Of a stretch of DNA of 64,000 nt, positions 1-64,000 are shown piece by piece. The DNA lies in assembly GCF_003385895.1 (NCBI RefSeq), contig NZ_QRDQ01000008.1, positions 802,354 through 866,353 on the forward strand, in the 5' to 3' direction. Position 1 is the first letter of the stretch, and each line of letters begins with the position of its first letter. This stretch comes from Flavobacterium cutihirudinis (GTDB lineage: Bacteria > Bacteroidota > Bacteroidia > Flavobacteriales > Flavobacteriaceae). The translations under genes were made by a program, and so were the position numbers. The notes beneath the pieces were generated by a model. The model searched no databases. It was not told the DNA's origin and saw only the letters and a list, made by a program, of their open reading frames with translations.

Positions 1-900
1 TCTTAAAGCCAATCTTTTGATTTCAGCTTCAATTCCACGGAAAGTTAAAAGTTCAGCATTACGAACAACAGGAACCATTAATCCTTTTGGTCCAGAAACC
101 GCGATTGAGATGTCAGCAAAATCGTAAGCGATTTTGTAATCACCATCCATCATTGAGTTAACATCTGGATATAATTCTAAAGCTCTTGTAACTGCTTTTG
201 TAAAGAATGACATGAAACCTAAACCTAAACCACCATGTTTAGCTTTGAAAGCATCTTTGTATTCATTACGAATTTGGTTGATTGGCGTCATGTTTACTTC
301 GTTGAAAGTAGTAAGCATAGCCGTTTCATTTTTAGCTGAAACTAATCTTTCTGCTACTTTACGACGTAACATAGATAATTTTGTACGCTCAGTTCCACGG
401 CTTCCTCCAGTTGGAGTTCCCATAGAAGGTACTGCATTTACAGCGTCATCTTTAGTAATTCTTCCTCCTTTTCCAGTTCCTGAAACTGAAGCTGGAGCAA
501 TATTTTTTTCATCTAATATTTTTCTTGCTGCAGGAGATGGAGTTCCAGCTGCATAACTTGCTGCTGCCGGAGCTGGAGCTGCTTTTGGAGCCTCAGCTTT
601 AGGAGCTTCCGCTTTCGGTGCCTCAGCCGCTGGTGCCGCCGGAGCGCTTCCTGCTGGTTTTGCAGCATCTGTATCAATTAAACAAACTACAGCACCAACT
701 GCTACTGTATCACCTTCTTCAGCTTTTAGTGTAATTACACCGCTCATTTCAGCAGGTAATTCAAGAGTAGCTTTGTCTGAATCAACTTCAGCAATCGCCT
801 GATCTTTCTCTACATAATCTCCGTCTTTTACTAACCAAGTTGCAATTTCAACTTCTTTTATTGATTCCCCTGGTGATGGGACTTTCATTTCTAAAATCAT
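1..900 (-). CDS. sucB: 2-oxoglutarate dehydrogenase E2 (dihydrolipoyl succinyltransferase), 3' part outside window
   Basis: Transfers the succinyl group from E1 to CoA in the 2-oxoglutarate dehydrogenase complex of the TCA cycle (cytoplasm). Read from the ATG at 898-900, the 300 visible residues show an N-terminal lipoyl domain with DSDKA and lipoyl lysine K43, an Ala/Pro/Lys-rich linker with repeated EAPKA (about 80-115), a peripheral subunit-binding domain around TPSPAARKIL (120-153), and the start of the catalytic domain from about 172. The active-site end lies beyond base 1. It follows sucA on the same strand after a 96-bp repeat-rich spacer, so the two are probably cotranscribed. The E1 neighbour favours succinyl- over acetyltransferase. 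Confidence 0.95.
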   Translation of the reverse strand, partial: MILEMKVPSPGESIKEVEIATWLVKDGDYVEKDQAIAEVDSDKATLELPAEMSGVITLKAEEGDTVAVGAVVCLIDTDAAKPAGSAPAAPAAEAPKAEAPKAEAPKAAPAPAAASYAAGTPSPAARKILDEKNIAPASVSGTGKGGRITKDDAVNAVPSMGTPTGGSRGTERTKLSMLRRKVAERLVSAKNETAMLTTFNEVNMTPINQIRNEYKDAFKAKHGGLGLGFMSFFTKAVTRALELYPDVNSMMDGDYKIAYDFADISIAVSGPKGLMVPVVRNAELLTFRGIEAEIKRLALR

Positions 901-996
901 CTTTGTTTTTGTTTAAGGTTTTTATGGTTTCAGATTTCAGATTTCAGGTTGTTAAACTTGAAACTTGGAACATGAAACTTGAAACAATTTTTTTTA
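901..996 (-). repeat. imperfect short-word repeats in the sucA-sucB spacer
   Basis: The spacer is built from variants of GAAACTTG and of TTCAGATT. In the sense of transcription the first half (GTTTCAAGTTTCA-like) is partly complementary to the second half (CTGAAATCTGAAATC-like), so it could fold into an imperfect hairpin shortly before the sucB start. Other co-oriented gene junctions in this window carry arrays of the same kind but with other words. Confidence 0.7.
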
Positions 997-3771
997 TTAT
1001 CTGAATAAATTTTTATCGAATACCATTCTAATTGCATCTGCGTGACGACGTTTAGCACGTGTATAGCTTCCTGATGCAGGAGCAGAGTATGCTTTTAACG
1101 AAGCTAATCTCCATTTTACAAGATCAAAGTTCATTAACATAAAGCTGTAAGCTCCCATGTTTTTAGGTTCTTCCTGAGCCCAAACATAATCATCTGCATT
1201 TGGATATTGTGCAATGATTGCTTTGATTTGCTCCGCTGGGAAAGGGAATAATTGCTCGATACGAACAACAGCAACGTCATTTCTTCCGTTGTTTTCTCTT
1301 TCAGCTACAATGTCGTAGTAGAATTTACCTGTAACGAAAACTAAAGTTTTAACGTCTTTTTTGTTTACTGTAGTATCGTCAATTGTTTCCTGGAAACTTC
1401 CGTTTGCGATTTCTTCAACTGTAGATACACATCTTGGATCACGCAATAAACTTTTTGGAGAGAAAACTACCAATGGTTTACGGAAATTCGTTTTCATTTG
1501 TCTTCTCAACAAGTGGAAGAAGTTGGCAGGAGTTGTACAATCGGCAACATACATATTATGTCTTGCGCAAAGTTGTAAGTAACGCTCCATTCTTGCAGAA
1601 GAGTGTTCTGCACCTTGTCCTTCATATCCGTGAGGTAATAATAAAACAATACCGTTTTGGTTGTTCCATTTATCTTCTCCACATGAAATGTATTGGTCAA
1701 TCATGATTTGAGCTCCGTTAGAGAAATCTCCAAATTGTGCTTCCCAAATTGTTAAGGCTTTCGGGTTTGCTAATGCATATCCATAATCAAAACCTAAAAC
1801 CCCATATTCAGATAAAAGAGAGTTGAATACACCAAATTTCCCTTTTTTGTTTTCAATAGCATCTAAAAGAATTACTTCTTCTTCAGAATCTTCCACTTTT
1901 ACTACAGCGTGACGGTGAGAGAAAGTTCCTCTTTCAACATCCTGACCAGAAATACGAACATCAAATCCTTCAGTCAAAAGTGAACCGTAAGCTAATGCCT
2001 CAGCAGTTCCCCAATCTACGGTGTTATTGTCGTAACCAGTTTTTCTATCCGTAACAATTTTAGTTATTTTATTGATGAACTTTTTGTCTTCCGGTAAAGT
2101 TGAAATTGTTTTGATGATAGAATCCAATCCTTTTTTGTCAAAAGTAGTGTCCACTTTTTGAAGCATTTGTGTATCAGTTACCTGAACAAATCCGTCCCAT
2201 TCGTTTTTCATGAATGGAGTAATGATTGTTAAATCTTTTTTACGAGAAGCTTCTAAGTTTTCTTCTAATTGAGATTTGTATTGTTTTTCTAAACCGTTTA
2301 CATAAGAAGCATCGATTACACCGTCAGACAATAATTTCTCTGCGTAAATATCTCTTGGATTTTTATGTTTAGCAATGATTTTATATAAAACCGGCTGCGT
2401 AAAACGAGGCTCATCACCTTCGTTGTGACCATATTTTCTGTATCCTAATAAATCGATAAATACGTCACGTCCAAATTGCATTCTGTAGTCTAATGCGAAA
2501 GATACAGCGTGTACAACAGCTTCAGCATCATCAGCATTTACGTGTAATACAGGAGATAAAGTTACTTTAGCAACGTCTGTACAGTAAGTTGATGAACGAG
2601 CGTCTAAGTAGTTTGTTGTAAATCCAACTTGGTTGTTGATTACAATATGGATTGTTCCTCCAGTTTTGTAACCGTCAAGTTGCGCCATCTGAATAATTTC
2701 ATAAAGAATACCCTGACCTGCGATTGCAGCATCTCCGTGTACCGCAATTGGCAATACTTTAGAGAAATCGTCATTGTAATATTTATCTTGTTTTGCTCTA
2801 GTGATACCTTCAATTACAGCTCCAACCGTTTCTAAGTGAGAAGGGTTTGGTGCTAAATTGATGTTGATACTTTTTCCTGATCTTGTTTTTTTGTCAGCCG
2901 TAAGACCTAAGTGGTATTTTACGTCACCATCAAAATATTCCTGATCGTAATCTTTTCCGTCAAACTCACCAAAGATATCCTGAGTAGATTTCCCGAAGAT
3001 GTTTGCCAAAACGTTCAAACGACCACGGTGTGCCATTCCCATTACGAATTGTTCAACACCTTTTTCAGCAGCTTGCTCAATTAAAGCGTCAAGAGCTGGG
3101 ATGATTGATTCTCCACCTTCTAATGAGAAACGTTTTTGTCCAACATATTTAGTATGAAGGAAGTTCTCGAAAGATACCGCTTCGTTTAATTTATTTAAGA
3201 TCGTTTTCTTTTCTTCTGTAGAGAAATTTGGCTGATTAACATTTACAGCCAATTTATCCTGAATCCATTTTACAACGCCAGGATTTCTGATATACATATA
3301 TTCAATACCAATGTGCTGGCAGTAAATAGCTTTAAGGCGATTTACGATGTCTTGTAAAGAAGAAGGAACCATTCCAATTGTTTGTGCAGCATCAAAAACA
3401 GTCGAAAGGTCAGCTGTAGTTAATCCGAAGTTTTCGATGTCCAAAGTTGGAGATGAAGTTCTACGGTCACGAACTGGATTTGTTTTTGTGAATAAATGCC
3501 CGCGCGTACGGTATCCGTCAATTAATTTTAAAACGTTGAATTCTTTCTTTAGTTTTTCAGAAATCTGACTATAATCTGTATTATCGCTAGTCGCGTACTC
3601 AACGATAGTTTGCACTGGATTTTCGTCATTATATGTAGTCATTCCAAAGTCAAAACCTTGAAAAAAACTTCTCCAGCTAGGTTCTACACTGTCTGGGTTA
3701 ACTAAATATTGATCGTATAATTGTGCAAAAAACTCGGTATGCGCTGCGTTTAAAAATGAAAACCTATCCAT
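997..3771 (-). CDS. sucA: 2-oxoglutarate dehydrogenase E1 component
   Basis: Thiamine-diphosphate-dependent decarboxylase of the 2-oxoglutarate dehydrogenase complex, which produces the succinyl-E2 intermediate in the TCA cycle. The 924-residue length is normal for SucA. Visible hallmarks are the N-terminal segment with YLVNPDSVEPSWRSFF (E2 binding region), the HRGRLNVL motif, VHGDAAIAGQG, the GHNEGDEP segment of the cofactor region and a transketolase-like C-terminal half with LLPHGYEGQGAEHSSAR. It lies directly upstream of sucB on the same strand. A -7 promoter element lies at 3810-3817. The frame is intact with no sign of decay. Confidence 0.97.
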   Translation of the reverse strand: MDRFSFLNAAHTEFFAQLYDQYLVNPDSVEPSWRSFFQGFDFGMTTYNDENPVQTIVEYATSDNTDYSQISEKLKKEFNVLKLIDGYRTRGHLFTKTNPVRDRRTSSPTLDIENFGLTTADLSTVFDAAQTIGMVPSSLQDIVNRLKAIYCQHIGIEYMYIRNPGVVKWIQDKLAVNVNQPNFSTEEKKTILNKLNEAVSFENFLHTKYVGQKRFSLEGGESIIPALDALIEQAAEKGVEQFVMGMAHRGRLNVLANIFGKSTQDIFGEFDGKDYDQEYFDGDVKYHLGLTADKKTRSGKSININLAPNPSHLETVGAVIEGITRAKQDKYYNDDFSKVLPIAVHGDAAIAGQGILYEIIQMAQLDGYKTGGTIHIVINNQVGFTTNYLDARSSTYCTDVAKVTLSPVLHVNADDAEAVVHAVSFALDYRMQFGRDVFIDLLGYRKYGHNEGDEPRFTQPVLYKIIAKHKNPRDIYAEKLLSDGVIDASYVNGLEKQYKSQLEENLEASRKKDLTIITPFMKNEWDGFVQVTDTQMLQKVDTTFDKKGLDSIIKTISTLPEDKKFINKITKIVTDRKTGYDNNTVDWGTAEALAYGSLLTEGFDVRISGQDVERGTFSHRHAVVKVEDSEEEVILLDAIENKKGKFGVFNSLLSEYGVLGFDYGYALANPKALTIWEAQFGDFSNGAQIMIDQYISCGEDKWNNQNGIVLLLPHGYEGQGAEHSSARMERYLQLCARHNMYVADCTTPANFFHLLRRQMKTNFRKPLVVFSPKSLLRDPRCVSTVEEIANGSFQETIDDTTVNKKDVKTLVFVTGKFYYDIVAERENNGRNDVAVVRIEQLFPFPAEQIKAIIAQYPNADDYVWAQEEPKNMGAYSFMLMNFDLVKWRLASLKAYSAPASGSYTRAKRRHADAIRMVFDKNLFR

Positions 3772-3809
3772 AATATTGAGTGAATATACTTTTTTGTTAT
3801 ATAGAAACG

Positions 3810-3817
3810 CAAAAGTA
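3810..3817 (-). promoter_or_regulatory. putative -7 box (TACTTTTG) of the sucAB operon
   Basis: On the minus strand this matches the Bacteroidetes -7 consensus TAnnTTTG, 38 bases upstream of the sucA start. No TTG is seen at the expected -33 distance. A 12-base perfect palindrome, TTTTACGTAAAA, lies just upstream at 3855-3866, between sucA and the divergent gene. Confidence 0.4.
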
Positions 3818-3889
3818 CAACAATCGCATTTATTTAAATCTTTTTTTTACGTACTTTTACGTAAAAATTTGTTAAAATAAACGTTAAGT

Positions 3890-4441
3890 ATGAATAAAAA
3901 TCAAATTTCAATCGTTTTCAATTCTTTTTTTGTGATTTTGGCAGTTTTATTTTCAACCAATGTATCAGGACAGCAAAACTATGTCATTGACAACAGTAAT
4001 CACTTCTGGGATAAAGTTCAATTTGGTGGCGGACTCGGATTAGGTTTCGGATCAGGATACACCAATATCTCGGTTATGCCAAGTGCTATTTATAACGTTA
4101 ATGAGGTTGTGGCTGTTGGAGCAGGTCTACAATTTGGTTATTTATATCAAAAAAATTATTACGAATCTTTCGTTTGGGGTGGAAGTCTTATCGGCTTAGT
4201 AAATCCAATTCCTGAAATTCAGTTGTCTGCTGAATTAGAGCAAGTAAGAGTCGACACTCAATATGAAGCTACTTTTAATTTTCCTTCTTATTCAGATAGT
4301 TATTGGAATACTGCGCTATATCTGGGTGCAGGTTACAGAACAAAAAATGTAACAATTGGTGGGCGTTATGATGTTTTGTATAATCCGAATAAAAGTCTTT
4401 ACGGTTCAGGATTTATGCCTTTTGTTCGGGTCTACTTTTAG
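3890..4441 (+). CDS. putative outer-membrane beta-barrel protein
   Basis: A 183-residue protein with an N-terminal signal peptide (hydrophobic FFVILAVLFSTNVSGQ) followed by alternating aromatic/Gly-rich strands such as FGGGLGLGFGSGY and YLGAGYRTKNVTIGGRYDVLY, ending in an aromatic-rich strand with terminal F (FMPFVRVYF). This is the usual pattern of small Bacteroidetes outer-membrane barrels. No specific function can be read. It is divergent from sucA and followed 17 bases later by a lipoprotein gene, possibly in the same transcript. Confidence 0.7.
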   Translation: MNKNQISIVFNSFFVILAVLFSTNVSGQQNYVIDNSNHFWDKVQFGGGLGLGFGSGYTNISVMPSAIYNVNEVVAVGAGLQFGYLYQKNYYESFVWGGSLIGLVNPIPEIQLSAELEQVRVDTQYEATFNFPSYSDSYWNTALYLGAGYRTKNVTIGGRYDVLYNPNKSLYGSGFMPFVRVYF

Positions 4442-4458
4442 AGGTTTAAAAGTTCTGA

Positions 4459-5049
4459 GTGACTAGTTTTAAATATGGAAATTTGAGAAAAATTATTTTT
4501 TTAATTACGGCAGTTTTAGTTTTAAGCTGTAATAATTCTAAGAAATCAGATATTAATAATGAGAAGGTTGTAAAAAAAGAATTGCAACCTTTTTTTGATT
4601 CTGATAGAATTGATCATTATTATTTAAATTTATCTGAGAATAATTTTTTTAAGCTCATTAAAAAAGAGAACAAAACTGAAAAAGAAAAAGAATTAATTAA
4701 TATCTATATACATTCTTTTCCTGATAATATTCCACAAGAAGATTTTGAAAAAACACTTCTAAGTCATAATTACAAAAAATCAAATTTATCGATTAAAGAT
4801 GAAAAGAGTATTGAAAATGTATTTAGTGAAAAAGATTCGCTAAAAAATGATGCTTGTGCCTGTATTGCTGAGTATAAAGATGTTTTTATTTTCAAGAAAA
4901 ATGCAAAAACAGTTGGTATAGCAAAGATTTGTTTTAAAAATGCTCGTTTTCAAATTATAGGAAGTAAAATAAATACTGAAGGTTTTGGACTAATTAATGA
5001 ATTAGATAAATTACATAATATTGTTCGTCCAAATGAGAAAAAAACTTAA
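4459..5049 (+). CDS. putative lipoprotein of unknown function
   Basis: Unrecognised. The 196-residue frame opens with GTG at 4459; an in-frame TTG at 4483 (LRKIIFLITAVLVLSC) would give a more usual lipoprotein signal. The lipobox LVLSC predicts lipid attachment at Cys, so the mature protein is probably periplasmic or surface-anchored. The mature part is Lys/Glu/Asn-rich with a CACIAEY segment. It follows the outer-membrane protein by 17 bases and is convergent with the next gene. No ATG start fits the frame, so the true start is uncertain. Confidence 0.6.
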   Translation: MTSFKYGNLRKIIFLITAVLVLSCNNSKKSDINNEKVVKKELQPFFDSDRIDHYYLNLSENNFFKLIKKENKTEKEKELINIYIHSFPDNIPQEDFEKTLLSHNYKKSNLSIKDEKSIENVFSEKDSLKNDACACIAEYKDVFIFKKNAKTVGIAKICFKNARFQIIGSKINTEGFGLINELDKLHNIVRPNEKKT

Positions 5050-5077
5050 TAGCTCAGCATCTTAGCAACTTAGAGTC

Positions 5078-5431
5078 TTATTTATAATAATTTCGAAACC
5101 AAACCTTCTGCCATTCTCTTTTTAAAATCAAGAAAGCAACTTGTTCAGCCAAAACAACTAAATCTGATCCATCAAGTTGTTTGATTTCGTTTTCTGGAAC
5201 ATCAATTATATAAAGTAAATTCAAATATTCAGCAAATTTGTACTGAATCATTCTGTAGATTTTTTCGTGAAGCTGAATCTTTAATTCGTCTGGCGAAATG
5301 CTTAATGGAAAATCAATTCCTTCATTAGCCAAATTGAAATCTTTATTAATCTGCTCAATCAAACTTAAATATAAAGTCTCAGCCTGCGCTTGCGCTAAAA
5401 GTGATTCCGTGTTTACTGGTGCTACAAACAT
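5078..5431 (-). CDS. small conserved-looking protein of unknown function
   Basis: A 117-residue, mostly helical, soluble-looking protein without signal peptide or recognisable motif (ends KREWQKVWFRNYYK). It lies downstream of the polyprenyl synthetase gene on the same strand after an 87-bp repeat-rich spacer and is probably cotranscribed with it. The ATG at 5431 is the only good start. The coding assignment rests on the clean frame, the amino-acid composition and the operon position; no function is proposed. Confidence 0.7.
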   Translation of the reverse strand: MFVAPVNTESLLAQAQAETLYLSLIEQINKDFNLANEGIDFPLSISPDELKIQLHEKIYRMIQYKFAEYLNLLYIIDVPENEIKQLDGSDLVVLAEQVAFLILKREWQKVWFRNYYK

Positions 5432-5518
5432 TTGATTTTAGATTTTAGATTGCTGATTTAGATTGTAGATTTTTTTACTGAATACTGACACTGACCACTA
5501 ACTACTGATAACTGAACA
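5432..5518 (-). repeat. imperfect short-word repeats in an operon spacer
   Basis: Two word families occupy this junction between two minus-strand genes: variants of GATTTTAGATT next to the downstream start codon (5435-5475) and variants of ACTGAATACTGACA/ACTGATAACTGA (5476-5518) next to the upstream stop. Nothing else is visible in the spacer. Confidence 0.65.
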
Positions 5519-6493
5519 CTAAACCTTACGGCCCATTAAATTCTCGCCAAATGTTCTTAGAATATCTTTCTTTTCAGAATTGATGTCCATTTTTTCTAAA
5601 GTTTCAAAAGCTTTAAAAGTGTACATTTCTATAGCTTCTTGCGTGGCTTGTGATGCTCCGGATTCATTAAAAATTGCTTTTGCTGTTTCTATTTTTACCG
5701 AATTATCATCCAATTGTAAACTAAATAATTTTTCTAATTCTGAAGCTTTTTCAGGAGTTGAAAATTCTAAAGCTTTTAAATATAAATAGGTTTTTTTGTT
5801 CTCAATAATATCTCCTCCAACTTGTTTTCCAAAAGTTTCCGGATCTCCAAATGCATCCAAATAATCGTCCTGAAGCTGAAATGCCAATCCTAAATTCAGT
5901 CCGAAATCATAAATTAAATCGGCTTCTTTTTCAGAAGTTTTGGCAACAATTGCGCCCATTTTCATAGCAGCAGCAACCAAAACGGCAGTTTTATATTCAA
6001 TCATTTTTAGATATTGCGGAATGGTAACATCGTTTTTTTCTTCAAAATCAACATCCCATTGTTGTCCTTCGCAAACTTCAAGAGCTGTTTTGCTGAATAG
6101 TTTTGCTAAGTTTCTAAAAACTTCAGGTTCGTATTGTTCGAAATACTGATAAGCCAGAATAAGCATGGCATCGCCAGAAAGAATTCCGGTATTGATGTTC
6201 CATTTTTCATGAACGGTAACTTCTCCTCTTCTTAAAGGAGCGTCATCCATAATATCGTCGTGAACAAGCGAAAAATTATGAAAAACTTCTACCGCCATTG
6301 CTGCCGGAAGTGCTGTTTCATAATTGGTGTCAAATACTTCTGCAGCCATCAGCGTAAGCACCGGACGCATTCGTTTTCCTCCTAGTCCTAAAATATATTC
6401 AATTGGTTCATAAAGGTTTTTAGGCTCTTTTCGTATGCTTTGTTTTTTTAAATAAGTGATAAAAAAATCCTGGTACTGACTGATATCGTGCAT
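5519..6493 (-). CDS. trans-isoprenyl diphosphate (polyprenyl) synthetase
   Basis: Chain-elongating prenyltransferase that condenses isopentenyl diphosphate with allylic diphosphates, supplying quinone side chains or farnesyl/geranylgeranyl diphosphate. Both Asp-rich motifs are present: the first as VHDDIMDDAPLRRG and the second as FQLQDDYLD, with the GGKRMRP substrate-binding segment before them. The frame is open upstream to an ATG at 6550 (343 residues), but the family usually begins near MHDISQYQDF, so the ATG at 6493 (324 residues) is preferred. Product chain length cannot be read. It is divergent from yceI. Confidence 0.9.
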   Translation of the reverse strand: MHDISQYQDFFITYLKKQSIRKEPKNLYEPIEYILGLGGKRMRPVLTLMAAEVFDTNYETALPAAMAVEVFHNFSLVHDDIMDDAPLRRGEVTVHEKWNINTGILSGDAMLILAYQYFEQYEPEVFRNLAKLFSKTALEVCEGQQWDVDFEEKNDVTIPQYLKMIEYKTAVLVAAAMKMGAIVAKTSEKEADLIYDFGLNLGLAFQLQDDYLDAFGDPETFGKQVGGDIIENKKTYLYLKALEFSTPEKASELEKLFSLQLDDNSVKIETAKAIFNESGASQATQEAIEMYTFKAFETLEKMDINSEKKDILRTFGENLMGRKV

Positions 6494-6636
6494 AAAATAA
6501 AATTCTGATTTCCGAGGCTCAAAGATACAATTCAAATGTGAATTATTCATTTTTTAAAATTAAATGATGGGATTCGTTTAAAGAAATTGAAAGCGAACTC
6601 ATTTCTAATCGTTTAAAATTATTTTTTAAAAAACTT

Positions 6637-6664
6637 GGAAACTTTTTTGGTATTCAGAGTTTCC
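6637..6664. promoter_or_regulatory. putative TetR operator O1 (yceI promoter)
   Basis: Perfect 7-base arms GGAAACT and AGTTTCC separated by 14 bases. The right arm ends 4 bases before the -7 box TATATTTG, so a bound repressor would cover the -33 region. Identical architecture occurs at 6687-6714 and 7328-7355. Confidence 0.75.
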
Positions 6665-6676
6665 TGTCTATATTTG
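6647..6676 (+). promoter_or_regulatory. promoter of yceI
   Basis: TTG at 6647-6649, a 19-base spacer and TATATTTG at 6669-6676 match the Bacteroidetes TTG-N19-TAnnTTTG consensus. The start codon is 83 bases downstream. The promoter lies within and just after operator O1. Confidence 0.75.
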
Positions 6677-6686
6677 CACCGCATTT

Positions 6687-6714
6687 GGAAACTCATAACA
6701 CTGTAAAAGTTTCC
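6687..6714. promoter_or_regulatory. putative TetR operator O2 (yceI leader)
   Basis: GGAAACT-N14-AGTTTCC with perfect arms, exactly 50 bases downstream of O1 and just after the likely transcription start of yceI. The equal spacing suggests cooperative binding on one face of the helix; that is an inference. Confidence 0.7.
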
Positions 6715-6759
6715 AAAAGAAGCTTAAGTAATTTGCAAAATATTTAAAAACAGACACTT

Positions 6760-7281
6760 ATGAAAACTACATGGACTTTAGATTCTAGCCAATCAGATGT
6801 TTTAATTAAAATGAGACATTCGATAATTGCTTATTTAGGAGGTACAACAAATAAATTTGGAGGTTATGTCAATATAGAAGATAATGAAATTGAAGATGCA
6901 TCAGTTGAGTTTTCTTTAGATATAAACAACAAATATGATAGTTTTCAGCATGTTGACACTAATTTGCAGCTTCAGGACTTTTTCGATGTTAACGAACATC
7001 CGATAATTAGTTTTAAATCGACTTCATTTCAAAAAGTGAATAATAATATCAATTTCTTTAAAGGCGATTTGACTATAAAAGATGTAACAAAAGTAGTTGA
7101 ACTTGATGCCGAATTTATTGGCGTTAATACGTATAACGGTGAGAAAAAAGTAGCTTTTGAAATTAAGGGAGATATCAAACGTCAGGACTTTGGTTTAGAT
7201 TATAATTCGTTTAATCATAATGGCGGTTTGGCACTAGGACGAGACATCAAACTTATTGCAAATCTGGAATTTAGCATATAA
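6760..7281 (+). CDS. YceI family protein
   Basis: A 173-residue YceI-like lipocalin-fold protein, a family that binds long isoprenoid or lipid-like molecules. It begins with the typical WTLDSSQSDVLIKMRHSIIAYLGGTT and contains ADxxVEFSLDINN-like, DFFDVNEHPIISFKST and DLTIKDVTK segments as in the family. No signal peptide is seen, so this member should be cytoplasmic, unlike E. coli YceI. Its promoter and leader carry two copies of the inverted repeat that also lies in front of the downstream tetR gene, so it is probably controlled by that regulator together with the efflux operon. The polyprenyl synthetase gene lies divergently upstream. Confidence 0.9.
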   Translation: MKTTWTLDSSQSDVLIKMRHSIIAYLGGTTNKFGGYVNIEDNEIEDASVEFSLDINNKYDSFQHVDTNLQLQDFFDVNEHPIISFKSTSFQKVNNNINFFKGDLTIKDVTKVVELDAEFIGVNTYNGEKKVAFEIKGDIKRQDFGLDYNSFNHNGGLALGRDIKLIANLEFSI

Positions 7282-7327
7282 ATCTTACATAATGAATAAA
7301 TTAATGTAAAATTATTACAAATATAAC

Positions 7328-7355
7328 GGAAACTATTTTTCTGTTTTTAGTTTCC
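7328..7355. promoter_or_regulatory. putative TetR operator O3 (tetR/efflux promoter)
   Basis: GGAAACT-N14-AGTTTCC with perfect arms. As at O1, the right arm ends 4 bases before a TATATTTG -7 box. This suggests autoregulation of the TetR gene and of the RND operon behind it. Confidence 0.75.
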
Positions 7356-7359
7356 GAGC

Positions 7360-7367
7360 TATATTTG
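7360..7367 (+). promoter_or_regulatory. -7 box (TATATTTG) of the tetR-RND operon
   Basis: Matches TAnnTTTG, 21 bases before the ATG at 7389. The -33 position falls inside operator O3 and lacks a clean TTG. Confidence 0.6.
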
Positions 7368-7388
7368 TAATGCAATTTGAATATCAAA

Positions 7389-7988
7389 ATGAAAGAGAAA
7401 ATTATATCGAAAGCGAGCGAGTTGTTTTTAAAGCTCGGTTTTAAAAGTGTTACAATGGATGATATTGCAGGAGAAATGTGTATTTCGAAAAAAACGATCT
7501 ACAAATATTTCTGTAATAAAGAAGTCTTAATCGAAGAAAGTACTTCTATGGTTCACAGGCAAGTACATGAAATAATTGATACCATTGTAGAAAAAAATTA
7601 TAATTCGATTCATGAAAACTTTGAAATAAGGGAAATGTTTCGTGATATGTTTAAGAACAATATTGATACCTCGCCAATTTATCAATTGAAAAAACATTAT
7701 CCGGAGATTTACCAAAATGTATTGTCTCATGAAATTGATCAGTGTACACAATATTTCAGAGCAAATATCGAGAAGGGAATTCGTGATGGATTATATCGTG
7801 AAGATTTGAATATCGATATCTACGTGAAATTTTATTACACTTTAATTTTTCATATCAATGAAACTACGGTTTCAGAAAAAGAAGCACAACAAATAGAATT
7901 AGAGGCTTTGGAATATCATACTAGAGCAATGGCAACTCAAAAAGGAATATTGGAATTGGAGAAACAACTTAAAAAAATTACCGCTTAA
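7389..7988 (+). CDS. TetR/AcrR family transcriptional regulator
   Basis: A 199-residue regulator with the N-terminal TetR helix-turn-helix: ELFLKLGFKSVTMDDIA, then CISKKTIYKYFCNKEVLI. The C-terminal ligand domain is helical and unspecific. The frame opens at TTG 7377, but the ATG at 7389 starts the domain in the usual place. It is the first gene of a cluster with TolC, adaptor and RND permease genes (17 bases to the next gene), so it most likely represses this efflux pump. Three matching inverted repeats at its own promoter and at yceI are the probable operators. The inducer is unknown. Confidence 0.93.
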   Translation: MKEKIISKASELFLKLGFKSVTMDDIAGEMCISKKTIYKYFCNKEVLIEESTSMVHRQVHEIIDTIVEKNYNSIHENFEIREMFRDMFKNNIDTSPIYQLKKHYPEIYQNVLSHEIDQCTQYFRANIEKGIRDGLYREDLNIDIYVKFYYTLIFHINETTVSEKEAQQIELEALEYHTRAMATQKGILELEKQLKKITA

Positions 7989-8005
7989 TCGTCAATCTAT
8001 AATTT

Positions 8006-9337
8006 ATGAAAAAAATAATTGTAATACTTTTGTGCTCTCTTGGCCTGACAGCCAATGCACAAGTCACTTTAACCTTAAAAGACGCGCTTAATTATGCGCT
8101 TCAAAATAAAGCCGACGCAAAAAAGGCAAAACTACAGGTTGAAAACAGCGAATACCAAATTCAGGAAATTCGCTCGAGAGCTTTACCTCAAATTCACGCA
8201 AACGGAAATTTAACTTACAATCCAATTTTGCAGACAAGTGTAATTGATGGAGGTTCTTTTGGTCAGCCGGGAACTAGTATTCAGGCAACTTTTGGTCAAA
8301 AATGGACATCAGGTGCAGGAGTAAATTTAACTCAGGCATTGTTTGATCAATCTGTATTTACAGGTTTGAGAGCGGCAAAATCTACTCGCGAATTTTATCA
8401 AATCAACGATCAGTTAACAGAAGAGCAGGTAATTGAAAGAGTGGCAAATAATTATTATTCAGTTTACGTACAACGCGAAAGAATAAAATTATTAGATAGC
8501 ACTTATGTTAATACAACAAAAGTTCATGATATCGTAAAAGGACAGTATGATAATGGTTTAGCTAAGAAAATTGACTTAGATCGTATTGTTGTAAAAATGT
8601 CAAATATTGATACAGATCGTCAGCAAGTTAAAAACCAAGTTGAATTACAGGAAAATGCATTGAAGTTTTATATGGGTATGCCTATCGAAACTCAAATTGT
8701 TATCCCAAAAGAAGAATTTGAAGCAGTTCCAGCATCATTAACTGAGGTTCCAAATGTAGAAAACAGAACGGAATATCTGCTTTTGAAAAAACAAGAAGAA
8801 TTATTGATTTTCCAAAAGAAAGCAGTTCAGGCTGAATATTATCCGAAACTATCTCTGACAGCAGGTTATAACTACATTGGTCAGGGACCGGAATTTCCTC
8901 TTTTTGCAAAACCATCTTCAGGTGTTTACTGGTCTGATTATTCGGGAATTGGATTAAATTTAAGTGTGCCGATCTTTACAGGTTTTGGAACCCGTGCAAG
9001 AGTAAGACAGGCAGATGTTGATATTAGAACACTTCAGGAAGATATCAAAGACACTAAATTATCACTAGATCTGGATTATAGAAATGCAATGGCGCAAATC
9101 GATAATAATATGGTAACGATTCAAAATCAAAAAGAAAACATGCGTTTGGCTGGCGAAATTTTGAGTAATACTAAAAACAATTATCTTCAAGGTTTAGCAT
9201 CATTAACCGATTTATTAGATGCTGAAAACGCAAATCAGGAAGCTCAAAATAATTACACAAGAGCTGTTTTAAATTATAAAATTGCCGAAGTGGCATTAAT
9301 CAAATCAAAAGGCGAACTTAAAACTCTTATTAAATAA
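8006..9337 (+). CDS. TolC family outer-membrane efflux protein
   Basis: Outer-membrane channel of a tripartite RND efflux pump. The 443-residue protein starts with a signal peptide (MKKIIVILLCSLGLTANAQ) and shows the two-fold OEP organisation with long helical segments (LTLKDALNYALQNKADAKKAKLQVENS near the start, YLQGLASLTDLLDAENANQEAQNNY in the second half). It follows tetR by 17 bases and precedes the adaptor gene by 9 bases, a tight operon. Substrate not predictable. Confidence 0.93.
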   Translation: MKKIIVILLCSLGLTANAQVTLTLKDALNYALQNKADAKKAKLQVENSEYQIQEIRSRALPQIHANGNLTYNPILQTSVIDGGSFGQPGTSIQATFGQKWTSGAGVNLTQALFDQSVFTGLRAAKSTREFYQINDQLTEEQVIERVANNYYSVYVQRERIKLLDSTYVNTTKVHDIVKGQYDNGLAKKIDLDRIVVKMSNIDTDRQQVKNQVELQENALKFYMGMPIETQIVIPKEEFEAVPASLTEVPNVENRTEYLLLKKQEELLIFQKKAVQAEYYPKLSLTAGYNYIGQGPEFPLFAKPSSGVYWSDYSGIGLNLSVPIFTGFGTRARVRQADVDIRTLQEDIKDTKLSLDLDYRNAMAQIDNNMVTIQNQKENMRLAGEILSNTKNNYLQGLASLTDLLDAENANQEAQNNYTRAVLNYKIAEVALIKSKGELKTLIK

Positions 9338-9346
9338 CTAATTACA

Positions 9347-10414
9347 ATGAAGAAAACTATTATAACAATCGTAATCATAATCGCAGCTTTGGGTGTGATT
9401 GGATATGTTTTAAATAACAATAAGAAAGAAAACAAGGCAAAAACAGATATCGTAGCAGAGAAAAATGCTGCAGTTTCTGTAAAAGTTACTCCTGTAAAAA
9501 CAGAAGTTGTTTCTTTGGATTTTGTTGCTAATGGAAATTTTGCTCCAATTCAGGAACTGACTTTTTCTGCTGAAAAATCTGGAAAAGTAATTAGTGTTTT
9601 GGCTAAAGAAGGTGATTACGTAAAAGTAGGTCAGACTTTATTGACAATGAGAGGTGATATCATTAACGTAAGTGCACAACAAGCTCAGGCAGTTTATAAT
9701 AACGCAAAATCAGATTATGCGAGATATGAAAATGCTTTTAAAACGGGTGGTGTAACCAGACAACAATTAGATCAGGCAAAATTGGCTTTGACAAATGCTG
9801 AGTCTAACTTGAAACAAGCAAACATCAATGTTGGTGATACAAAAGTAAAAGCGCCAATCAACGGATTCATCAATAAAAAATACATCGAGCCGGGATCTAT
9901 CTTAACAGGGATGCCAGCAACAGCGTTATTTGATATTGTAAACGTTTCTAAATTAAAATTGACTGTAACTGTAAATGAAAATCAGGTTGCAAGTTTGAAA
10001 TTAGGTGACAACATTAATGTTACAGCAAGTGTTTATCCTGATAAAACTTTTTCTGGAAAAATTACTTTTATCGCAGCAAAAGCAGATGCAAGTTTGAATT
10101 TCCCAGTTGAAATTGAAATCATCAACAATTCAAATAATGATTTAAAAGCAGGTATGTACGGAACAGCGAATTTTGCATCTAAACAGCAAAAACAAAACTT
10201 AACAGTTGTTCCTAGAAATGCATTTGTTGGAAGTGTGAGCAGTAACGAAATTTTTGTAGCTGAAAACGGTGTTGCAAAATTGAAAAAAGTTGTTGCAGGT
10301 AGAATTTTAGGAGATCAGGTAGAAATCATCAGCGGATTATCAGATGGAGAAAAGGTAATTACTACAGGTCAAATTAACTTACAAGACGGTAATACAGTAG
10401 AAATTATTAAATAA
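9347..10414 (+). CDS. efflux RND transporter periplasmic adaptor (membrane fusion protein)
   Basis: A 355-residue HlyD/AcrA-type adaptor linking the inner-membrane permease to the TolC channel. An N-terminal membrane anchor (IITIVIIIAALGVIGYVL) is followed by a lipoyl-like hairpin half (VISVLAKEGDYVKVGQTLL), a short coiled coil (about 105-155) and the second half (VKAPINGFINKKYIEPGS), then beta-barrel and membrane-proximal domains ending GLSDGEKVITTGQINLQDG. No lipobox is seen. It sits between the TolC gene and the permease. Confidence 0.93.
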   Translation: MKKTIITIVIIIAALGVIGYVLNNNKKENKAKTDIVAEKNAAVSVKVTPVKTEVVSLDFVANGNFAPIQELTFSAEKSGKVISVLAKEGDYVKVGQTLLTMRGDIINVSAQQAQAVYNNAKSDYARYENAFKTGGVTRQQLDQAKLALTNAESNLKQANINVGDTKVKAPINGFINKKYIEPGSILTGMPATALFDIVNVSKLKLTVTVNENQVASLKLGDNINVTASVYPDKTFSGKITFIAAKADASLNFPVEIEIINNSNNDLKAGMYGTANFASKQQKQNLTVVPRNAFVGSVSSNEIFVAENGVAKLKKVVAGRILGDQVEIISGLSDGEKVITTGQINLQDGNTVEIIK

Positions 10415-10417
10415 TTA

Positions 10418-10500
10418 TTGGCTTTAAGCCGTAAGCTATAAGCTTTAAGCCATTTAAAAAAGCCTAAAGCCTATTGCTTACAGCCTACAGCATAAAGCAA
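10418..10500 (+). repeat. AGCTTTAAGCC-type imperfect repeats between adaptor and permease
   Basis: Variants of GCTTTAAGCC and AGCCTAAAGCC fill the spacer; the right end (AAAGCAA) stops a few bases before the ATG of the permease. The same family, in the same orientation relative to transcription, lies at 47727-47832 before leuD. The two halves can pair into an imperfect hairpin. Confidence 0.75.
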
Positions 10501-10505
10501 CAAAT

Positions 10506-13500
10506 ATGAAATTAGCCGAAATATCCATAAAACGTCCGTCGTTAGTAATTGTATTGTTTACAATTCTGACCCTTGGTGGATTGTTCAGCTACAGCCAACT
10601 TGGCTACGAGCTGATCCCAAAATTTGAACAAAACGTTATTACAATTTCTACTATTTATCCTGGAGCTTCTCCAAGTGAGGTAGAAAATACAGTAACCAAG
10701 AAAATTGAGGATGCGATTGCCTCCTTAGAGAATGTCAAGAAAATTGATTCGAAATCATATGAGAGTTTGTCTATTGTATCGATTACGCTTACTTCTAATG
10801 CAAAAGTCGATTTCTCTTTGAATGATGCGCAGCGTAAAATCAATGCCATTATTAGTGATTTACCGGATGATGCAGAAACGCCTTCGTTAACCAAATTCTC
10901 GCTGAGTGATTTACCAATTATGACGCTTGGTGCCAACGGAAAAATGGATGAAGCAGAGTTTTATGACTTAATTGATAAAAAAATTGCTCCTATTTTATCT
11001 CGTGTACAAGGTGTTGCGCAGGTAAATATTATTGGTGGTGAAGAACGTGAGATTCAGGTAAATCTTGATGCAGTAAAAATGCAGGGTTACGGATTATCTA
11101 TTCCTCAGGTTCAACAAAATATTTTGACTTCAAACTTAGATTTCCCAACAGGAAATATTCAGACTCGTAATCAGAAAATATTAATCCGTTTAGCGGGAAA
11201 ATATAAAAGTGTTGAAGAATTAAGAAACTTGGTGGTTTCATCTCAAAACGGAATTCAGATTCGTTTAAGTGATATCGCTGACGTTCAGGATACTCAGAAA
11301 ATCGCAGAGAAAATCTCGCGTGTAGATCAAAAAAGTGCGATTGTTTTGCAAATCGTTAAACAATCAGATGCAAATGCGGTTGCAGTAAGTGAGCAATTAT
11401 TAAAAACAATTGCAACACTTGAAAAAGATTATAAAGTAAATGACTTAAAACTTGAAGTTGCAAAAGATAGTACAATCTTTACTCTTGAAGCAGCAGATTC
11501 TGTTGTACACGATTTATTGATTGCGGTAATTCTGGTAGCATTTGTAATGTTGTTTTTCCTTCACAGTATCAGAAACTCATTAATTGTAATGGTTTCGATT
11601 CCTGCGTCGTTAATTGCAACTTTCATCGGAATTTATTTAATGGGATACACATTAAACTTAATGAGTTTATTAGGATTATCTCTTGTTGTTGGTATTCTTG
11701 TGGATGACGCGATTGTGGTTTTGGAGAATATCTACAGGCACATGGAAATGGGTAAAAGCCGAATTCGTGCATCTTATGACGGAACAGCTGAAATTGGTGG
11801 AACAGTAACTTCGATTACATTAGTAATTGTTGTAGTATTCTTGCCAATCGCAATGAGTTCAGGATTGGTTTCTAATATCATCACGCAGTTCTGTGTTACG
11901 GTAATTATCTCAACAATGTTGTCATTGTTGGCTTCATTTACAATTATTCCTTGGTTATCTTCTCGTTTCGGAAAATTAGAGCATATTGAAGGAAAGAATT
12001 TATTTGGAAGAATCATTCTTGGTTTCGAAAGCTATTTAACACGTTTCACGGATTGGGTTTCTCATTTATTGACGTGGTGTTTAGATCATTATATTAAAAC
12101 TTTTGCGGTTGTAATTGTATTGTTCCTTGCTTCAACTGTTGGATTAATGGGTGGAGGTTTCATTGGAGGAGAGTTCTTTGCTTCTTCTGATAGTGGAGAG
12201 TTCTTAGTACAAATTGAGATGCCAAAAGATGCTTCGTTAGAGCAAACGAACTTCATGACACAAAAAGCAGAAGCTTTCTTAAAAGCTCAGGAATATGTTC
12301 ATAGCCAAATTACAACGGTAGGACAAACTTCTGAAGGTTTTGGAGCATCACAAGCTACAGCATACAAAGCAGAGATTGACGTAAAAATGATCGAGCAAAA
12401 AGATCGTACCGATGATGCGAATGTTTATGCTGCAAAAATCAAACGTAAACTTGAAAAAGTATTAGTTGGAGCAAAAGTAAAAACGGTTCCTGTTGGTATC
12501 TTAGGTACTGCTGAAGATGCAACTTTAGGATTGATCGTTACTGGTCCATCAACAGAAGCAGCAATGGCTTTTGCGAAATTAGCGGAAGCAGAATTGCGTA
12601 CAATTCCTGGAACAACGGAGATCAAATTAACGGTTGAAGACGGAAACCCTGAAATTAACGTAAAAGTAGATCGTGATAAAATGGCTGCTTTAGGTTTAAC
12701 GCTTCAAACAGTTGGTTTAACCATGCAAACTGCTTTTAGTGGAAATACAGATGGTAAATACAGAGCTGGAGAATACGAATATGATATCAACATTAGATAC
12801 AATGCATTCGACAGAAAAAGTATTACTGACGTTAGTAATTTGATTTTTATCAATGCAGCAGGACAGCAAATTAAATTGTCTCAGTTTGCAGATATTACTG
12901 AAGGTTCTGGTCCTAGCCAGTTAGAGCGTAGAGATAAATCGGCGTCTGTAACCGTAAAAGGACAAAACGTTGGTGTGCCATCTGGAACAATCGTTCAGCA
13001 ATGGCAGGTGAAATTGGATAAATTGAAAAAACCAGCCGGAGTAAACTATATCTGGGGTGGTGACCAAGAGAATCAGTCTGAAGGATTTGGTACTTTAGGA
13101 ATCGCATTATTAGCTGCTATTATTTTGGTTTACCTTGTAATGGTGAGTTTGTATGACAGTTTCGCGCACCCATTCGTAGTATTGTTTGCGATCCCGCTTT
13201 CGTTCATTGGAGCAATGATGGCACTGGCATTAACAAACAACTCGTTAAATATCTTTACCATTTTAGGTATCATCATGTTGATTGGTCTGGTGTGTAAGAA
13301 TGCGATCATGTTGGTCGATTATACCAACCAAAGAAGAGCAGCAGGAGAGTCAATTAGAACGGCATTAATTCAAGCGAATCACGCTCGTTTACGTCCGATC
13401 TTGATGACAACAATTGCGATGGTATTTGGTATGTTCCCAATTGCATTGGCAAAAGGAGCAGGAGCAGAGTGGAAAAACGGTTTGGCTTGGGTAATTATTG

Positions 13501-13682
13501 GAGGATTAATTTCTTCATTATTCTTAACCTTGATTGTGGTTCCTGTAATTTATAATATCATGGAGAAATTGATTCAGAAATTCTCTAAAGGAGAAAAAAT
13601 CGACTACGAAGCTGAAATGGTGGCTGATTACACGCCAACTGAATTAAGCGAAGACGGTTTTAATCCAAAACATACGCATTAA
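10506..13682 (+). CDS. efflux RND transporter permease (HAE1/AcrB type)
   Basis: Inner-membrane proton-driven pump of 1058 residues, the normal length for the hydrophobe/amphiphile family. It shows the N-terminal SIKRPSLVIVLFTILTLGGLFSY, the conserved GxSLVVGILVDDAIVVLENIYRH segment with the two adjacent Asp residues of the proton relay in TM4, the porter domain with FSGNTDGKYRAG, and the second repeat with LIGLVCKNAIMLVDYTNQRR. It is the last gene of the tetR-tolC-adaptor-permease operon, with a rho-independent terminator at 13704-13741. Substrates unknown. Confidence 0.95.
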   Translation: MKLAEISIKRPSLVIVLFTILTLGGLFSYSQLGYELIPKFEQNVITISTIYPGASPSEVENTVTKKIEDAIASLENVKKIDSKSYESLSIVSITLTSNAKVDFSLNDAQRKINAIISDLPDDAETPSLTKFSLSDLPIMTLGANGKMDEAEFYDLIDKKIAPILSRVQGVAQVNIIGGEEREIQVNLDAVKMQGYGLSIPQVQQNILTSNLDFPTGNIQTRNQKILIRLAGKYKSVEELRNLVVSSQNGIQIRLSDIADVQDTQKIAEKISRVDQKSAIVLQIVKQSDANAVAVSEQLLKTIATLEKDYKVNDLKLEVAKDSTIFTLEAADSVVHDLLIAVILVAFVMLFFLHSIRNSLIVMVSIPASLIATFIGIYLMGYTLNLMSLLGLSLVVGILVDDAIVVLENIYRHMEMGKSRIRASYDGTAEIGGTVTSITLVIVVVFLPIAMSSGLVSNIITQFCVTVIISTMLSLLASFTIIPWLSSRFGKLEHIEGKNLFGRIILGFESYLTRFTDWVSHLLTWCLDHYIKTFAVVIVLFLASTVGLMGGGFIGGEFFASSDSGEFLVQIEMPKDASLEQTNFMTQKAEAFLKAQEYVHSQITTVGQTSEGFGASQATAYKAEIDVKMIEQKDRTDDANVYAAKIKRKLEKVLVGAKVKTVPVGILGTAEDATLGLIVTGPSTEAAMAFAKLAEAELRTIPGTTEIKLTVEDGNPEINVKVDRDKMAALGLTLQTVGLTMQTAFSGNTDGKYRAGEYEYDINIRYNAFDRKSITDVSNLIFINAAGQQIKLSQFADITEGSGPSQLERRDKSASVTVKGQNVGVPSGTIVQQWQVKLDKLKKPAGVNYIWGGDQENQSEGFGTLGIALLAAIILVYLVMVSLYDSFAHPFVVLFAIPLSFIGAMMALALTNNSLNIFTILGIIMLIGLVCKNAIMLVDYTNQRRAAGESIRTALIQANHARLRPILMTTIAMVFGMFPIALAKGAGAEWKNGLAWVIIGGLISSLFLTLIVVPVIYNIMEKLIQKFSKGEKIDYEAEMVADYTPTELSEDGFNPKHTH

Positions 13683-13703
13683 TTGATTTAATTTTTGATT
13701 TGT

Positions 13704-13741
13704 AAATCCCAAATTCCTTAATTGGAATTTGGGATTTTTTT
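13704..13741 (+). terminator. terminator of the RND operon
   Basis: AAATCCCAAATTCC pairs with GGAATTTGGGATTT (6-base loop), followed by a T run. It is 22 bases after the permease stop codon. Confidence 0.9.
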
Positions 13742-13789
13742 ATTGTTAATTTTAAAATATGTTTATTTGCATGACCTTACTAAACTACG

Positions 13790-15040
13790 ATGCTACAAAA
13801 AGATAAATCTGCGGCGATTGGTTTCATTTTCATAACCATGTTAATTGACATTACCGGATGGGGAATTATTATTCCTGTAATTCCGAAATTAATTGAAGAA
13901 TTGATTCATGGCGATATCAGCGAAGCGGCAAAAATTGGCGGCTGGCTGACTTTCGCGTATGCGATAACGCAATTTGTATTTGCACCTGTAATTGGAAATT
14001 TAAGCGATAAATTTGGAAGAAGACCAATCATCTTAATTTCCCTTTTCGGATTTTCATTGGATTATATTTTGCTGGCTTTTTCCCCGACAATTCTTTGGCT
14101 TTTTATTGGACGAATAATTGCCGGAGTAACTGGGGCAAGTATTACTACAGCTTCTGCTTATATTGCAGATGTAAGTACGGCCGAAAACCGAGCAAAAAAC
14201 TTTGGTTTGATTGGTGCTGCTTTTGGATTAGGATTTATCATCGGGCCTGTTATTGGCGGTTTATTAGGCCAATACGGATCTAGAGTTCCTTTTTATGCAG
14301 CAGCCGTTTTATGTATGGTGAATTTCCTTTATGGATTTTTTATTTTACCTGAATCGCTTAAAAAAGAAAACCGCAGAGATTTTGATTGGAAACGTGCAAA
14401 TCCGGTCGGAGCAATTTTAGGTTTAAGAAAACATCCGGAATTAATTGGATTGATTTCAGCAATATTTCTTTTGTATGTAGGTTCACACGCTGTGCAAAGC
14501 AATTGGAGTTTCTTTACTATTTATCAATTTAATTGGGATGAAAAAATGATTGGAATCTCATTAGGAATAATTGGTTTATTGGTCGGTGTGGTACAAGGTG
14601 GATTAGTTCGTTTTATCAATCCGAAAATAGGAAACGAAAAAAGCATTTATATAGGTTTAGGATTATACACGATCGGGATGTTGTTGTTTGCTTTTGCAAC
14701 AGAAAGCTGGATGATGTTTGTATTCCTAATTCCATATTGTCTTGGCGGAATTGCCGGTCCCGCGCTTCAATCGGTGGTAGCCAGTAAAGTTTCACCAAGC
14801 GAACAAGGCGAAATTCAAGGAACTTTGACGAGTTTAATGAGTGCGTCTTCGATTATTGGTCCGCCAATGATGGCCAACACATTTTACTTTTTTACCCACA
14901 GCGATGCCCCTTTTAAATTTGCCGGAGCGCCATTTATTTTAGGAGGGTTTTTAATGTTGTTGAGCACAATTGTCGCTTATTTTTCATTAAAAAAACATTC
15001 GGTTCCAAAAGTAGAAATTGAAACGGAAGAGATAGTATAA
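13790..15040 (+). CDS. MFS transporter of the TCR/Tet type
   Basis: A 416-residue 12-helix proton antiporter related to class tetracycline/multidrug exporters. Motif A is visible as GNLSDKFGRRP between TM2 and TM3, motif C-like GAAFGLGFIIGPVIGG in TM5, and the typical N-terminal FIFITMLIDITGWGIIIPVIP with a buried Asp. It stands alone after the RND operon terminator and has its own terminator at 15046-15082. True tetracycline resistance cannot be inferred; Bacteroidetes chromosomes often carry such genes without it. Confidence 0.88.
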   Translation: MLQKDKSAAIGFIFITMLIDITGWGIIIPVIPKLIEELIHGDISEAAKIGGWLTFAYAITQFVFAPVIGNLSDKFGRRPIILISLFGFSLDYILLAFSPTILWLFIGRIIAGVTGASITTASAYIADVSTAENRAKNFGLIGAAFGLGFIIGPVIGGLLGQYGSRVPFYAAAVLCMVNFLYGFFILPESLKKENRRDFDWKRANPVGAILGLRKHPELIGLISAIFLLYVGSHAVQSNWSFFTIYQFNWDEKMIGISLGIIGLLVGVVQGGLVRFINPKIGNEKSIYIGLGLYTIGMLLFAFATESWMMFVFLIPYCLGGIAGPALQSVVASKVSPSEQGEIQGTLTSLMSASSIIGPPMMANTFYFFTHSDAPFKFAGAPFILGGFLMLLSTIVAYFSLKKHSVPKVEIETEEIV

Positions 15041-15045
15041 AAATC

Positions 15046-15082
15046 AAAAAGCCCTCATTTTAGATCATGAGGGCTTTTTTTA
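15046..15082. terminator. bidirectional terminator between convergent genes
   Basis: GCCCTCAT pairs with ATGAGGGC, flanked by A and T runs on both sides. It serves the MFS gene and the convergent sorting-domain gene, whose stop codon touches its end. Confidence 0.9.
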
Positions 15083-16585
15083 TTTTTTAATAAATTTTAT
15101 TGTTTTGGTCTTACCTTCGGAGCTTACTTTTAAGAAATAAAACCCGGAAGAAATAGAAACCAGATCAATTTCGGAATGTGTATTATTTATTTTTTTCGAT
15201 AAAATAGATTTTCCCGAGATAGAAACGATTTCAATTTCATCTATGGTTGAAGTATTACTGATGCTCAAAATGCGTTCTACCGGATTTGGATAATTTTTGA
15301 AATTAGGCAAAACAAAATCAGGAGTCGAAAGATTTCCACTTAATTTTGCAGTTACCGCAAGACGCTTTGTACTTTCAATTCCATCGACAGTTTGAGATGC
15401 GTAATATGTAGTTCCATCAACCAAAACAGTAGTTTCTGGCAAAGTTACTTCTTTAGATTTACTCATTTTACCATCCAAAGGTTTAGGACTGCCATACCAT
15501 TTTATATTTTCTCCTTCAATAAGAAGATCTTTTAAAGTTTGTCCCGGTTTAAATTCGAAAGTTATTTCTTCCTTTCCGTCGATTAAGGGAGCAGGCGGAT
15601 TAATAGTGAAAGATTTTAGAAACGAACATCCATTTTGATCTCTTACAATTATTTGATAAGTTCCATAACTAGGAATTTTTAGAACTGGACCAGATTGAAA
15701 ATTTAATCCATCTAATGAATATCCATATTCGCCACTTCCGCCGGTTGCCTTAACTGTAAGGGTTTTGTTATCTGCCTGAAGATCGACATTCAGCATTGTA
15801 GGTTCTAAAATCATAACTTGCATCATTATAGTGCATCCTCTAGAATCAGTAATTTCAACGATATAAGTTCCTGCGGCTAAATTTGCAAAAACAGTTGTTT
15901 GTTGAGAATTTACTATTGCAACTCCAGAAGAATTTTTAAGAGAATATGTAAGAGGAAAATTTCCGCCAGCTGCATTTATTGAAATTGCTCCGTCGTTCAT
16001 TCCAGAACAACTTACATCTGTTTTTGTTAAAGTTGTTACGATAGGAACATTTGCAGTAACAACTATAACCACCGATGATAAACAGCCTAAACTATCTTTT
16101 GTGTTTACAACATAAGTCCCAGGAACTAAATCAGTAAATACATTAGCAGTTGAATAAGGACGTCCATCTAATGAATATTGGTAAGGTGATTGTCCACCAG
16201 ATCCTTTAGCAGTAATAGTTCCTTTTTCATTTGCGCAAGAAATTCCATCAACGGTTGCAATTGTTTCTAAATAACTGGAAACAATTAAATTAAAATAATT
16301 AGTTGTAAAATTTCCTGAATTTTCAATTCTTGCATAAATGGTTTTGGAACTAGCATCACTGACAAAACTGGAAGGATTTGAAATCGGCTTCAAATTATTC
16401 GTTGCTTCATCCTGACTTAAATGATAAGTGACAGTAGTTTCAGCAGGATTTAAGTTGCCAATTAAGAGTGTTTTTTGTGCAGTAAGATCAAATGTAATAT
16501 CGCCCGCACAGTGCACAATATCTTTAATTTGAGCATAAAATAAATTGGTAAACAAGAAAAGAAAACAGAGTAGAGTTTTTTTCAT
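15080..16585 (-). CDS. SprB-repeat protein with T9SS type A sorting domain
   Basis: A 501-residue secreted or surface protein. It has a signal peptide (MKKTLLCFLFLFTNLFYAQ), three SprB-like repeats each containing Cys, GG and a YSLDG-like turn (about 105-165, 175-260, 265-330; for instance GGQSPYQYSLDG and LVPGTYVVNTKDSLGC), a middle domain, and a C-terminal type IX secretion sorting domain (FKNYPNPVERILSIS ... GFYFLKVSSEGKTKTIKF). SprB is the large gliding adhesin of Flavobacterium; this much shorter protein shares only the repeat type. Single gene with a good promoter at 16614-16641. Confidence 0.88.
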   Translation of the reverse strand: MKKTLLCFLFLFTNLFYAQIKDIVHCAGDITFDLTAQKTLLIGNLNPAETTVTYHLSQDEATNNLKPISNPSSFVSDASSKTIYARIENSGNFTTNYFNLIVSSYLETIATVDGISCANEKGTITAKGSGGQSPYQYSLDGRPYSTANVFTDLVPGTYVVNTKDSLGCLSSVVIVVTANVPIVTTLTKTDVSCSGMNDGAISINAAGGNFPLTYSLKNSSGVAIVNSQQTTVFANLAAGTYIVEITDSRGCTIMMQVMILEPTMLNVDLQADNKTLTVKATGGSGEYGYSLDGLNFQSGPVLKIPSYGTYQIIVRDQNGCSFLKSFTINPPAPLIDGKEEITFEFKPGQTLKDLLIEGENIKWYGSPKPLDGKMSKSKEVTLPETTVLVDGTTYYASQTVDGIESTKRLAVTAKLSGNLSTPDFVLPNFKNYPNPVERILSISNTSTIDEIEIVSISGKSILSKKINNTHSEIDLVSISSGFYFLKVSSEGKTKTIKFIKK

Positions 16586-16613
16586 AGTATTAGATTTGTT
16601 AAAATGGGCTTAA

Positions 16614-16641
16614 CAAATATAAATAAAAAACTCTAGCTCAA
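16614..16641 (-). promoter_or_regulatory. promoter of the sorting-domain protein gene
   Basis: On the minus strand TTG (16639-16641), a 17-base spacer and TATATTTG (16614-16621) match the Bacteroidetes consensus, 29 bases upstream of the start codon. Confidence 0.65.
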
Positions 16642-16681
16642 ATAAATATGATATAAAGGTTGTTAAAAGAAATTTCTAAAA

Positions 16682-17119
16682 CTATTTCAAATACAAATAA
16701 TGATTATAATAATCGATAATTGCTTTTCCTTCCAACAAAACATCGGCGCCAATTATGCCGTGAACAGGTTTCGCTTTGTACGACGCTAAAGCTTCATTTA
16801 CGTGCGAAAGATCAAAAATAACAATACTGAAATTTTTATTTTTCCAGCTTCCTAGCTGCAGTTTATTTTCAGACGAAATCTGAGTCTTCATTCCGGTACC
16901 GCCAGCACCTGAAGCTTTTGTTTTTGATTTTTTTGCGTCCAGTTCAAATCGTTCGATACTTTCAAAACCCACACAGGAATTTGAAGCTCCGGTATCTAAA
17001 ATGAAATTTCCGGCAACGCCGTTTATTTTTGCTTTTATCGCAAGATGTTGTGTTTTAGTAACTTTGAATTTTATTTTTTTGTATTTCTCTTTTTTGAGAA
17101 CTTCGTGAAGATTTTCCAT
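16682..17119 (-). CDS. retropepsin-like aspartic protease
   Basis: A 145-residue protein of the single-domain aspartyl protease type (clan AA, acts as dimer). The catalytic motif is FILDTGASNSCV with Asp42-Thr-Gly-Ala, and a second family element is HGIIGADVLLEGKAIIDY near the C-terminus. There is no signal peptide or membrane segment. Its ATG lies inside a longer reading frame of another phase that encodes only a membrane-tail-like peptide (17071-17241). It is divergent from the sigma-like/TPR gene. The substrate is unknown. Confidence 0.85.
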   Translation of the reverse strand: MENLHEVLKKEKYKKIKFKVTKTQHLAIKAKINGVAGNFILDTGASNSCVGFESIERFELDAKKSKTKASGAGGTGMKTQISSENKLQLGSWKNKNFSIVIFDLSHVNEALASYKAKPVHGIIGADVLLEGKAIIDYYNHYLYLK

Positions 17120-17241
17120 TTTCGATTCCGATTGAATATCAAAAATAAGCCAATTACAGCCAATAAACTAGCGATATAAGAGATATAATTTCCTGATTTT
17201 TCTTCTTTAAAAATATCGCCATTAACCTGATTTCGTTTTTG
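17071..17241 (-). pseudogene. possible remnant of a membrane-anchored C-terminus
   Basis: In a frame different from the retropepsin gene, 56 codons between two stops read ...EEKSGNYISYIASLLAVIGL and FLIFNRNRKWKIF, a single hydrophobic helix followed by a basic tail. No start codon exists in the frame. It looks like the C-terminal anchor of a lost upstream gene. TPR proteins of the neighbouring kind often sit beside CHAT-domain proteins with such tails, but that identification is a guess. Chance is not excluded. Confidence 0.3.
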
Positions 17242-17303
17242 TTACTCTATATTTAAAATTATTTGAGATTCTTTTTTAACTTTATCTGATCAAAAGCTTT
17301 TTT

Positions 17304-18275
17304 ATGGATAAAACTAAAATACATCGAGACCAAATGTATATTGATGGACTTGCTGCAAATGATTCGGCAATTATTCAAGCCATTTACAAAAAATTTGTGC
17401 CCAAAGTCGTTTTTTTTGTCATGAATAATGGTGGAACCGAAGAGCAAGCTCAGAGCATTGTTCATCAGGTTTTGATTTTGCTGTACGATCAGGCAAAGAA
17501 AGATGCAATGCAATTAACATGTCCGTTTGATTCCTATTTTTTTCTGTTATGTAAAAGAAAATGGCTAAAAGAGCTGAGAAAAAATTCAGATACAGAAGTC
17601 GCGATTGTCGAAGACGCAAGAACAATGAATGATTCTGCAATTCAGTTAATTGGCAAAACGGAAGAATTTGAAGAAAACCAGAAACTTTCAAAAGAGTCAA
17701 ATCCGTTATCTGAAGAGTTTGAAGAAAGAGAGGTATTTAAAGAAAATTTAAGCCAGATAGAAGAAGAGCATTTTAACAAAAAGCCAAAAGCTATAGGATT
17801 AAAACCATGGTATTTTGCAGTCGCATTATCGATTATAGTTTTATTTGGTTTGTTCTTTTTTAATTACAATCAGAATCCGGTTTTTGCCGATTATAACCAC
17901 CCAGAGCAAGCTGATTTTGCTGAACGCGGAAGCGAAGGCGGACCTTTAAAACAAGCAGAGCAGGAGTTTAATAGTAAAAGATATTCTTTGGCAATTCCGC
18001 ATTTTGAAGCCATTTTAGAGAAAGGAAAAACACCCGAAATACAGTATTTTTATGGAATTTCGCTTTTAGAACAAAGTCAGTTTTTAAAAGCCGAAGCTGT
18101 GTTTAACGAATTGAAATCCGGAAATTCGGCTTACAAAGAAAAAGCGATTTGGTATTTGGCATTGTCAAAATTAAAACAAAGAGATTACAAATCATGTAAA
18201 GAACTATTGCAGACTATTTCTCAGGATTATGAAGATTATGATGAAGTGCAATTGCTTTTGGATGATTTAGAATAA
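17304..18275 (+). CDS. sigma-70 region 2-like / transmembrane / TPR protein
   Basis: A 323-residue protein of composite build. Residues 10-95 resemble the start of ECF sigma factors (DGLAANDSAIIQAIYKKF ... CPFDSYFFLLCKRKWLKELRK), followed by an acidic linker, one membrane helix (about 168-188, WYFAVALSIIVLFGLFFF) and a C-terminal TPR-like region (220-323, QAEQEFNSKRYSLAIPHFEAIL). Region 4 of a sigma factor, which contacts the -35 box, is missing, so it is unlikely to act as a free sigma factor. Function unknown; perhaps membrane-bound signalling. Divergent from the retropepsin gene. Confidence 0.7.
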   Translation: MDKTKIHRDQMYIDGLAANDSAIIQAIYKKFVPKVVFFVMNNGGTEEQAQSIVHQVLILLYDQAKKDAMQLTCPFDSYFFLLCKRKWLKELRKNSDTEVAIVEDARTMNDSAIQLIGKTEEFEENQKLSKESNPLSEEFEEREVFKENLSQIEEEHFNKKPKAIGLKPWYFAVALSIIVLFGLFFFNYNQNPVFADYNHPEQADFAERGSEGGPLKQAEQEFNSKRYSLAIPHFEAILEKGKTPEIQYFYGISLLEQSQFLKAEAVFNELKSGNSAYKEKAIWYLALSKLKQRDYKSCKELLQTISQDYEDYDEVQLLLDDLE

Positions 18276-18404
18276 GTTATACATCACGAAATATTTTCTC
18301 ATTTACGGGAAACCTCAATCGGATTTGGAATTTTAATTCTAAATTCGATTTTCTTTTTAAAAGAAACACGCACCCAAAAGCTATTATCTTAACCTGAACC
18401 AAAC

Positions 18405-20069
18405 ATGAAGAAAATTACTTTAGTACTTTTTATTGCCTTTTCGCAAATTGTTTTTAGCGCCACGAAAGTTTCTGACACTGAAAAACTTGTCGCAACTTGT
18501 AAAGTATGGGGCTTTTTAAAATATTATCATCCGGAAGTTGCGGGAGGAAAAACAAATTGGGACAATCAACTTTTAGAAAAACTTCCTAAAATAGAAAAAG
18601 CCCAAACCAAAGAAGAGTTTTCGTTAATTCTCGAAAACTGGATTGATGATCTTGGTCCGGTAAAAGAAATTGCTCCGATTTCGGTGTCAAAAGGCGTTAA
18701 GTTTTTTGACAAAAACTTCGATTTGTCTTGGATAAATAACGATAAAGTGTTTTCAAAAAAGCTTTCGAAGAAATTGACATTTATAGAACAGAATAGATTT
18801 CAAGGAGAACAATTCTACGTTTATGGTGGAGAACATGTTGGAAATGTTTATCTGCAAAATGAAAGCTATGAGCATCCAGATTTTACCAATAAGAATTCAA
18901 AACTGAGAATGATATTTATGTACTGGAATTTAGTAGAATATTTTTTTCCGAATAAATATTTAATGGATCAGAAATGGGATTTGACTTTAGAAAAAATAAT
19001 ACCTCTTGCAATTCAGTCTCAGAATTACAATGATTTTTATATGACAATGAGAAAATTAGTTTCAAGAATTGATGACAGTCATACAGAGTTTTATTTATAT
19101 CCTTCGTCTTTAGCAGTTAGTAAACAGAAGTTGTTTTTTCCCGCAAAAGGAAAAATTATTGAGGAGAAATTGGTCGTTACAGAAATTTTGGGAGATAGTC
19201 TTGCTCAGGCAGATGACATAAAGGTTGGGACGATAATTACTAAAATTAATGATAAAACAATTGGAGAGATAATGGCAGAAAACAGAGATTTGATTTGTGC
19301 ATCAAATGAACCTTCATATTTAGACAAATTGGCTGAGAAAATTTTAAGTGGGTACTCAGAAACTGTGAAAGTGGAGTTTTTTAAAGATAACAATTACATC
19401 ACCAAAACCATGACATGGTTTGATTATCATGAGTCTCACAGAAATGAATTTAAAAAAGGAGCCATGAAAAAGAAAGACAAGTTTAAGCTTTTGGACAACA
19501 ATATTGGTTATGTCGATATGGGAATTATAAAACCGAGAAATATTCAAGCCATGATTGATGCATTAAAAACTACAAAAGCAATTGTTTTCGATATGAGAAA
19601 TTATCCAAACGGAACTTTTGGCGAAATATCACAATTTTTAAATTCTCAGGAAAAAGAATTTGCAATTTACACGCGTCCGTATTATAATTATCCAGGTAAA
19701 TTTATTTGGGACGGAGAATCAAAAAGTGGTTCTGAAAACAAAGATAATTACAAAGGAAGAGTGATTGTTTTGCTTAACGAAAAATCAGTAAGCCAGTCAG
19801 AATGGACAGCAATGTGTTTTCAAACGGCTGGAAATACAACCATTATTGGAAGCCAGACCGCTGGAGCAGACGGAAATGTAAGTCAATTTGATTTTCAAGG
19901 ATTCCACACACTATTTTCAGGAATTGGTGTTTTTTACCCAGACGGAAGAGAAACACAAAGAATAGGAATCGTTCCGGATATCGAAGTAAAACCAACCATA
20001 AAAGGAATTCAGGAAGGAAAAGATGAGGTTTTGGATCGTGCTTTGCTTTTTATTGAAACCGGGAAATAA
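18405..20069 (+). CDS. S41 family peptidase (copy 1)
   Basis: Secreted or periplasmic C-terminal-processing-type serine peptidase of 554 residues. It has a signal peptide (MKKITLVLFIAFSQIVFSA), an N-terminal domain beginning TCKVWGFLKYYHP, a PDZ-like region (about 240-310, VGTIITKINDKTIGE) and the S41 catalytic core with NEKSVSQSEWTAM, where the Ser of SQSE is the probable nucleophile, then GSQTAGADG and a PDGRETQRIGIVPDI tail. It is clearly paralogous to 38822-40453: the N-terminus, active site and C-terminus match. Followed by a CTTTGTCAA-type terminator like that of its paralogue. Confidence 0.87.
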   Translation: MKKITLVLFIAFSQIVFSATKVSDTEKLVATCKVWGFLKYYHPEVAGGKTNWDNQLLEKLPKIEKAQTKEEFSLILENWIDDLGPVKEIAPISVSKGVKFFDKNFDLSWINNDKVFSKKLSKKLTFIEQNRFQGEQFYVYGGEHVGNVYLQNESYEHPDFTNKNSKLRMIFMYWNLVEYFFPNKYLMDQKWDLTLEKIIPLAIQSQNYNDFYMTMRKLVSRIDDSHTEFYLYPSSLAVSKQKLFFPAKGKIIEEKLVVTEILGDSLAQADDIKVGTIITKINDKTIGEIMAENRDLICASNEPSYLDKLAEKILSGYSETVKVEFFKDNNYITKTMTWFDYHESHRNEFKKGAMKKKDKFKLLDNNIGYVDMGIIKPRNIQAMIDALKTTKAIVFDMRNYPNGTFGEISQFLNSQEKEFAIYTRPYYNYPGKFIWDGESKSGSENKDNYKGRVIVLLNEKSVSQSEWTAMCFQTAGNTTIIGSQTAGADGNVSQFDFQGFHTLFSGIGVFYPDGRETQRIGIVPDIEVKPTIKGIQEGKDEVLDRALLFIETGK

Positions 20070-20077
20070 GTAAAATA

Positions 20078-20168
20078 TGTCATCCTGAGCGAAGTCGAAG
20101 GACACGCAAGTAACTTGATAACGATTGGCGATTCTCTTTGCGGGACTTCGACTTCGCTCAGTCTGACA
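20078..20168. repeat. long inverted element with TGTCATCCTGA / TCAGTCTGACA ends
   Basis: The arms (TGTCATCCTGAGCGAAGTC and the near complement GACTTCGCTCAGTCTGACA) enclose about 45 bases including CGATTGGCGA. Related elements lie at 23421-23545 and 55628-55732. This is a MITE-like, noncoding palindromic repeat. Confidence 0.7.
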
Positions 20169-20191
20169 ATCTAAAAGAATTTAATAAACAG

Positions 20192-20233
20192 ACCTTTGTC
20201 AATGGTTAAAACTTTGACAAAGGTTTTCTTTTT
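20192..20233 (+). terminator. terminator after S41 peptidase copy 1
   Basis: ACCTTTGTCAA pairs with TTGACAAAGGT, followed by a T-rich run. The stem sequence closely resembles the terminator at 40463-40503 behind the paralogous gene. Confidence 0.8.
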
Positions 20234-20309
20234 TACGGAAAGAATCCGCTTTTATCCGCGTTTTCACGAAGTGAATCCGTTAAATCCGCGTCCCTTAAAC
20301 TCTACAAAA

Positions 20310-20340
20310 TTGCTATTCTTTTAATATTGTCGTAATTTTG
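20310..20340 (+). promoter_or_regulatory. promoter of the TatD gene
   Basis: TTG at 20310-20312, a 20-base spacer and TAATTTTG at 20333-20340 match the Bacteroidetes consensus, 22 bases before the TTG start codon. Between 20234 and 20300 there is only ATCCGCG-type repeat sequence. Confidence 0.65.
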
Positions 20341-20362
20341 ACAGCTTTAAAAAATTAGACAA

Positions 20363-21142
20363 TTGAATTCGACACCCATTATTACCGATACACACACTCA
20401 TTTATATTCAGAAGAATTTGATCAGGATCGTGACGAAATGATTCAGCGCGCTATTGCTGCCGGAATTACACGTTTTTTTATTCCTGCAATCGACGCCGCT
20501 GCAACACAGTCGATGTATGATTTGGAGAAAAATTATCCTGATAATATCTTTTTGATGATGGGTTTGCATCCCACTTACGTAAAAGACAATTATCTGGACG
20601 AATTGGCGCATGTAGAAACCGAATTATCAAAGCGAAAATTCTACGCCGTGGGCGAAATCGGGATCGATTTATATTGGGATAAAACACATCTTAAAGAACA
20701 GCAAATTGCTTTTAAGAAACAAATTCAATTAGCAAAACAATACCAACTTCCAATCGTAATTCACTGTCGTGAAGCATTCGATGAGATTTTTGAAGTGCTC
20801 GAAGAAGAAAAATCTGAAGATTTATTTGGGATTTTTCATTGTTTTTCCGGAACTTTAGAACAAGCACAGAAAGCGATTTCTTACAATATGAAATTAGGAA
20901 TTGGAGGAGTGGTGACTTTTAAGAACGGAAAAATCGATCAGTTTTTAAGTCAAATCGATTTAAAACATATCGTTTTAGAAACCGATTCGCCTTATTTGGC
21001 ACCAATTCCTTATAGAGGAAAACGAAACGAAAGCAGTTATTTAGTCAACGTTATTGCCAAATTAAGCGATATTTATGGCATTTCTGCCGAAGAAATTGCA
21101 GCAATTACAACTCAAAATTCGAAAGACGTTTTTGGGATTTAA
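20363..21142 (+). CDS. TatD family metal-dependent hydrolase
   Basis: A 259-residue TIM-barrel hydrolase of the TatD DNase/amidohydrolase type. Metal-binding elements are visible in order: DTHTHLY near the N-terminus, AVGEIGIDLYWD, VIHCREAFDE, FHCFSGT and LETDSPYLAP. The frame starts with TTG at 20363 (no ATG is available before the DTHTH motif). Cytoplasmic; the family acts as 3'-5' nuclease or D-aminoacyl-tRNA/D-Tyr deacylase-like enzyme, and the exact role is open. It heads a run with the acyltransferase and asparaginase genes. Confidence 0.9.
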   Translation: MNSTPIITDTHTHLYSEEFDQDRDEMIQRAIAAGITRFFIPAIDAAATQSMYDLEKNYPDNIFLMMGLHPTYVKDNYLDELAHVETELSKRKFYAVGEIGIDLYWDKTHLKEQQIAFKKQIQLAKQYQLPIVIHCREAFDEIFEVLEEEKSEDLFGIFHCFSGTLEQAQKAISYNMKLGIGGVVTFKNGKIDQFLSQIDLKHIVLETDSPYLAPIPYRGKRNESSYLVNVIAKLSDIYGISAEEIAAITTQNSKDVFGI

Positions 21143-21205
21143 CCCAAGCCTTACAAAACTTTAATTTTTTTTTTGTTCTTTTGCCCACTTAAACCCAAAT
21201 AAATA

Positions 21206-22342
21206 ATGCAGAGATTTGATGCCATTAGACCGTTTTATGATTCCGAAATAAATGAAGCACTTCATGGTGTTGTCAATCATCCTATGATGAAAACCATGAT
21301 GAACTTTACTTTTCCGGATGTGGAAGATGAGGTTTGGAAGGAACAATTAAAGAAAACTCACTCTATTCGTGATTTTCAATGCAATTTTATTTACAATACA
21401 ATTCAGAAAGTTTTAGAAAAAAGCTCTGAAGGTCTTACAACTTCAGGTTTTGAAAAACTGGAACCAAATACTTCTTATTTGTTTATCTCCAATCATAGAG
21501 ATATTCTTTTGGATACTACTTTATTGAATGTTTGTTTGTTCGAACACGGTTTGGTGATGACAGCTTCGGCAATTGGAGATAATCTGGTAAAAAAAGCTTT
21601 CCTGTCAACTTTAGCAAAATTGAATAGAAACTTTTTAGTTTTAAGAGGATTAACGCCCCGTGAAATGTTGCAAAGTTCTAAATTATTGGCTGAATACATG
21701 GGACAATTATTGCTTCGCGAAAATCGTTCGGTTTGGATTGCGCAAAGAGAAGGAAGAACGAAAGACGGAAATGACGAAACCAATCCAGGCGTTTTAAAAA
21801 TGATTGGAATGGGTTCTGACGAGCCTAACTTGATGGATTATTTCAAGAAATTAAAAATCGTGCCGGTTTCAATTTCATACGAATATGACCCGACTGATGT
21901 TTTGAAAATGCCACAATTAATGGCAGAAGCAAACAACGAAGTTTACGTAAAAGATAAAAATGAAGATTTCATGACCATTTTAAGTGGTATCATGGGAACT
22001 AAAAAAAGAATACATATTTCTGTTGGAGATGTTCTTGATACAGAAATCGATCAAATTGTTGCTGAAAATGACAATGTAAACAAACAAGTTCAGGCTTTGG
22101 CACAAACAATTGATGATGTCATTTTGAAAAACTATCAATTATGGCCAACTAATTTTATTGCCTACGATATTCTAAATGCAACTGATAAATTTGCTCACAA
22201 ATATAAAGAGAGTGAAAAATCACTTTTTGAACGTCGTTTAGAAATGCGTATCGGAAGTGATAATCCAGTTACCAGACAAGGATTCCTTGCCATGTATGCC
22301 AATCCGGTTGTCAATAAATTGAAATACCAGGATGTCATCTAA
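21206..22342 (+). CDS. 1-acyl-sn-glycerol-3-phosphate acyltransferase-like protein
   Basis: A 378-residue membrane-associated acyltransferase of the PlsC superfamily. The acceptor/catalytic region reads SNHRDILLDTTLLN, so the His-Asp spacing is HX5D if the last Asp is used, unlike HX4D of E. coli PlsC; the glycerol-3-phosphate-binding region is REGRTKDGNDET. The long C-terminal half (about 220-378) has no obvious motif. It overlaps the asparaginase gene by 11 bases, so the two are translationally coupled. Glycerophospholipid synthesis is likely, but the acceptor is unproven. Confidence 0.82.
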   Translation: MQRFDAIRPFYDSEINEALHGVVNHPMMKTMMNFTFPDVEDEVWKEQLKKTHSIRDFQCNFIYNTIQKVLEKSSEGLTTSGFEKLEPNTSYLFISNHRDILLDTTLLNVCLFEHGLVMTASAIGDNLVKKAFLSTLAKLNRNFLVLRGLTPREMLQSSKLLAEYMGQLLLRENRSVWIAQREGRTKDGNDETNPGVLKMIGMGSDEPNLMDYFKKLKIVPVSISYEYDPTDVLKMPQLMAEANNEVYVKDKNEDFMTILSGIMGTKKRIHISVGDVLDTEIDQIVAENDNVNKQVQALAQTIDDVILKNYQLWPTNFIAYDILNATDKFAHKYKESEKSLFERRLEMRIGSDNPVTRQGFLAMYANPVVNKLKYQDVI

Positions 22343-23363
22343 AGCTAAAATATTATTGGTTTATACCGGCGGAACCATCGGTATGAGCAAAGATTTTGAA
22401 ACAGGAGCACTTAAAGCATTTAATTTTAGTAAATTATTGCAAAAGATTCCTGAAATCAAACAATTGGATTGTGAGATTGAAACTGTTTCTTTTGAAGATC
22501 CAATAGATTCATCGAATATGAATCCGAAGGAATGGACAAAAATTGCTGAAATTATCGAAGCAAATTATAGTTCTTTTGATGGTTTTGTAATTCTTCACGG
22601 ATCAGATACGATGTCTTATTCTGCTTCAGCGTTGAGTTTTATGCTGGAAAATTTAGCAAAACCTGTTGTGTTTACAGGATCTCAGTTGCCAATTGGAGAT
22701 TTGCGTACCGATGCAAAAGAAAATCTGATAACAGCAATTCAGATTGCTTCGCTTCAGGAAAACGGAAAACCGGTTATTACAGAAGTTTGCTTGTATTTTG
22801 AATATAAATTGTACCGCGGAAACCGAACTTCAAAAGTAAATGCAGAACATTTCAGAGCTTTTACTGCACCAAATTATCCTGAATTGGTAGAGTCTGGAGT
22901 TCATCTAAAATTAAATTCACATTTATTTCTTCCGATAAAAGAAAATGCCAATCTGATTGTTCACAAAAATTTAGACAATCATGTTGCCATCATAAAAATG
23001 TTCCCAGGAATGAGCGAGGCTGTTTTGGCGTCAATTCTGGCGACTCCCGATTTACGCGGAATTGTTTTAGAAACTTACGGTTCCGGAAATGCACCAACGG
23101 AAGATTGGTTTTTAAATTTAATTGAAAAAGCCATTAAATCCGGAATGTATATCGTAAATGTTACGCAATGTTCAGGCGGAAGCGTAAACATGGGACAATA
23201 CGAAACCAGTACAGCTTTAAAATCGCTTGGAGTTATTTCAGGAAAAGATATTACTACAGAAGCTGCCATTACAAAATTGATGTATTTGTTGGGACATAAT
23301 ATTCCGCAGAACGACTTTAAAGATATTTTTGAAACGGCACTTCGTGGAGAGATTTCACTTTAA
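22332..23363 (+). CDS. type I L-asparaginase
   Basis: Hydrolyses asparagine to aspartate and ammonia. The 343-residue protein has the family signature VYTGGTIGMS with the catalytic Thr near the N-terminus and the second motif VILHGSDTMSYSASALSF with the other active-site Thr-Asp-Lys group (SQLPIGDLRTDAKENL). There is no signal peptide, which fits the cytoplasmic type I enzyme. The start overlaps the end of the acyltransferase gene. Confidence 0.93.
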   Translation: MSSKAKILLVYTGGTIGMSKDFETGALKAFNFSKLLQKIPEIKQLDCEIETVSFEDPIDSSNMNPKEWTKIAEIIEANYSSFDGFVILHGSDTMSYSASALSFMLENLAKPVVFTGSQLPIGDLRTDAKENLITAIQIASLQENGKPVITEVCLYFEYKLYRGNRTSKVNAEHFRAFTAPNYPELVESGVHLKLNSHLFLPIKENANLIVHKNLDNHVAIIKMFPGMSEAVLASILATPDLRGIVLETYGSGNAPTEDWFLNLIEKAIKSGMYIVNVTQCSGGSVNMGQYETSTALKSLGVISGKDITTEAAITKLMYLLGHNIPQNDFKDIFETALRGEISL

Positions 23364-23420
23364 TAGTTTCACCATATAAGTGATATAAGGTCATTTAAAA
23401 AAGAAAAAAATCGTACAGTT

Positions 23421-23545
23421 TGTCATCCTGACGAAGGAAGGATCACATAAGAAATGCGACAAAAATTATACAATGAAACCCGACAGGTTTTTAAAACTTT
23501 TCGGGTTTGCTATATCCGCAAAGTTTCTCATTCCTCGAAATGACA
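23421..23545. repeat. degenerate inverted element with TGTCATCCTGA / GAAATGACA ends
   Basis: The outer arms resemble those of the elements at 20078-20168 and 55628-55732. The interior contains its own hairpin, AAACCCGA/TCGGGTTT (23476-23508), which may also end transcription of the asparaginase run although no T tract follows. Confidence 0.5.
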
Positions 23546-23565
23546 AGATTGCGCACAGTTAGAAT

Positions 23566-24807
23566 TTAATTTTTGGAATTTCTATACTGAACCGGACAAG
23601 TTTCCAATTCTTCTGAAGATTTGTGTTTTTTGTAATACAAGTATACAATAACAGAAACAATACAAATAATTCCCTGTAAAGCCACAGTATGTCTGGTTCC
23701 TATGATATGGGAAACATATCCAACAATCAAACTCCCCACAGGAATCATTCCCTGATATGCCATTAAATAATAACTAATACTTCGGGATCGCATATTTACA
23801 GAACTTTGTGTCTGAACAAAAATGTTTATTGATGAGGTTTGCGCCATCATTCCCACGCCGCTGAGCGCCATGCAAATAAGTGCGATTGTCAAACTATTTG
23901 AATAAGCAAGTATAATAATGCTAAAACCTAATAATAAACTCGCAGCAAGCATTATTTTGCTCATATTGTCTGCTTTTTTAAGATTAGCCAAATAAATAGC
24001 AGATATAATAGAACCAATTCCGGCTGCACTTTCGAACCAACTGAAAGTCTGAGCGTTTCCGCTAAAAATATCTTTAGCAAAAACAGGCATCAAAGTATTG
24101 AAAGAAATTACAAATAAACTACTGCACATTAGCATTAAAAGCATTCTTGCCATTTCAGTTTCTTTTTTCACATAATCCAGACCTTCAAGAAAATCATCGA
24201 GCATCTTAAATTTGTCCTCTGCTTTAATATGCGGTGTAATTTTCATCATTAAAAGCGAAATCAAAACAGGAATATAACTAAGGAAATTTCCAATGAAACA
24301 AATGTCTTCACCATAATTATGCAGAATAATTCCGGCAAGAGCTGGACCAGCAATTCGGGCGAAATTATTTAAAGTCGAGTTTAGGGCAACCGCATTTGGC
24401 AAATCTTCTTTATTGTCGACAATATCAATCATCATGGTTTGTCTACAAGTCATATCAAACGAATTTATGATTCCCTGAAATAAACTCAGTGCTAAAATAA
24501 AATTGATGTTGTAAATTTTAAGATAAAGTAGTAATGCTAAAGCTCCAGCCTGAAACATAGCAAGAGACTGCAATAAAAGCATGGCTTTGTGTCGGTCATA
24601 TCGTCCAATGATACTTCCGGCCAACGGAGCCAGAAACAGAGAAGGAATCATGCTTAAAAAAGTGGTTAAACCCAATAAAAAAACAGAACCCGTAATGCTG
24701 TAAACCATCCAGCTGACAGCAGTTTTTTGCAGCCAGGTTCCGATAACAGAAACCGATTGTCCATAAAAGAACAGTTTGAAATTTTTAGATTTTAACGCTT
24801 TAAACAT
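23566..24807 (-). CDS. MFS transporter (MFS_3 / EntS-like)
   Basis: A 413-residue transporter with about 12 hydrophobic segments. The start FKLFFYGQSVSVIGTWLQKTAVSWMVYSITGS is characteristic of the EntS-like MFS_3 group, and motif A appears as GSIIGRYDRHKAM. Substrate unknown. It is divergent from a LysR regulator gene with about 90 bases between starts, the usual layout of a LysR regulator and its target. Confidence 0.85.
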   Translation of the reverse strand: MFKALKSKNFKLFFYGQSVSVIGTWLQKTAVSWMVYSITGSVFLLGLTTFLSMIPSLFLAPLAGSIIGRYDRHKAMLLLQSLAMFQAGALALLLYLKIYNINFILALSLFQGIINSFDMTCRQTMMIDIVDNKEDLPNAVALNSTLNNFARIAGPALAGIILHNYGEDICFIGNFLSYIPVLISLLMMKITPHIKAEDKFKMLDDFLEGLDYVKKETEMARMLLMLMCSSLFVISFNTLMPVFAKDIFSGNAQTFSWFESAAGIGSIISAIYLANLKKADNMSKIMLAASLLLGFSIIILAYSNSLTIALICMALSGVGMMAQTSSINIFVQTQSSVNMRSRSISYYLMAYQGMIPVGSLIVGYVSHIIGTRHTVALQGIICIVSVIVYLYYKKHKSSEELETCPVQYRNSKN

Positions 24808-24897
24808 GACCTCAATTATTTAATACAAAGGTCGGGATTATGATTTCATTAGAAAAATTAATAATTTTACTTATAATGAGTAGTAAAACTTATCGAT

Positions 24898-25770
24898 ATG
24901 GAATTGTATCAACTCGAATATTTCATTAAAACCGCTGAGGTTTTGCATTTTACAAAAGCAGCCGAATTATGTTTTGTAACACAATCCGGGCTTTCTCAGC
25001 AAATAAAAAAACTGGAGGAAGAACTCGGAATGCCTTTGTTTGTCAGGATTGGAAAAAAAGTCCAACTTACCGAAGCGGGTTCTGTATTTTTGATTCATGC
25101 CAAAAAAGTAGTCGAAAATGTAGAAAACGGAAAACAGGCAATTGAAGATTTGAATGAAATGATTGGCGGGGAATTACGAATTGGTGTCACCTATATTTTC
25201 GGGTTATTGGTTTTACCAGTCGTTAATTTATTTGCCAAAACCTATCCGCATTTAAAATTAGTTGTAGAATATGGTACTACAGAACCGTTAGAAAAAAAAC
25301 TGCTGAACAATGAACTAGATCTGGTTTTGGTTATTTCGTCAAATGAAATTGAGTATCCTTTTCAGAAGATTCCATTATTTACATCACAGTTGGTTATGGC
25401 AGTTTCGAGAACACATGAATTGGCAGTTCTTGATAAAATTGCGTTTAAAAAAATAGAGGATATTCCGCTTATTTTACCTGTAAAAGGATTTAATTCCAGA
25501 GAATTTCTCGATGAATTATTTTTGAAAAATAATATGAAACCAAAAGTTTCAATAGAATTAAATGCCGTTCATGCACTTTTGCGTTTGGTTGAAGAAAGCG
25601 ATTGGGCAACCATAGTAACCGAAAAAGCACTTCGCGACTGGAACAATGTTAAGGCAATAGAAATAACGGGAGTTAATACGAAACGAGATTCTTTTATATT
25701 AACAATCGAGGGCGCGTATCAAAAAAAAGCAGTAAAATTATTTATCGATGAATTCAGAAAAAGTATGTAA
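24898..25770 (+). CDS. LysR family transcriptional regulator
   Basis: A 290-residue regulator. The N-terminal winged helix-turn-helix is typical (MELYQLEYFIKTAEVLHFTK, then SGLSQQIKKLEEELGMPLFVR), followed by a periplasmic-binding-protein-like effector domain (about 90-290). It is closest in appearance to the CynR/YbhD-like group. The divergent MFS gene is its most likely target. The effector is unknown. Confidence 0.93.
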   Translation: MELYQLEYFIKTAEVLHFTKAAELCFVTQSGLSQQIKKLEEELGMPLFVRIGKKVQLTEAGSVFLIHAKKVVENVENGKQAIEDLNEMIGGELRIGVTYIFGLLVLPVVNLFAKTYPHLKLVVEYGTTEPLEKKLLNNELDLVLVISSNEIEYPFQKIPLFTSQLVMAVSRTHELAVLDKIAFKKIEDIPLILPVKGFNSREFLDELFLKNNMKPKVSIELNAVHALLRLVEESDWATIVTEKALRDWNNVKAIEITGVNTKRDSFILTIEGAYQKKAVKLFIDEFRKSM

Positions 25771-25830
25771 AGTAATATCTGATTTTACTTTTGTAACTCG
25801 ATTTTTTTTGTGTTATTTGCAGACCAATAA

Positions 25831-25917
25831 AGAAAGGTGTCCGAGTGGTTTAAGGAGCTAGCCTGGAAAGCTAGTATATGGGTAACTGTATCGAGGGTTC
25901 GAATCCCTTCCTTTCTG
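25831..25917 (+). tRNA. tRNA-Ser (anticodon GGA)
   Basis: The acceptor stem AGAAAGG pairs with CCTTTCT, with G as discriminator. The anticodon arm CTAGC-CTGGAAA-GCTAG gives anticodon GGA. A long variable arm (TATATGGGTAACTGTATC region) and a T arm GAGGG-TTCGAAT-CCCTT are present; 87 bases in all. CCA is not encoded. Confidence 0.95.
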
Positions 25918-25942
25918 CAGATTTTAAAAAAATATAATACCA

Positions 25943-25973
25943 AACCCCGAAATATATATTTCGGGGTTTTTTT
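25943..25973 (+). terminator. terminator after tRNA-Ser
   Basis: AAACCCCGAAAT pairs with ATTTCGGGGTTT and is followed by a T run, 26 bases behind the tRNA. Confidence 0.9.
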
Positions 25974-26010
25974 ATTGGCTTCTCGAATATAAAAATTCCT
26001 TTTAAATACG

Positions 26011-26604
26011 ATGTCTCAAAAATTTCAAAATAAATATCGCATTTCATCAGCTCGATTGCAAAATTGGGATTATGGTGCAAATGGTGCTTATTTTATTACG
26101 ATTTGTACTCAAAACAGAGAACATTTTTTTGGAGAAATCGTAGAGACGCAATTTATTGCGTCTGAATTAGGTATTTTGGCAGAAAAATTTTGGCTGGAAA
26201 TTCCGGAACATTTTCCGTATGTAGAATTGGGTAATTTTGTGATTATGCCAAATCATGTTCATGGAATTTTGATTATTGATAAAAACGCATCGGTTTCCGA
26301 ATGCGAATTTGTAGTAGAGACGCGATTAATCGCGTCTCTACCGATGCCGATACCCGAAACAACAAATAAAACAGGTGGTTTTGCCGGAAACAAAACCCCG
26401 ATGCTACAGGATAATATTTCACGAATTATAAGATGGTATAAAGGAAGATGCTCATTTGAAATGAGAAAAATGCATGCTGATTTTGGTTGGCAATCCCGTT
26501 TTCATGATCATATTATCAGAAATGAAAAATCTTTTGAAACCATACAAAATTATATAGAAAAGAATCCAATGAATTGGAATGAAGATAAATTTTGTGGAAA
26601 ATAA
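26011..26604 (+). CDS. REP-associated tyrosine transposase (Y1/HUH family)
   Basis: A 197-residue single-strand-DNA transposase of the RAYT type. The HUH motif is MPNHVHGILII (His82, His84) and the probable catalytic tyrosine is Tyr143 in IIRWYKGRCSFEMRK. The gene stands alone directly after the tRNA-Ser terminator. Two REP-like palindromes lie inside the coding sequence in the same codon phase (residues 44-51, VETQFIAS, and 102-110, VETRLIASLP), and another lies downstream at 26652-26697. The frame is intact, so the protein may be functional. Confidence 0.88.
   Translation: MSQKFQNKYRISSARLQNWDYGANGAYFITICTQNREHFFGEIVETQFIASELGILAEKFWLEIPEHFPYVELGNFVIMPNHVHGILIIDKNASVSECEFVVETRLIASLPMPIPETTNKTGGFAGNKTPMLQDNISRIIRWYKGRCSFEMRKMHADFGWQSRFHDHIIRNEKSFETIQNYIEKNPMNWNEDKFCGK
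26140..26163. repeat. REP-like palindrome inside the transposase gene (copy 1)
   Basis: AGACGCAAT and ATTGCGTCT form a perfect 9-bp stem with a 2-base loop, preceded by GTAG. It is in frame in the transposase gene. Confidence 0.8.
26314..26341. repeat. REP-like palindrome inside the transposase gene (copy 2)
   Basis: A perfect 28-base palindrome: GTAGAGACGCGATT followed by its exact complement. It is in the same codon phase as copy 1, so both read VET..IAS. Confidence 0.9.
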
Positions 26605-26651
26605 AAACAATCCAAAAAAAATGTTATTGATGCATCATTCCCCAACAGCGG

Positions 26652-26697
26652 GTAGAGACGCGATTAATCGCGTCTCCACAATTAATCGCGTCTCTAT
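26652..26697. repeat. REP-like palindrome plus half repeat downstream of the transposase
   Basis: GTAGAGACGCGATTAATCGCGTCTC (26652-26676) is followed by a second half site ATTAATCGCGTCTCTAT. It occupies the spacer between the transposase and the convergent SGNH hydrolase gene. Confidence 0.9.
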
Positions 26698-26752
26698 GAT
26701 CATTGTGAATATGATTGACAATTTTTTTATATGATCGTTTTTTTTAAAATAA

Positions 26753-27517
26753 TTAATCCTGTAAAATCATTTTAACCTTTGACAGCATTCTTTCCACAAA
26801 CATTTTATAAGCAGTTTCAGAAGGGTGTAAACCATCTGATGCAACCAAATTCGGATTGTTTAATCCTTGTCTGGTAATATCAGTAATTGAAATAAAAGCT
26901 ACGTTTTTAGTGATGCAATAACTTTCAGCAAAATTGTTGTATTGATCGATTTCGTTTGAAATTTTCATTCTATTTTGCTCTGTATAATTTTTGGTAAAAG
27001 GCGTATAGGCATAATCCGGAATAGAAAGAACAATAACATTTTTGTTGTCGCCTTTTGCTAAAGAAATTGCCTTGTTTAATAATTGCGGAAATTCTTTTTC
27101 GTAAACAGAAAAATCCAAATGTTGATATTGATTGTTGACGCCAATTAAAAGTGTGACCAAATCATAATTAGAATCTAGATTTTGCGTGTTTATTGCCGAA
27201 ATCAAATTGCTTGTTGTCCAGCCTGTTGTAGCAATAACTTTTAGTGAAAAAGTAGTTTCAGGATAAATTGAAGTTAAACTCGTTTTGAGTTGTTCCGGAT
27301 ATCGGCAGGTTTCGCAAACACTTTGACCAATGGTATAACTGTCGCCCAAAGCAAGATAATTGACCTTTTTTGCAATTGGCATCGTAGGAGTAGTAGGATT
27401 GGTTGGCGGATTTACCGGCGGTGTCACCGTATTTCCAGAACTGGAATCGTCAGAACTACAGCTTAATAAAAAGATAGAGAGAATAACGGTAACTATTTGT
27501 TTAAAATGCGTTTTCAT
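26753..27517 (-). CDS. SGNH/GDSL hydrolase lipoprotein
   Basis: A 254-residue esterase-like protein. The lipoprotein signal ends in FLLSCSSDDSS, followed by a Thr/Pro-rich linker (about 30-48), then block I YLALGDSYTIGQS with the catalytic Ser, block III LLIGVNNQ (GxN), and block V SDGLHPSETAY with catalytic Asp and His. It should be anchored in the outer or inner membrane facing the periplasm or surface. The substrate (acyl or acetyl esters) is unknown. Single gene, convergent with the transposase. Confidence 0.88.
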   Translation of the reverse strand: MKTHFKQIVTVILSIFLLSCSSDDSSSGNTVTPPVNPPTNPTTPTMPIAKKVNYLALGDSYTIGQSVCETCRYPEQLKTSLTSIYPETTFSLKVIATTGWTTSNLISAINTQNLDSNYDLVTLLIGVNNQYQHLDFSVYEKEFPQLLNKAISLAKGDNKNVIVLSIPDYAYTPFTKNYTEQNRMKISNEIDQYNNFAESYCITKNVAFISITDITRQGLNNPNLVASDGLHPSETAYKMFVERMLSKVKMILQD

Positions 27518-27583
27518 AATTTGTCTAAATTAGTTCGGGCTTCTTTAAACAAATAGTTACGTTAAATAACTTGTTTTGGTTTT

Positions 27584-28366
27584 TTAAACCATTTCTGCTT
27601 TTAGGAGAATTTCTTCTTCAATAGCATTCCAAAGTCCGATGCGTTTTTCTAAAGCTAAAATCGAAACTTCTTCAACTTCTTTCCATTTTTGAGCATCATC
27701 TTCACACAAATCGGTGATCATTTGCATTGCCATCGGGCCATGCTCGTCAGCATCAAGTTCAATATGTCTTTCAAAGTAATAAAGCAGTTTTGCTAAATCA
27801 ACTTCTGGAAGATTTTTTTGAAAGTTTTTCAGAATTTCGGTAAACATACTCGGAATCAAATCTTCTCTTCCAAAGGTAAATGCAGCAGCAATTTGATGCG
27901 GTTTTCCTTCTTCAATAACTCTAAAAGTAAAGTCTAAAAAAGCTTTTATTTCAGGATGTAGCGAACTTTGCTTAATCGCAACAAAAATATTATGAAGCGA
28001 ATGTACTTCGGATAAAAATGTATTGATTCCTGTTGTGTCCGCACCGCAATCTTCCATTGCTTCCAGATACATTTCGTAATGGCTTTGTCTTCTTCCGTCA
28101 ATTGTTAAATCGGTTTCTTCTGCAAGAACAATTTCATTGATTAAATACCTTGTTTCAGGATTTTTTGTTGCGAACCAAGGTGTTGTTGTACAGGTAAGTT
28201 TGGCTTGTAAAGCTTTTAGCAATGACATAAAATCCCAAACAGCAAAAACGTGATTTTCTAAAAAACTGTGCAAGTCATCAATACTTTGAATTTTGCCGTA
28301 TAAAGAGTGTTTTAAAAGCTGGTCTTTTTGAGGTTGAATGCTATTGTTTATAGTTTCAATATTCAT
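27584..28366 (-). CDS. DUF3050 family protein (heme-oxygenase-like fold)
   Basis: A 260-residue soluble helical protein matching my recollection of the DUF3050 family: LKHSLYGKIQSIDDLHSFLENHVFAVWDFMSLLKALQ, then AEETDLTIDGRRQSHYEMYLEAM and YYFERHIELDADEHGPMA. The conserved His/Glu/Asp residues suggest a heme-oxygenase-like or di-iron helical bundle; the activity is not established. It is preceded by the terminator of the acyl-CoA dehydrogenase gene, so it is transcribed separately. Confidence 0.8.
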   Translation of the reverse strand: MNIETINNSIQPQKDQLLKHSLYGKIQSIDDLHSFLENHVFAVWDFMSLLKALQAKLTCTTTPWFATKNPETRYLINEIVLAEETDLTIDGRRQSHYEMYLEAMEDCGADTTGINTFLSEVHSLHNIFVAIKQSSLHPEIKAFLDFTFRVIEEGKPHQIAAAFTFGREDLIPSMFTEILKNFQKNLPEVDLAKLLYYFERHIELDADEHGPMAMQMITDLCEDDAQKWKEVEEVSILALEKRIGLWNAIEEEILLKAEMV

Positions 28367-28389
28367 TTAAGTAAATTTTGTGCAAAGAT

Positions 28390-28419
28390 AAAAAGCTTCT
28401 CGTTTAGAAGAAGCTTTTT
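28390..28419 (-). terminator. terminator of the acyl-CoA dehydrogenase gene
   Basis: AAAAAGCTTCT pairs with AGAAGCTTTTT across an 8-base loop; T-rich in the minus-strand sense. It lies between the dehydrogenase stop and the DUF3050 start. Confidence 0.8.
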
Positions 28420-28450
28420 AAATTGTTTTTGTATATAATTTAATAGTTGT

Positions 28451-29632
28451 TTATGATTTAAATGCTGGAATTCCAGTTACATCCATTCCGGTAATCAATA
28501 AATGAATGTCATGAGTTCCTTCATAAGTAATTACACTTTCAAGGTTCATCATGTGGCGCATAATCGAGTATTCGCCGGTAATTCCCATTCCGCCCAACAT
28601 TTGTCTGGCTTCGCGTGCAATATGAATCGCCATGTCGACATTGTTACGTTTTGCCATCGAAATTTGAGCCGTTGTTGCTTTTCCTTCGTTTCTTAAAACA
28701 CCTAAACGCCAGGTTAATAATTGTGCTTTTGTGATTTCGGTAATCATTTCTGCCAATTTTTTCTGTTGCAATTGTGTTCCTCCAATTGGTTTTCCAAATT
28801 GAATTCTTTCTTTTGCATATCGTAAAGCAGTATCATAACAATCCATTGCCGCACCAATTGCGCCCCAGGCAATTCCGTAACGTGCTGAATCCAAGCAACC
28901 AAGCGGAGCTCCCAAACCAGATTTGTTTGGTAAAAGATTCTCTTTTGGGACTTTTACATTATCAAAAATTAATTCTCCTGTTGCAGATGCACGAAGTGAC
29001 CATTTATTATGAGTTTCCGGAGTTGTAAAACCGTCCATGCCGCGTTCAACGATTAAACCGTGAATTCTTCCTTCTTCATTTTTTGCCCAAACTACAGCAA
29101 TATCAGCAAATGGCGCGTTTGAAATCCACATTTTTGCACCATTTAAAAGATAATGATCGCCCATATCTTTAAAATTGGTAATCATACTACCCGGATCAGA
29201 ACCATGATCAGGTTCCGTTAATCCAAAACAACCAATTAATTCTCCGGTTGCTAATTTTGGCAAATATTTCATTCGCTGTTCTTCGTTTCCGTATTTCCAA
29301 ATTGGGTACATTACCAAAGAAGATTGTACCGATGAAGTCGATCTTACGCCAGAATCACCACGCTCGATTTCCTGCATAATTAAGCCATAAGAAATTTGGT
29401 CTAAACCTGCTCCTCCGTATTCTACCGGAATATACGGGCCAAAACCACCTATTTCTCCAAGTCCTTTTATAATTTGCTTAGGAAATTCTGCTTTTTGCGC
29501 ATATTCTTCTATAATAGGAGAAACTTCTCTTTTAACCCATGCACGGGCAGATTCGCGTACTAATTTGTGCTCATCTGTTAATAAATCGTCAAGGTTGTAA
29601 TAATCTGGAGATTGAAATAAGTCTGGTTTCAT
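28451..29632 (-). CDS. acyl-CoA dehydrogenase (glutaryl-CoA dehydrogenase-like)
   Basis: A flavoprotein of 393 residues from the ATG at 29632 (the frame continues upstream to 29689, but family members begin near DLFQSPDYYNLDDLLTDE). It shows the acyl-CoA dehydrogenase signatures GCFGLTEPDHGSDPG and QMLGGMGITGEYSIMRHMMNLESVITYEGTHDIH, the latter with the YEGT segment of the catalytic Glu as in glutaryl-CoA dehydrogenases. A role in lysine/tryptophan or other acyl-CoA breakdown is likely. It is transcribed from a consensus promoter with two nearby inverted repeats. Confidence 0.88.
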   Translation of the reverse strand: MKPDLFQSPDYYNLDDLLTDEHKLVRESARAWVKREVSPIIEEYAQKAEFPKQIIKGLGEIGGFGPYIPVEYGGAGLDQISYGLIMQEIERGDSGVRSTSSVQSSLVMYPIWKYGNEEQRMKYLPKLATGELIGCFGLTEPDHGSDPGSMITNFKDMGDHYLLNGAKMWISNAPFADIAVVWAKNEEGRIHGLIVERGMDGFTTPETHNKWSLRASATGELIFDNVKVPKENLLPNKSGLGAPLGCLDSARYGIAWGAIGAAMDCYDTALRYAKERIQFGKPIGGTQLQQKKLAEMITEITKAQLLTWRLGVLRNEGKATTAQISMAKRNNVDMAIHIAREARQMLGGMGITGEYSIMRHMMNLESVITYEGTHDIHLLITGMDVTGIPAFKS

Positions 29633-29652
29633 TTTTGTATAGTTTTTCAAAA

Positions 29653-29684
29653 CAAATTTACGCAATATAAATATAACAAAACAA
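29653..29684 (-). promoter_or_regulatory. promoter of the acyl-CoA dehydrogenase gene
   Basis: On the minus strand TTG (29682-29684), a 21-base spacer and TAAATTTG (29653-29660) fit the Bacteroidetes consensus. Confidence 0.65.
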
Positions 29685-29723
29685 TTCAAAATTGTTATAA
29701 TATTTTAATTTTGTAACAAAATT
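29680..29723. promoter_or_regulatory. two inverted repeats, possible operators
   Basis: AACAATT-CAA-AATTGTT (29680-29696) overlaps the -33 element of the dehydrogenase promoter; AATTTTGT-A-ACAAAATT (29707-29723) lies just upstream. AT-rich sequence makes chance palindromes more likely, so the regulatory role is tentative. Confidence 0.4.
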
Positions 29724-29796
29724 AACAATGATGTCGTAAATTAATTTTAGTTTATTGAAAATATATAAGTTATTTTTGAATACCAAAAACAAATAA

Positions 29797-31542
29797 ATGA
29801 GGCTAATCATCTCTTTTTTACTTTTTCTTGTTTTTGCTACTGGGTTTGCACAGAAAACTCAGATTAGCGAGCAGGAATACTTAGACCTGCAAGATAAAAT
29901 TCGGTTTAGCATGAATTCTAATGCCGATACAGGTTTGGCATATACGGTAAAATTGATGAAATCTACTGACGATAAGCATTTGGCATTTGCTTATAGTGCT
30001 GCTTCCTATTTATACCAAATTAAAGGAAATGTAGCTAAATCTGATGAAAATTATAAAGCTGCAATTTCTCATTTGGATAAAATGCCTGCATCTTCTGAAA
30101 AAACTAAACTTACCGGTTACGTCTTTAATTATAGAGGTTTAACAGAATGGAAAAGGGGTAATTTGGGAAAAGCGCTTGATAATTATCAAAAAGGAGTCAA
30201 ATTTTCGACAGAAGTCAATGATGTGATTCAAATGGTGAAATTCAAAAGTAATATTGCACTTATAAATGAAGAAATTGGAAATTACCAATTGGCAATCAGG
30301 AATTTGAGGCAAAATAACGATTTCATTAATAAAAATGAAAACGTATATTCCAAGGATCAGTTTCAAAACAGCAAGAGTAACATTAATATGGATTTGGGTA
30401 GTTCATATGAAGGGTATTATATGAAGAATCGCGACAAGATGCATTTATTGGATTCTGCAGAGTACTTTTATAAGAAGGCAGTTACTTATTCTGAAAATTT
30501 TGCAAGTAATAAAATTGCCGCCAAGATGAGTTTGGGTAATATCTATTTGGTAAAAAAAGATTTGGTAAATGCTGAAAAAACTTATTTTGACATTTTATTT
30601 CTATCGAAACAGAATAATTCTGAAGTCTTATTTCAAGCTGCTAATTACAATTTAGGTGACTTGTATTTTTGGAGTAAAAAATATGATAAAGCATTAATAT
30701 GTTTTAAGAAAGTAGATTCTATTTCTTTGAAAAATAAAACTTTAGACGCAAATTATTTAAAGTCGAATTATTTACAGGCCAAGATTTATAACATTATGAA
30801 TGAGCCTGAAAAGGCCTATATACATTCTAAAATTTATTTGGATACTTATGAAAAATCAGAAACCAAATTAAGAGAAGAAGCCCTGGAAGTAAATTATAAG
30901 CTTGGTGTTGAAGATCTTGGTACTGAAATGGAAAGTATTCAGGAAAAATATAGAAATGAAGTTTTATGGAATAAAGCACTAAAAGTATTCTATGTTCTCT
31001 TGGTTGTTGGAATTATATTTTCTCTTATAAAGAATATAAGAGATAAAAATAAGGCGCACAAAAAAATGAATGCTTTAATTGAAGAGTTTAAAGCGAATTT
31101 AGAGAAAAAAGAAAACCCAGTTGTAGTTGAAGCAGTTGAAACTGAAGATTTAGAAGAAGTACAGCTCAAAAAAGAAAATGCCAATTTGAGCATTGATGAA
31201 GCTAAAGAAAATAAAATTGTAGAAAAATTATTGGCGCTGGAAAACAAACTGGAATATTTAAATGCTGATTTTACGCTTCCTTATGTAGCTAAAAAGATTA
31301 AGACAAATACAACCTATTTATCTTATGTTGTAAATAAACGATTCGGAAAATCTTTTGGTGAATACTCGAATGAACTTAAGATTAATTATGTGATTAATGA
31401 AATGATCACCAATCATATGTATCGTAAATATTCTACTCAGGCAATTGCAGAAAGTGTAGGATTTAAAAACGCAGTTTCGTTTGCAAAATCATTTCGTAAA
31501 CGAACGGGAGTTTCGCCGGCGCAGTTTGCAAGCAATATTTAA
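29797..31542 (+). CDS. TPR membrane protein with AraC-type DNA-binding domain
   Basis: A 581-residue one-component-like regulator. A signal peptide (LIISFLLFLVFATGFAQ) leads a periplasmic TPR region (about 30-380), followed by one membrane helix (VFYVLLVVGIIFSLI, about 398-412), a Lys/Glu-rich linker and a C-terminal AraC helix-turn-helix (about 480-581, ending YSTQAIAESVGFKNAVSFAKSFRKRTGVSPAQF). This architecture is common in Flavobacteriaceae and couples an extracytoplasmic signal to transcription. It lies next to the peptide export locus, and may regulate it, but only position suggests this. Confidence 0.88.
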   Translation: MRLIISFLLFLVFATGFAQKTQISEQEYLDLQDKIRFSMNSNADTGLAYTVKLMKSTDDKHLAFAYSAASYLYQIKGNVAKSDENYKAAISHLDKMPASSEKTKLTGYVFNYRGLTEWKRGNLGKALDNYQKGVKFSTEVNDVIQMVKFKSNIALINEEIGNYQLAIRNLRQNNDFINKNENVYSKDQFQNSKSNINMDLGSSYEGYYMKNRDKMHLLDSAEYFYKKAVTYSENFASNKIAAKMSLGNIYLVKKDLVNAEKTYFDILFLSKQNNSEVLFQAANYNLGDLYFWSKKYDKALICFKKVDSISLKNKTLDANYLKSNYLQAKIYNIMNEPEKAYIHSKIYLDTYEKSETKLREEALEVNYKLGVEDLGTEMESIQEKYRNEVLWNKALKVFYVLLVVGIIFSLIKNIRDKNKAHKKMNALIEEFKANLEKKENPVVVEAVETEDLEEVQLKKENANLSIDEAKENKIVEKLLALENKLEYLNADFTLPYVAKKIKTNTTYLSYVVNKRFGKSFGEYSNELKINYVINEMITNHMYRKYSTQAIAESVGFKNAVSFAKSFRKRTGVSPAQFASNI

Positions 31543-31609
31543 TTCTGATAGTATTATATATAGGTAGGAAATTTTAGGAGTTACTAAAACTTGTAATTGT
31601 TTCGAAAAT

Positions 31610-31657
31610 AATATTCCGCAAATGATCCTGTGAAAATCGGATCATTTGCGGAATATT
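31610..31657. terminator. bidirectional terminator with a 19-bp perfect stem
   Basis: AATATTCCGCAAATGATCC is followed by a 10-base loop and its exact complement, with a T-rich flank (TTTATTT). It separates the TPR-AraC gene from the convergent peptide genes. Confidence 0.85.
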
Positions 31658-31677
31658 TTATTTGAGGGCTTTATATA

Positions 31678-31821
31678 TTATCCGTTCCCGTTATTGCCTC
31701 CCTTACTTGGGTCGTTTTTTGGGTCAATTGGAGTTTCATCTCCGCCACGAACAGCTTTTTGTTGTGTTTTTGTTAATACGTCTGTTGTAAAATCTTCGAA
31801 TTTCATTTTGTTATTTTTCAT
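31678..31821 (-). CDS. GG-leader small peptide, tandem copy A
   Basis: A 47-residue peptide with a leader containing FTTDVLTKTQQKAVRGG and a short Asp/Pro/Lys core ending GGNNGNG, without cysteine. The double-glycine end is the kind cut by C39 peptidases, and such an exporter is encoded 3.5 kb away. Copy B just upstream encodes the same protein except for residue 12 (Thr here, Ala there). The two genes differ at 13 bases by my count, only one of which changes the protein, strong evidence that both are translated and selected. An inner ATG at 31806 is an alternative start. Confidence 0.8.
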   Translation of the reverse strand: MKNNKMKFEDFTTDVLTKTQQKAVRGGDETPIDPKNDPSKGGNNGNG

Positions 31822-31851
31822 GATAAGTTGATTATAATGTGATTTTATATA

Positions 31852-31995
31852 TTATCCGTTTCCGTTGTTACCTCCTTTTGATGGATCATTCTTTGGATCA
31901 ATTGGAGTTTCATCTCCGCCACGAACAGCTTTTTGTTGCGTTTTTGTTAATACGTCTGTTGCAAAATCTTCGAATTTCATTTTGTTATTTTTCAT
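31852..31995 (-). CDS. GG-leader small peptide, tandem copy B
   Basis: A 47-residue near-identical partner of copy A (Ala12 instead of Thr12), 30 bases upstream on the same strand. Leader LTKTQQKAVRGG, core beginning DETPIDPKND. It may be cotranscribed with copy A and end at the 31610-31657 hairpin. Function unknown: a secreted peptide (bacteriocin-like or signal) is the working idea. The Cys-free core distinguishes it from the plus-strand peptides. Confidence 0.8.
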   Translation of the reverse strand: MKNNKMKFEDFATDVLTKTQQKAVRGGDETPIDPKNDPSKGGNNGNG

Positions 31996-32457
31996 GATGA
32001 ATTGATTATAATTTGATTTTTAAATTTTTTATTTAGTGCTTTTATTCTATTATTTAGTGTTTCAATTTCTTTTAATTTTGTACTTTTTTACGGGTTAAAA
32101 TTTTGAATCAAAAACTGCTTTTTATGAAAGATTTTTGTCTTTTTTCTGATGATTTTTAAGCCTTAAAATCTTCAGTTTTTAACCTTAAATCTTTCCTTTT
32201 TTATCTATCTGTATTACTGATATGTCAAAGCTAGAGAAAAAGCAAAACCCTTGGTCGACATTTGGGTTTTGACGGTTTTTGTATCGCTTTTTTGAGTGTA
32301 ATTATCTGATATTCAGTGTAGTTGTTGTGGTGTTTTGACAGGCATAATTTATAAATTGTATGTAGTATAATTGATAAAATGTGTATATACCCCCGTTTTT
32401 TTTAAATAAAATCACCAATCTTTGCAGTGTAATTAAGCACTAAACGATTCGAAAAAA
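31996..32457. other. noncoding spacer between divergent peptide and export genes
   Basis: 462 bases of very AT-rich sequence. A TAGCTTTG match to the -7 consensus on the minus strand (32226-32233) could serve the tandem peptide genes, though no TTG is at the right distance and the leader would be over 200 bases. On the plus strand a near-match (AATCTTTG, about 32416-32423) precedes the VKOR gene. No further peptide gene was found. Confidence 0.5.
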
Positions 32458-34017
32458 ATGTTGAAACTGGTTCAAAAATTTCTTCAGATAAACAAGTACT
32501 CGGAGATTAAAAATGAGTTCAAAGATTTGTTTCTTTCTCATCCAAATTATCCAAGCTTGTTTGCGATAACAGATTCGCTGGATTTGTTGTCGATAGAGAA
32601 TGCTGCCGTAAGAGTTTCGAAAGAACAGATCGTCGATTTGCCGGAAAACTTTTTGGCTTATTTCAAAGATGAACTTTCAGTCGTTGAAAAATTTAAAAAT
32701 TACGTTCGTATCACTACGGTAAAAAAAGGGATGCAAAAAATTCCTTATGAGAAATTCCTTTTGGACTGGAATGGTGTAATTGTTGCTATCGAGCCAAATA
32801 CGACCATCTCCAGAGAGAATTTAAAAATCGAATACAATTGGCTGAAATATTTTCTTCCTTTTGTTTTGCTAACAGGACTTTCATTTTTTTACAATCCGTA
32901 TAGTTTATTCAGTCTTATTTTCTTGATTACATCGACATTTGGTTTGGTTGTCAGTGTTTTGATCGTTCAGGAAAAGTTAGGTTTCAATAATAGTTTCATT
33001 TCAAAATTTTGTAATCTGAGTTCCAATTCATCTTGTAACTCAGTTATAAATTTTAATGAAGGAAATCAAAATTGGCTTTTCAATTTTTCAGATTTGCCAT
33101 TGTTGTTTTTTAGCTCGAGTTTAATCGCAATTCTTATACGCCCTTTAGAGTCATCAATTTTTATTGGATTTTTAAGTTTATTAGCAATCCCAATAATTGT
33201 ATCGTCAATTTGGATTCAGAAATTCGAGATTCAAAAATGGTGTACAATGTGTTTAGCGGTTTCATTTCTGATTTTTGTACAAAGTCTTATCTGGTTTGCA
33301 TCAGATTTGTTTACGCTCTCATTTAGCTTTGAAAATATTTTTCCTTTTCTATTCTCATTTATTGTTTTAATGCCAATTTGGTTAGTAATAAAAGGGCATT
33401 TGAAAAATATTTTGGAGAATGAAAATTCATTGAAAGACTTAAAAAAATTCAAAAGAAACTATTCGTTGTTGAACTTTCTTTCTAAAAAAGTTACTTATAC
33501 GCACGGTTTTGACGATTTAAGAGGATTGAGTTTTGGTAATCGTAATGCGGTTGTAAAATTGACAATAATTTTAAGTCCGAGTTGTGGACATTGTTATAAA
33601 ACATTTAAGGAAGCATTCGATTTGGTTTTAAAATTCCCGGATAAAATCTTTCTAAGTATTTTATTTAATGTAAATCCGGAAAATGCTGATAATCCATACA
33701 AAACTGTTGTCGAAAGACTTTTAACGATTAACAGATCAACACCGGGAAAAACGGTTGAAGCTATTTCAGATTGGTATATAAAAAGGATGAATCTTAAAAA
33801 GTGGCTTAAAAAATGGCATGTTGAAAATGTCAGTATGATGACCATTCAGGAAATAAACAAACAATATGAATGGTGCTCAAAAAACAATTTTAATTACACT
33901 CCCGTGAAAATTGTAAATGAGAAGTTGTTTCCAAGTGAATACGAATTAAACGAATTGAAGTGTTTTCTGAATGATTTTACTGAAGAGAAAGAAACAGTTC
34001 TTGAAAAAATAGCCTAA
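32458..34017 (+). CDS. VKOR-thioredoxin membrane protein with degenerate C39-like domain
   Basis: A 519-residue putative thiol oxidase. Residues 1-120 look like a C39-peptidase-like domain (FLSHPNYPSLFAITDSLDLL) without the catalytic Cys. Several membrane helices follow with the vitamin K epoxide reductase pattern: loop cysteines C185 and C194 (FCNLSSNSSC) and the redox pair WCTMC (C262, C265). A C-terminal thioredoxin/DsbA-like domain carries CGHC (C376, C379) after LTIILSPS. Such fusions introduce disulfides in the periplasm. It heads the plus-strand run of Cys-containing peptides and the exporter, so those peptides are the likely substrates. Confidence 0.85.
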   Translation: MLKLVQKFLQINKYSEIKNEFKDLFLSHPNYPSLFAITDSLDLLSIENAAVRVSKEQIVDLPENFLAYFKDELSVVEKFKNYVRITTVKKGMQKIPYEKFLLDWNGVIVAIEPNTTISRENLKIEYNWLKYFLPFVLLTGLSFFYNPYSLFSLIFLITSTFGLVVSVLIVQEKLGFNNSFISKFCNLSSNSSCNSVINFNEGNQNWLFNFSDLPLLFFSSSLIAILIRPLESSIFIGFLSLLAIPIIVSSIWIQKFEIQKWCTMCLAVSFLIFVQSLIWFASDLFTLSFSFENIFPFLFSFIVLMPIWLVIKGHLKNILENENSLKDLKKFKRNYSLLNFLSKKVTYTHGFDDLRGLSFGNRNAVVKLTIILSPSCGHCYKTFKEAFDLVLKFPDKIFLSILFNVNPENADNPYKTVVERLLTINRSTPGKTVEAISDWYIKRMNLKKWLKKWHVENVSMMTIQEINKQYEWCSKNNFNYTPVKIVNEKLFPSEYELNELKCFLNDFTEEKETVLEKIA

Positions 34018-34023
34018 AGATAA

Positions 34024-34075
34024 ATATCGTTTCGGCAAAGACAGAAAGCTTCAAGTGTCTTAAAAATAATTGAAG
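34024..34075 (+). ncRNA. putative cis-regulatory pseudoknot, copy 1
   Basis: Upstream of the peptide gene at 34098. Stem 1 is AAGACA (34038-34043) with TGTCTT (34056-34061); the loop contains CTTCAA (34049-34054), which is complementary to TTGAAG (34070-34075), an H-type pseudoknot topology with an 8-base connecting loop. An ATATC element precedes it. The related leader at 34852-34898 keeps the order and the pairing with a compensatory change. Confidence 0.55.
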
Positions 34076-34097
34076 TATTGATTTTAATAAATATGTT

Positions 34098-34265
34098 ATG
34101 TTAAAAAGAATTTTAAACCTGGAAGGAGCTGAAAAGCTGACAACAAGCGAGCAAAAATCAATTTTTGGAGAAGTTCCTTGTGATAGCACTGACACAAATG
34201 CACCCGTTAAAGCAGGAGAACATTATGCAGTGGCTGATGGTGATAGACAATGTACAAATAAGTAA
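34098..34265 (+). CDS. leader peptide 1, two cysteines
   Basis: A 55-residue peptide, too short for common gene callers. Its leader LNLEGAEKLTTSEQKSIFG is homologous to those at 34370 and 34937, but the cleavage position reads IFGE instead of GG. The core holds two cysteines (Cys28 and Cys52), enough for one disulfide. The ATG at 34098 is used because the one at 34093 meets a stop after two codons. It follows the VKOR-thioredoxin gene by 80 bases. Function unknown; bacteriocin-like or signalling peptide. Confidence 0.72.
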   Translation: MLKRILNLEGAEKLTTSEQKSIFGEVPCDSTDTNAPVKAGEHYAVADGDRQCTNK

Positions 34266-34369
34266 AATTTGAAAATATATTTTACTGATACGTTCTAAAT
34301 TTTAAGTCTGGTTTTATACCTAAATGATTATAAAAAAAGCTGATTGTTAACCCAAAATAGTGAAAAGCG

Positions 34370-34561
34370 ATGATAAAACAATTACTTAATTTAAGCGGGT
34401 CTCAGAGAATCAGTAAGACTGAGCAAAAGAACATAGGAGGAGGAATTCCTGAATGTTGGATTTATGCCATAGAAGCCGGATGTATTTTGATACCCAATGG
34501 TGGTGTTTGTCCGATAAATACAGAAGCAGGCATTTGCGATTCAGATCGTCTTTGCTGTTAA
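34370..34561 (+). CDS. GG-leader peptide 2, six cysteines
   Basis: A 63-residue peptide. Leader LLNLSGSQRISKTEQKNIGGG, with glycines at the expected C39 cleavage site, then a core of about 40 residues beginning IPECWIYAIEAGC with six cysteines and ending DSDRLCC. Six cysteines allow three disulfides, suggesting a compact, knotted peptide. No pseudoknot leader like those of peptides 1 and 3 is present before it. A terminator lies 226 bases downstream. Confidence 0.82.
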   Translation: MIKQLLNLSGSQRISKTEQKNIGGGIPECWIYAIEAGCILIPNGGVCPINTEAGICDSDRLCC

Positions 34562-34786
34562 TTTTAAAATTAAAAGATAGATATACAATATAAAGCCTTT
34601 TTAAAATTTAGTCATGTTTTTTTTAAAGTATAGGCGCTCGATCGTGGAACATTGAGCAAATATCCCAACATTGATGATTGGTGTCGGGATTCTCAGGATA
34701 ACTGGTCACTTGGATTGATTTTATTTGGTTAGGGTCAAACAAGTGCCACCTCCTAGAGAAAAAAGTATATTATCGAAAATAGGAAT

Positions 34787-34815
34787 AGAGAGGAATTAGT
34801 TCTCTCTTTTTTTTC
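34787..34815 (+). terminator. terminator between peptides 2 and 3
   Basis: AGAGAG pairs with CTCTCT across a 9-base loop, followed by a long T run. It suggests that peptide 3 has its own promoter or is reached only by read-through. Confidence 0.75.
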
Positions 34816-34851
34816 TCCAAAATCAAAATAGTAATAAAATTACTACGAAGA

Positions 34852-34898
34852 ATATCTCCCCGAAAAGACAGGGCTTCAGCTGTCATTAATCACTGAAG
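34852..34898 (+). ncRNA. putative cis-regulatory pseudoknot, copy 2
   Basis: Upstream of the peptide gene at 34937. Stem 1 is GACAG (34867-34871) with CTGTC (34880-34884). The enclosed CTTCAG (34874-34879) is complementary to CTGAAG (34893-34898), with an 8-base connecting loop as in copy 1. An ATATC element lies 8 bases before it (9 in copy 1). Confidence 0.55.
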
Positions 34899-34936
34899 TA
34901 GAGCAAATCAAAAAACAATTAATAAAAACCTACATT

Positions 34937-35122
34937 ATGAAAAAATTAAAAAATCTTGAAGGAGTTGAAATTTTAACTGTCGAAGAAAAGAAAAGTATTA
35001 ACGGCGGCGGAATTGGCGCTTTCGCCTGCTATTGTCCGGATACCAATATCCTTGCTGCTATTATTATTGGAAGCGATGACTGCAGAGCTGCAATTGAAGA
35101 AAATTGTAATTTGCCACAATAA
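34937..35122 (+). CDS. GG-leader peptide 3, four cysteines
   Basis: A 61-residue peptide with leader LKNLEGVEILTVEEKKSINGGG and a core of about 36 residues starting IGAFACYCPDT, containing four cysteines (ACYC, DDC, ENC). The leader is homologous to those of peptides 1 and 2. It has its own structured 5' leader and a terminator directly behind it (35144-35176), so it may be transcribed alone. Probably processed and exported by the C39 ABC transporter encoded next. Confidence 0.82.
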   Translation: MKKLKNLEGVEILTVEEKKSINGGGIGAFACYCPDTNILAAIIIGSDDCRAAIEENCNLPQ

Positions 35123-35143
35123 ACTTTTACATATTTATTTTAC

Positions 35144-35176
35144 AAAGCTTTGTTGTTTCAGCAAAGCTTTTTTGTT
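35144..35176 (+). terminator. terminator after peptide 3
   Basis: AAAGCTTTG pairs with CAAAGCTTT, followed by a T run. Confidence 0.8.
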
Positions 35177-35285
35177 TTTAATAAAAATATTTAGAACCAA
35201 AAATTAAAAATTCAGTCTCTTTGAATTAATGGTTCATTTTTAAGAATTTTTGTATAAATTGCTGTTGCTAAACCCAAATTAAGGA

Positions 35286-37478
35286 TTGAAAAAATTTACC
35301 AATTACAAACAGGCAGATTTTAAAGATTGTGGCCCCACATGTTTAAAAATTGTTGCAAAACATTACGGCAAAACAATCAACATACAGGAGTTGAGAGACA
35401 TAAGTGAAACAACTCGTGAAGGAAGCAATTTGCTTTTTTTAAGTGATGCCGCAGAAAAAATTGGTTTTAGAACATTAGGTGTAAAATTAAGTGCCGAAAG
35501 ACTCAACGAAGCGCCTCTTCCCTGTATTTTGCATTGGAATAAAAATCATTACGTCGTACTTTACAAAATCAAAAAAGGAATTTATTACATCTCTGATCCT
35601 GCTTTTGGTTTAATTGAATACAATAGAGAAGACTTTTTAAAATTCTGGATCGGAAACAATGCTGACGATCAAACAAAAGAAGGAGTTGCACTATTGATAG
35701 AGGCAACACCAAAGTTTTTTCAATCTGATTTTGATAAGGAAGATAATAAAGGTCTGGGTTTTGGGCTTTTGTTTCAGTATGTTTTTCGTTATAAATCATT
35801 TCTAATACAGTTGAGTATTGGCTTATTGGCCAGTAGTTTATTGCAGCTAATTTTTCCTTTCCTGACACAGAGTATTGTCGATGTCGGAATACAAAACCAG
35901 AATATTCATTTTATTTATTTAATTCTGTTTGCGCAGTTATTTCTATTTGCCGGAAAAACCGGTTTAGAACTTATAAGAAGCTGGATATTGTTGCATCTTT
36001 CTACCCGAATAAATATTGCATTAATTTCAGATTTCTTTATCAAATTAATGAATCTGCCTATTTCCTTTTTTGATGTCAGAATGACGGGAGATATTATGCA
36101 GCGCATCAATGATCATCGCAGAATTGAGCGAATCCTGACTACTTCATCTTTAAATGTGCTTTTTTCTGTAATTAATATGTTTGTGATGGGCGCGGTTTTG
36201 GCCTATTTCAATCTGCAGATATTCTTTGTTTTTTTTGTTGGAAGTCTGCTTTATTTTGGATGGATAACCTTGTTTTTAAAAAGAAGGGAAATCCTCGACT
36301 ATAAGCGATTTGCAGAAGTTTCTCAAGAGCAAAGTAAAGTTATGGAGCTCATTAATGGTATGCAGGAAATAAAGCTTCATAACGCCGAAAAACAAAAACG
36401 CTGGGGTTGGGAATATGTGCAGGCAAGACTTTTCAGAGTTTCAATAAAAGGACTGGTTTTAGAACAAACTCAAACCATTGGATCATCGGTAATTAATGAA
36501 TTAAAAAATATTTTCATCATATTCTTGTCTGCAAAATTGGTTATCGACGGTTCTATTACGCTGGGAATGATGCTCGCAATTAGTTCGATAGTGGGAAGTT
36601 TAAATGGCCCGATTACGCAGCTAATTGAATTTGTGAGAGAACTTCAGGATGCTAAAATTTCTTTGGCGAGATTGTCTGAAATTCACGAAAAGGAAGACGA
36701 AACGCAGCAGGAAATTCATCAGACAAATGATGTTCCTTATGATTCAGATATTGAAATAAAAAACCTTTCATATCGCTATTTAGGATCTGATATTCCGGTT
36801 TTAAGTGATTTAAGCCTGATTATTCCGGCAAACAAAGTTACCGCGATAGTTGGCGTTAGCGGAAGCGGAAAAACAACTTTAATGAAATTGCTTCTTAAGT
36901 TTTATGAACCTGAAAAAGGTGAAATCACTATTGGAAATGCCCAACTTTCAAATATTTCTCAGAAAGCCTGGCGTTCAAATATTGGAGCTGTAATGCAGGA
37001 AGGATTTGTATTTAGCGATACTATTGCAAATAATATTGCAATTGGCGTTGATAAAATTGACAAAGAAAGATTGGTTTATGCTGCGGATGTTGCCAATATA
37101 AAAGAATATGTAAGCGGTTTGCCTCTGGGTTATAATACTAAAATTGGAGCCGAAGGAGTGGGGATGAGTACCGGACAAAAGCAGCGATTACTGATTGCAA
37201 GAGCAGTTTATAAAAATCCTGAAGTATTGTTTTTTGATGAAGCAACTTCGGCATTGGATGCGAATAATGAAAAAGAAATTATGCAGAAACTGGATTTGTT
37301 TTTCAAAAACAAGACCGTGATCGTAATTGCGCATCGATTAAGTACAGTTATGAATGCAGATCAGATTGTGGTTTTGGATAAAGGGAAAATTATCGAAATT
37401 GGAAATCACGTAACACTGATTGAACAAAAAGGAAGTTATTTCGAACTCGTTAAAAATCAATTGCAACTAGGGAATTAA
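35286..37478 (+). CDS. peptidase C39 domain-containing ABC exporter
   Basis: Cleaves double-glycine leaders and exports the peptide across the inner membrane. The 730-residue protein starts at TTG 35286 and has an N-terminal C39 domain with catalytic Cys15 (ADFKDCGPTC), His88 (NKNHYVVLY) and Asp104 (ISDPAFG), then a six-helix membrane domain (about 165-440) and an ABC ATPase with Walker A GVSGSGKTT, signature MSTGQKQR and Walker B VLFFDEATSALD, His switch IAHRLST. All three activities look intact. The HlyD adaptor gene follows 3 bases later. The five leader peptides nearby are the obvious substrates. Confidence 0.95.
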   Translation: MKKFTNYKQADFKDCGPTCLKIVAKHYGKTINIQELRDISETTREGSNLLFLSDAAEKIGFRTLGVKLSAERLNEAPLPCILHWNKNHYVVLYKIKKGIYYISDPAFGLIEYNREDFLKFWIGNNADDQTKEGVALLIEATPKFFQSDFDKEDNKGLGFGLLFQYVFRYKSFLIQLSIGLLASSLLQLIFPFLTQSIVDVGIQNQNIHFIYLILFAQLFLFAGKTGLELIRSWILLHLSTRINIALISDFFIKLMNLPISFFDVRMTGDIMQRINDHRRIERILTTSSLNVLFSVINMFVMGAVLAYFNLQIFFVFFVGSLLYFGWITLFLKRREILDYKRFAEVSQEQSKVMELINGMQEIKLHNAEKQKRWGWEYVQARLFRVSIKGLVLEQTQTIGSSVINELKNIFIIFLSAKLVIDGSITLGMMLAISSIVGSLNGPITQLIEFVRELQDAKISLARLSEIHEKEDETQQEIHQTNDVPYDSDIEIKNLSYRYLGSDIPVLSDLSLIIPANKVTAIVGVSGSGKTTLMKLLLKFYEPEKGEITIGNAQLSNISQKAWRSNIGAVMQEGFVFSDTIANNIAIGVDKIDKERLVYAADVANIKEYVSGLPLGYNTKIGAEGVGMSTGQKQRLLIARAVYKNPEVLFFDEATSALDANNEKEIMQKLDLFFKNKTVIVIAHRLSTVMNADQIVVLDKGKIIEIGNHVTLIEQKGSYFELVKNQLQLGN

Positions 37479-37481
37479 ATC

Positions 37482-38777
37482 ATGGCTGAAGACAATACTA
37501 AATTTGAACTTAGAAGTGAAGAAGTTCAGGATATTCTAACTAAAGTGCCGCACTGGATGATCAGATGGGGGACTGTGTTAATATTTGTCATCATTCTGAT
37601 GTTGTTTTTTGTTTCCTGGTTTATAAAATATCCGGATGTTGTAAAAACTGAAATCCTTATTACAACCAATATTCCGCCGGAGAAAATTGTTGCCAAATCT
37701 TCTGGTCGTATTGAAACGATTTTGGTAGAAGATAAAGCAGTAATTGCAAAAAATAGTACATTGGCGATTATCGAAAATACAGCTAATTATAAAGATGTTT
37801 TTTTACTAAAGAAAATTGTAGACGCTTACAATATTGCTGATCCTAAAAGCGAGTTTCCGTTTGCACAGTTAAAAAATGCACAATTAGGCGAAATAGAAAG
37901 TGCGTATGCTGTTTTTCAAAAAGATTATCAGGCTCAAAAATTAAACGAAGATTTACATCCTTTTGCTGTCGAAAGCAGAGCGCAATATTCAGAGAAAATT
38001 CAAATTCAGGAACGATTAGACATTTTGCAACAACAAAAAACAATCAATGAAGGCGAGTTGGAACTTCAAAAAAACGAAATTGCCCGATTTGAAGTTTTAT
38101 TCAATAAAGGAATTATTTCTGCCCAGGAAATGGAGATTAAAAAACTGAATTTCCTTCAGGCGCAGAAGAATTACAGAAGCCTTTTGTCGTCGATTTCTCA
38201 ATTGAAATCCTCTTTGATTGACAATACAAAATCAAGTCAGAATTCGCAGATTAACAGTACTAAAGAAGAGGTTAATCTGGGAAGAAATATGGCACAATCT
38301 TTTTACCAGCTAAAAAAAGTAATTAAAGACTGGGAACTGGCCTATGCTTTAAAATCTTCTATAAGTGGCGTGGTTACTTTTTTGCAGGTTTGGACAGAGA
38401 ATCAGACCATAAATGTGGGCGATAATGTTTTTACCATTATTCCGGATGCAAAAAACGGTTTCATCGGAAAGGTAAAAGCACCGGCTTTAAATTCAGGAAA
38501 AATAAAAGTAGGACAGCGTGTTAATATTCGTCTCGCAAATTATCCCGACAGAGAGTTTGGAGTTCTGAAAGGTGAAATCAAAAATATTTCATTGGTGCCA
38601 GATAAAGATGGAAATCTTCTTATAGACGTTGCTTTGCCAAACGGATTAAAAACATCGTATAACAAACTGATTACTTTTCAGCAGGAAATGAAAGGAAGTG
38701 CCGAAATTGTTACTGAAGATCTACGTTTAATCGAAAGAATTTTATATCAGTTTAAAAGTATATTTGAACAAGTTTAA
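37482..38777 (+). CDS. HlyD family secretion adaptor
   Basis: A 431-residue periplasmic adaptor of a type I-like peptide exporter. One N-terminal membrane helix (about 26-48, WGTVLIFVIILMLFFVSWFI) is followed by a beta segment (IETILVEDKAVIAKNS), a long coiled coil (about 165-265) and a C-terminal HlyD beta domain (SGKIKVGQRVNIRLANYPDREFG). It lies 3 bases behind the C39 ABC gene and forms the transporter with it; the outer-membrane TolC partner is not encoded in this locus. Confidence 0.92.
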   Translation: MAEDNTKFELRSEEVQDILTKVPHWMIRWGTVLIFVIILMLFFVSWFIKYPDVVKTEILITTNIPPEKIVAKSSGRIETILVEDKAVIAKNSTLAIIENTANYKDVFLLKKIVDAYNIADPKSEFPFAQLKNAQLGEIESAYAVFQKDYQAQKLNEDLHPFAVESRAQYSEKIQIQERLDILQQQKTINEGELELQKNEIARFEVLFNKGIISAQEMEIKKLNFLQAQKNYRSLLSSISQLKSSLIDNTKSSQNSQINSTKEEVNLGRNMAQSFYQLKKVIKDWELAYALKSSISGVVTFLQVWTENQTINVGDNVFTIIPDAKNGFIGKVKAPALNSGKIKVGQRVNIRLANYPDREFGVLKGEIKNISLVPDKDGNLLIDVALPNGLKTSYNKLITFQQEMKGSAEIVTEDLRLIERILYQFKSIFEQV

Positions 38778-38821
38778 CAACGACCCCAAAACTATCAACC
38801 AAAACATAACCAATTTATTAA

Positions 38822-40453
38822 ATGAAAAAAACATTACTAATTCTTTTTGTATTATTATTCCAAAATTCATTTTCAAAACCAATAAGCGAAACCCAAAAAC
38901 TGGCAGCAACCTGTAAAGTCTGGGGGTTTTTAAAGTATTATCATCCTAATGTCGCTGACGGAAGCAGAAATTGGGATGAAGAGCTTTTTAAAATATTACC
39001 AAAAATAGAACAGGCAAAAACAGATGTAGAATTCTCGAATGCTATAGAAAAATGGATTTCTTCTTTAGGGAAAATAAAAGCGTATAAAGCTGAAAAATCA
39101 AATGAAGAAATTGATTATTTTGATAAAAATTTTGATCTTTCCTGGGCACAAAATGCAGCGTTGTTTTCTAAGAGTCTTTCCGAAAAGCTTAAATTTATTG
39201 AACAAAATAAGATCCAGGGAAAACAATATTATGTTGGTCCGGGAATTGAGTTTAGAAATGAAGTTGAATATGCAGAATTTAATGATAAAGACAAAAATTT
39301 TCGACTTTTGCTTTTATTTCGTTTTTGGAATTATGTTGAGTACTTTTTTCCGTACAAATATCAAATGGATCAAAGTTGGGATTTGACTTTAATTGAATTT
39401 TTGCCAAGAACAATTAATCCAGTTTCAGAAGCAGATTATTATTTGTCTTTAAAAGAATTTAGTGCAAAACTAAATGATACACATGCTTTATTTGGGGCAA
39501 ATAAATTATTTGATATTTTTGGGCGTCATGGGATTTCTTTTGATGTTAAAATTATTGATGATAAAGCAGTTGTTACCGGATTCAAAAACGAATCTTTATG
39601 CAAAATAAACGATATTAGAATAGGAGATGTTATTACTAAAATAGAAGGAAAATCAATTGGGGATCTTATAAAAGACAATCAAAAATATATAGAAGGGTCC
39701 AATTATGGTGCTATTTTAAATAATGAATACCCAATTTTTTACAGCCGCACGAATCTTAGTGAAATTGAATTTATAAGAAATAATAAAGCGGAAAAAAAGA
39801 CAATAAATAAGTATGAGTATAAAGATTTAAATATTAATTACGAGAACAATAGTGAAAAATATAAATTGTTAGAAAATAATATTGGTTATGCTAATTTGGC
39901 TGTATTAACTCCGGATGATGTTTCAGTTATGATGGAAAAGTTTAAAAATGCTAATGCTATTATTTTTGATATTCGTAATTACCCTCAGGGAACTAATTTT
40001 GCAATTGCAGAATATTTGAATCCGGAACCACGAGATTTTGTAAAATCAATTGATGCTGATTTAAGTACTCCCGGACGTTATATTTGGAGAAAAGCAGATG
40101 AACCTTGTGGGAAAATTAATCCCGATTATTTTAAAGGAAATGTAATTCTTTTAGTGAATGAAAAATCAATAAGTCACTCTGAATTTACTGCTATGACATT
40201 AAAAGTTGCTCCAAAAACCACTATAATTGGAAGTCAGACAGCGGGCTCGGATGGAGCAAATTATAGATTTGAAATCATAAAAGGTATCTGGACTTCATTT
40301 ACTACTTATGGGGTTTTCTATCCAAATAAAAAAGAAACACAACGAATAGGAATTGTGCCAGACATTCAGGTAGAACCAACTATTTTAGGAATTCAGCAAG
40401 GCAGAGATGAAGTTTTGGAAAGAGCAATTCTTTATGCTAAAAATGGTAAATAA
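38822..40453 (+). CDS. S41 family peptidase (copy 2, export locus)
   Basis: A 543-residue secreted or periplasmic serine peptidase paralogous to 18405-20069: signal peptide, TCKVWGFLKYYHP start, PDZ-like part (IGDVITKIEGKSIGD), active site NEKSISHSEFTAM with SHSE where copy 1 has SQSE, then GSQTAGSDG and KETQRIGIVPDIQ. Alignment of the two is clear at both ends. It follows the HlyD gene by 44 bases and may be cotranscribed with the exporter. A role in trimming exported peptides is conceivable but unproven. Confidence 0.86.
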   Translation: MKKTLLILFVLLFQNSFSKPISETQKLAATCKVWGFLKYYHPNVADGSRNWDEELFKILPKIEQAKTDVEFSNAIEKWISSLGKIKAYKAEKSNEEIDYFDKNFDLSWAQNAALFSKSLSEKLKFIEQNKIQGKQYYVGPGIEFRNEVEYAEFNDKDKNFRLLLLFRFWNYVEYFFPYKYQMDQSWDLTLIEFLPRTINPVSEADYYLSLKEFSAKLNDTHALFGANKLFDIFGRHGISFDVKIIDDKAVVTGFKNESLCKINDIRIGDVITKIEGKSIGDLIKDNQKYIEGSNYGAILNNEYPIFYSRTNLSEIEFIRNNKAEKKTINKYEYKDLNINYENNSEKYKLLENNIGYANLAVLTPDDVSVMMEKFKNANAIIFDIRNYPQGTNFAIAEYLNPEPRDFVKSIDADLSTPGRYIWRKADEPCGKINPDYFKGNVILLVNEKSISHSEFTAMTLKVAPKTTIIGSQTAGSDGANYRFEIIKGIWTSFTTYGVFYPNKKETQRIGIVPDIQVEPTILGIQQGRDEVLERAILYAKNGK

Positions 40454-40462
40454 AGACATATA

Positions 40463-40503
40463 ATCTTTGTCAAAGTTTCAAACTTTGACAAAGATGTTTT
40501 TTT
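40463..40503. terminator. bidirectional terminator after S41 copy 2
   Basis: ATCTTTGTCAAAGTTT pairs with AAACTTTGACAAAGAT around a near-zero loop, with T-rich ends. The convergent methyltransferase gene ends at its edge. Confidence 0.85.
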
Positions 40504-41215
40504 ACATCTTTAAATAAAAATCTTTAGTTAATTCGATATATTCAGGTGTATAAACGTGTCTGTCAATTTCGATAATTAGTTCATCGATTTCAATTTCAGA
40601 AATCTTATTTCGGCTAAAAGCCAATAAACTACGCTTGATTTCTGATTTTGGAGTTCCTTTAACACGTGTAATTTTTATTGGATATAATTCCGCTTCTTTT
40701 GCCAAAGCGATAAATTTTTCTTCTTCTTTGAATGGAATAATTATAGCTAAAATTCCGTTTTCAGATAAAAGTAAATCAGCAGCTTCAACAATTTCTTCAA
40801 AAGGCATTGCATCTTGAAAACGTGCTAAATCACGTTGTTCGTTTTCGGTTTTATAGTCTTCAGCATAAAAAGGCGGATTTGAAACGATTAAATCATATTC
40901 GTCTTCCGGTTCTTCAATAAATTCATCTAAACCTGCATGAAAACAAAACAATCGATCGCCCCAAGGAGAATTTTCAAAATTTTCTACAGCCTGTTCGTAA
41001 GCATCTTCATCAATTTCTAGCGCGTCAATTTGTTCAGCATGAGTTCGCTGTGCCAGCATTAAAGCTATAATGCCGGTTCCTGCACCAATGTCTAAAACAC
41101 TAAAAGGATTATGATTTATTGGAGCCCAAGAACCTAATAAAACGCCATCAGTACCAACTTTCATAGCGGTTTTGTCTTGTCGAATAGAAAATTGCTTAAA
41201 ACTGAATACAGACAT
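40502..41215 (-). CDS. trmN6: tRNA1(Val) (adenine(37)-N6)-methyltransferase-like protein
   Basis: A 237-residue SAM-dependent methyltransferase of the YfiC/TrmN6 type. It opens with FSFKQFSIRQDKTAMKVGTDGVLLGSWA as in the family, followed by the SAM-binding VLDIGAGTGIIALMLAQR and the N6-adenine catalytic motif SNPPFY. Expected to methylate A37 of tRNA1(Val) in the cytoplasm. It follows rimM on the same strand after a 70-base repeat-bearing spacer, so it is probably part of the rpsP-rimM operon. Confidence 0.87.
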   Translation of the reverse strand: MSVFSFKQFSIRQDKTAMKVGTDGVLLGSWAPINHNPFSVLDIGAGTGIIALMLAQRTHAEQIDALEIDEDAYEQAVENFENSPWGDRLFCFHAGLDEFIEEPEDEYDLIVSNPPFYAEDYKTENEQRDLARFQDAMPFEEIVEAADLLLSENGILAIIIPFKEEEKFIALAKEAELYPIKITRVKGTPKSEIKRSLLAFSRNKISEIEIDELIIEIDRHVYTPEYIELTKDFYLKM

Positions 41216-41249
41216 TGCTGAAAAATTTAAGTAAATATTTGAGAAAGCA

Positions 41250-41283
41250 CACAGCTGAAAACTGTGACTGAAAACTGAAAACT
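41250..41283 (-). repeat. ACTGAAAACTGAAAACT-type repeats in the rimM-trmN6 spacer
   Basis: Imperfect copies of CTGAAAACT/GTGACTGAAAA fill the half of the spacer next to the rimM stop codon. Confidence 0.6.
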
Positions 41284-41285
41284 TT

Positions 41286-41810
41286 TTACAAGTACATTTC
41301 CACCAATCCTTCAGGAAGGTTCATGATAACTTTTTTGTTCTCGCGATCAATTTTTACAAGAAAATGATCAATCATTGGAACTAAGATTTCAACTTCACCG
41401 TTCAAAACTTCAAAAAGTGGTTGAGCAGTAGAATCATTAATAGAAGTAATTTTTCCGAAAACACCTAAACGTTGATCTTCGATTTCGAAACCAATAACTT
41501 CGTGGAAATAGAATTTGTTGCCGGAAAGTTTTGGCAACATGGTTAAAGGAAGATAGACGGCATTTCCAACTAGGGCATCTGCATCTTCTTCGGTATTTAC
41601 ATCTTCAAAACGAACTCTCAGAAAGTCGTTTTTGTGTAAGGAACTAGTTTCAATAAAAAAAGGAACCAAGTGTTTGTTGTGTTCAACAAACACTGATTCC
41701 AGATTTTCGTATAACTCAGGTTCGTCCGTGTCTAAATAGATCAGAACTTCACCTTTGAAACTAAATTTTTTAGCGATTTTACCTAAATAAAAACATTCTT
41801 CTTTACGCAT
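41286..41810 (-). CDS. rimM: ribosome maturation factor RimM
   Basis: A 174-residue 16S rRNA processing protein that assists 30S head assembly and binds S19. It has the N-terminal RimM domain (CFYLGKIAKKFSFKGEVLIYLDTDEPELY) and the C-terminal PRC barrel (FYFHEVIGFEIED ... LVPMIDHFLVKIDRENKKVIMNLPEGL). It follows rpsP by 15 bases, the normal ribosomal operon order. Confidence 0.96.
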   Translation of the reverse strand: MRKEECFYLGKIAKKFSFKGEVLIYLDTDEPELYENLESVFVEHNKHLVPFFIETSSLHKNDFLRVRFEDVNTEEDADALVGNAVYLPLTMLPKLSGNKFYFHEVIGFEIEDQRLGVFGKITSINDSTAQPLFEVLNGEVEILVPMIDHFLVKIDRENKKVIMNLPEGLVEMYL

Positions 41811-41825
41811 TATCGCTAAGTAAAA

Positions 41826-42395
41826 TTATGCTTCAGTTGTTTCGTTATTCTCTTCAGCAGCAGGAGCTTCTTCAGTTGCAGCTTCAACTTCAGCAACTTC
41901 TTCAGTAGCCTCAGCAGCTTGTGCAGCAGCGATAGCATCAGCTTCAGCCTGAGCTGCAGCAGCTAAACGCTTAGCGTTAACTTCTTGTTCTGCTTTTAAA
42001 GCTTTTGCTTTAGCATCAGCTTGCGCTTTAGATAAACCATCTTTTTTAGCATCAACTTTTCCAGCTTTTGCCTCTAACCAAGCTGCTAATTTAGCGTCTG
42101 CTTGCTCTTGAGTTAAAGCTCCTTTGCGGATACCTCCATCAAGGTGGTGTTTCAATAAAGCACCTTTGTAAGAAAGGATAGCTCTAGCAGTATCAGTTGG
42201 TTGAGCACCATTGTGCAACCATTTTACTGCGCTGTCAAGGTTTAACTCAACAGTTGCTGGGTTAGTGTTTGGATTGTAAGTACCGATTTTCTCTAAGTAT
42301 TTACCATCTCTTTTTGAGCGTGCATCTGCAGCTACAACCCAGTAAAAAGGTTTTCCTTTTTTACCGTGTCTTTGTAATCTAATTTTTACTGACAT
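41826..42395 (-). CDS. rpsP: 30S ribosomal protein S16 with long acidic/Ala-rich tail
   Basis: The first 80-85 residues are a standard S16 (VKIRLQRHGKKGKPFYWVVAADARSKRDG). The remaining 100 form a Lys/Ala then Ala/Glu-rich extension (ending APAAEENNETTEA), a feature of Bacteroidetes S16 that more than doubles the usual length. First gene of the rpsP-rimM-trmN6 run, with a -7 box at 42445-42452. Confidence 0.97.
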   Translation of the reverse strand: MSVKIRLQRHGKKGKPFYWVVAADARSKRDGKYLEKIGTYNPNTNPATVELNLDSAVKWLHNGAQPTDTARAILSYKGALLKHHLDGGIRKGALTQEQADAKLAAWLEAKAGKVDAKKDGLSKAQADAKAKALKAEQEVNAKRLAAAAQAEADAIAAAQAAEATEEVAEVEAATEEAPAAEENNETTEA

Positions 42396-42444
42396 AATCG
42401 TATGATTAAATTTTGAGGTACTCGACCTCTGTTAATTAAGGGCG

Positions 42445-42452
42445 CAAAGATA
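42445..42452 (-). promoter_or_regulatory. putative -7 box (TATCTTTG) of the rpsP operon
   Basis: Matches TAnnTTTG on the minus strand, 49 bases upstream of the rpsP start. No clear TTG at -33. Confidence 0.5.
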
Positions 42453-42567
42453 TAATTTTTTTATTAATTTATACGTTTTAATAGATGTAAAATATCTCTA
42501 ATATAGGTTTTTGCTAATTTTTTGATGCTTTGCACCGTAAATTTTTAATTTTTCACAGCAAATAAGG

Positions 42568-42575
42568 TATTTTTG
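42568..42575 (+). promoter_or_regulatory. putative -7 box (TATTTTTG)
   Basis: Matches TAnnTTTG, 18 bases upstream of the ATG at 42594. A -33 TTG is not seen. Confidence 0.5.
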
Positions 42576-42593
42576 CACCAAAATTTCCTTCTA

Positions 42594-43070
42594 ATGAAAA
42601 AAATCGTGTGTTTTTTAGCACTACTTTTTCTCTCTATATCTTGTACCGAAGATATAATGTCTAATAATTCAGTATTTCAGGGTTTAAAAGATAATACTTT
42701 TTGGCGTTCAACTAATTTTACAGCTCATTTGATTGAAAATGGTAACGTAATTATCGAAAGTTATGTAGGAACTGAAAAAGTGGTTCTGCAAATTGCTTCG
42801 GTTACTCCACAAACCTATCTTTTGGGAAAAGACAGCGTTTCATCGGCCTATTACACGAATGACTTTTTAGCGCAGAAAGTGCAATATTCTACTAATACAG
42901 AAAAAGGGATCGGGCAAATTGTTATTACTGAGTATAATACTGAAACTAATACTGTTTCAGGGACTTTCAAATTTACAGCAATAAATGAAGATTCGACAGA
43001 AGGTGAAACGACAAAAACCAGTTTTACAGAAGGTGTTTTTTATAAAATTCCGATTAGTTCCAACGAATAA
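42594..43070 (+). CDS. small lipoprotein, DUF6252-like
   Basis: A 158-residue lipoprotein from the ATG at 42594 (the frame opens earlier at 42573, but the signal MKKIVCFLALLFLSISC starts here, and the promoter box would overlap the longer form). Lipid attachment is expected at the Cys of SISC. The mature part has an FWRSTNFTAHLIENGNVIIESY segment like the DUF6252 family of Flavobacteriaceae, whose function is unknown. Single gene, divergent from rpsP. Confidence 0.7.
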   Translation: MKKIVCFLALLFLSISCTEDIMSNNSVFQGLKDNTFWRSTNFTAHLIENGNVIIESYVGTEKVVLQIASVTPQTYLLGKDSVSSAYYTNDFLAQKVQYSTNTEKGIGQIVITEYNTETNTVSGTFKFTAINEDSTEGETTKTSFTEGVFYKIPISSNE

Positions 43071-43174
43071 AGTCGGTTTTTGGTTCTAATTAGGTAGTTT
43101 TTATGAATGGTTTAAAAAAATCAAAATAAAAACATAAATAAACTAATATATAGTAGATTACAGAAAAATAAGAC

Positions 43175-43182
43175 TACATTTG
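43175..43182 (+). promoter_or_regulatory. putative -7 box (TACATTTG) of the RRM gene
   Basis: Matches TAnnTTTG, 24 bases upstream of the start codon. Confidence 0.5.
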
Positions 43183-43206
43183 CTACATTATTATAAATAA
43201 GTACAT

Positions 43207-43557
43207 ATGAACATTTTTGTTGGAAGCCTTCCATTCAGTATTGAGGAAGCAGATTTAAGAGAGTCTTTCGAGGCTTACGGAGCAGTAGATTCAGTTAAAA
43301 TTATCACTGATAAATTTACTGGAAGAAGCAAAGGTTTTGGTTTCGTAGAGATGCCAAACGATGCTGAAGCTCAAAAAGCAATTGATGAATTGAACGGAGC
43401 TACTGTTCAAGGTCGTACAATTGTTGTAAATAAATCTGAACCAAAACCTGAAGGTGAAAGAAGAAGCTTCAATAACAACCGTGGAGGTGATTCTCGCGGA
43501 GGTTACGGAAACAACCGTGGTGGAAATGACCGTGGTGGTAACAGAGGAGGATATTAA
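43207..43557 (+). CDS. RRM-type RNA-binding protein with Gly/Arg-rich tail
   Basis: A 116-residue cytoplasmic RNA-binding protein. One RNA recognition motif (1-78) shows RNP2 NIFVGSLPF and RNP1 KGFGFVEMP; the tail (about 90-116) is rich in NNRGG and DRGG units, as in cold-induced RRM proteins of cyanobacteria and Bacteroidetes. Likely an RNA chaperone. Single gene with a strong terminator. Confidence 0.92.
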   Translation: MNIFVGSLPFSIEEADLRESFEAYGAVDSVKIITDKFTGRSKGFGFVEMPNDAEAQKAIDELNGATVQGRTIVVNKSEPKPEGERRSFNNNRGGDSRGGYGNNRGGNDRGGNRGGY

Positions 43558-43576
43558 TATTTTTTTCTAAATATAT

Positions 43577-43609
43577 AAAAGGGATCAACGAACGTTGATC
43601 CCTTTTTTT
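43577..43609 (+). terminator. terminator of the RRM gene
   Basis: AAAAGGGATCAACG pairs with CGTTGATCCCTTTT across a 2-base loop, followed by further T. Confidence 0.92.
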
Positions 43610-43626
43610 GTGTGGTAATTTATTCT

Positions 43627-43686
43627 GTAGAGGCGCACTGCAGTGCGTCTAACATACCGAGGAGACGCACTGCAGTGCGCCTCTAC
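43627..43686. repeat. variant REP-like inverted pair with GCACTGCAGTGC cores
   Basis: Two GCGCACTGCAGTGCG-type palindromes lie in inverted order, with outer ends GTAGAGGCGC and GCGCCTCTAC. The ends resemble those of the REP elements around the transposase (GTAGAGACGC), while the core differs. Located between the RRM gene and leuB. Confidence 0.8.
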
Positions 43687-43696
43687 GATAAAAATA

Positions 43697-44752
43697 TTAT
43701 ACATTTGCTGCCAACCAGTCACCAACTTCTTTGGTACCGTATGCTTTGCCTCCGTTAGCTAAATCTTCAGTAACTACTCCCGCTTCTAAAGCTTTGTTTA
43801 CAGCGTCTCTCATTGCTTTTCCTTCTTCCATCAATCCGAAGTTTTCGAACATCATAGCGGCAGATAAAATAGTAGCCATTGGGTTAGCAATGTTCAATCC
43901 GGTAGCTTGTGGATAAGAACCGTGGATCGGCTCAAACAAAGATACTTCAGCTCCCATAGATGCTGAAGGCATTAATCCCATTGAACCAGAAATTACAGAA
44001 GCTTCGTCTGTTAAGATATCTCCAAATAAGTTTTCTGTAATTAATACATCATAAGAGTTTGGCCATTGAACCAAACGCATAGCAACAGCATCAACAAATT
44101 CGTAGCTAACTTCAACTTCTGGATAGTCTTTTTCCATTGCCTGAACTGTTTCTCTCCATAAACGTGAAGTCTCCAAAACGTTTGCTTTGTCAACGCAGCA
44201 TAATTTTTTAGAACGTGTCATGGCTAATTCGAAACCTTTTTTAGCTAAACGCTGTACTTCGGCTCTTGTGTAAACACAGTTGTCATAAGCAGTATCTCCG
44301 TTGTCTTTTCTACCTTTTTCTCCAAAGTAAATTCCGCCAGTTAATTCTCTCAAGAAAACCAAATCAGTTCCTTCAATTCTTTCTCTTTTTAAAGGAGATT
44401 TATCTAATAATGAAGGGAACGTAAAAGTAGGTCTTACATTTGCGAATAGACCCAATGCTTTACGCATTTTTAACAAACCTTGTTCTGGTCTTACAGGTGC
44501 AGATGGATCGTTATCATATTTAGGGTGGCCAATCGCTCCAAAAAGAACGGCATCAGCATTTTTACAAACTTCGTGTGTTGAATCTGGATAAGGTTCACCT
44601 ACTGCATCAATTGCAGCAGCACCGGTTAAGGCTGGTTTCCAGGTAATTTCATGTCCAAATTTTTGTGCAATAGCATCAGATACTTTTACAGCTTCATTTA
44701 TTACTTCTGGTCCGATTCCGTCTCCGGCTAAAAGGGCTATGTTTAATTTCAT
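43697..44752 (-). CDS. leuB: 3-isopropylmalate dehydrogenase
   Basis: Oxidises and decarboxylates 3-isopropylmalate to 2-oxoisocaproate in leucine synthesis, NAD-dependent. The 351-residue protein has the start [28 protein letters not shown], the substrate/Mg region [37 protein letters not shown] and the cofactor loop [21 protein letters not shown]. Last gene of the leucine operon. Confidence 0.96.
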
Positions 44753-44903
44753 TCTATATGTTATTTAAGATTCTAAGGTTCTAAGTTGCTAAGATTCTAA
44801 GTTTTTTATTCTTATTGGCTTAGTTTTTTTAAGATTCTGAGTTACTAAGATTCTAAGTTCAAAGAAAAATCTTAGCAACTTAGAATCTTAGTAACTTAGT
44901 ATC
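44753..44903 (-). repeat. TTCTAAGTT/AAGATTCTAAG repeat array between leuA and leuB
   Basis: About twelve imperfect copies of AAGATTCTAAG, AAGTTGCTAAG and their complements. Both orientations occur, so parts can fold into hairpins. A trace of the same words (CTTAGCAACTTAGAGTCTTA) is at 5060-5080. Confidence 0.75.
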
Positions 44904-46424
44904 TTAGGCTATTACGTTCAACATTTTCTGCGTTGCAATAATCGCTGCAACGGTTTGATCTGAGTCTAATCCGCGGGTTTTGAATTCTTTTTCGTTGTTG
45001 ACCCATGTAATAATGGTTTCACATAACGCATCAGAACTACTTCCTGGTGGGATTCTCACGGCGTAATCAATTAATTTGGGAAGTGTAAGTTTTTTGCTTT
45101 TGTAAATTTTTGATAAAGCATTCATAAAAGCATCAAACTGACCGTCGCCTTGTGCATTTTCTTCGATGATTTCATCACCAAATTTTAAACACAAAGTCGT
45201 CGACGGACGCATTCCTTTTGAGTGTACTAATATATAGGACTCGATTTTTATTTTTTCCTCGTAAGTATGACTGTCCAAAACATCTGAAATAATGTATGGA
45301 AGATCTTCTTTTGTTACGGTTTCTTTTTTGTCGCCCAGTTCGATAATTCTTTGGGTAACCAATTTTAAATCTTCGTTGTTTAGTTTTAAACCTAATTCTT
45401 GAAGATTTTTTTCGATATTGGCTTTTCCTGAAGTTTTTCCGAGGGCGTATTTTCTTTTTCTTCCAAAACGTTCCGGAAGCAAATCATTAAAATATAAATT
45501 GTTTTTATTATCTCCATCAGCATGGATTCCTGCAGTTTGCGTAAAAACATTATCTCCAACAATCGGTTTGTTAGCAGGAATTCTATATCCTGTAAAAGTT
45601 TCAACCAATTTGCTTACCGAATACAAAGAAGTCTCTTTAATATTGATGCTAACTTCTGGAAGATAATCATTTATAACAGCGACAGTACTTTCAAGCGGTG
45701 CATTTCCGGCGCGTTCTCCCATTCCGTTTACGGTTACGTGAAGTCCGTTTATACCGGCTTTTATGGCTTCCATAACATTGGCAACGCTTAAATCGTAATC
45801 GTTATGCGCATGGAAATCAAAATGAATATTAGGATATTTTGCTCTTATTTTTGAAATAAATTCAAAAGCCAAAGACGGAATTAATACGCCCAAAGTATCA
45901 GGGAGTAAAATTCTTTTTATTGGCTGCGTCGACAAGAAATCCAAAAATTGAAAAACATAATCCTGAGAATTTCGCATTCCGTTGCTCCAATCTTCTAAAT
46001 AAACATTGGTTTCAATATTATTTTCTTTTGCTAAAGCAATGATATTTGCGATTTCAGAAAAGTGTTGCTCTGGGGTTTTCTTTAACTGATGTGTTAAGTG
46101 ATTCATTGAACCTTTGGTCAATAAATTCTGCACTTTTGCACCCGCTTTTTTCATCCATTCAATGGAAACTCCGCCGTCAACAAAAGTTAGAACTTCGATT
46201 CGGTCAATGTAGCCACGTTCTTCCGCCCAAGTGGTAATGCCCTTTACGGCTTGAAATTCTCCTTCGCTAACGCGAGCCGAAGCAATTTCGATTCTATCAA
46301 TATTTAATTCCTCCAACAATAATTGCGCAATGGTTAATTTTTCTGCAGCAGAAAATGAAACTCCTGAGGTTTGTTCACCATCACGAAGTGTCGTATCCAT
46401 TATTTCAATTTTTCTTTTTTCCAT
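44904..46424 (-). CDS. leuA: 2-isopropylmalate synthase family enzyme (LeuA-type)
   Basis: Condenses acetyl-CoA with a 2-oxo acid. The 506-residue protein opens with IMDTTLRDGEQTSGVSF (metal-binding Asp), contains DFHAHNDYDLSVAN and VNGMGERAGNAPLE, and ends with a LeuA allosteric domain (KIESYILVHSKGMRPSTTLC onwards). Its place in the leucine operon argues for isopropylmalate synthesis; the sequence is somewhat unlike E. coli LeuA and citramalate synthase cannot be fully excluded. Confidence 0.85.
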   Translation of the reverse strand: MEKRKIEIMDTTLRDGEQTSGVSFSAAEKLTIAQLLLEELNIDRIEIASARVSEGEFQAVKGITTWAEERGYIDRIEVLTFVDGGVSIEWMKKAGAKVQNLLTKGSMNHLTHQLKKTPEQHFSEIANIIALAKENNIETNVYLEDWSNGMRNSQDYVFQFLDFLSTQPIKRILLPDTLGVLIPSLAFEFISKIRAKYPNIHFDFHAHNDYDLSVANVMEAIKAGINGLHVTVNGMGERAGNAPLESTVAVINDYLPEVSINIKETSLYSVSKLVETFTGYRIPANKPIVGDNVFTQTAGIHADGDNKNNLYFNDLLPERFGRKRKYALGKTSGKANIEKNLQELGLKLNNEDLKLVTQRIIELGDKKETVTKEDLPYIISDVLDSHTYEEKIKIESYILVHSKGMRPSTTLCLKFGDEIIEENAQGDGQFDAFMNALSKIYKSKKLTLPKLIDYAVRIPPGSSSDALCETIITWVNNEKEFKTRGLDSDQTVAAIIATQKMLNVIA

Positions 46425-46464
46425 TATTATATTGTTAGCTTTTGAGTATAAGTCAGATGCTGTT

Positions 46465-47037
46465 TTATTTTTTTGTGATCAGAATTAAACCTGTTGACCA
46501 GCACATTTTCGTTAATTGAATGTCGTTTCTGTTTTCTAAATCCTGAATAAGTCTTTCGACATTTTTATCATGGTTTACGGGCCAGTTTTTTTGTGGCAAC
46601 ATATCATCAATTAAATAAATTCCGCCTGGGTTTAATAAGTTTAATGTTTCTTCTAAAACGACATATTTTCCTGGCCATGCATCGGCAAAAATTAAATCGA
46701 ACTTTTTGTCTTTATAATTTAAAATCCATTTTTCGGCATCTTCACAGACAAATGAAACATTTGATTTTTGAAAATATTTTTTTGCAATGTTTTGATATTC
46801 TGAGGAATTGTCAATCGAAATTAAATTCGAATTTTCGCTCATTCCTTCAATCATCCACGCAAGTGATAATCCGGTTCCTGTTCCTAATTCTAAAAAATGT
46901 CCGTCTTTTTTTGTTGCAATTAATGTTCTAAGAAAACTTCCTGTTTGTAAATCAGACGGCATTGAAAACGAAATTTTTTCAGAATCATTTTTAATTTCAG
47001 AATAAAATTTTGGTAAAACAATGCTGTTGTCATTCAT
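46465..47037 (-). CDS. SAM-dependent O-methyltransferase-like protein
   Basis: A 190-residue class I methyltransferase from the ATG at 47037 (the frame continues to 47085). SAM-binding motif I is HFLELGTGTGLSLAWM, motif II is SIDNSSEYQN, and DLIFADAWPGKY with YLIDDMLPQ resembles the metal-dependent caffeoyl-CoA O-methyltransferase group. The substrate is unknown. It lies between leuD and leuA on the same strand, a recurrent arrangement to my recollection in Flavobacteriaceae, but no leucine-pathway role is known. Confidence 0.78.
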   Translation of the reverse strand: MNDNSIVLPKFYSEIKNDSEKISFSMPSDLQTGSFLRTLIATKKDGHFLELGTGTGLSLAWMIEGMSENSNLISIDNSSEYQNIAKKYFQKSNVSFVCEDAEKWILNYKDKKFDLIFADAWPGKYVVLEETLNLLNPGGIYLIDDMLPQKNWPVNHDKNVERLIQDLENRNDIQLTKMCWSTGLILITKK

Positions 47038-47129
47038 CTTAGAGATTTTTATCAGAATTAAATTAAAAGCAGTTACGAAGTCCAACTTTAAGGTTGAAAC
47101 TTGCGTAACTGCGTTTGAGTTGGTTGTGT

Positions 47130-47726
47130 TTAGTAAGGAAGTTTATCAGCAAAAGCTTTAATATCTTCCTTCATATCTTGTAAATAATCAATGTCGTCAA
47201 AACCATTAATCATATTGTTCTTTTTGTATCCGTTGATAGCAAAAGATTCTTGCTGACCAGTTGATAATAAAGTGATTGTTTGGTTTGGAAGATTGATTTC
47301 TAATTCTGTTTTTGGATCAGCTTCAATCGCTTTGAAAATAGTTTCAGCAAATTCTGGGCTGATTTGTACCGGCAAAACACCAATATTCAAACAGTTTCCT
47401 TTGAAGATATCAGCAAAGAAACTAGAAACTACAGCTCTAAAACCGTAATCGTAAACTGCCCACGCAGCGTGCTCTCTAGAAGATCCAGAACCGAAGTTTT
47501 TTCCTCCAACAAGAATTTTTCCAGAGTAAGTTGAATCGTTTAAAACGAAATCAGCTTTTGGAGTATCGTCTCCGTTATATCTCCAGTCTCTAAAAAGGTT
47601 GTCTCCAAAACCTTCACGTTTTGTAGCTTTTAAGAAACGAGCTGGGATGATTTGATCTGTATCGACGTTCTCAATTGGCAGTGGCACTGCACTGCTGGTA
47701 AGTATAGTAAATTTATCGTATGCCAT
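47130..47726 (-). CDS. leuD: 3-isopropylmalate dehydratase small subunit
   Basis: The 198-residue small subunit of isopropylmalate isomerase. It shows PIENVDTDQIIPARFLK, the swivel-domain signature GKNFGSGSSREHAAWA and NCLNIGVLPVQIS. It works with LeuC encoded directly upstream; the 110-base spacer between them carries a repeat. Confidence 0.96.
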   Translation of the reverse strand: MAYDKFTILTSSAVPLPIENVDTDQIIPARFLKATKREGFGDNLFRDWRYNGDDTPKADFVLNDSTYSGKILVGGKNFGSGSSREHAAWAVYDYGFRAVVSSFFADIFKGNCLNIGVLPVQISPEFAETIFKAIEADPKTELEINLPNQTITLLSTGQQESFAINGYKKNNMINGFDDIDYLQDMKEDIKAFADKLPY

Positions 47727-47832
47727 TGTTTTTTGCTTTAGGCTGTAGGCTATAAGCTTTAGGCTTTTTTCTACAGCATTGATTTTTGTATTGAATTTTT
47801 AGCTTAAAGCCTATTGCTTAAAGCTTACAGCG
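47727..47832 (-). repeat. GGCTTTAAGC-type imperfect repeats between leuC and leuD
   Basis: Same family as 10418-10500, in the same orientation relative to transcription: ...AAAAAAGCCTAAAGC... ending AAAGCAA shortly before the ATG of the downstream gene. The halves are partly complementary and could form a hairpin before the leuD start. Confidence 0.75.
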
Positions 47833-47836
47833 GGAA

Positions 47837-49231
47837 TTAAAATAATTCTCTTGGATCTGTTAGTTTTCCTGTAACCGCAGCTGCTGCAGCCATAATTGGA
47901 CTTGCAAGAAGCGTTCTTGAACCAGGACCTTGACGACCTTCAAAGTTTCTGTTTGAAGTACTTACTGCGTATTTTCCAGCAGGAACTTTATCATCATTCA
48001 TTGCTAAACAAGCAGAACAACCCGGCTGACGTAATACGAAACCAGCTTCAGTTAGAATATCTAAAATTCCTTCTTCTTTAATCTGTGCTTCAACAACGTG
48101 AGAACCCGGAACTAACCAAGCGGTAACATTATCTGCTTTTTTTCTTCCTTTTACGATTTCAGCGAAAGCTCTAAAATCTTCAATACGTCCGTTTGTACAA
48201 CTTCCTAAGAATACATAATCGATTTGTTTTCCGATCATTACGTCGTCTTCGTGGAAGCCCATATAAGCCAAAGATTTTTTGTAAGTTTCCTCACCGCCTT
48301 CAACTTGGTTTGCACTTGGGATATGTTTTGTGATACCAATTCCCATTCCAGGGTTTGTACCATAAGTAATCATTGGTTCGATGTCTTCAGCTTTGATGTT
48401 TAATTCAGCATCAAAAACAGCATCAGCATCAGTTTTTAAAGTTTTCCAGTATTCAACAGCTTTTGTCCAAGCTTCTCCTTTTGGAGCGTAAAGTCTTCCT
48501 TCAAGGAAATCGAAAGTAGTTTGGTCAGGAGCAATCATTCCTCCACGAGCACCCATTTCGATACTTAAATTACAAACTGTCATACGACCTTCCATTGTCA
48601 TGTTTTCAAAAACATCACCAGCATATTCAACAAAATAACCTGTTCCTCCAGAAGTAGTTAATTGCGCAATAATATAAAGTGCAACGTCTTTTGGACCAAC
48701 ACCTTTGCTCAATTTACCATTTACGTTAATACGCATTTTCTTTGGTTTAGGCTGCATAATACATTGAGTAGAAAGCACCATTTCAACCTCAGACGTTCCG
48801 ATACCAAAAGCGATAGCTCCAAAAGCACCGTGAGTAGACGTATGCGAATCTCCACATACAATAGTAGCACCTGGCAAAGTAATTCCGTTTTCAGGACCTA
48901 CTACGTGTACAATTCCATTTTTTTGGTGACCTAATCCCCAGTGCGAAATTCCGTATTCGTTAGCATTGTCTTCAAGAGCCTGAAGCTGATTAGCAGAAAG
49001 AGGATCCTGAACTGGTAAATGTTGGTTTATGGTTGGTGTATTGTGGTCAGCAGTTGCAAAAGTACGTTGTGGGTATAACACATTAACGCCTCTTGATTTT
49101 AATCCTAAAAAAGCAACAGGACTCGTAACTTCATGAATGAAATGGCGGTCAATAAAAAACACATCTGGTCCATCTTCAATTTTACGCACTACATGTGAAT
49201 CCCATACTTTGTCAAATAATGTCTTACTCAT
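47837..49231 (-). CDS. leuC: 3-isopropylmalate dehydratase large subunit
   Basis: The 464-residue aconitase-family large subunit carrying the [4Fe-4S] cluster. Motifs: [28 protein letters not shown] with the first cluster Cys, and [16 protein letters not shown] with the CxxC pair. It isomerises 2- to 3-isopropylmalate with LeuD. First large gene of the leucine operon, with a consensus promoter 65-95 bases upstream and a leucine-rich mini-ORF in between. Confidence 0.97.
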
Positions 49232-49255
49232 TTTTATTTTTTTTAATTGTAATTT

Positions 49256-49282
49256 CTATAACCACAGCAATTCCCTGTTCAT
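49256..49282 (-). CDS. possible leucine leader peptide (MNRELLWL)
   Basis: An eight-codon ORF in the leuC 5' leader, between the likely transcription start (about 49289) and leuC: ATG AAC AGG GAA TTG CTG TGG TTA TAG. Three of eight codons are Leu. It ends 24 bases before leuC. No classical terminator hairpin follows, so control would have to be translational or through Rho. Short enough to be chance. Confidence 0.4.
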   Translation of the reverse strand: MNRELLWL

Positions 49283-49295
49283 TATAATAGCAAAA

Positions 49296-49325
49296 CAAAA
49301 GTAAAAAAAGATAGAAAAGCGTCAA
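49296..49325 (-). promoter_or_regulatory. promoter of the leucine operon
   Basis: On the minus strand TTG (49323-49325), a 19-base spacer and TACTTTTG (49296-49303) match the Bacteroidetes consensus exactly. Confidence 0.8.
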
Positions 49326-49896
49326 TTTCGATATTTCATTATATACGATACCCAAACTAATTTACAAATTGCGAAACTGCTTTTGCAACTTAAATTTTGA
49401 AAGAAAAATGATTAAGAAATAGATTTGCTTTTTCTTTTTTTACTTTAATTTTCTTTGATTGTTTTTTGTTTTAATAGTTTGCGAATTTATCTCATAATCG
49501 CTACAAAATATAAGGATTTAATCTAAAAAATGTAACAAATTGAATAAAAATAGTAATAATTGTTAGTTTTGAATTCGGATCAAAAAAGATTCTTTTTTAG
49601 TTTTTTGAGTCTTTTAAAGGACTTTTTTGGCCATTATTTAGATTCAATAAAGAGGCAAAATACTACGACATCCAAGAAGTGTATTTTTATGAAATTTTAT
49701 GAATTTTAAGATAAAATCTGATGAATAAATAAGAATGCGGTTTTAAGAAATTATCCATTTTCTTTCTACAAAAAAAACGTAAATTTGAACTTCTTCCATT
49801 TTTCATTTCGCATTTTGTTATGCTTCATGTTGTCAGTATTTTGCGATATGAAAAGTTTGGAATTTGGACTTTTAAAATTTGACTTTTTATAATTCT
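49326..49896. other. long AT-rich spacer between the leucine operon and dnaE
   Basis: About 570 bases without a gene. It contains long T and A runs, a near-palindrome AGTCTTTTAAAGGACT (about 49608-49623), and no clear promoter for dnaE (TAAAATTTG at about 49873 has one base too many between TA and TTTG). No RNA gene recognised. Confidence 0.6.
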
Positions 49897-52800
49897 ATGT
49901 ATTTAATATTCGATACCGAAACAACCGGATTACCAAAACGCTGGGATGCCCCGATAACCGATTCTGATAACTGGCCTCGCTGTATACAAATTGCGTGGCA
50001 GTTGCATGACGAAATGGGACAGCTTATCGAACATCAGGATTATTTGGTAAAACCAGAAGGATTTAATATTCCGTACGATGCCGAACGTATTCACGGAATC
50101 TCGACTGAATTGGCTGAAGCCGATGGTATCTCGCTGGCCGAAGTTTTAGAGAAATTCAATATTGCATTAAGCAAAACCAAATTTATTGTCGGTCAGAATT
50201 TAGGTTTCGACGTAAATATTATGGGAGCCGAATTCCATAGAATGGGAGTGGAATCTCAAATGAGTTCAATGCCGGTTCTAGATACTTGTACCGAAGTTAC
50301 GGCTTCATTATTACAGCTTCCTGGAGGTCGTGGAGGAAAATTCAAACTTCCGACTTTGACCGAATTACACAGCTATCTTTTCGATCAGCCTTTCGCGGAA
50401 GCGCACAACGCAACTGCCGACGTTGAGGCAACTACACGTTGTTTCTTGGAATTGGTTAGAAGAGAGGTTTTTACCAAAGAAGAATTAGATGTTCCGAAGG
50501 AATATTTTAAAGAATTTCAGGAAAGAAATTTTGAACCATTTAAGCTTATTGGTTTAAAACATATTAATTTAAAAGCGGCTTCTGATAAAATCAGAGAACA
50601 GCTTAAAGCTTTAGCTGGAGAAGGTCAGCAAAATGTTGTTTCTGAAGAAGATAAAGCTGATTTTACAGCAGCAAAATTTGCGCATTTGCACAATCATACG
50701 CAGTTTTCGGTGCTTCAATCGACTATCGGAATTGGTAATATTGTTGCGGCTGCAGCCAAAAATGGAATGCCGGCTGTTGCAATGACGGATACAGGAAACA
50801 TGATGGGAGCTTTCCATTTTGTGAGCGCCGTTATGAACCACAATAAAGCCGCTTCCGGAAAAAATAAAGCTTTAGTTGAAGCAGGAGAAGAGCCAACAGA
50901 AACGGAGGTAAAACCAATTGTAGGTTGTGAATTTAATATCTGCGAAAATCATTTAGATAAAAGTAAAAAAGACAACGGTTATCAGGTTGTCTTGATGGCT
51001 AAAAATAAAGCCGGTTATCACAACTTGGCAAAAATGGCTTCGATTGCGTATACAGACGGATTTTATTATGTTCCGAGAATCGACCGAAAGATTGTCGAGC
51101 AATATAAAGGAGATATCATGGTTCTGTCTGGGAATTTATATGGAGAGATTCCGAGTAAAATCCTGAACATCGGTGAAAACCAAGCCGAAGAAGCTTTAAT
51201 TTGGTGGAAAGAAAAATTTGGCGAAGATTTCTATTTAGAAGTGATGCGCCACAATCAGGAAGATGAAAATCGTGTCAACAAAACCCTGATTGAATTTTCG
51301 CAAAAACACGATGTCAAATTAATTGCGACGAACAATACGTATTATTTAAATAAAGAAGATGCCAACGCGCACGATATTTTACTTTGTGTAAAAGACGGTG
51401 AAAAGCAGGCAACACCTATCGGACGTGGACGTGGTTACCGTTACGGACTTCCAAATCAGGAATATTATTTCAAGTCGGAAGCAGAGATGAAAAAACTCTT
51501 TGCCGATTTGCCGGAAGCAATTATCAACATTCAGGAAGTTATTGATAAGGTTGAAGGATATTCGCTTTACCGCGATGTATTACTTCCGAAATTTGATATT
51601 CCAGAAGAATTTGTTGATCCAGAAGATGAAAAGGATAATGGTGTTCGCGGTGAAAATGCTTATTTGCGAGACCTTACAATGCGAGGGGCTGAAAGAAGAT
51701 ACGGCGTAATAACCGAATCAATTCAGGAACGTTTGGATTTTGAATTATTAACGATTTCGAATTCAGGATATCCGGGTTACTTTTTGATTGTACAGGATTT
51801 CATCGCCGAAGCCAGAAAAATGGATGTTTCGGTTGGTCCGGGTCGTGGATCTGCAGCTGGTTCTGCCGTTGCATACTGTCTCGGAATTACCAATATTGAC
51901 CCGATTAAATATGACTTACTTTTTGAGCGTTTCCTAAATCCTGACCGTGTATCGATGCCCGATATTGATATCGACTTTGATGACGAGGGCCGTGGACGTG
52001 TAATGGATTATGTAATCAACAAATACGGTCAAAAACAGGTGGCGCAGATTATCACTTATGGTAAAATGGCAACCAAATCGGCGATTCGTGATACGGCGCG
52101 TGTATTGGATTTACCACTATTTGAAGCCGATAGAATTGCAAAACTGATTCCGGGAATGATGCCGTCAAAATGGAATTTGGCGCGTTTTATTTCGGAGAGT
52201 GAAGAAGAAGTCAAAAAAGCCCTTCGTTCAGACGAATTTGATAACGTAAAAGAATTAATCGCGATTGCCAATGAAGATGATTTGGCAGGAGAAACGATTC
52301 AGCAGGCAAAAATCCTTGAAGGATCGATGCGTAACACGGGAATTCACGCCTGTGGGGTAATCATTACGCCTTCGGATATTACGAATTACGTTCCTGTAAC
52401 AACGGCAAAAGATTCGGATTTATATGTAACACAGTTCGACAACTCGGTTGCAGAAAGTGCCGGATTGCTGAAAATGGACTTCTTGGGTCTGAAGACCCTT
52501 ACGCTGATAAAAGATACCGTAAAACTGGTAAAATACAGAACCGGAAAAGAATTAGATCCTGATACATTTCCGATTGATGATGAAGAAACGTATGCGCTTT
52601 TCCAAAGAGGTGAAACAGTTGGAATCTTCCAATACGAGTCACCTGGGATGCAGAAATACATGAAAGATCTTAAACCAACGGTTTTTGGAGATTTAATTGC
52701 CATGAACGCATTATATCGTCCGGGACCTTTGGAGTATATTCCGTCTTTCGTTCGAAGAAAAAATGGTGACGAAGAAATCAAATACGATTTAGATGCTTGT

Positions 52801-54435
52801 GCCGAATATTTATCTGAAACTTACGGAATTACCGTTTACCAAGAGCAGGTAATGCTTTTGTCTCAGTCTTTGGCAGGATTTACAAAGGGTGAGGCCGACG
52901 TTTTGCGTAAAGCGATGGGTAAGAAACAAAAAGACGTACTAGATAAAATGAAGCCGAAGTTCGTAGAACAAGCGGCAGAAAAAGGTCACGATGCAAAGGT
53001 TCTGGAGAAAATCTGGAAAGACTGGGAAGCCTTTGCGAGTTACGCCTTCAACAAATCGCACTCGACTTGTTATGCCTGGATTGCGTACCAAACGGCTTAT
53101 TTGAAAGCGCATTATCCTGCTGAATATATGGCAGCGGTACTTTCGAATAACATGAACGATATCAAACAGGTTTCTTTCTTTATGGAAGAATGTAAACGTA
53201 TGGGATTGCAAGTTCTTGGGCCGGACGTAAATGAATCGTACTATAAGTTTACTGTAAACGATGATTACGCGGTTCGTTTCGGAATGGGAGCGATTAAAGG
53301 TGTGGGTTCTGGAGCTGTAGAAACGATTGTAGAAAACAGAAAAGACGGAAGATATAAATCGATTTTTGATTTGGCGCAGCGAATTGATTTGCGTGCAGCC
53401 AATAAAAAAGCGATTGAAAACTTAATACTTGCTGGTGGTTTCGACTCTTTTGAAGGAACAACCAGAGCACAATATTTTCATGATGATGGCGACGGAATTA
53501 CATTTTATGAAAAAGCAATTCGGTATGGATCAAAGTTTCAGGAAAATGAAAATTCATCACAAGTAAGTTTGTTTGGAGAAGCAAGCGAAGTGCAGATTGC
53601 GGAGCCAATTATTCCTGCGTGTGAAGACTGGAGCACAATGGAAAAACTCGCCAAAGAAAAAGAAGTTGTTGGAATTTATATTTCAGGACATCCTTTAGAT
53701 GATTTTAGATTTGAAATGAAATACTTCTGCAATGCCCGATTAGAAGCTTTGAAAAGTATGAATGAATATGTGGGTAAAAATCTAAACTTTGCCGGAATCA
53801 TTAATAATGTTCAGCATCGTGTCGCCAAAAACGGAAAAGGCTGGGCGGTATTCAATCTTGAAGGTTATGACGAAAGTTATGAGTTTAAGATTTTTGGAGA
53901 AGAATATTTGAAATTCCGTCATTTCCTGATTCAGAATAATTTTGCTTACCTGAAAATTTTGATAAAAGATGGCTGGGTAAATCACGATACTGGTAAAAAA
54001 TCAGATCCGAGAATGCAGTTTGTCGAGATTAGACAACTACAGGATATTTTAGAAGCTTTTGCTAAAAAACTTATTCTGTTGTTAAACATCAAAGATCTTC
54101 AGCCTGAATTTATTCATAAATTAAGTCATTTATTCAATGAGAATAAAGGTGATAACACTGTTAGTTTTGACATCATGGAAATTGAGAACGTCAAACGTTT
54201 GATTGAAGTTGAAACAACAAGTGAATTTGAAGATAGCGGAGAAGCTGTTTTTGATGATGAAAATGATGATAGCGAAACGGGATCTGGCGAAGCTAAGATG
54301 CAAGAAGTGAAAGAGGTAGAAGAAGTGAAAGTAGTTACCAAATTAAGCATGCCTAGTCGAAGGTTAAAAATCAAAATTTCGACTGAATTATTACAGGAAT
54401 TAGAAAAAATGCAGATCAATTTTAAGCTGAACTAA
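49897..54435 (+). CDS. dnaE: DNA polymerase III alpha subunit with N-terminal proofreading exonuclease
   Basis: Replicative polymerase of 1512 residues from the ATG at 49897 (an upstream in-frame TTG at 49879 is less likely because MYLIFDTETTG begins the domain). Residues 1-200 form a DnaQ-like DEDD exonuclease: FDTETTGLP, NLGFDVNIMGAEF, HNATADVEAT. A PHP domain follows (HLHNHTQFSVLQS, about residue 260), then the DnaE core with catalytic PDIDIDFDD, GRGSAAGSAVAY upstream and YQEQVMLLSQ, and a C-terminal OB-fold part. E. coli keeps the exonuclease as separate DnaQ; here it is fused. Single gene. Confidence 0.96.
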   Translation: MYLIFDTETTGLPKRWDAPITDSDNWPRCIQIAWQLHDEMGQLIEHQDYLVKPEGFNIPYDAERIHGISTELAEADGISLAEVLEKFNIALSKTKFIVGQNLGFDVNIMGAEFHRMGVESQMSSMPVLDTCTEVTASLLQLPGGRGGKFKLPTLTELHSYLFDQPFAEAHNATADVEATTRCFLELVRREVFTKEELDVPKEYFKEFQERNFEPFKLIGLKHINLKAASDKIREQLKALAGEGQQNVVSEEDKADFTAAKFAHLHNHTQFSVLQSTIGIGNIVAAAAKNGMPAVAMTDTGNMMGAFHFVSAVMNHNKAASGKNKALVEAGEEPTETEVKPIVGCEFNICENHLDKSKKDNGYQVVLMAKNKAGYHNLAKMASIAYTDGFYYVPRIDRKIVEQYKGDIMVLSGNLYGEIPSKILNIGENQAEEALIWWKEKFGEDFYLEVMRHNQEDENRVNKTLIEFSQKHDVKLIATNNTYYLNKEDANAHDILLCVKDGEKQATPIGRGRGYRYGLPNQEYYFKSEAEMKKLFADLPEAIINIQEVIDKVEGYSLYRDVLLPKFDIPEEFVDPEDEKDNGVRGENAYLRDLTMRGAERRYGVITESIQERLDFELLTISNSGYPGYFLIVQDFIAEARKMDVSVGPGRGSAAGSAVAYCLGITNIDPIKYDLLFERFLNPDRVSMPDIDIDFDDEGRGRVMDYVINKYGQKQVAQIITYGKMATKSAIRDTARVLDLPLFEADRIAKLIPGMMPSKWNLARFISESEEEVKKALRSDEFDNVKELIAIANEDDLAGETIQQAKILEGSMRNTGIHACGVIITPSDITNYVPVTTAKDSDLYVTQFDNSVAESAGLLKMDFLGLKTLTLIKDTVKLVKYRTGKELDPDTFPIDDEETYALFQRGETVGIFQYESPGMQKYMKDLKPTVFGDLIAMNALYRPGPLEYIPSFVRRKNGDEEIKYDLDACAEYLSETYGITVYQEQVMLLSQSLAGFTKGEADVLRKAMGKKQKDVLDKMKPKFVEQAAEKGHDAKVLEKIWKDWEAFASYAFNKSHSTCYAWIAYQTAYLKAHYPAEYMAAVLSNNMNDIKQVSFFMEECKRMGLQVLGPDVNESYYKFTVNDDYAVRFGMGAIKGVGSGAVETIVENRKDGRYKSIFDLAQRIDLRAANKKAIENLILAGGFDSFEGTTRAQYFHDDGDGITFYEKAIRYGSKFQENENSSQVSLFGEASEVQIAEPIIPACEDWSTMEKLAKEKEVVGIYISGHPLDDFRFEMKYFCNARLEALKSMNEYVGKNLNFAGIINNVQHRVAKNGKGWAVFNLEGYDESYEFKIFGEEYLKFRHFLIQNNFAYLKILIKDGWVNHDTGKKSDPRMQFVEIRQLQDILEAFAKKLILLLNIKDLQPEFIHKLSHLFNENKGDNTVSFDIMEIENVKRLIEVETTSEFEDSGEAVFDDENDDSETGSGEAKMQEVKEVEEVKVVTKLSMPSRRLKIKISTELLQELEKMQINFKLN

Positions 54436-54582
54436 AAATTTAACAGTTAAAATTTAAAAGAATGTAAAATTTTAATGTTAAAAATATGCGTGCATAATAG
54501 TTTTTTAGTAATATTGCCCAAAATTACAACGATTTCGTTCCAAGTCTAACAATGCAGGCTGTACGGATATGTTAAAATATTC

Positions 54583-54590
54583 TAAGTTTG
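54583..54590 (+). promoter_or_regulatory. putative -7 box (TAAGTTTG)
   Basis: Matches TAnnTTTG, 23 bases upstream of the outer-membrane protein start. Confidence 0.5.
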
Positions 54591-54613
54591 TATAAATTAA
54601 TTAAATCAGAATT

Positions 54614-55555
54614 ATGAAAAAGAACCTATTTTTATTAGGATTATTAGTTTGCTCTATGGCTTCAGTAGCGCAGACAACAGAAAAAGCAGACAAACCAGAA
54701 AGCTGGTATTTTAAATTAGGTGGATCTTATTTCAACCAAACTGCTTCAACTGAATTTCCAACTGTTGGAGGAAATGCGGCTTTAGATAGAACATATGTAG
54801 GAGGTAAATTAGTGTCTGAAAAGAGTATCACTGGTTCTTTTGGACAAGGTTTTAGAACTGGTATAACTGCAGGTTACCGTTTTTCTACACGTATTGGAGT
54901 AGAGTTAGGAGTAAATTATTACTCTAGTAACGATAAGACTATGGCACAGACTACTTCAGATCAGCCATATATTCCTACATCAGCAACTACAGGGATTTAC
55001 AATTTCAAATCAGTTGGTCAAATTACAGCTTTTGATTTAGCGCCTGCAATTGTAATGTTTTTAGGAGAGTCTAACGGATTTGAGCCTTATACTAAAGTTG
55101 GGGTTTTAGTTCCAATTCATGGAGATTTAGAAATTAAAACGGATGCTGTTGCTCCAATCGGAGTTAATCCAGGTACTGGTGCTCCAGTTTTTGGAAACGT
55201 TCATAGTGTTGATAAAGTTAAACCAAACCCAACTATAGGATTTACAGCTGCTGTTGGTACAACTTACAAACTTACTTCACATCTTTCTGCTTTCGCAGAA
55301 TTAGAGTACCGTAACTTTACAGTTCATGGTAAAACAAAAGAAACAACTGAATTTACTGTAAACGGAAATGATGCTTTAGCTTCTAGATCTACAGCTCAAA
55401 TTCATACTAATTACAGAGATGGTTTAGATGTGAATTCTAACAATGCTTTAACAAACCCAAATGGTGTTAATAAAGATAAACCAATGGACGAATTAAGTTC
55501 ATACGTTGGTATTTCAGGTTTAGGTTTGACATTAGGTGTTAAATACAGCCTATAA
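54614..55555 (+). CDS. outer-membrane beta-barrel protein
   Basis: A 313-residue protein with a signal peptide (LFLLGLLVCSMASVAQ) and an OmpA/OmpW-like barrel: WYFKLGGSYFNQTAS, GITAGYRFSTRIGVELGVNYY, LTSHLSAFAELEYRNF, ending GLGLTLGVKYSL. A long insert (about 190-215 and 240-285) would be surface loops. No periplasmic OmpA peptidoglycan domain. Function unknown; likely abundant given its own promoter and strong terminator. Confidence 0.82.
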   Translation: MKKNLFLLGLLVCSMASVAQTTEKADKPESWYFKLGGSYFNQTASTEFPTVGGNAALDRTYVGGKLVSEKSITGSFGQGFRTGITAGYRFSTRIGVELGVNYYSSNDKTMAQTTSDQPYIPTSATTGIYNFKSVGQITAFDLAPAIVMFLGESNGFEPYTKVGVLVPIHGDLEIKTDAVAPIGVNPGTGAPVFGNVHSVDKVKPNPTIGFTAAVGTTYKLTSHLSAFAELEYRNFTVHGKTKETTEFTVNGNDALASRSTAQIHTNYRDGLDVNSNNALTNPNGVNKDKPMDELSSYVGISGLGLTLGVKYSL

Positions 55556-55584
55556 TATTTTCCAAAGTTTTTTTATAGTTTAAG

Positions 55585-55618
55585 AAAAGGATATTCGTAA
55601 TGAATATCCTTTTTTTTT
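55585..55618 (+). terminator. terminator of the outer-membrane protein gene
   Basis: AAAAGGATATTC pairs with GAATATCCTTTT across a 5-base loop, followed by a T run. Confidence 0.92.
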
Positions 55619-55627
55619 GTGCTTTGT

Positions 55628-55732
55628 TGTCATTTCGACTGAAAGGAGAAATCACACCAGTAATTCCGCAACGATTATCGCCAATCTTTGTCGATCTTCT
55701 GGTGTGATTTCTCCTTTCAGTCGAAATGACAA
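55628..55732. repeat. long inverted element with TGTCATTTCGACTG / CAGTCGAAATGACA ends
   Basis: Near-perfect arms of about 34 bases (through GGAGAAATCACACCAG and its complement) enclose a 36-base middle with ATCGCCAATCTTTG, related in inverted sense to the middle of 20078-20168. No coding potential. Noncoding MITE-like repeat. Confidence 0.8.
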
Positions 55733-55745
55733 AAGCACAATTATA

Positions 55746-56741
55746 TTATTTATTCAAACCTCTAAACCCCTTCAAAACTTCATCAATAACCCAAGTCGTT
55801 CTTGCTCCGGAAATTCCTTTTGAAGCAGAAGCATTTTCTTTTCCTAAAAGTTCAGCAATGACAGTTTCTATAAAAGGTTGTTGAATATGTAATGGATTTT
55901 CAATTGTTATACTTTCTTTTTCTCCATTTGCGTATTGAATATGTATGGGATCATTTCCGAAAGTAGAAAACGAGATTTTTCCTTTATCACCTACAATTTC
56001 AGTATTGTCGTAACGTTCAAAACTGGTGAAATTCCATATTCCGGATCCGTGAATGCCGTTTTCGAATAAAAAGGACATCGAAACTGAATCTTCAGCCGGA
56101 TAAGCCATTAATTGTGAACTCGCGTGCCCGCGAACGGATTTTATCGGACCTAAAGCAAAATCCAGAAAATCTAAAGTATGACAAGCCAAATCAACAAAAA
56201 TTCCACCACCGGAAATATGAGGTAAAACTGTCCACGGAAGATTGATTTCATCATCATAACGTGCTTCAAAAGAATGATATAAAACGCAGTTTACATGTCT
56301 TATGTTTCCTAGTTTTCCTTTGTCGATAATTTCTTTAATTTTTAAAAAGCGAGGTAAAGCTCTTCGGTAATAAGCGACAAACAAAGGCACATTATGTTCT
56401 TTACAAGCGGCGATCATTTCGTTGCATTCTTCAAAAGTCAAAGCCATTGGTTTTTCGACATAAACCGGTTTTCCTGCTTTTGCAGCTAATAAGGTATATT
56501 CTTTATGAGAAGATGGAGGCGTGGCAATATAAACAGCATCAACTTCCGGGTCGTTTATTAAATCCTCAGCATTCGAATACCATTTTGGGACATTATGGCG
56601 TTTGGCGTAATCCTCGGCAAGAGCTGCATCTCTTCGCATTACGGCAACTAAAGTTGAATTTTGAGCTTTCTGAAAAGCTGGTCCGCTTTTTACTTCAGTT
56701 ACATTTCCGCAGCCAATAATTCCCCATTTTATAATTTTCAT
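55746..56741 (-). CDS. Gfo/Idh/MocA family oxidoreductase
   Basis: A 331-residue NAD(P)-dependent sugar or inositol dehydrogenase-like protein. The Rossmann fold starts KWGIIGCGNVTEV, followed by AVYIATPPSSHKEYTLLAA and the family motif YVEKPMALTFEE with the conserved EKP lysine; the second domain contains GGIFVDLACHTLDFLDF, whose His is the usual catalytic residue. No signal peptide. The substrate is unknown. Single gene. Confidence 0.9.
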   Translation of the reverse strand: MKIIKWGIIGCGNVTEVKSGPAFQKAQNSTLVAVMRRDAALAEDYAKRHNVPKWYSNAEDLINDPEVDAVYIATPPSSHKEYTLLAAKAGKPVYVEKPMALTFEECNEMIAACKEHNVPLFVAYYRRALPRFLKIKEIIDKGKLGNIRHVNCVLYHSFEARYDDEINLPWTVLPHISGGGIFVDLACHTLDFLDFALGPIKSVRGHASSQLMAYPAEDSVSMSFLFENGIHGSGIWNFTSFERYDNTEIVGDKGKISFSTFGNDPIHIQYANGEKESITIENPLHIQQPFIETVIAELLGKENASASKGISGARTTWVIDEVLKGFRGLNK

Positions 56742-56812
56742 TGCGTGTTTTTTTTGTTTCTCAAATTTAAAAAAGGTTTGCCACGAATTACACTAATTTC
56801 CGCGAATTATTT

Positions 56813-56882
56813 CTCTCGCAGATTTGGCAGATTCTACAGATTTTTACACATAGCATCAGCTTAATCTGCAAAATCTGCGAGA
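56813..56882. repeat. CTCTCGCAGATTTNGCAGATT inverted repeat
   Basis: The left arm (56813-56834) and right arm (56862-56882, AATCTGCAAAATCTGCGAGAG) are complementary with one mismatch. It lies between the POP gene terminator and the oxidoreductase start, possibly within the leader of the latter. Confidence 0.6.
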
Positions 56883-56896
56883 GGTACTAAAAAATA

Positions 56897-56937
56897 AAGC
56901 CACAAATTCACAAAATAAATTCGTGAATTCGTGGCTT
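56897..56937 (-). terminator. terminator of the prolyl oligopeptidase gene
   Basis: AAGCCACAAATTCAC pairs with GTGAATTCGTGGCTT with one mismatch, T-rich on the minus-strand side, 21 bases after the stop codon. Confidence 0.75.
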
Positions 56938-56958
56938 AAAAAAATTCTGTTTAAAGTC

Positions 56959-59067
56959 TTACTTCTTAGGCAAAGCTTTAAAACCCATATTGTAAAGTGT
57001 GAAAGCTTGAATATCTACATTCTCCTGAATTGTAGCCGCAACAGATTTTCCTGCTCCGTGACCTGCTTTAACATCAATTCTAATTAAAACCGGATTATCT
57101 CCTGTTTGTTTTTCCTGTAATTCAGAAGCAAATTTAAAACTGTGCGCCGGAACTACACGATCGTCGTGATCACCTGTTGTAACCATAGTTGCCGGATAAT
57201 GAGTTCCTTTTTTAACGTTATGGACTGGTGAATATCCTTTTAAGTATTCGAACATTTCTTTGTTATCCTGAGAAGTACCATAATCATATGCCCATCCTGC
57301 ACCAGCTGTAAACGCATTATAACGAAGCATATCCATAACTCCAACCGCTGGTAAAGCGACTTTCATTAAATCAGGACGCTGTGTCATCGTTGCACCGACC
57401 AATAAACCTCCGTTAGATCCTCCGCGTATAGCCAAATAATCAGATGAGGTATATTTTTGAGCGATTAGATATTCCGCAGCAGCAATAAAATCATCAAACA
57501 CATTTTGTTTTTGAAGTTTAGTTCCTGCATCATGCCATTTTTTTCCGTATTCACCGCCACCTCTTAAATTCGCTACAGCATAAACACCTCCGTTTTCCAT
57601 CCAAACTGCATTTGCAATACTGAAACTTGGTGTTAAGCTAATATTGAATCCGCCGTAACCATACAGAATTGTAGGGTTTTTACCGTCTAGTTTAGTGCCT
57701 TTTTTATAGGTAATAATCATAGGAACTTTTGTCCCGTCTTTTGATGTATAGAATACTTGTTTTGATTCGTAATCTTCACTTTTGAAATCTACTTTAGGTT
57801 TTGCATACACTTCGGATTTACCTGATTTTGGTTCGAAAGAATAAATGCTTCCCGGAGTTGTATAATTTGTAAAGCTGTAATAAAGAATTTTTTCATTCTT
57901 TTTTCCACCAAATCCACCTGCAGTTCCAACAGCCGGAAGTTTGATTTCACGAACTAATTTTCCGTTATAATCATACTGTTGTACAAATGAAACCGCGTCT
58001 TTAGTATAATTAGCAAAGAAGTATCCTGCTCCGGTTGAAGGAGATAAAATGTCTTTTGTTTCTTTAATGAAATCCTTCCAGTTTTCCGGTTTAGGATTTG
58101 CAGCGTCAACCGTAACAACACGTTTGTTAGGCGCATTAAAATCGGTTTCGATGAACAATTTGCTTCCTTCGTTTTCTATAATGTTATTATCGCTGTTGAA
58201 GTTGTCTACAATAGTCACAATCGGACTGTTTGGCTTAGTCAGATCTTTAATGTATAATTCATTTCCGTAAGTCGAATTTGCAGCTGTAATCACTAAATAA
58301 CGATTGTCCTCCGTAACATAACCACCAACATATCTTCTTTTTTGGTCTGCGCCGAAAATAACTTTGTCTTCTTTTTGAGAAGTTCCCAGTTTGTGGAAAT
58401 ACAATTTGTGCTGATCTGTTTTTGCTGAAAGTTCGCTTCCTTTTGGTTTATCATAACTAGAGTAGTAGAAACCTTCATTTCCGTGCCATGAAATACCGCT
58501 GAATTTTACATCTACTAAAGTGTCTTCCAAAACTTTTTTAGAAAGCGCATCAATGATAATTACTTTTCTCCAGTCGCTTCCGCCTTCAGAAATGGCGTAC
58601 GCAGCTTTATTTCCATCTTTAGAAAAATCCAATCCGCCAAGCGAAGTAGTTCCGTCTTTAGAAAATGTATTTGGATCTAAAAACACTTCCTCTTTGCCTG
58701 TTTTGTCTTTTCTATATACTACAGATTGATTCTGAAGCCCATTGTTTTTTGAGTAATATGTGAATTGCCCCTCTGTATGTGGCGCGCCAATTTTTTCGTA
58801 GTTCCAAAGTTTTTCCATTCGCTTTTTTAGCTCTTCACGGAAAGGAATTTTATCTAAATAACCATAAGTAACTTCGTTTTGAGCTTTAACCCAGGCTCCG
58901 GTTTCGGCAGATTTGTCATCTTCAAGCCAGCGATAAGGATCGTTTACTTTTGTGTCAAAATAAACATCGACAGTTTCGCCTTTATTGGTTTGCGGATATT
59001 GAATTTTATTTTGTCCAAATGAAATTCCAGCAGTTGTAATTGCCATTAGCAGAAATGTTTTTTTCAT
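56959..59067 (-). CDS. prolyl oligopeptidase family serine peptidase (S9A)
   Basis: A 702-residue periplasmic or secreted peptidase from the ATG at 59067, where a signal peptide begins ([19 protein letters not shown]); the frame extends 11 codons further up without one. The N-terminal part is a seven-bladed propeller-like region (about 80-420) and the C-terminal alpha/beta hydrolase holds the catalytic Ser in [12 protein letters not shown], Asp in [14 protein letters not shown] and His in VKAGHGAGK. Cleaves short Pro-containing peptides. Preceded by a -7 box. Confidence 0.93.
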
Positions 59068-59088
59068 AATTAAGTTTGTCGGTTTTAA

Positions 59089-59096
59089 CAAAAATA
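59089..59096 (-). promoter_or_regulatory. putative -7 box (TATTTTTG) of the prolyl oligopeptidase gene
   Basis: Matches TAnnTTTG on the minus strand, 21 bases upstream of the preferred ATG, which supports that start over the longer frame. Confidence 0.5.
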
Positions 59097-59195
59097 GCAT
59101 TTTTTGTTTTGAAAAAATAAACCATATAAGTCATGTAAGAAAATATTAGCCAAACAAAGACTAAATGAACTTATATAACTTATATGGTTAAAAAA

Positions 59196-61403
59196 TTATA
59201 AGTTGAAATTTACCCCTAAAACGATGTTTCTTCCAATGTTTGGAATACCGTCTGTTTTCAGTCTTGAAAGGTGGGCAATGTATTTTTTATCGAATAAATT
59301 GTTTCCGTTAAGGTTTACGTCGAAAGCAGTTTTCCCAAGTTTTACAGTTCCTCCAAAACCTAAATTCACTAAAGCATAACCTTTAGAAGCCGTTTCAAAA
59401 CCACTTACATTTGATTGATTAAAGGTCGAAGAAACGTTTAATGAAGCAAAACCTTCGCTTAACCAGTTTTTGATATTGAATTCCGTTCTTAAAGTATTAT
59501 TCCAGTTGTTTGCCGGAATTAAAGGTAAATAATCATCATTCTCTTTTTTGCCCGTTACGGTCTCAAAACTAGTTTCAAAATGCAACCAGTCTAACGGGTG
59601 CGGGTGAATGTGCAATCCAGCTTCACCTCCAAACAATTGCGCGTTATCCTGAACGTATGCAAAAACATCATTATTATCTAAGGTTTCTCCAGTTGGCGAA
59701 GTGTAAATATAATTGTTGACATGATTATAGAATCCGTTGATGAAAAACTCAAAGTGCGAGTTTTTATATTCAAGGTTCAAATCTGTCTGAACGTTTTGCT
59801 CTGTTTTCAAATTGGCATTTCCAATTTCGTAGCGGTTTGTTCCTTCATGAACTCCGTTTGAAGTAAGTTCAGCTAAGTTTGGCGCTCTAAATCCTGAAGC
59901 AACATTCAATCGAAGCGTTAATGGCTCAGCCAATTTTGTTTTGTATCCTAAAGAAGCATTAAAACTGTCAAAAGAACGGTCTAAAGCCTGAAAATAACCT
60001 TCTTCACCTTCAATTCCGTGTGCAATAGAATTGATGTTTCGGTTATCAAAACGCAATCCAGCTTGTAAAACACTATTGTCCCATTCGTAATTTGCGGTTC
60101 CAAAAACACCAAAGTCGTTCGTTGTCGCGTCCGGAATCAAATATTCTTCTCCCGAATTTTTATTCGTTTGATGCATTCCCTGTACGCCTAGGATGGTTTC
60201 AATTTTACCGAATTTCGGGAAATGATATTTTGCATTATAGTTGAAAGTATTCAACTTCATGTGTAATGCAGCTTCGTTGCTGTCTTCAAATTCGCTTCGG
60301 TCATTAGAAATATATCCTAAATCAACATCCAGTTTTGAGTTTTCAAAAAAGATAACATTGTTCAAACTCAATAAATGATTGAAAATTCCCTGTCTTGGAA
60401 ATTGTGTGTCTTTGCTCGAAGATTGCTCTGCAATTCCGTCTTCAGGAATTCCGATATCCAATTTATTGTAGTTGTATCTTAAAACACTTGAGAAACTTGA
60501 ATTACTGTAACCAATTCCGGTTTTAAAATCAGTTTCGTTATAACGAGAATTTGTCACACGGTCTCCGCCTGAAATTTTATAATCAGAATGTGTGTTATAA
60601 CTTCCGCGCACTAAAAATTTCCAATTGTCTGTAGACGTTTTTAAGCCAATTGAAGAATTGCTTCCTTCCGTATTGGTAAAATATTTTTGACTGAAATTAG
60701 CTTTGAAAGTTCCTGCATCGGCAAATTTTTCAGGATTAAAATATAAAACTCCTCCCAAAGCATCAGAGCCATATAATAAAGAAGCAGGACCTTTTATCAC
60801 TTCAACGCTTTCAACTCCGGCATCATTTAAACCTAAACCATGTTCGTCTCCAAACTGCTGATTTTCGATACGAACGCCCTGAGAATAAACCAAAACACGA
60901 TTGCCGCTAAGTCCGCGAATTACTGGTTTTCCTATTGAAGTTCCTGTTGAAATTTGCGAAACTCCCGGAATTGTTGCTAAACCTTCAATTAAAGTCGACG
61001 TTCCTTTTTGTTGTAAAGTTTTAATGCTTTCGTGCTCAATTTTCATTACGTTTTGCGATTGCAATTTGTTGAAAGGAGTAGAAACGACAACTTCATCCAT
61101 TTCGAGAATAGATTCTAAAAGGGTAATATTAAGTGTGTTTTCCTTCGCTAATTTTGCAATAGTTTGGTTTTGATTGGCATATCCAACAAAAGAAAAGGCA
61201 AGGCGTAAACTTCCGCTCGGTAGATTGTTCAGTTCGTATTTTCCGTTTGCATCTGTTGTTGTTCCTTTATGTAGTTCCGGAGCATATACAGAAACGCCCG
61301 GCATTGGCTGATTTTGATTGTCGGTTACAATTCCTGAAACCGAATTTTGGGCTGAAAGCATGCCCGAAAAACCCAAAATTAGGGCTATTATAAATTTTTT
61401 CAT
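59196..61403 (-). CDS. TonB-dependent outer-membrane receptor
   Basis: A 735-residue active transport receptor. Signal peptide (LILGFSGMLSAQ), carboxypeptidase-like regulatory domain (VSGIVTDNQNQPMPGVSVY, residues 20-100), plug domain (about 110-230, IKTLQQKGTSTLIEGLATIPGV and GLSGNRVLVYSQGVRI), then a barrel ending GRNIVLGVNFNL. The stretch RNINSIAHGIEGE and the His-rich protein encoded just upstream hint at metal or heme uptake, but the ligand is not determined. Possibly cotranscribed with the His-rich gene 158 bases upstream. Confidence 0.9.
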   Translation of the reverse strand: MKKFIIALILGFSGMLSAQNSVSGIVTDNQNQPMPGVSVYAPELHKGTTTDANGKYELNNLPSGSLRLAFSFVGYANQNQTIAKLAKENTLNITLLESILEMDEVVVSTPFNKLQSQNVMKIEHESIKTLQQKGTSTLIEGLATIPGVSQISTGTSIGKPVIRGLSGNRVLVYSQGVRIENQQFGDEHGLGLNDAGVESVEVIKGPASLLYGSDALGGVLYFNPEKFADAGTFKANFSQKYFTNTEGSNSSIGLKTSTDNWKFLVRGSYNTHSDYKISGGDRVTNSRYNETDFKTGIGYSNSSFSSVLRYNYNKLDIGIPEDGIAEQSSSKDTQFPRQGIFNHLLSLNNVIFFENSKLDVDLGYISNDRSEFEDSNEAALHMKLNTFNYNAKYHFPKFGKIETILGVQGMHQTNKNSGEEYLIPDATTNDFGVFGTANYEWDNSVLQAGLRFDNRNINSIAHGIEGEEGYFQALDRSFDSFNASLGYKTKLAEPLTLRLNVASGFRAPNLAELTSNGVHEGTNRYEIGNANLKTEQNVQTDLNLEYKNSHFEFFINGFYNHVNNYIYTSPTGETLDNNDVFAYVQDNAQLFGGEAGLHIHPHPLDWLHFETSFETVTGKKENDDYLPLIPANNWNNTLRTEFNIKNWLSEGFASLNVSSTFNQSNVSGFETASKGYALVNLGFGGTVKLGKTAFDVNLNGNNLFDKKYIAHLSRLKTDGIPNIGRNIVLGVNFNL

Positions 61404-61561
61404 TTGAAAATGATGCTATAGTTAAATTGATTTTTTTCTTTTAAAAAGGAATGAAAAGCAACGATGAAGCATTCTGATCCTGATTAAAAAGCAGGATTAG
61501 GAAACTCAAAGTGATTTTGAATTCGGATTAAAAGATTTTTGGTATTCGAAAGTTCGAAAAT

Positions 61562-61915
61562 TTAAGAAACTACGGCAGTAGGCGGTCCGCGCAATAAATA
61601 AGCACTTTCTGAAAATAGGCTTATATTTTCTGAAACGGTAAAGAAATAAGGAATTTCTCTATTGAAATTATGAAAATCAAATGAAAAATGCTCTGGAATT
61701 GTATACGCACCAAAGGCAAAATTACAAACATAACAAAGATCATAATTGTGATGCTGATGCGTTATTTCTCCGCTCGGATCATTGTAATCGTGATGACATT
61801 GTTTTTCTGAAAGCTGCTTTATAATATGCTCATAACTGTGTATGGACTGAAACAATATTGAGAACAATACTGTCAGCGCCATAGAAAGACTTATTATGAG
61901 CTGCTTTTTCTTCAT
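61562..61915 (-). CDS. His/Cys-rich small membrane or exported protein
   Basis: A 117-residue protein from the ATG at 61915 (three codons after an alternative at 61924). One N-terminal hydrophobic segment (LIISLSMALTVLFSILFQ) precedes a His/Cys-rich part: EKQCHHDYND, EITHQHHNYDLCYVCNF, with a C-terminal LLRGPPTAV. The motif suggests metal binding outside the cytoplasm, as in DUF2946-like proteins. Its position before a TonB receptor points to metal uptake or sensing. Identity not certain. Confidence 0.65.
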   Translation of the reverse strand: MKKKQLIISLSMALTVLFSILFQSIHSYEHIIKQLSEKQCHHDYNDPSGEITHQHHNYDLCYVCNFAFGAYTIPEHFSFDFHNFNREIPYFFTVSENISLFSESAYLLRGPPTAVVS

Positions 61916-62064
61916 AAAAGGCAAAGGTATAAAAGAGGACTGAAAAAGTCATTCATTTTTTGAATTCTATGCTGTATTTATTGAAAAATTTGCAACGAAT
62001 GATTTTGTGGACAACGAAAAAAAGAATTATTACTCTCAAATCTCATCTTGAACTGGCATTATAT

Positions 62065-62072
62065 TATATTTG
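62065..62072 (+). promoter_or_regulatory. putative -7 box (TATATTTG)
   Basis: Matches TAnnTTTG, 64 bases upstream of the ATG at 62137 of the porin-like gene. A TTG at 62048-62050 is 14 bases away, shorter than usual. Confidence 0.4.
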
Positions 62073-62136
62073 TAAGTGAAATAAATCAACTCCAAAAAAC
62101 GTTTACTTGAAAACTTCCCTTAAACCAAAATACGAT

Positions 62137-62841
62137 ATGCGAATACTTTTTAGTTGTTTGTTTTTAGTTTCGTTTTTCAATGCATTTTCGCAGGAAGATG
62201 TTAAAGCAGAAATAAAACCAGTGGTTAAAATCGATTCCTTGTATCGTGAAGATCAGTTTTATTTTTCTGTAACTTATAATATGTTTACAGATCTTCCGGA
62301 TCATTTTAAACAAAATAAGTTTTCGCTTGGACTTTCTGGTGGTTTTGTTCGAGATATTCCACTTAATAAAAATAGAACTTATGCTATTGCTCCCGGAATT
62401 GGGTTGAGTTACCAGAATTATTATCAAAATCTGAATGTTTCCCTAGATGGAGCCGGAAAGGTTGTTTATGGTGTAAATGATTATGGTGAATTTGTTTCAA
62501 ATCGATACAAGCAATATTCTGTTGATGCTCCTATCGAATTTAGATGGCGTAACTCAACTTTTGAAAGTACTAAGTTTTGGAGGATATATTTGGGGGTAAA
62601 ATTTAGTTATGTGTTTTCATGCAGCTCTATTCTGGATGATGGCGAAACCAAATACAGAGTAAATAATAACCCTGATATTAATAAATTTCAGTACGGTCCG
62701 TATCTTTCAGCTGGTTATAATACCTGGAATATCTATATCTATTACGGTTTAAATCCGCTTTATAAATCTGCTACAACTTTGAGTGGAGAAAAAATTAATC
62801 TAAAAACGCTAAATGCGGGATTGATTTTTTACATCTTATAA
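62137..62841 (+). CDS. outer-membrane porin-like protein (PorT-like fold)
   Basis: A 234-residue protein from the ATG at 62137, where the signal peptide MRILFSCLFLVSFFNAFSQ starts (the frame opens at TTG 62107). Barrel-like strands follow (FYFSVTYNMFTDLP, FSLGLSGGFVRDIPL, YAIAPGIGLSYQNYYQN, YGPYLSAGYNTWNIYIYYGLN) and it ends TLNAGLIFYIL. It resembles PorT/porin-family barrels in length and pattern, but there is no evidence for a T9SS role. It is convergent with and overlaps the PAP2-like gene by 6 bases. Confidence 0.72.
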   Translation: MRILFSCLFLVSFFNAFSQEDVKAEIKPVVKIDSLYREDQFYFSVTYNMFTDLPDHFKQNKFSLGLSGGFVRDIPLNKNRTYAIAPGIGLSYQNYYQNLNVSLDGAGKVVYGVNDYGEFVSNRYKQYSVDAPIEFRWRNSTFESTKFWRIYLGVKFSYVFSCSSILDDGETKYRVNNNPDINKFQYGPYLSAGYNTWNIYIYYGLNPLYKSATTLSGEKINLKTLNAGLIFYIL

Positions 62842-63441
62842 CCATAAAAACAGAAACAAAAGTTGAGGTGCAACGCCAATTAATAATCCAAGAATTATTT
62901 CTTTTGGGGTATGCGCCTGCATTTCCAATCTTGAAGAAGCAACAACACCGGTCAAAAAGATTAAAAGAGCTGGCCAATACGGATTTTGCATTTGCAGATG
63001 TATGTTCAAACCTATAACAAACATGGCGAAACCACTAATGGCAACCATATGCAAACTTGCTTTGATTTTAAATAAAGAACAAACCAAAGCTAAAATGGTA
63101 CTGAATAATGCTGCCAGAAAAAAGAAATGAAGTTCCGGATAACGGCCAATTATAATGCTTCTTTTTACCAATAAAATATAGAGAAAACATTGCAGAATCA
63201 GCGGGATTTTACGTTGTGAAGTTTCATGAACCATTACTGAAGTTACATGTCCAGTAGATTTTAGCAGCAAATAGAAAAGCGTAGGTACTAAAATCGTAAT
63301 AATCAGGATTTGAAATAAAACAAAGTATTTTTCCTGATTGGTAAAGGCGTCACCTTTGCAAAAAAGATAAAATAAAGTGGCGTACATCGAGATAAAAATC
63401 GGATGTAATATATAGGAGAATAATGGCAATATCTTTTTCAA
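62836..63441 (-). CDS. PAP2-like integral membrane protein
   Basis: A 201-residue protein with about six hydrophobic helices. The C-terminal part LHMVAISGFAMFV and SSRLEMQAHTPKEIILGLLIG resembles the PAP2 phosphatase SGH and SRxxxxxHxxxD motifs, with the last Asp replaced by Glu (HTPKE). Whether it is catalytic is open. The first segment FSYILHPIFISMYATLFYLF is typical of a Bacteroidetes family of this kind. Function unknown; lipid phosphate metabolism possible. Confidence 0.65.
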   Translation of the reverse strand: MKKILPLFSYILHPIFISMYATLFYLFCKGDAFTNQEKYFVLFQILIITILVPTLFYLLLKSTGHVTSVMVHETSQRKIPLILQCFLYILLVKRSIIIGRYPELHFFFLAALFSTILALVCSLFKIKASLHMVAISGFAMFVIGLNIHLQMQNPYWPALLIFLTGVVASSRLEMQAHTPKEIILGLLIGVAPQLLFLFLWL

Positions 63442-63549
63442 AACGTGGTTATTTTATGGTCTAAAAACAAATATAATCAAATATAAATACGGATTGTCAA
63501 GCGGCCGTTTTTTTAAGAAAATAACAACTTTTTTCTACTATTAATGTTT

Positions 63550-63557
63550 TAAATTTG
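63550..63557 (+). promoter_or_regulatory. putative -7 box (TAAATTTG) of murF
   Basis: Matches TAnnTTTG, 18 bases upstream of the murF start. No TTG at the expected -33 position. Confidence 0.5.
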
Positions 63558-63575
63558 ACAAAAAGAATTTCTAAA

Positions 63576-64000
63576 ATGAGCATAAATCTAAAAAGTCTTA
63601 TCCCGGTTCTGGAAGCCAAATGGGTAGGTTCAGACGCAGATATCTTTGTTGATCATATTTCAATTGACAGCCGTTCACTGCAAAACGGATCTAAAACTTT
63701 GTTTATTGCCCTGTCAGGCGTTAATAATGATGCTCACTTATATATAGAAGAACTTATTGAAAAAGGAGTTCAAAATTTTGCCGTTCAATACATTCCCGAA
63801 AATGTAAAAGACAAAGCCAATTTTTTGGTGGTAAAAAACACTTTAAATGCATTGCAGCAATTTGCCGCTTACTACAGGAATTTATTCGATTTTCCTGTCA
63901 TCGGTTTAACCGGAAGCAACGGCAAAACAATCGTAAAAGAATGGTTTAATTTCTTGTTAAGTCCCGATTATAATATTATCAGAAGTCCTAAAAGCTATAA
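63576..64000 (+). CDS. murF: UDP-MurNAc-tripeptide:D-Ala-D-Ala ligase, 5' part
   Basis: Adds D-Ala-D-Ala to UDP-MurNAc-tripeptide in peptidoglycan synthesis (cytoplasm). The visible 141 residues show the Mur N-terminal domain (SIDSRSLQNGSKTLFIALSG) and the ATP-binding loop GLTGSNGKTIVKEW, then IRSPKSY at the window edge. In Bacteroidetes this gene is usually a fusion with alanine racemase (about 800 residues), but the C-terminal part is beyond the window. Confidence 0.9.
   Translation, partial: MSINLKSLIPVLEAKWVGSDADIFVDHISIDSRSLQNGSKTLFIALSGVNNDAHLYIEELIEKGVQNFAVQYIPENVKDKANFLVVKNTLNALQQFAAYYRNLFDFPVIGLTGSNGKTIVKEWFNFLLSPDYNIIRSPKSY

Follow-up and report, generated by a model that had tools for sequence, protein, structure and literature searches.

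Bacteroidetocins, class IIf bacteriocins (Coyne et al. 2019, PMC6671954), are the closest known system to the locus described here, which lies in a window (the whole stretch of DNA analysed) of 64,000 nucleotides from Flavobacterium cutihirudinis. In that paper, deletion of the bacteroidetocin thiol oxidoreductase is described as attenuating activity, and gel-shift evidence is given for disulfides. Both systems occur in Bacteroidota and bring together, in one region, small cysteine-containing peptides with double-glycine (GG) leaders and a C39 ABC exporter; they also share a thiol oxidoreductase gene and the lack of an obvious immunity gene. Compared by description, the bacteroidetocin regions encode a five-helix protein of no assigned function and the oxidoreductase as two genes, whereas a single fused gene is present in the window. 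The leaders also differ (15-16 aa for bacteroidetocins, against a median of 23 aa over 474 peptides of the fusion loci), as does the number of peptides, with one gene per region described for bacteroidetocins and up to 19 hypervariable peptides per fusion locus, and the HlyD gene of the window locus is counted as a further difference.

The C39-like domains of type I exporters such as HlyB, as described in PMC6363468, likewise have a degenerate C39 fold that has lost its catalytic Cys and recruits substrate; in HlyB this domain is carried by the ABC transporter, whereas in the window it appears on a putative disulfide oxidase. The Synechococcus VKOR (PDB 3kp9/4nv6) likewise joins a thioredoxin-fold domain to a VKOR domain that has two Cys pairs, but the window fusion has an additional N-terminal C39-like domain and helix, and its charge pattern is inverted. 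An inverted VKOR/DsbB for cytoplasmic disulfides, named in PMC5471842, which cites Hatahet and Ruddock 2013, has a cytosolic catalytic face, as proposed here for the fusion, and is an E. coli production tool. In the literature searched, which excluded bioRxiv preprints and covered subscription papers thinly, no paper mentioned both vitamin K epoxide reductase and peptidase C39, and none of the listed titles or abstract openings described this locus type.

Gene organisation and the VKOR fusion protein

The locus is headed by the VKOR fusion gene, which opens a plus-strand run closed by an exporter and, 3 bases behind the exporter stop, an HlyD-family adaptor (Table 1); this layout, recognised in the first-pass annotation, was confirmed. 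The exporter matched the Pfam C39 family (114.7 bits) together with ABC_membrane and ABC_tran, and its Cys15/His88/Asp104 triad is intact, as had been noted, and invariant in 13 aligned exporter C39 domains. The adaptor matched HlyD_3 at 54.7 bits.

Table 1. Features of the proposed peptide maturation and export locus (window coordinates).
Feature	Position	Strand	Remark	Basis
Cys-free GG-leader peptide gene, copy 1	31678..31821	-		Leader HMM; L173 homologues
Cys-free GG-leader peptide gene, copy 2	31852..31995	-		Leader HMM
C39-like / VKOR / DsbA-like fusion protein, 519 aa	32458..34017	+	Proposed leader-guided disulfide oxidase	Sequence
N-terminal degenerate C39-like domain, residues 1-116	32458..32805	+	Without catalytic triad	hhalign, VIA-align
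VKOR domain, residues 154-275	32917..33282	+		Pfam PF07884
DsbA/ScsC-like domain, residues 346-511	33493..33990	+	With CGHC	VIA-align
Leader peptide gene p1, 55 aa	34098..34265	+	2 core Cys; GE replacing GG	Leader HMM
Leader peptide gene p2, 63 aa	34370..34561	+	6 core Cys	Leader HMM; L173 orthologue
Leader peptide gene p3, 61 aa	34937..35122	+	4 core Cys	Leader HMM
C39 peptidase-containing ABC exporter, 730 aa	35286..37478	+	TTG start	Pfam C39, ABC_membrane, ABC_tran
HlyD-family adaptor, 431 aa	37482..38777	+		Pfam HlyD_3

The fusion had been labelled a VKOR-thioredoxin protein, and the first half of that label holds: the VKOR domain scored 39.9 bits against a PF07884 cut-off of 27.5, both Cys pairs are present, and the four VKOR cysteines and the CxxC of the C-terminal domain are invariant in all 27 aligned sequences. 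The supposed thioredoxin is better described as a DsbA-like domain, with VIA-align Z scores of up to 17.8 against ScsC and 15.2 against BdbD, and the N-terminal domain had been overlooked. The latter aligned with exporter C39 domains (hhalign 96.9%, E 1.5e-10) and with LahT150 bound to a leader (6mpz; VIA-align Z 13.4, rmsd 2.9 over 115 residues); none of 61 fusions carries a DCG-type motif in its first 45 residues, six of them having some Cys there. Sequence comparison and modelled structure thus characterise the N-terminus as a catalytically dead C39-like domain, a fold that binds GG leaders, and suggest that it may bind the leaders of the neighbouring peptides. The structure model of the whole fusion had a mean pLDDT of 78.6 and a pTM of 0.42, the latter indicating weak domain placement.

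Leader peptides, their distribution and their cysteines

All five small ORFs pointed out by the first-pass annotation scored between 14.6 and 35.8 bits with a leader HMM, built on 28 seed leaders chosen by eye from VKOR loci, two of them (p2 and p3) from the window. The scores were 27.2 bits for p1, which is outside the seed set, and 32.4 and 35.8 bits for the seeds p2 and p3. The leaders are present, but the shared pattern LT..EQK..GG that had been proposed for them is not uniform, since p1 ends in GE and p2 reads IS..TEQK..GGG. The three Cys-containing cores reported earlier were recovered, the other two ORFs being Cys-free; none of the three includes the class IIa motif YGNGVXC. The p2 and p3 leaders are 24-25 aa long, and p2 has an orthologue in the same-genus locus L173 (67% identical, 6/6 core Cys kept, dN/dS ~0.16 at a dS of 1.5). 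Among 457 HMM-selected ORFs retained for leaders ending in GG, GA or GS, L-12 occurs in 95%, E-8 in 68% and I/V-4 in 97%, at positions that PMC6363468 names for ComA and LahT150; the consensus published there has Leu at -7, whereas the fusion-locus leaders mostly have Gln (88%).

The fusion was detected in 21 of 149 family genomes (32 long copies) and in 41 of 395 genomes of a phylum sample, mostly at full length; a VKOR match is absent from 125 of the 149 family genomes, and within the genus its occurrence is sporadic (14 genomes with, 10 listed without). Leader peptides accompany it in 30 of 31 family VKOR loci at a threshold of at least 6 bits, L059 being the exception, and in 71 of 77 named loci at a threshold of at least 8 bits, with six lacking them. 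The named loci, which are further to the family set, represent 80 loci retained out of 232 relatives (152 left out) less three duplicates of family loci. They contain 399 GG-leader ORFs, against none in reversed sequence, and the 51 loci of the set scanned with the leader HMM contain 76 ORFs of at least 8 bits, against none in the same DNA reversed; chance ORFs were rejected as the source of the peptides on this ground. Over 70 loci, the distance from the VKOR stop to the first peptide gene has a median of 124 bases, and of 396 peptides counted 393 are encoded on the VKOR strand. An exporter adjoins the fusion in 22 of the 31 family loci; none was present in the fetched stretch of the other nine or of 29 of the 77 named loci, some of which are cut by contig ends.

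Because the origin of its seeds biases the leader HMM towards VKOR loci, GG ORFs were recounted by motif only. At least three cysteines were found in 54 of 57 such ORFs from 22 loci with VKOR and exporter, against 3 of 20 from 20 control loci with the same exporter and no VKOR; the remaining 11 of the 53 exporter rows were left out (48% identity limit; distant or fragmentary). Cys-rich GG peptides were thus few in the controls, amounting to four ORFs with at least three cysteines (in L067, L078 and L080 by motif, and in L074 by HMM scan). The genomes of these four loci all encode a VKOR fusion elsewhere.

Cysteine numbers in the cores are biased towards even values beyond chance. Of the 399 ORFs, 360 have an even nonzero number, 36 an odd number and three none, and the family set of 75 peptides divides into 61 even, 12 odd and two without cysteine. 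Among clusters of Cys-containing cores, 309 of 342 were even, against a shuffled mean fraction of 0.499 (sd 0.026), and even fractions for 14 other residues ranged from 0.33 to 0.49. Leaders of paralogues are 70% identical, whereas their cores, at 25%, are close to shuffled sequence (23%); cores so unlike in sequence nevertheless have an even cysteine number, as disulfides predict. Conotoxin genes likewise form multigene families with a conserved leader and a hypervariable Cys-rich core, a likeness that is one of analogy only, since conotoxins use the animal secretory pathway. The peptides could not be placed in a known family: scans of 40 of the 474 gave scattered weak matches only, to NF047798 'bacteriocin-like protein' in NCBIfam (2 of 40, best E 0.0014) and to three Pfam families with one member each (best PF14406, E 0.00052), and a profile of the 40 had no PDB match at E 1 or better.

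Membrane orientation, proposed pathway and alternatives

In 111 of 112 fusions, and in 17 of 17 more, the catalytic face carries the greater number of lysines and arginines, and the reverse holds in 12 of 12 reference VKORs, only one of which is from Bacteroidota; the count does not include six control VKORs that lack the loop Cys pair. Two stand-alone VKORs (G284 and G153b) also show inverted charges, which weakens the positive-inside argument. Of 112 fusions, 104 have at least two hydrophobic stretches ahead of the first Cys pair, against one in all 11 references. Ordinary periplasmic DsbA/VKOR pairs have the catalytic face outside, and the charge distribution of the fusions points the other way, the positive-inside argument being indirect. 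From the loop charges and the extra N-terminal helix, we infer that the catalytic face and the C39-like domain are cytoplasmic; with all three parts so placed, disulfides would form before export.

Given the domain make-up, gene association, cysteine parity, leader conservation, core hypervariability and charge inversion read from the sequence, we consider it rather probable that the locus is dedicated to maturing and exporting disulfide-bonded peptides, with oxidation at the cytoplasmic face preceding cleavage by the C39 exporter and release. A pathway making and secreting such peptides had been suggested by the first-pass annotation, though without the predicted cytoplasmic orientation, and gains support from the leader ORFs of homologous loci and the even-Cys bias. 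The precursors would consist of a C39-type leader (L-12, E-8, I/V-4, double glycine) followed by a hypervariable core whose cysteine number is usually even; the dead C39-like domain may bind the leader, by analogy with C39 and C39-like domains elsewhere, while the DsbA-like and VKOR domains would oxidise the core and pass electrons to quinone. The exporter would then cleave behind the GG and, together with HlyD and an outer-membrane channel whose gene lies elsewhere, would release the peptide in folded form; its role is most likely that of a bacteriocin-like antagonist. We give even weight, for and against, to the more specific proposal that the fusion is a leader-guided disulfide synthetase, a natural inverted VKOR that is fused to a leader-binding C39-like domain, forms cytoplasmic disulfides on leader-bearing precursors as a RiPP-type modification before the exporter cuts and exports them ready folded, and serves large conotoxin-like repertoires across Bacteroidota.

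Alternatively, peptides of the same system could be oxidised in the periplasm, while they are exported or afterwards, as in ordinary DsbA/VKOR pairs, which we regard as unlikely. This would require either six helices, with the C39-like domain in the periplasm, or an extra helix that fails to span the membrane, leaving the domain only to dock the exporter or precursor. Bacterial VKORs of known structure do act outside the cytosol, which is reducing; however, C39 leaders are cut off on the cytoplasmic side, and an outside leader-binding domain would face peptides already stripped of them. The attribution of bacteroidetocin disulfides to the thiol oxidoreductase of the locus, in PMC6671954, also speaks for periplasmic oxidation, whereas the loop charges and the extra hydrophobic stretch both argue against it.

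The other alternatives concern the function of the fusion or of the cysteines. As DsbB was not found in the host genome and its only two VKORs are both of the fusion type, a general disulfide oxidase that is simply encoded beside a peptide-export operon is conceivable, but we give this hardly any credence in view of the adjoining exporters and leader peptides of the family loci, the many family genomes without VKOR and the sporadic occurrence in the genus, the C39-like domain of the fusion, and the scarcity of Cys-rich GG peptides at most exporter loci without VKOR. It also seems very improbable that the cysteines are used for a different modification (thioether bridges, or metal or cofactor binding), with the VKOR only keeping or tuning their redox state. 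One homologous locus, L165, does include LanC-like and glycosyltransferase-like genes, but the host genome has no match to the LanC-type cyclase family PF05147, for which reason a lanthipeptide reading was dropped, and the shared even cysteine number of very different cores is what disulfides predict. The earlier suggestion that oxidation is the only apparent modification agrees with this absence, but in two of the five there is no cysteine on which oxidation could act.

If leader-guided cytoplasmic oxidation is correct, one enzyme would make many different disulfide-rich peptides in a Gram-negative cell by recognising the leader and not the core. Such a naturally occurring cytoplasmic disulfide system, with its defined recognition tag, would be of use in the production of disulfide-rich peptides; to our knowledge, no leader-binding domain is known for the inverted VKOR/DsbB tool. 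The fusion would also be a testable case of a disulfide enzyme apparently switched to the other side of the membrane, and the ORFs of the 77 named loci point to a large number of peptides that have yet to be studied and are probably antagonistic.

The Cys-free peptides and flanking genes

The two Cys-free genes form a near-identical tandem (13 of 141 bases and one residue differ) on the strand opposite to the VKOR run. They scored 14.6 and 15.2 bits with the leader HMM, of which they are not seeds, and their use of a similar leader without any cysteines counts against the disulfide reading. The copy that was scanned fell below radical-SAM peptide cut-offs (TIGR04149, 15.5 against 25 bits; PF14406, 15.6 against 25 bits). 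The downstream S41 gene was rejected as a part of the system, as it has a homologue in only one of 134 other loci and in none of 22 in a second locus set. The upstream TPR-AraC gene (29797-31542) was likewise left out, its homologues being limited to 11 of 134 loci and differing in position, but this regulator may be linked to the Cys-free peptides. The same-genus loci L169-L172 include neither a TPR-AraC homologue nor Cys-free peptides. L173, the one other locus with Cys-free peptides, has three tandem homologues of them in the same position as in the window, and a TPR-AraC homologue that is 71% identical and also occupies the same position.

Cysteine-rich leader peptides and the VKOR fusion

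The exporter of the Flavobacterium cutihirudinis locus was said in the first-pass annotation to have intact Cys15, His88 and Asp104, and this was borne out: all three are invariant among 13 aligned C39 domains. Between p2 and p3 lies a 39-aa ORF that has two Cys and lacks a leader; it is either a chance ORF or a decayed peptide gene.

Features of the locus and its surroundings (window coordinates)
Feature	Position	Strand	Remark
TPR-AraC regulator gene	29797-31542	+	
Cys-free peptide ORFs, two in tandem	31678-31995	-	ahead of plus-strand run
VKOR fusion, 519 aa	32458-34017	+	heads plus-strand run
Small Cys peptides p1, p2, p3 (n=3)	start 34098, 34370, 34937	+	between VKOR fusion and exporter
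39-aa ORF	34623-34742	-	between p2 and p3
C39/ABC exporter	35286-37478	+	
HlyD adaptor	37482-38777	+	after exporter

The VKOR fusion was found in 21 of 149 family genomes (32 long matches plus a fragment of 52 residues), accounting for 32 of their 35 VKOR-domain places, and in 41 of 395 genomes of a phylum sample, eight from a family outside the class of F. cutihirudinis. Small leader ORFs, which the first-pass annotation had suggested seeking in homologous loci, were present at 30 of 31 family VKOR loci (at least 6 bits with the leader HMM) and at 71 of 77 named loci (of 232 relatives, 80 were retained, and three duplicates among these were dropped); the exporter lay within the fetched stretch at 22 and 48, respectively. 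The association of VKOR fusion, exporter and leader peptides is general. Among the genera represented are Tenacibaculum, Winogradskyella, Aquimarina, Lacinutrix, Polaribacter, Roseivirga and Labilibaculum.

Across the 77 named loci, 399 ORFs scored at least 8 bits, and reversed DNA gave none. The number of core Cys was even and nonzero in 360, odd in 36 and zero in three; for 75 family-set peptides the counts were 61, 12 and two, and with cores clustered at 60% identity the number was even in 309 of 342. Redistributing residues gave an even fraction of 0.499 (sd 0.026), and 14 other residues gave 0.33-0.49. Paralogues of the same locus (1900 pairs) shared 70% of the leader and 25% of the core, barely more than the 23% obtained with shuffled cores. 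Over 70 loci, the median distance from the VKOR stop to the start of the first peptide was 124 bases; of 396 peptides counted, 393 were on the VKOR strand. An orthologue of p2 in a same-genus genome was 67% identical and retained all six core Cys, with dN/dS about 0.16 at dS 1.5.

As a control, we took 20 fetched loci with the same exporter (47-83% identical) and no VKOR nearby. Counted by motif only, GG ORFs with at least three core Cys were 3/20 there versus 54/57 in the 22 VKOR loci with exporter; the leader HMM gave three control ORFs of at least 6 bits, one with five Cys. Because of these counts, and because the genomes of all four Cys-rich exceptions have a VKOR fusion at another place, Cys-rich GG peptides go with the VKOR and not with the exporter. 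One exporter locus without VKOR (L066:4425-5441) encodes three related GG peptides of a different leader type, with two Cys apiece; other cargo seems to use this exporter as well.

Domains and orientation of the VKOR fusion

The VKOR part of the VKOR-thioredoxin protein named in the first-pass annotation stood, while its thioredoxin part proved to be DsbA/ScsC/BdbD-like (best Z 17.8 in structure comparison), and the annotation had not included a C39-like N-terminus. The first 116 residues have the fold of a C39 peptidase (Z 13.4 against 6mpz, with an rmsd of 2.9 over 115) and match the exporters' C39 domains by profile (96.9%, E 1.5e-10), with a Pfam score below the cut-off (17.2 vs 22 bits). 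In the C39 alignment the match starts past the catalytic Cys, with a gap opposite His and Thr opposite Asp; none of 61 fusions had a DCG-type motif in the first 45 residues, and six had some Cys there. To judge from its sequence, this domain has lost its catalytic residues. The CxxC and both VKOR Cys pairs are invariant in 27 of 27 aligned fusions. In HlyB-type exporters, inactive C39-like domains recruit substrate, and leader positions -4, -7 and -12 are where LahT150 holds leaders (PMC6363468).

Of 112 fusions, 104 had at least two hydrophobic stretches ahead of the first Cys pair and eight had one, compared with one in 11 of 11 reference VKORs. In 111 of 112 fusions (the other being a tie), loops on the catalytic face carried more K+R than those on the other side, and the same held for all 17 additional proteins, a truncated fusion among them; the distribution was reversed in all 12 charge references (ten actinobacterial proteins taken from plasmid records, a VKOR-DsbA of Bacteroidota and the solved Synechococcus protein). 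Under the positive-inside rule, which is a tendency, the C39-like domain, active-site cysteines and DsbA-like domain would face the cytoplasm, although two stand-alone VKORs (L187 and L188; 133 and 141 aa) share the inverted pattern, which counts against this orientation. Inverted VKOR and DsbB have already been used for cytoplasmic disulfide formation (PMC5471842).

Proposed mechanism and related loci

From the domain, association, peptide, control and orientation findings, we propose that the VKOR fusion would oxidise peptide precursors in the cytoplasm, guided by the leader, and that the oxidised peptide would then be cleaved by C39 and exported; leader binding, orientation, oxidation, cleavage and activity are steps that we infer. 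The genome gave no DsbB match and no third VKOR. It also gave no LanC-like match, upholding, as to LanC-like genes, the earlier statement that a lanthipeptide modifying gene is absent. The mature peptides are most likely antagonistic, by analogy with the closest described system, the bacteroidetocins, which kill Bacteroidales and have a thiol oxidoreductase gene contributing to peptide activity, attenuated upon its deletion (PMC6671954).

The proposed mechanism does not explain the GE in place of GG in p1 (GD in the corresponding ORF of a related locus, L173) or the Cys-free peptides. The latter have a leader similar to that of the Cys peptides and the core DETPIDPKNDPSKGGNNGNG; the two copies differ by 13 bases and only one residue, and L173 has three at the corresponding place, also beside a TPR-AraC regulator (71% identical). 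Both regulator and Cys-free peptides are absent near the VKOR genes of same-genus loci L169-L172. The Cys-free peptides may be signals or another cargo, and the TPR-AraC regulator may have its peptide signal in them.

Plasmid records from Aureibacter, Emticicia and Parabacteroides also contain relatives, and there the small ORFs directly 3' of VKOR are annotated 'hypothetical'; one further small GG-leader ORF in Aureibacter is annotated 'bacteriocin'. The Parabacteroides records also carry housekeeping genes; they may be chromosomal DNA under a wrong label. On one such P. distasonis record (L165:7920-15733), a C39 exporter is preceded by a VKOR fusion, a small ORF with six Cys (7.6 bits), a LanC-like gene and two glycosyltransferase-like genes, possibly a doubly modified sub-type.

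The F. cutihirudinis genome has a second VKOR-exporter-HlyD locus (L035:6372-14614, contig C2), with two GG peptides upstream (six and five core Cys) and, in between, DUF6625 and DUF6734 genes, both of which look glycosyltransferase-like. On a contig different from both VKOR loci, an orphan GG-leader peptide (G000:C5:50313-50492; L202:8314-8493, plus strand) whose core has four Cys adjoins two OmpH-family genes and an Omp85/POTRA (BamA-like) gene; BamA is the target of bacteroidetocins (PMC8546649).
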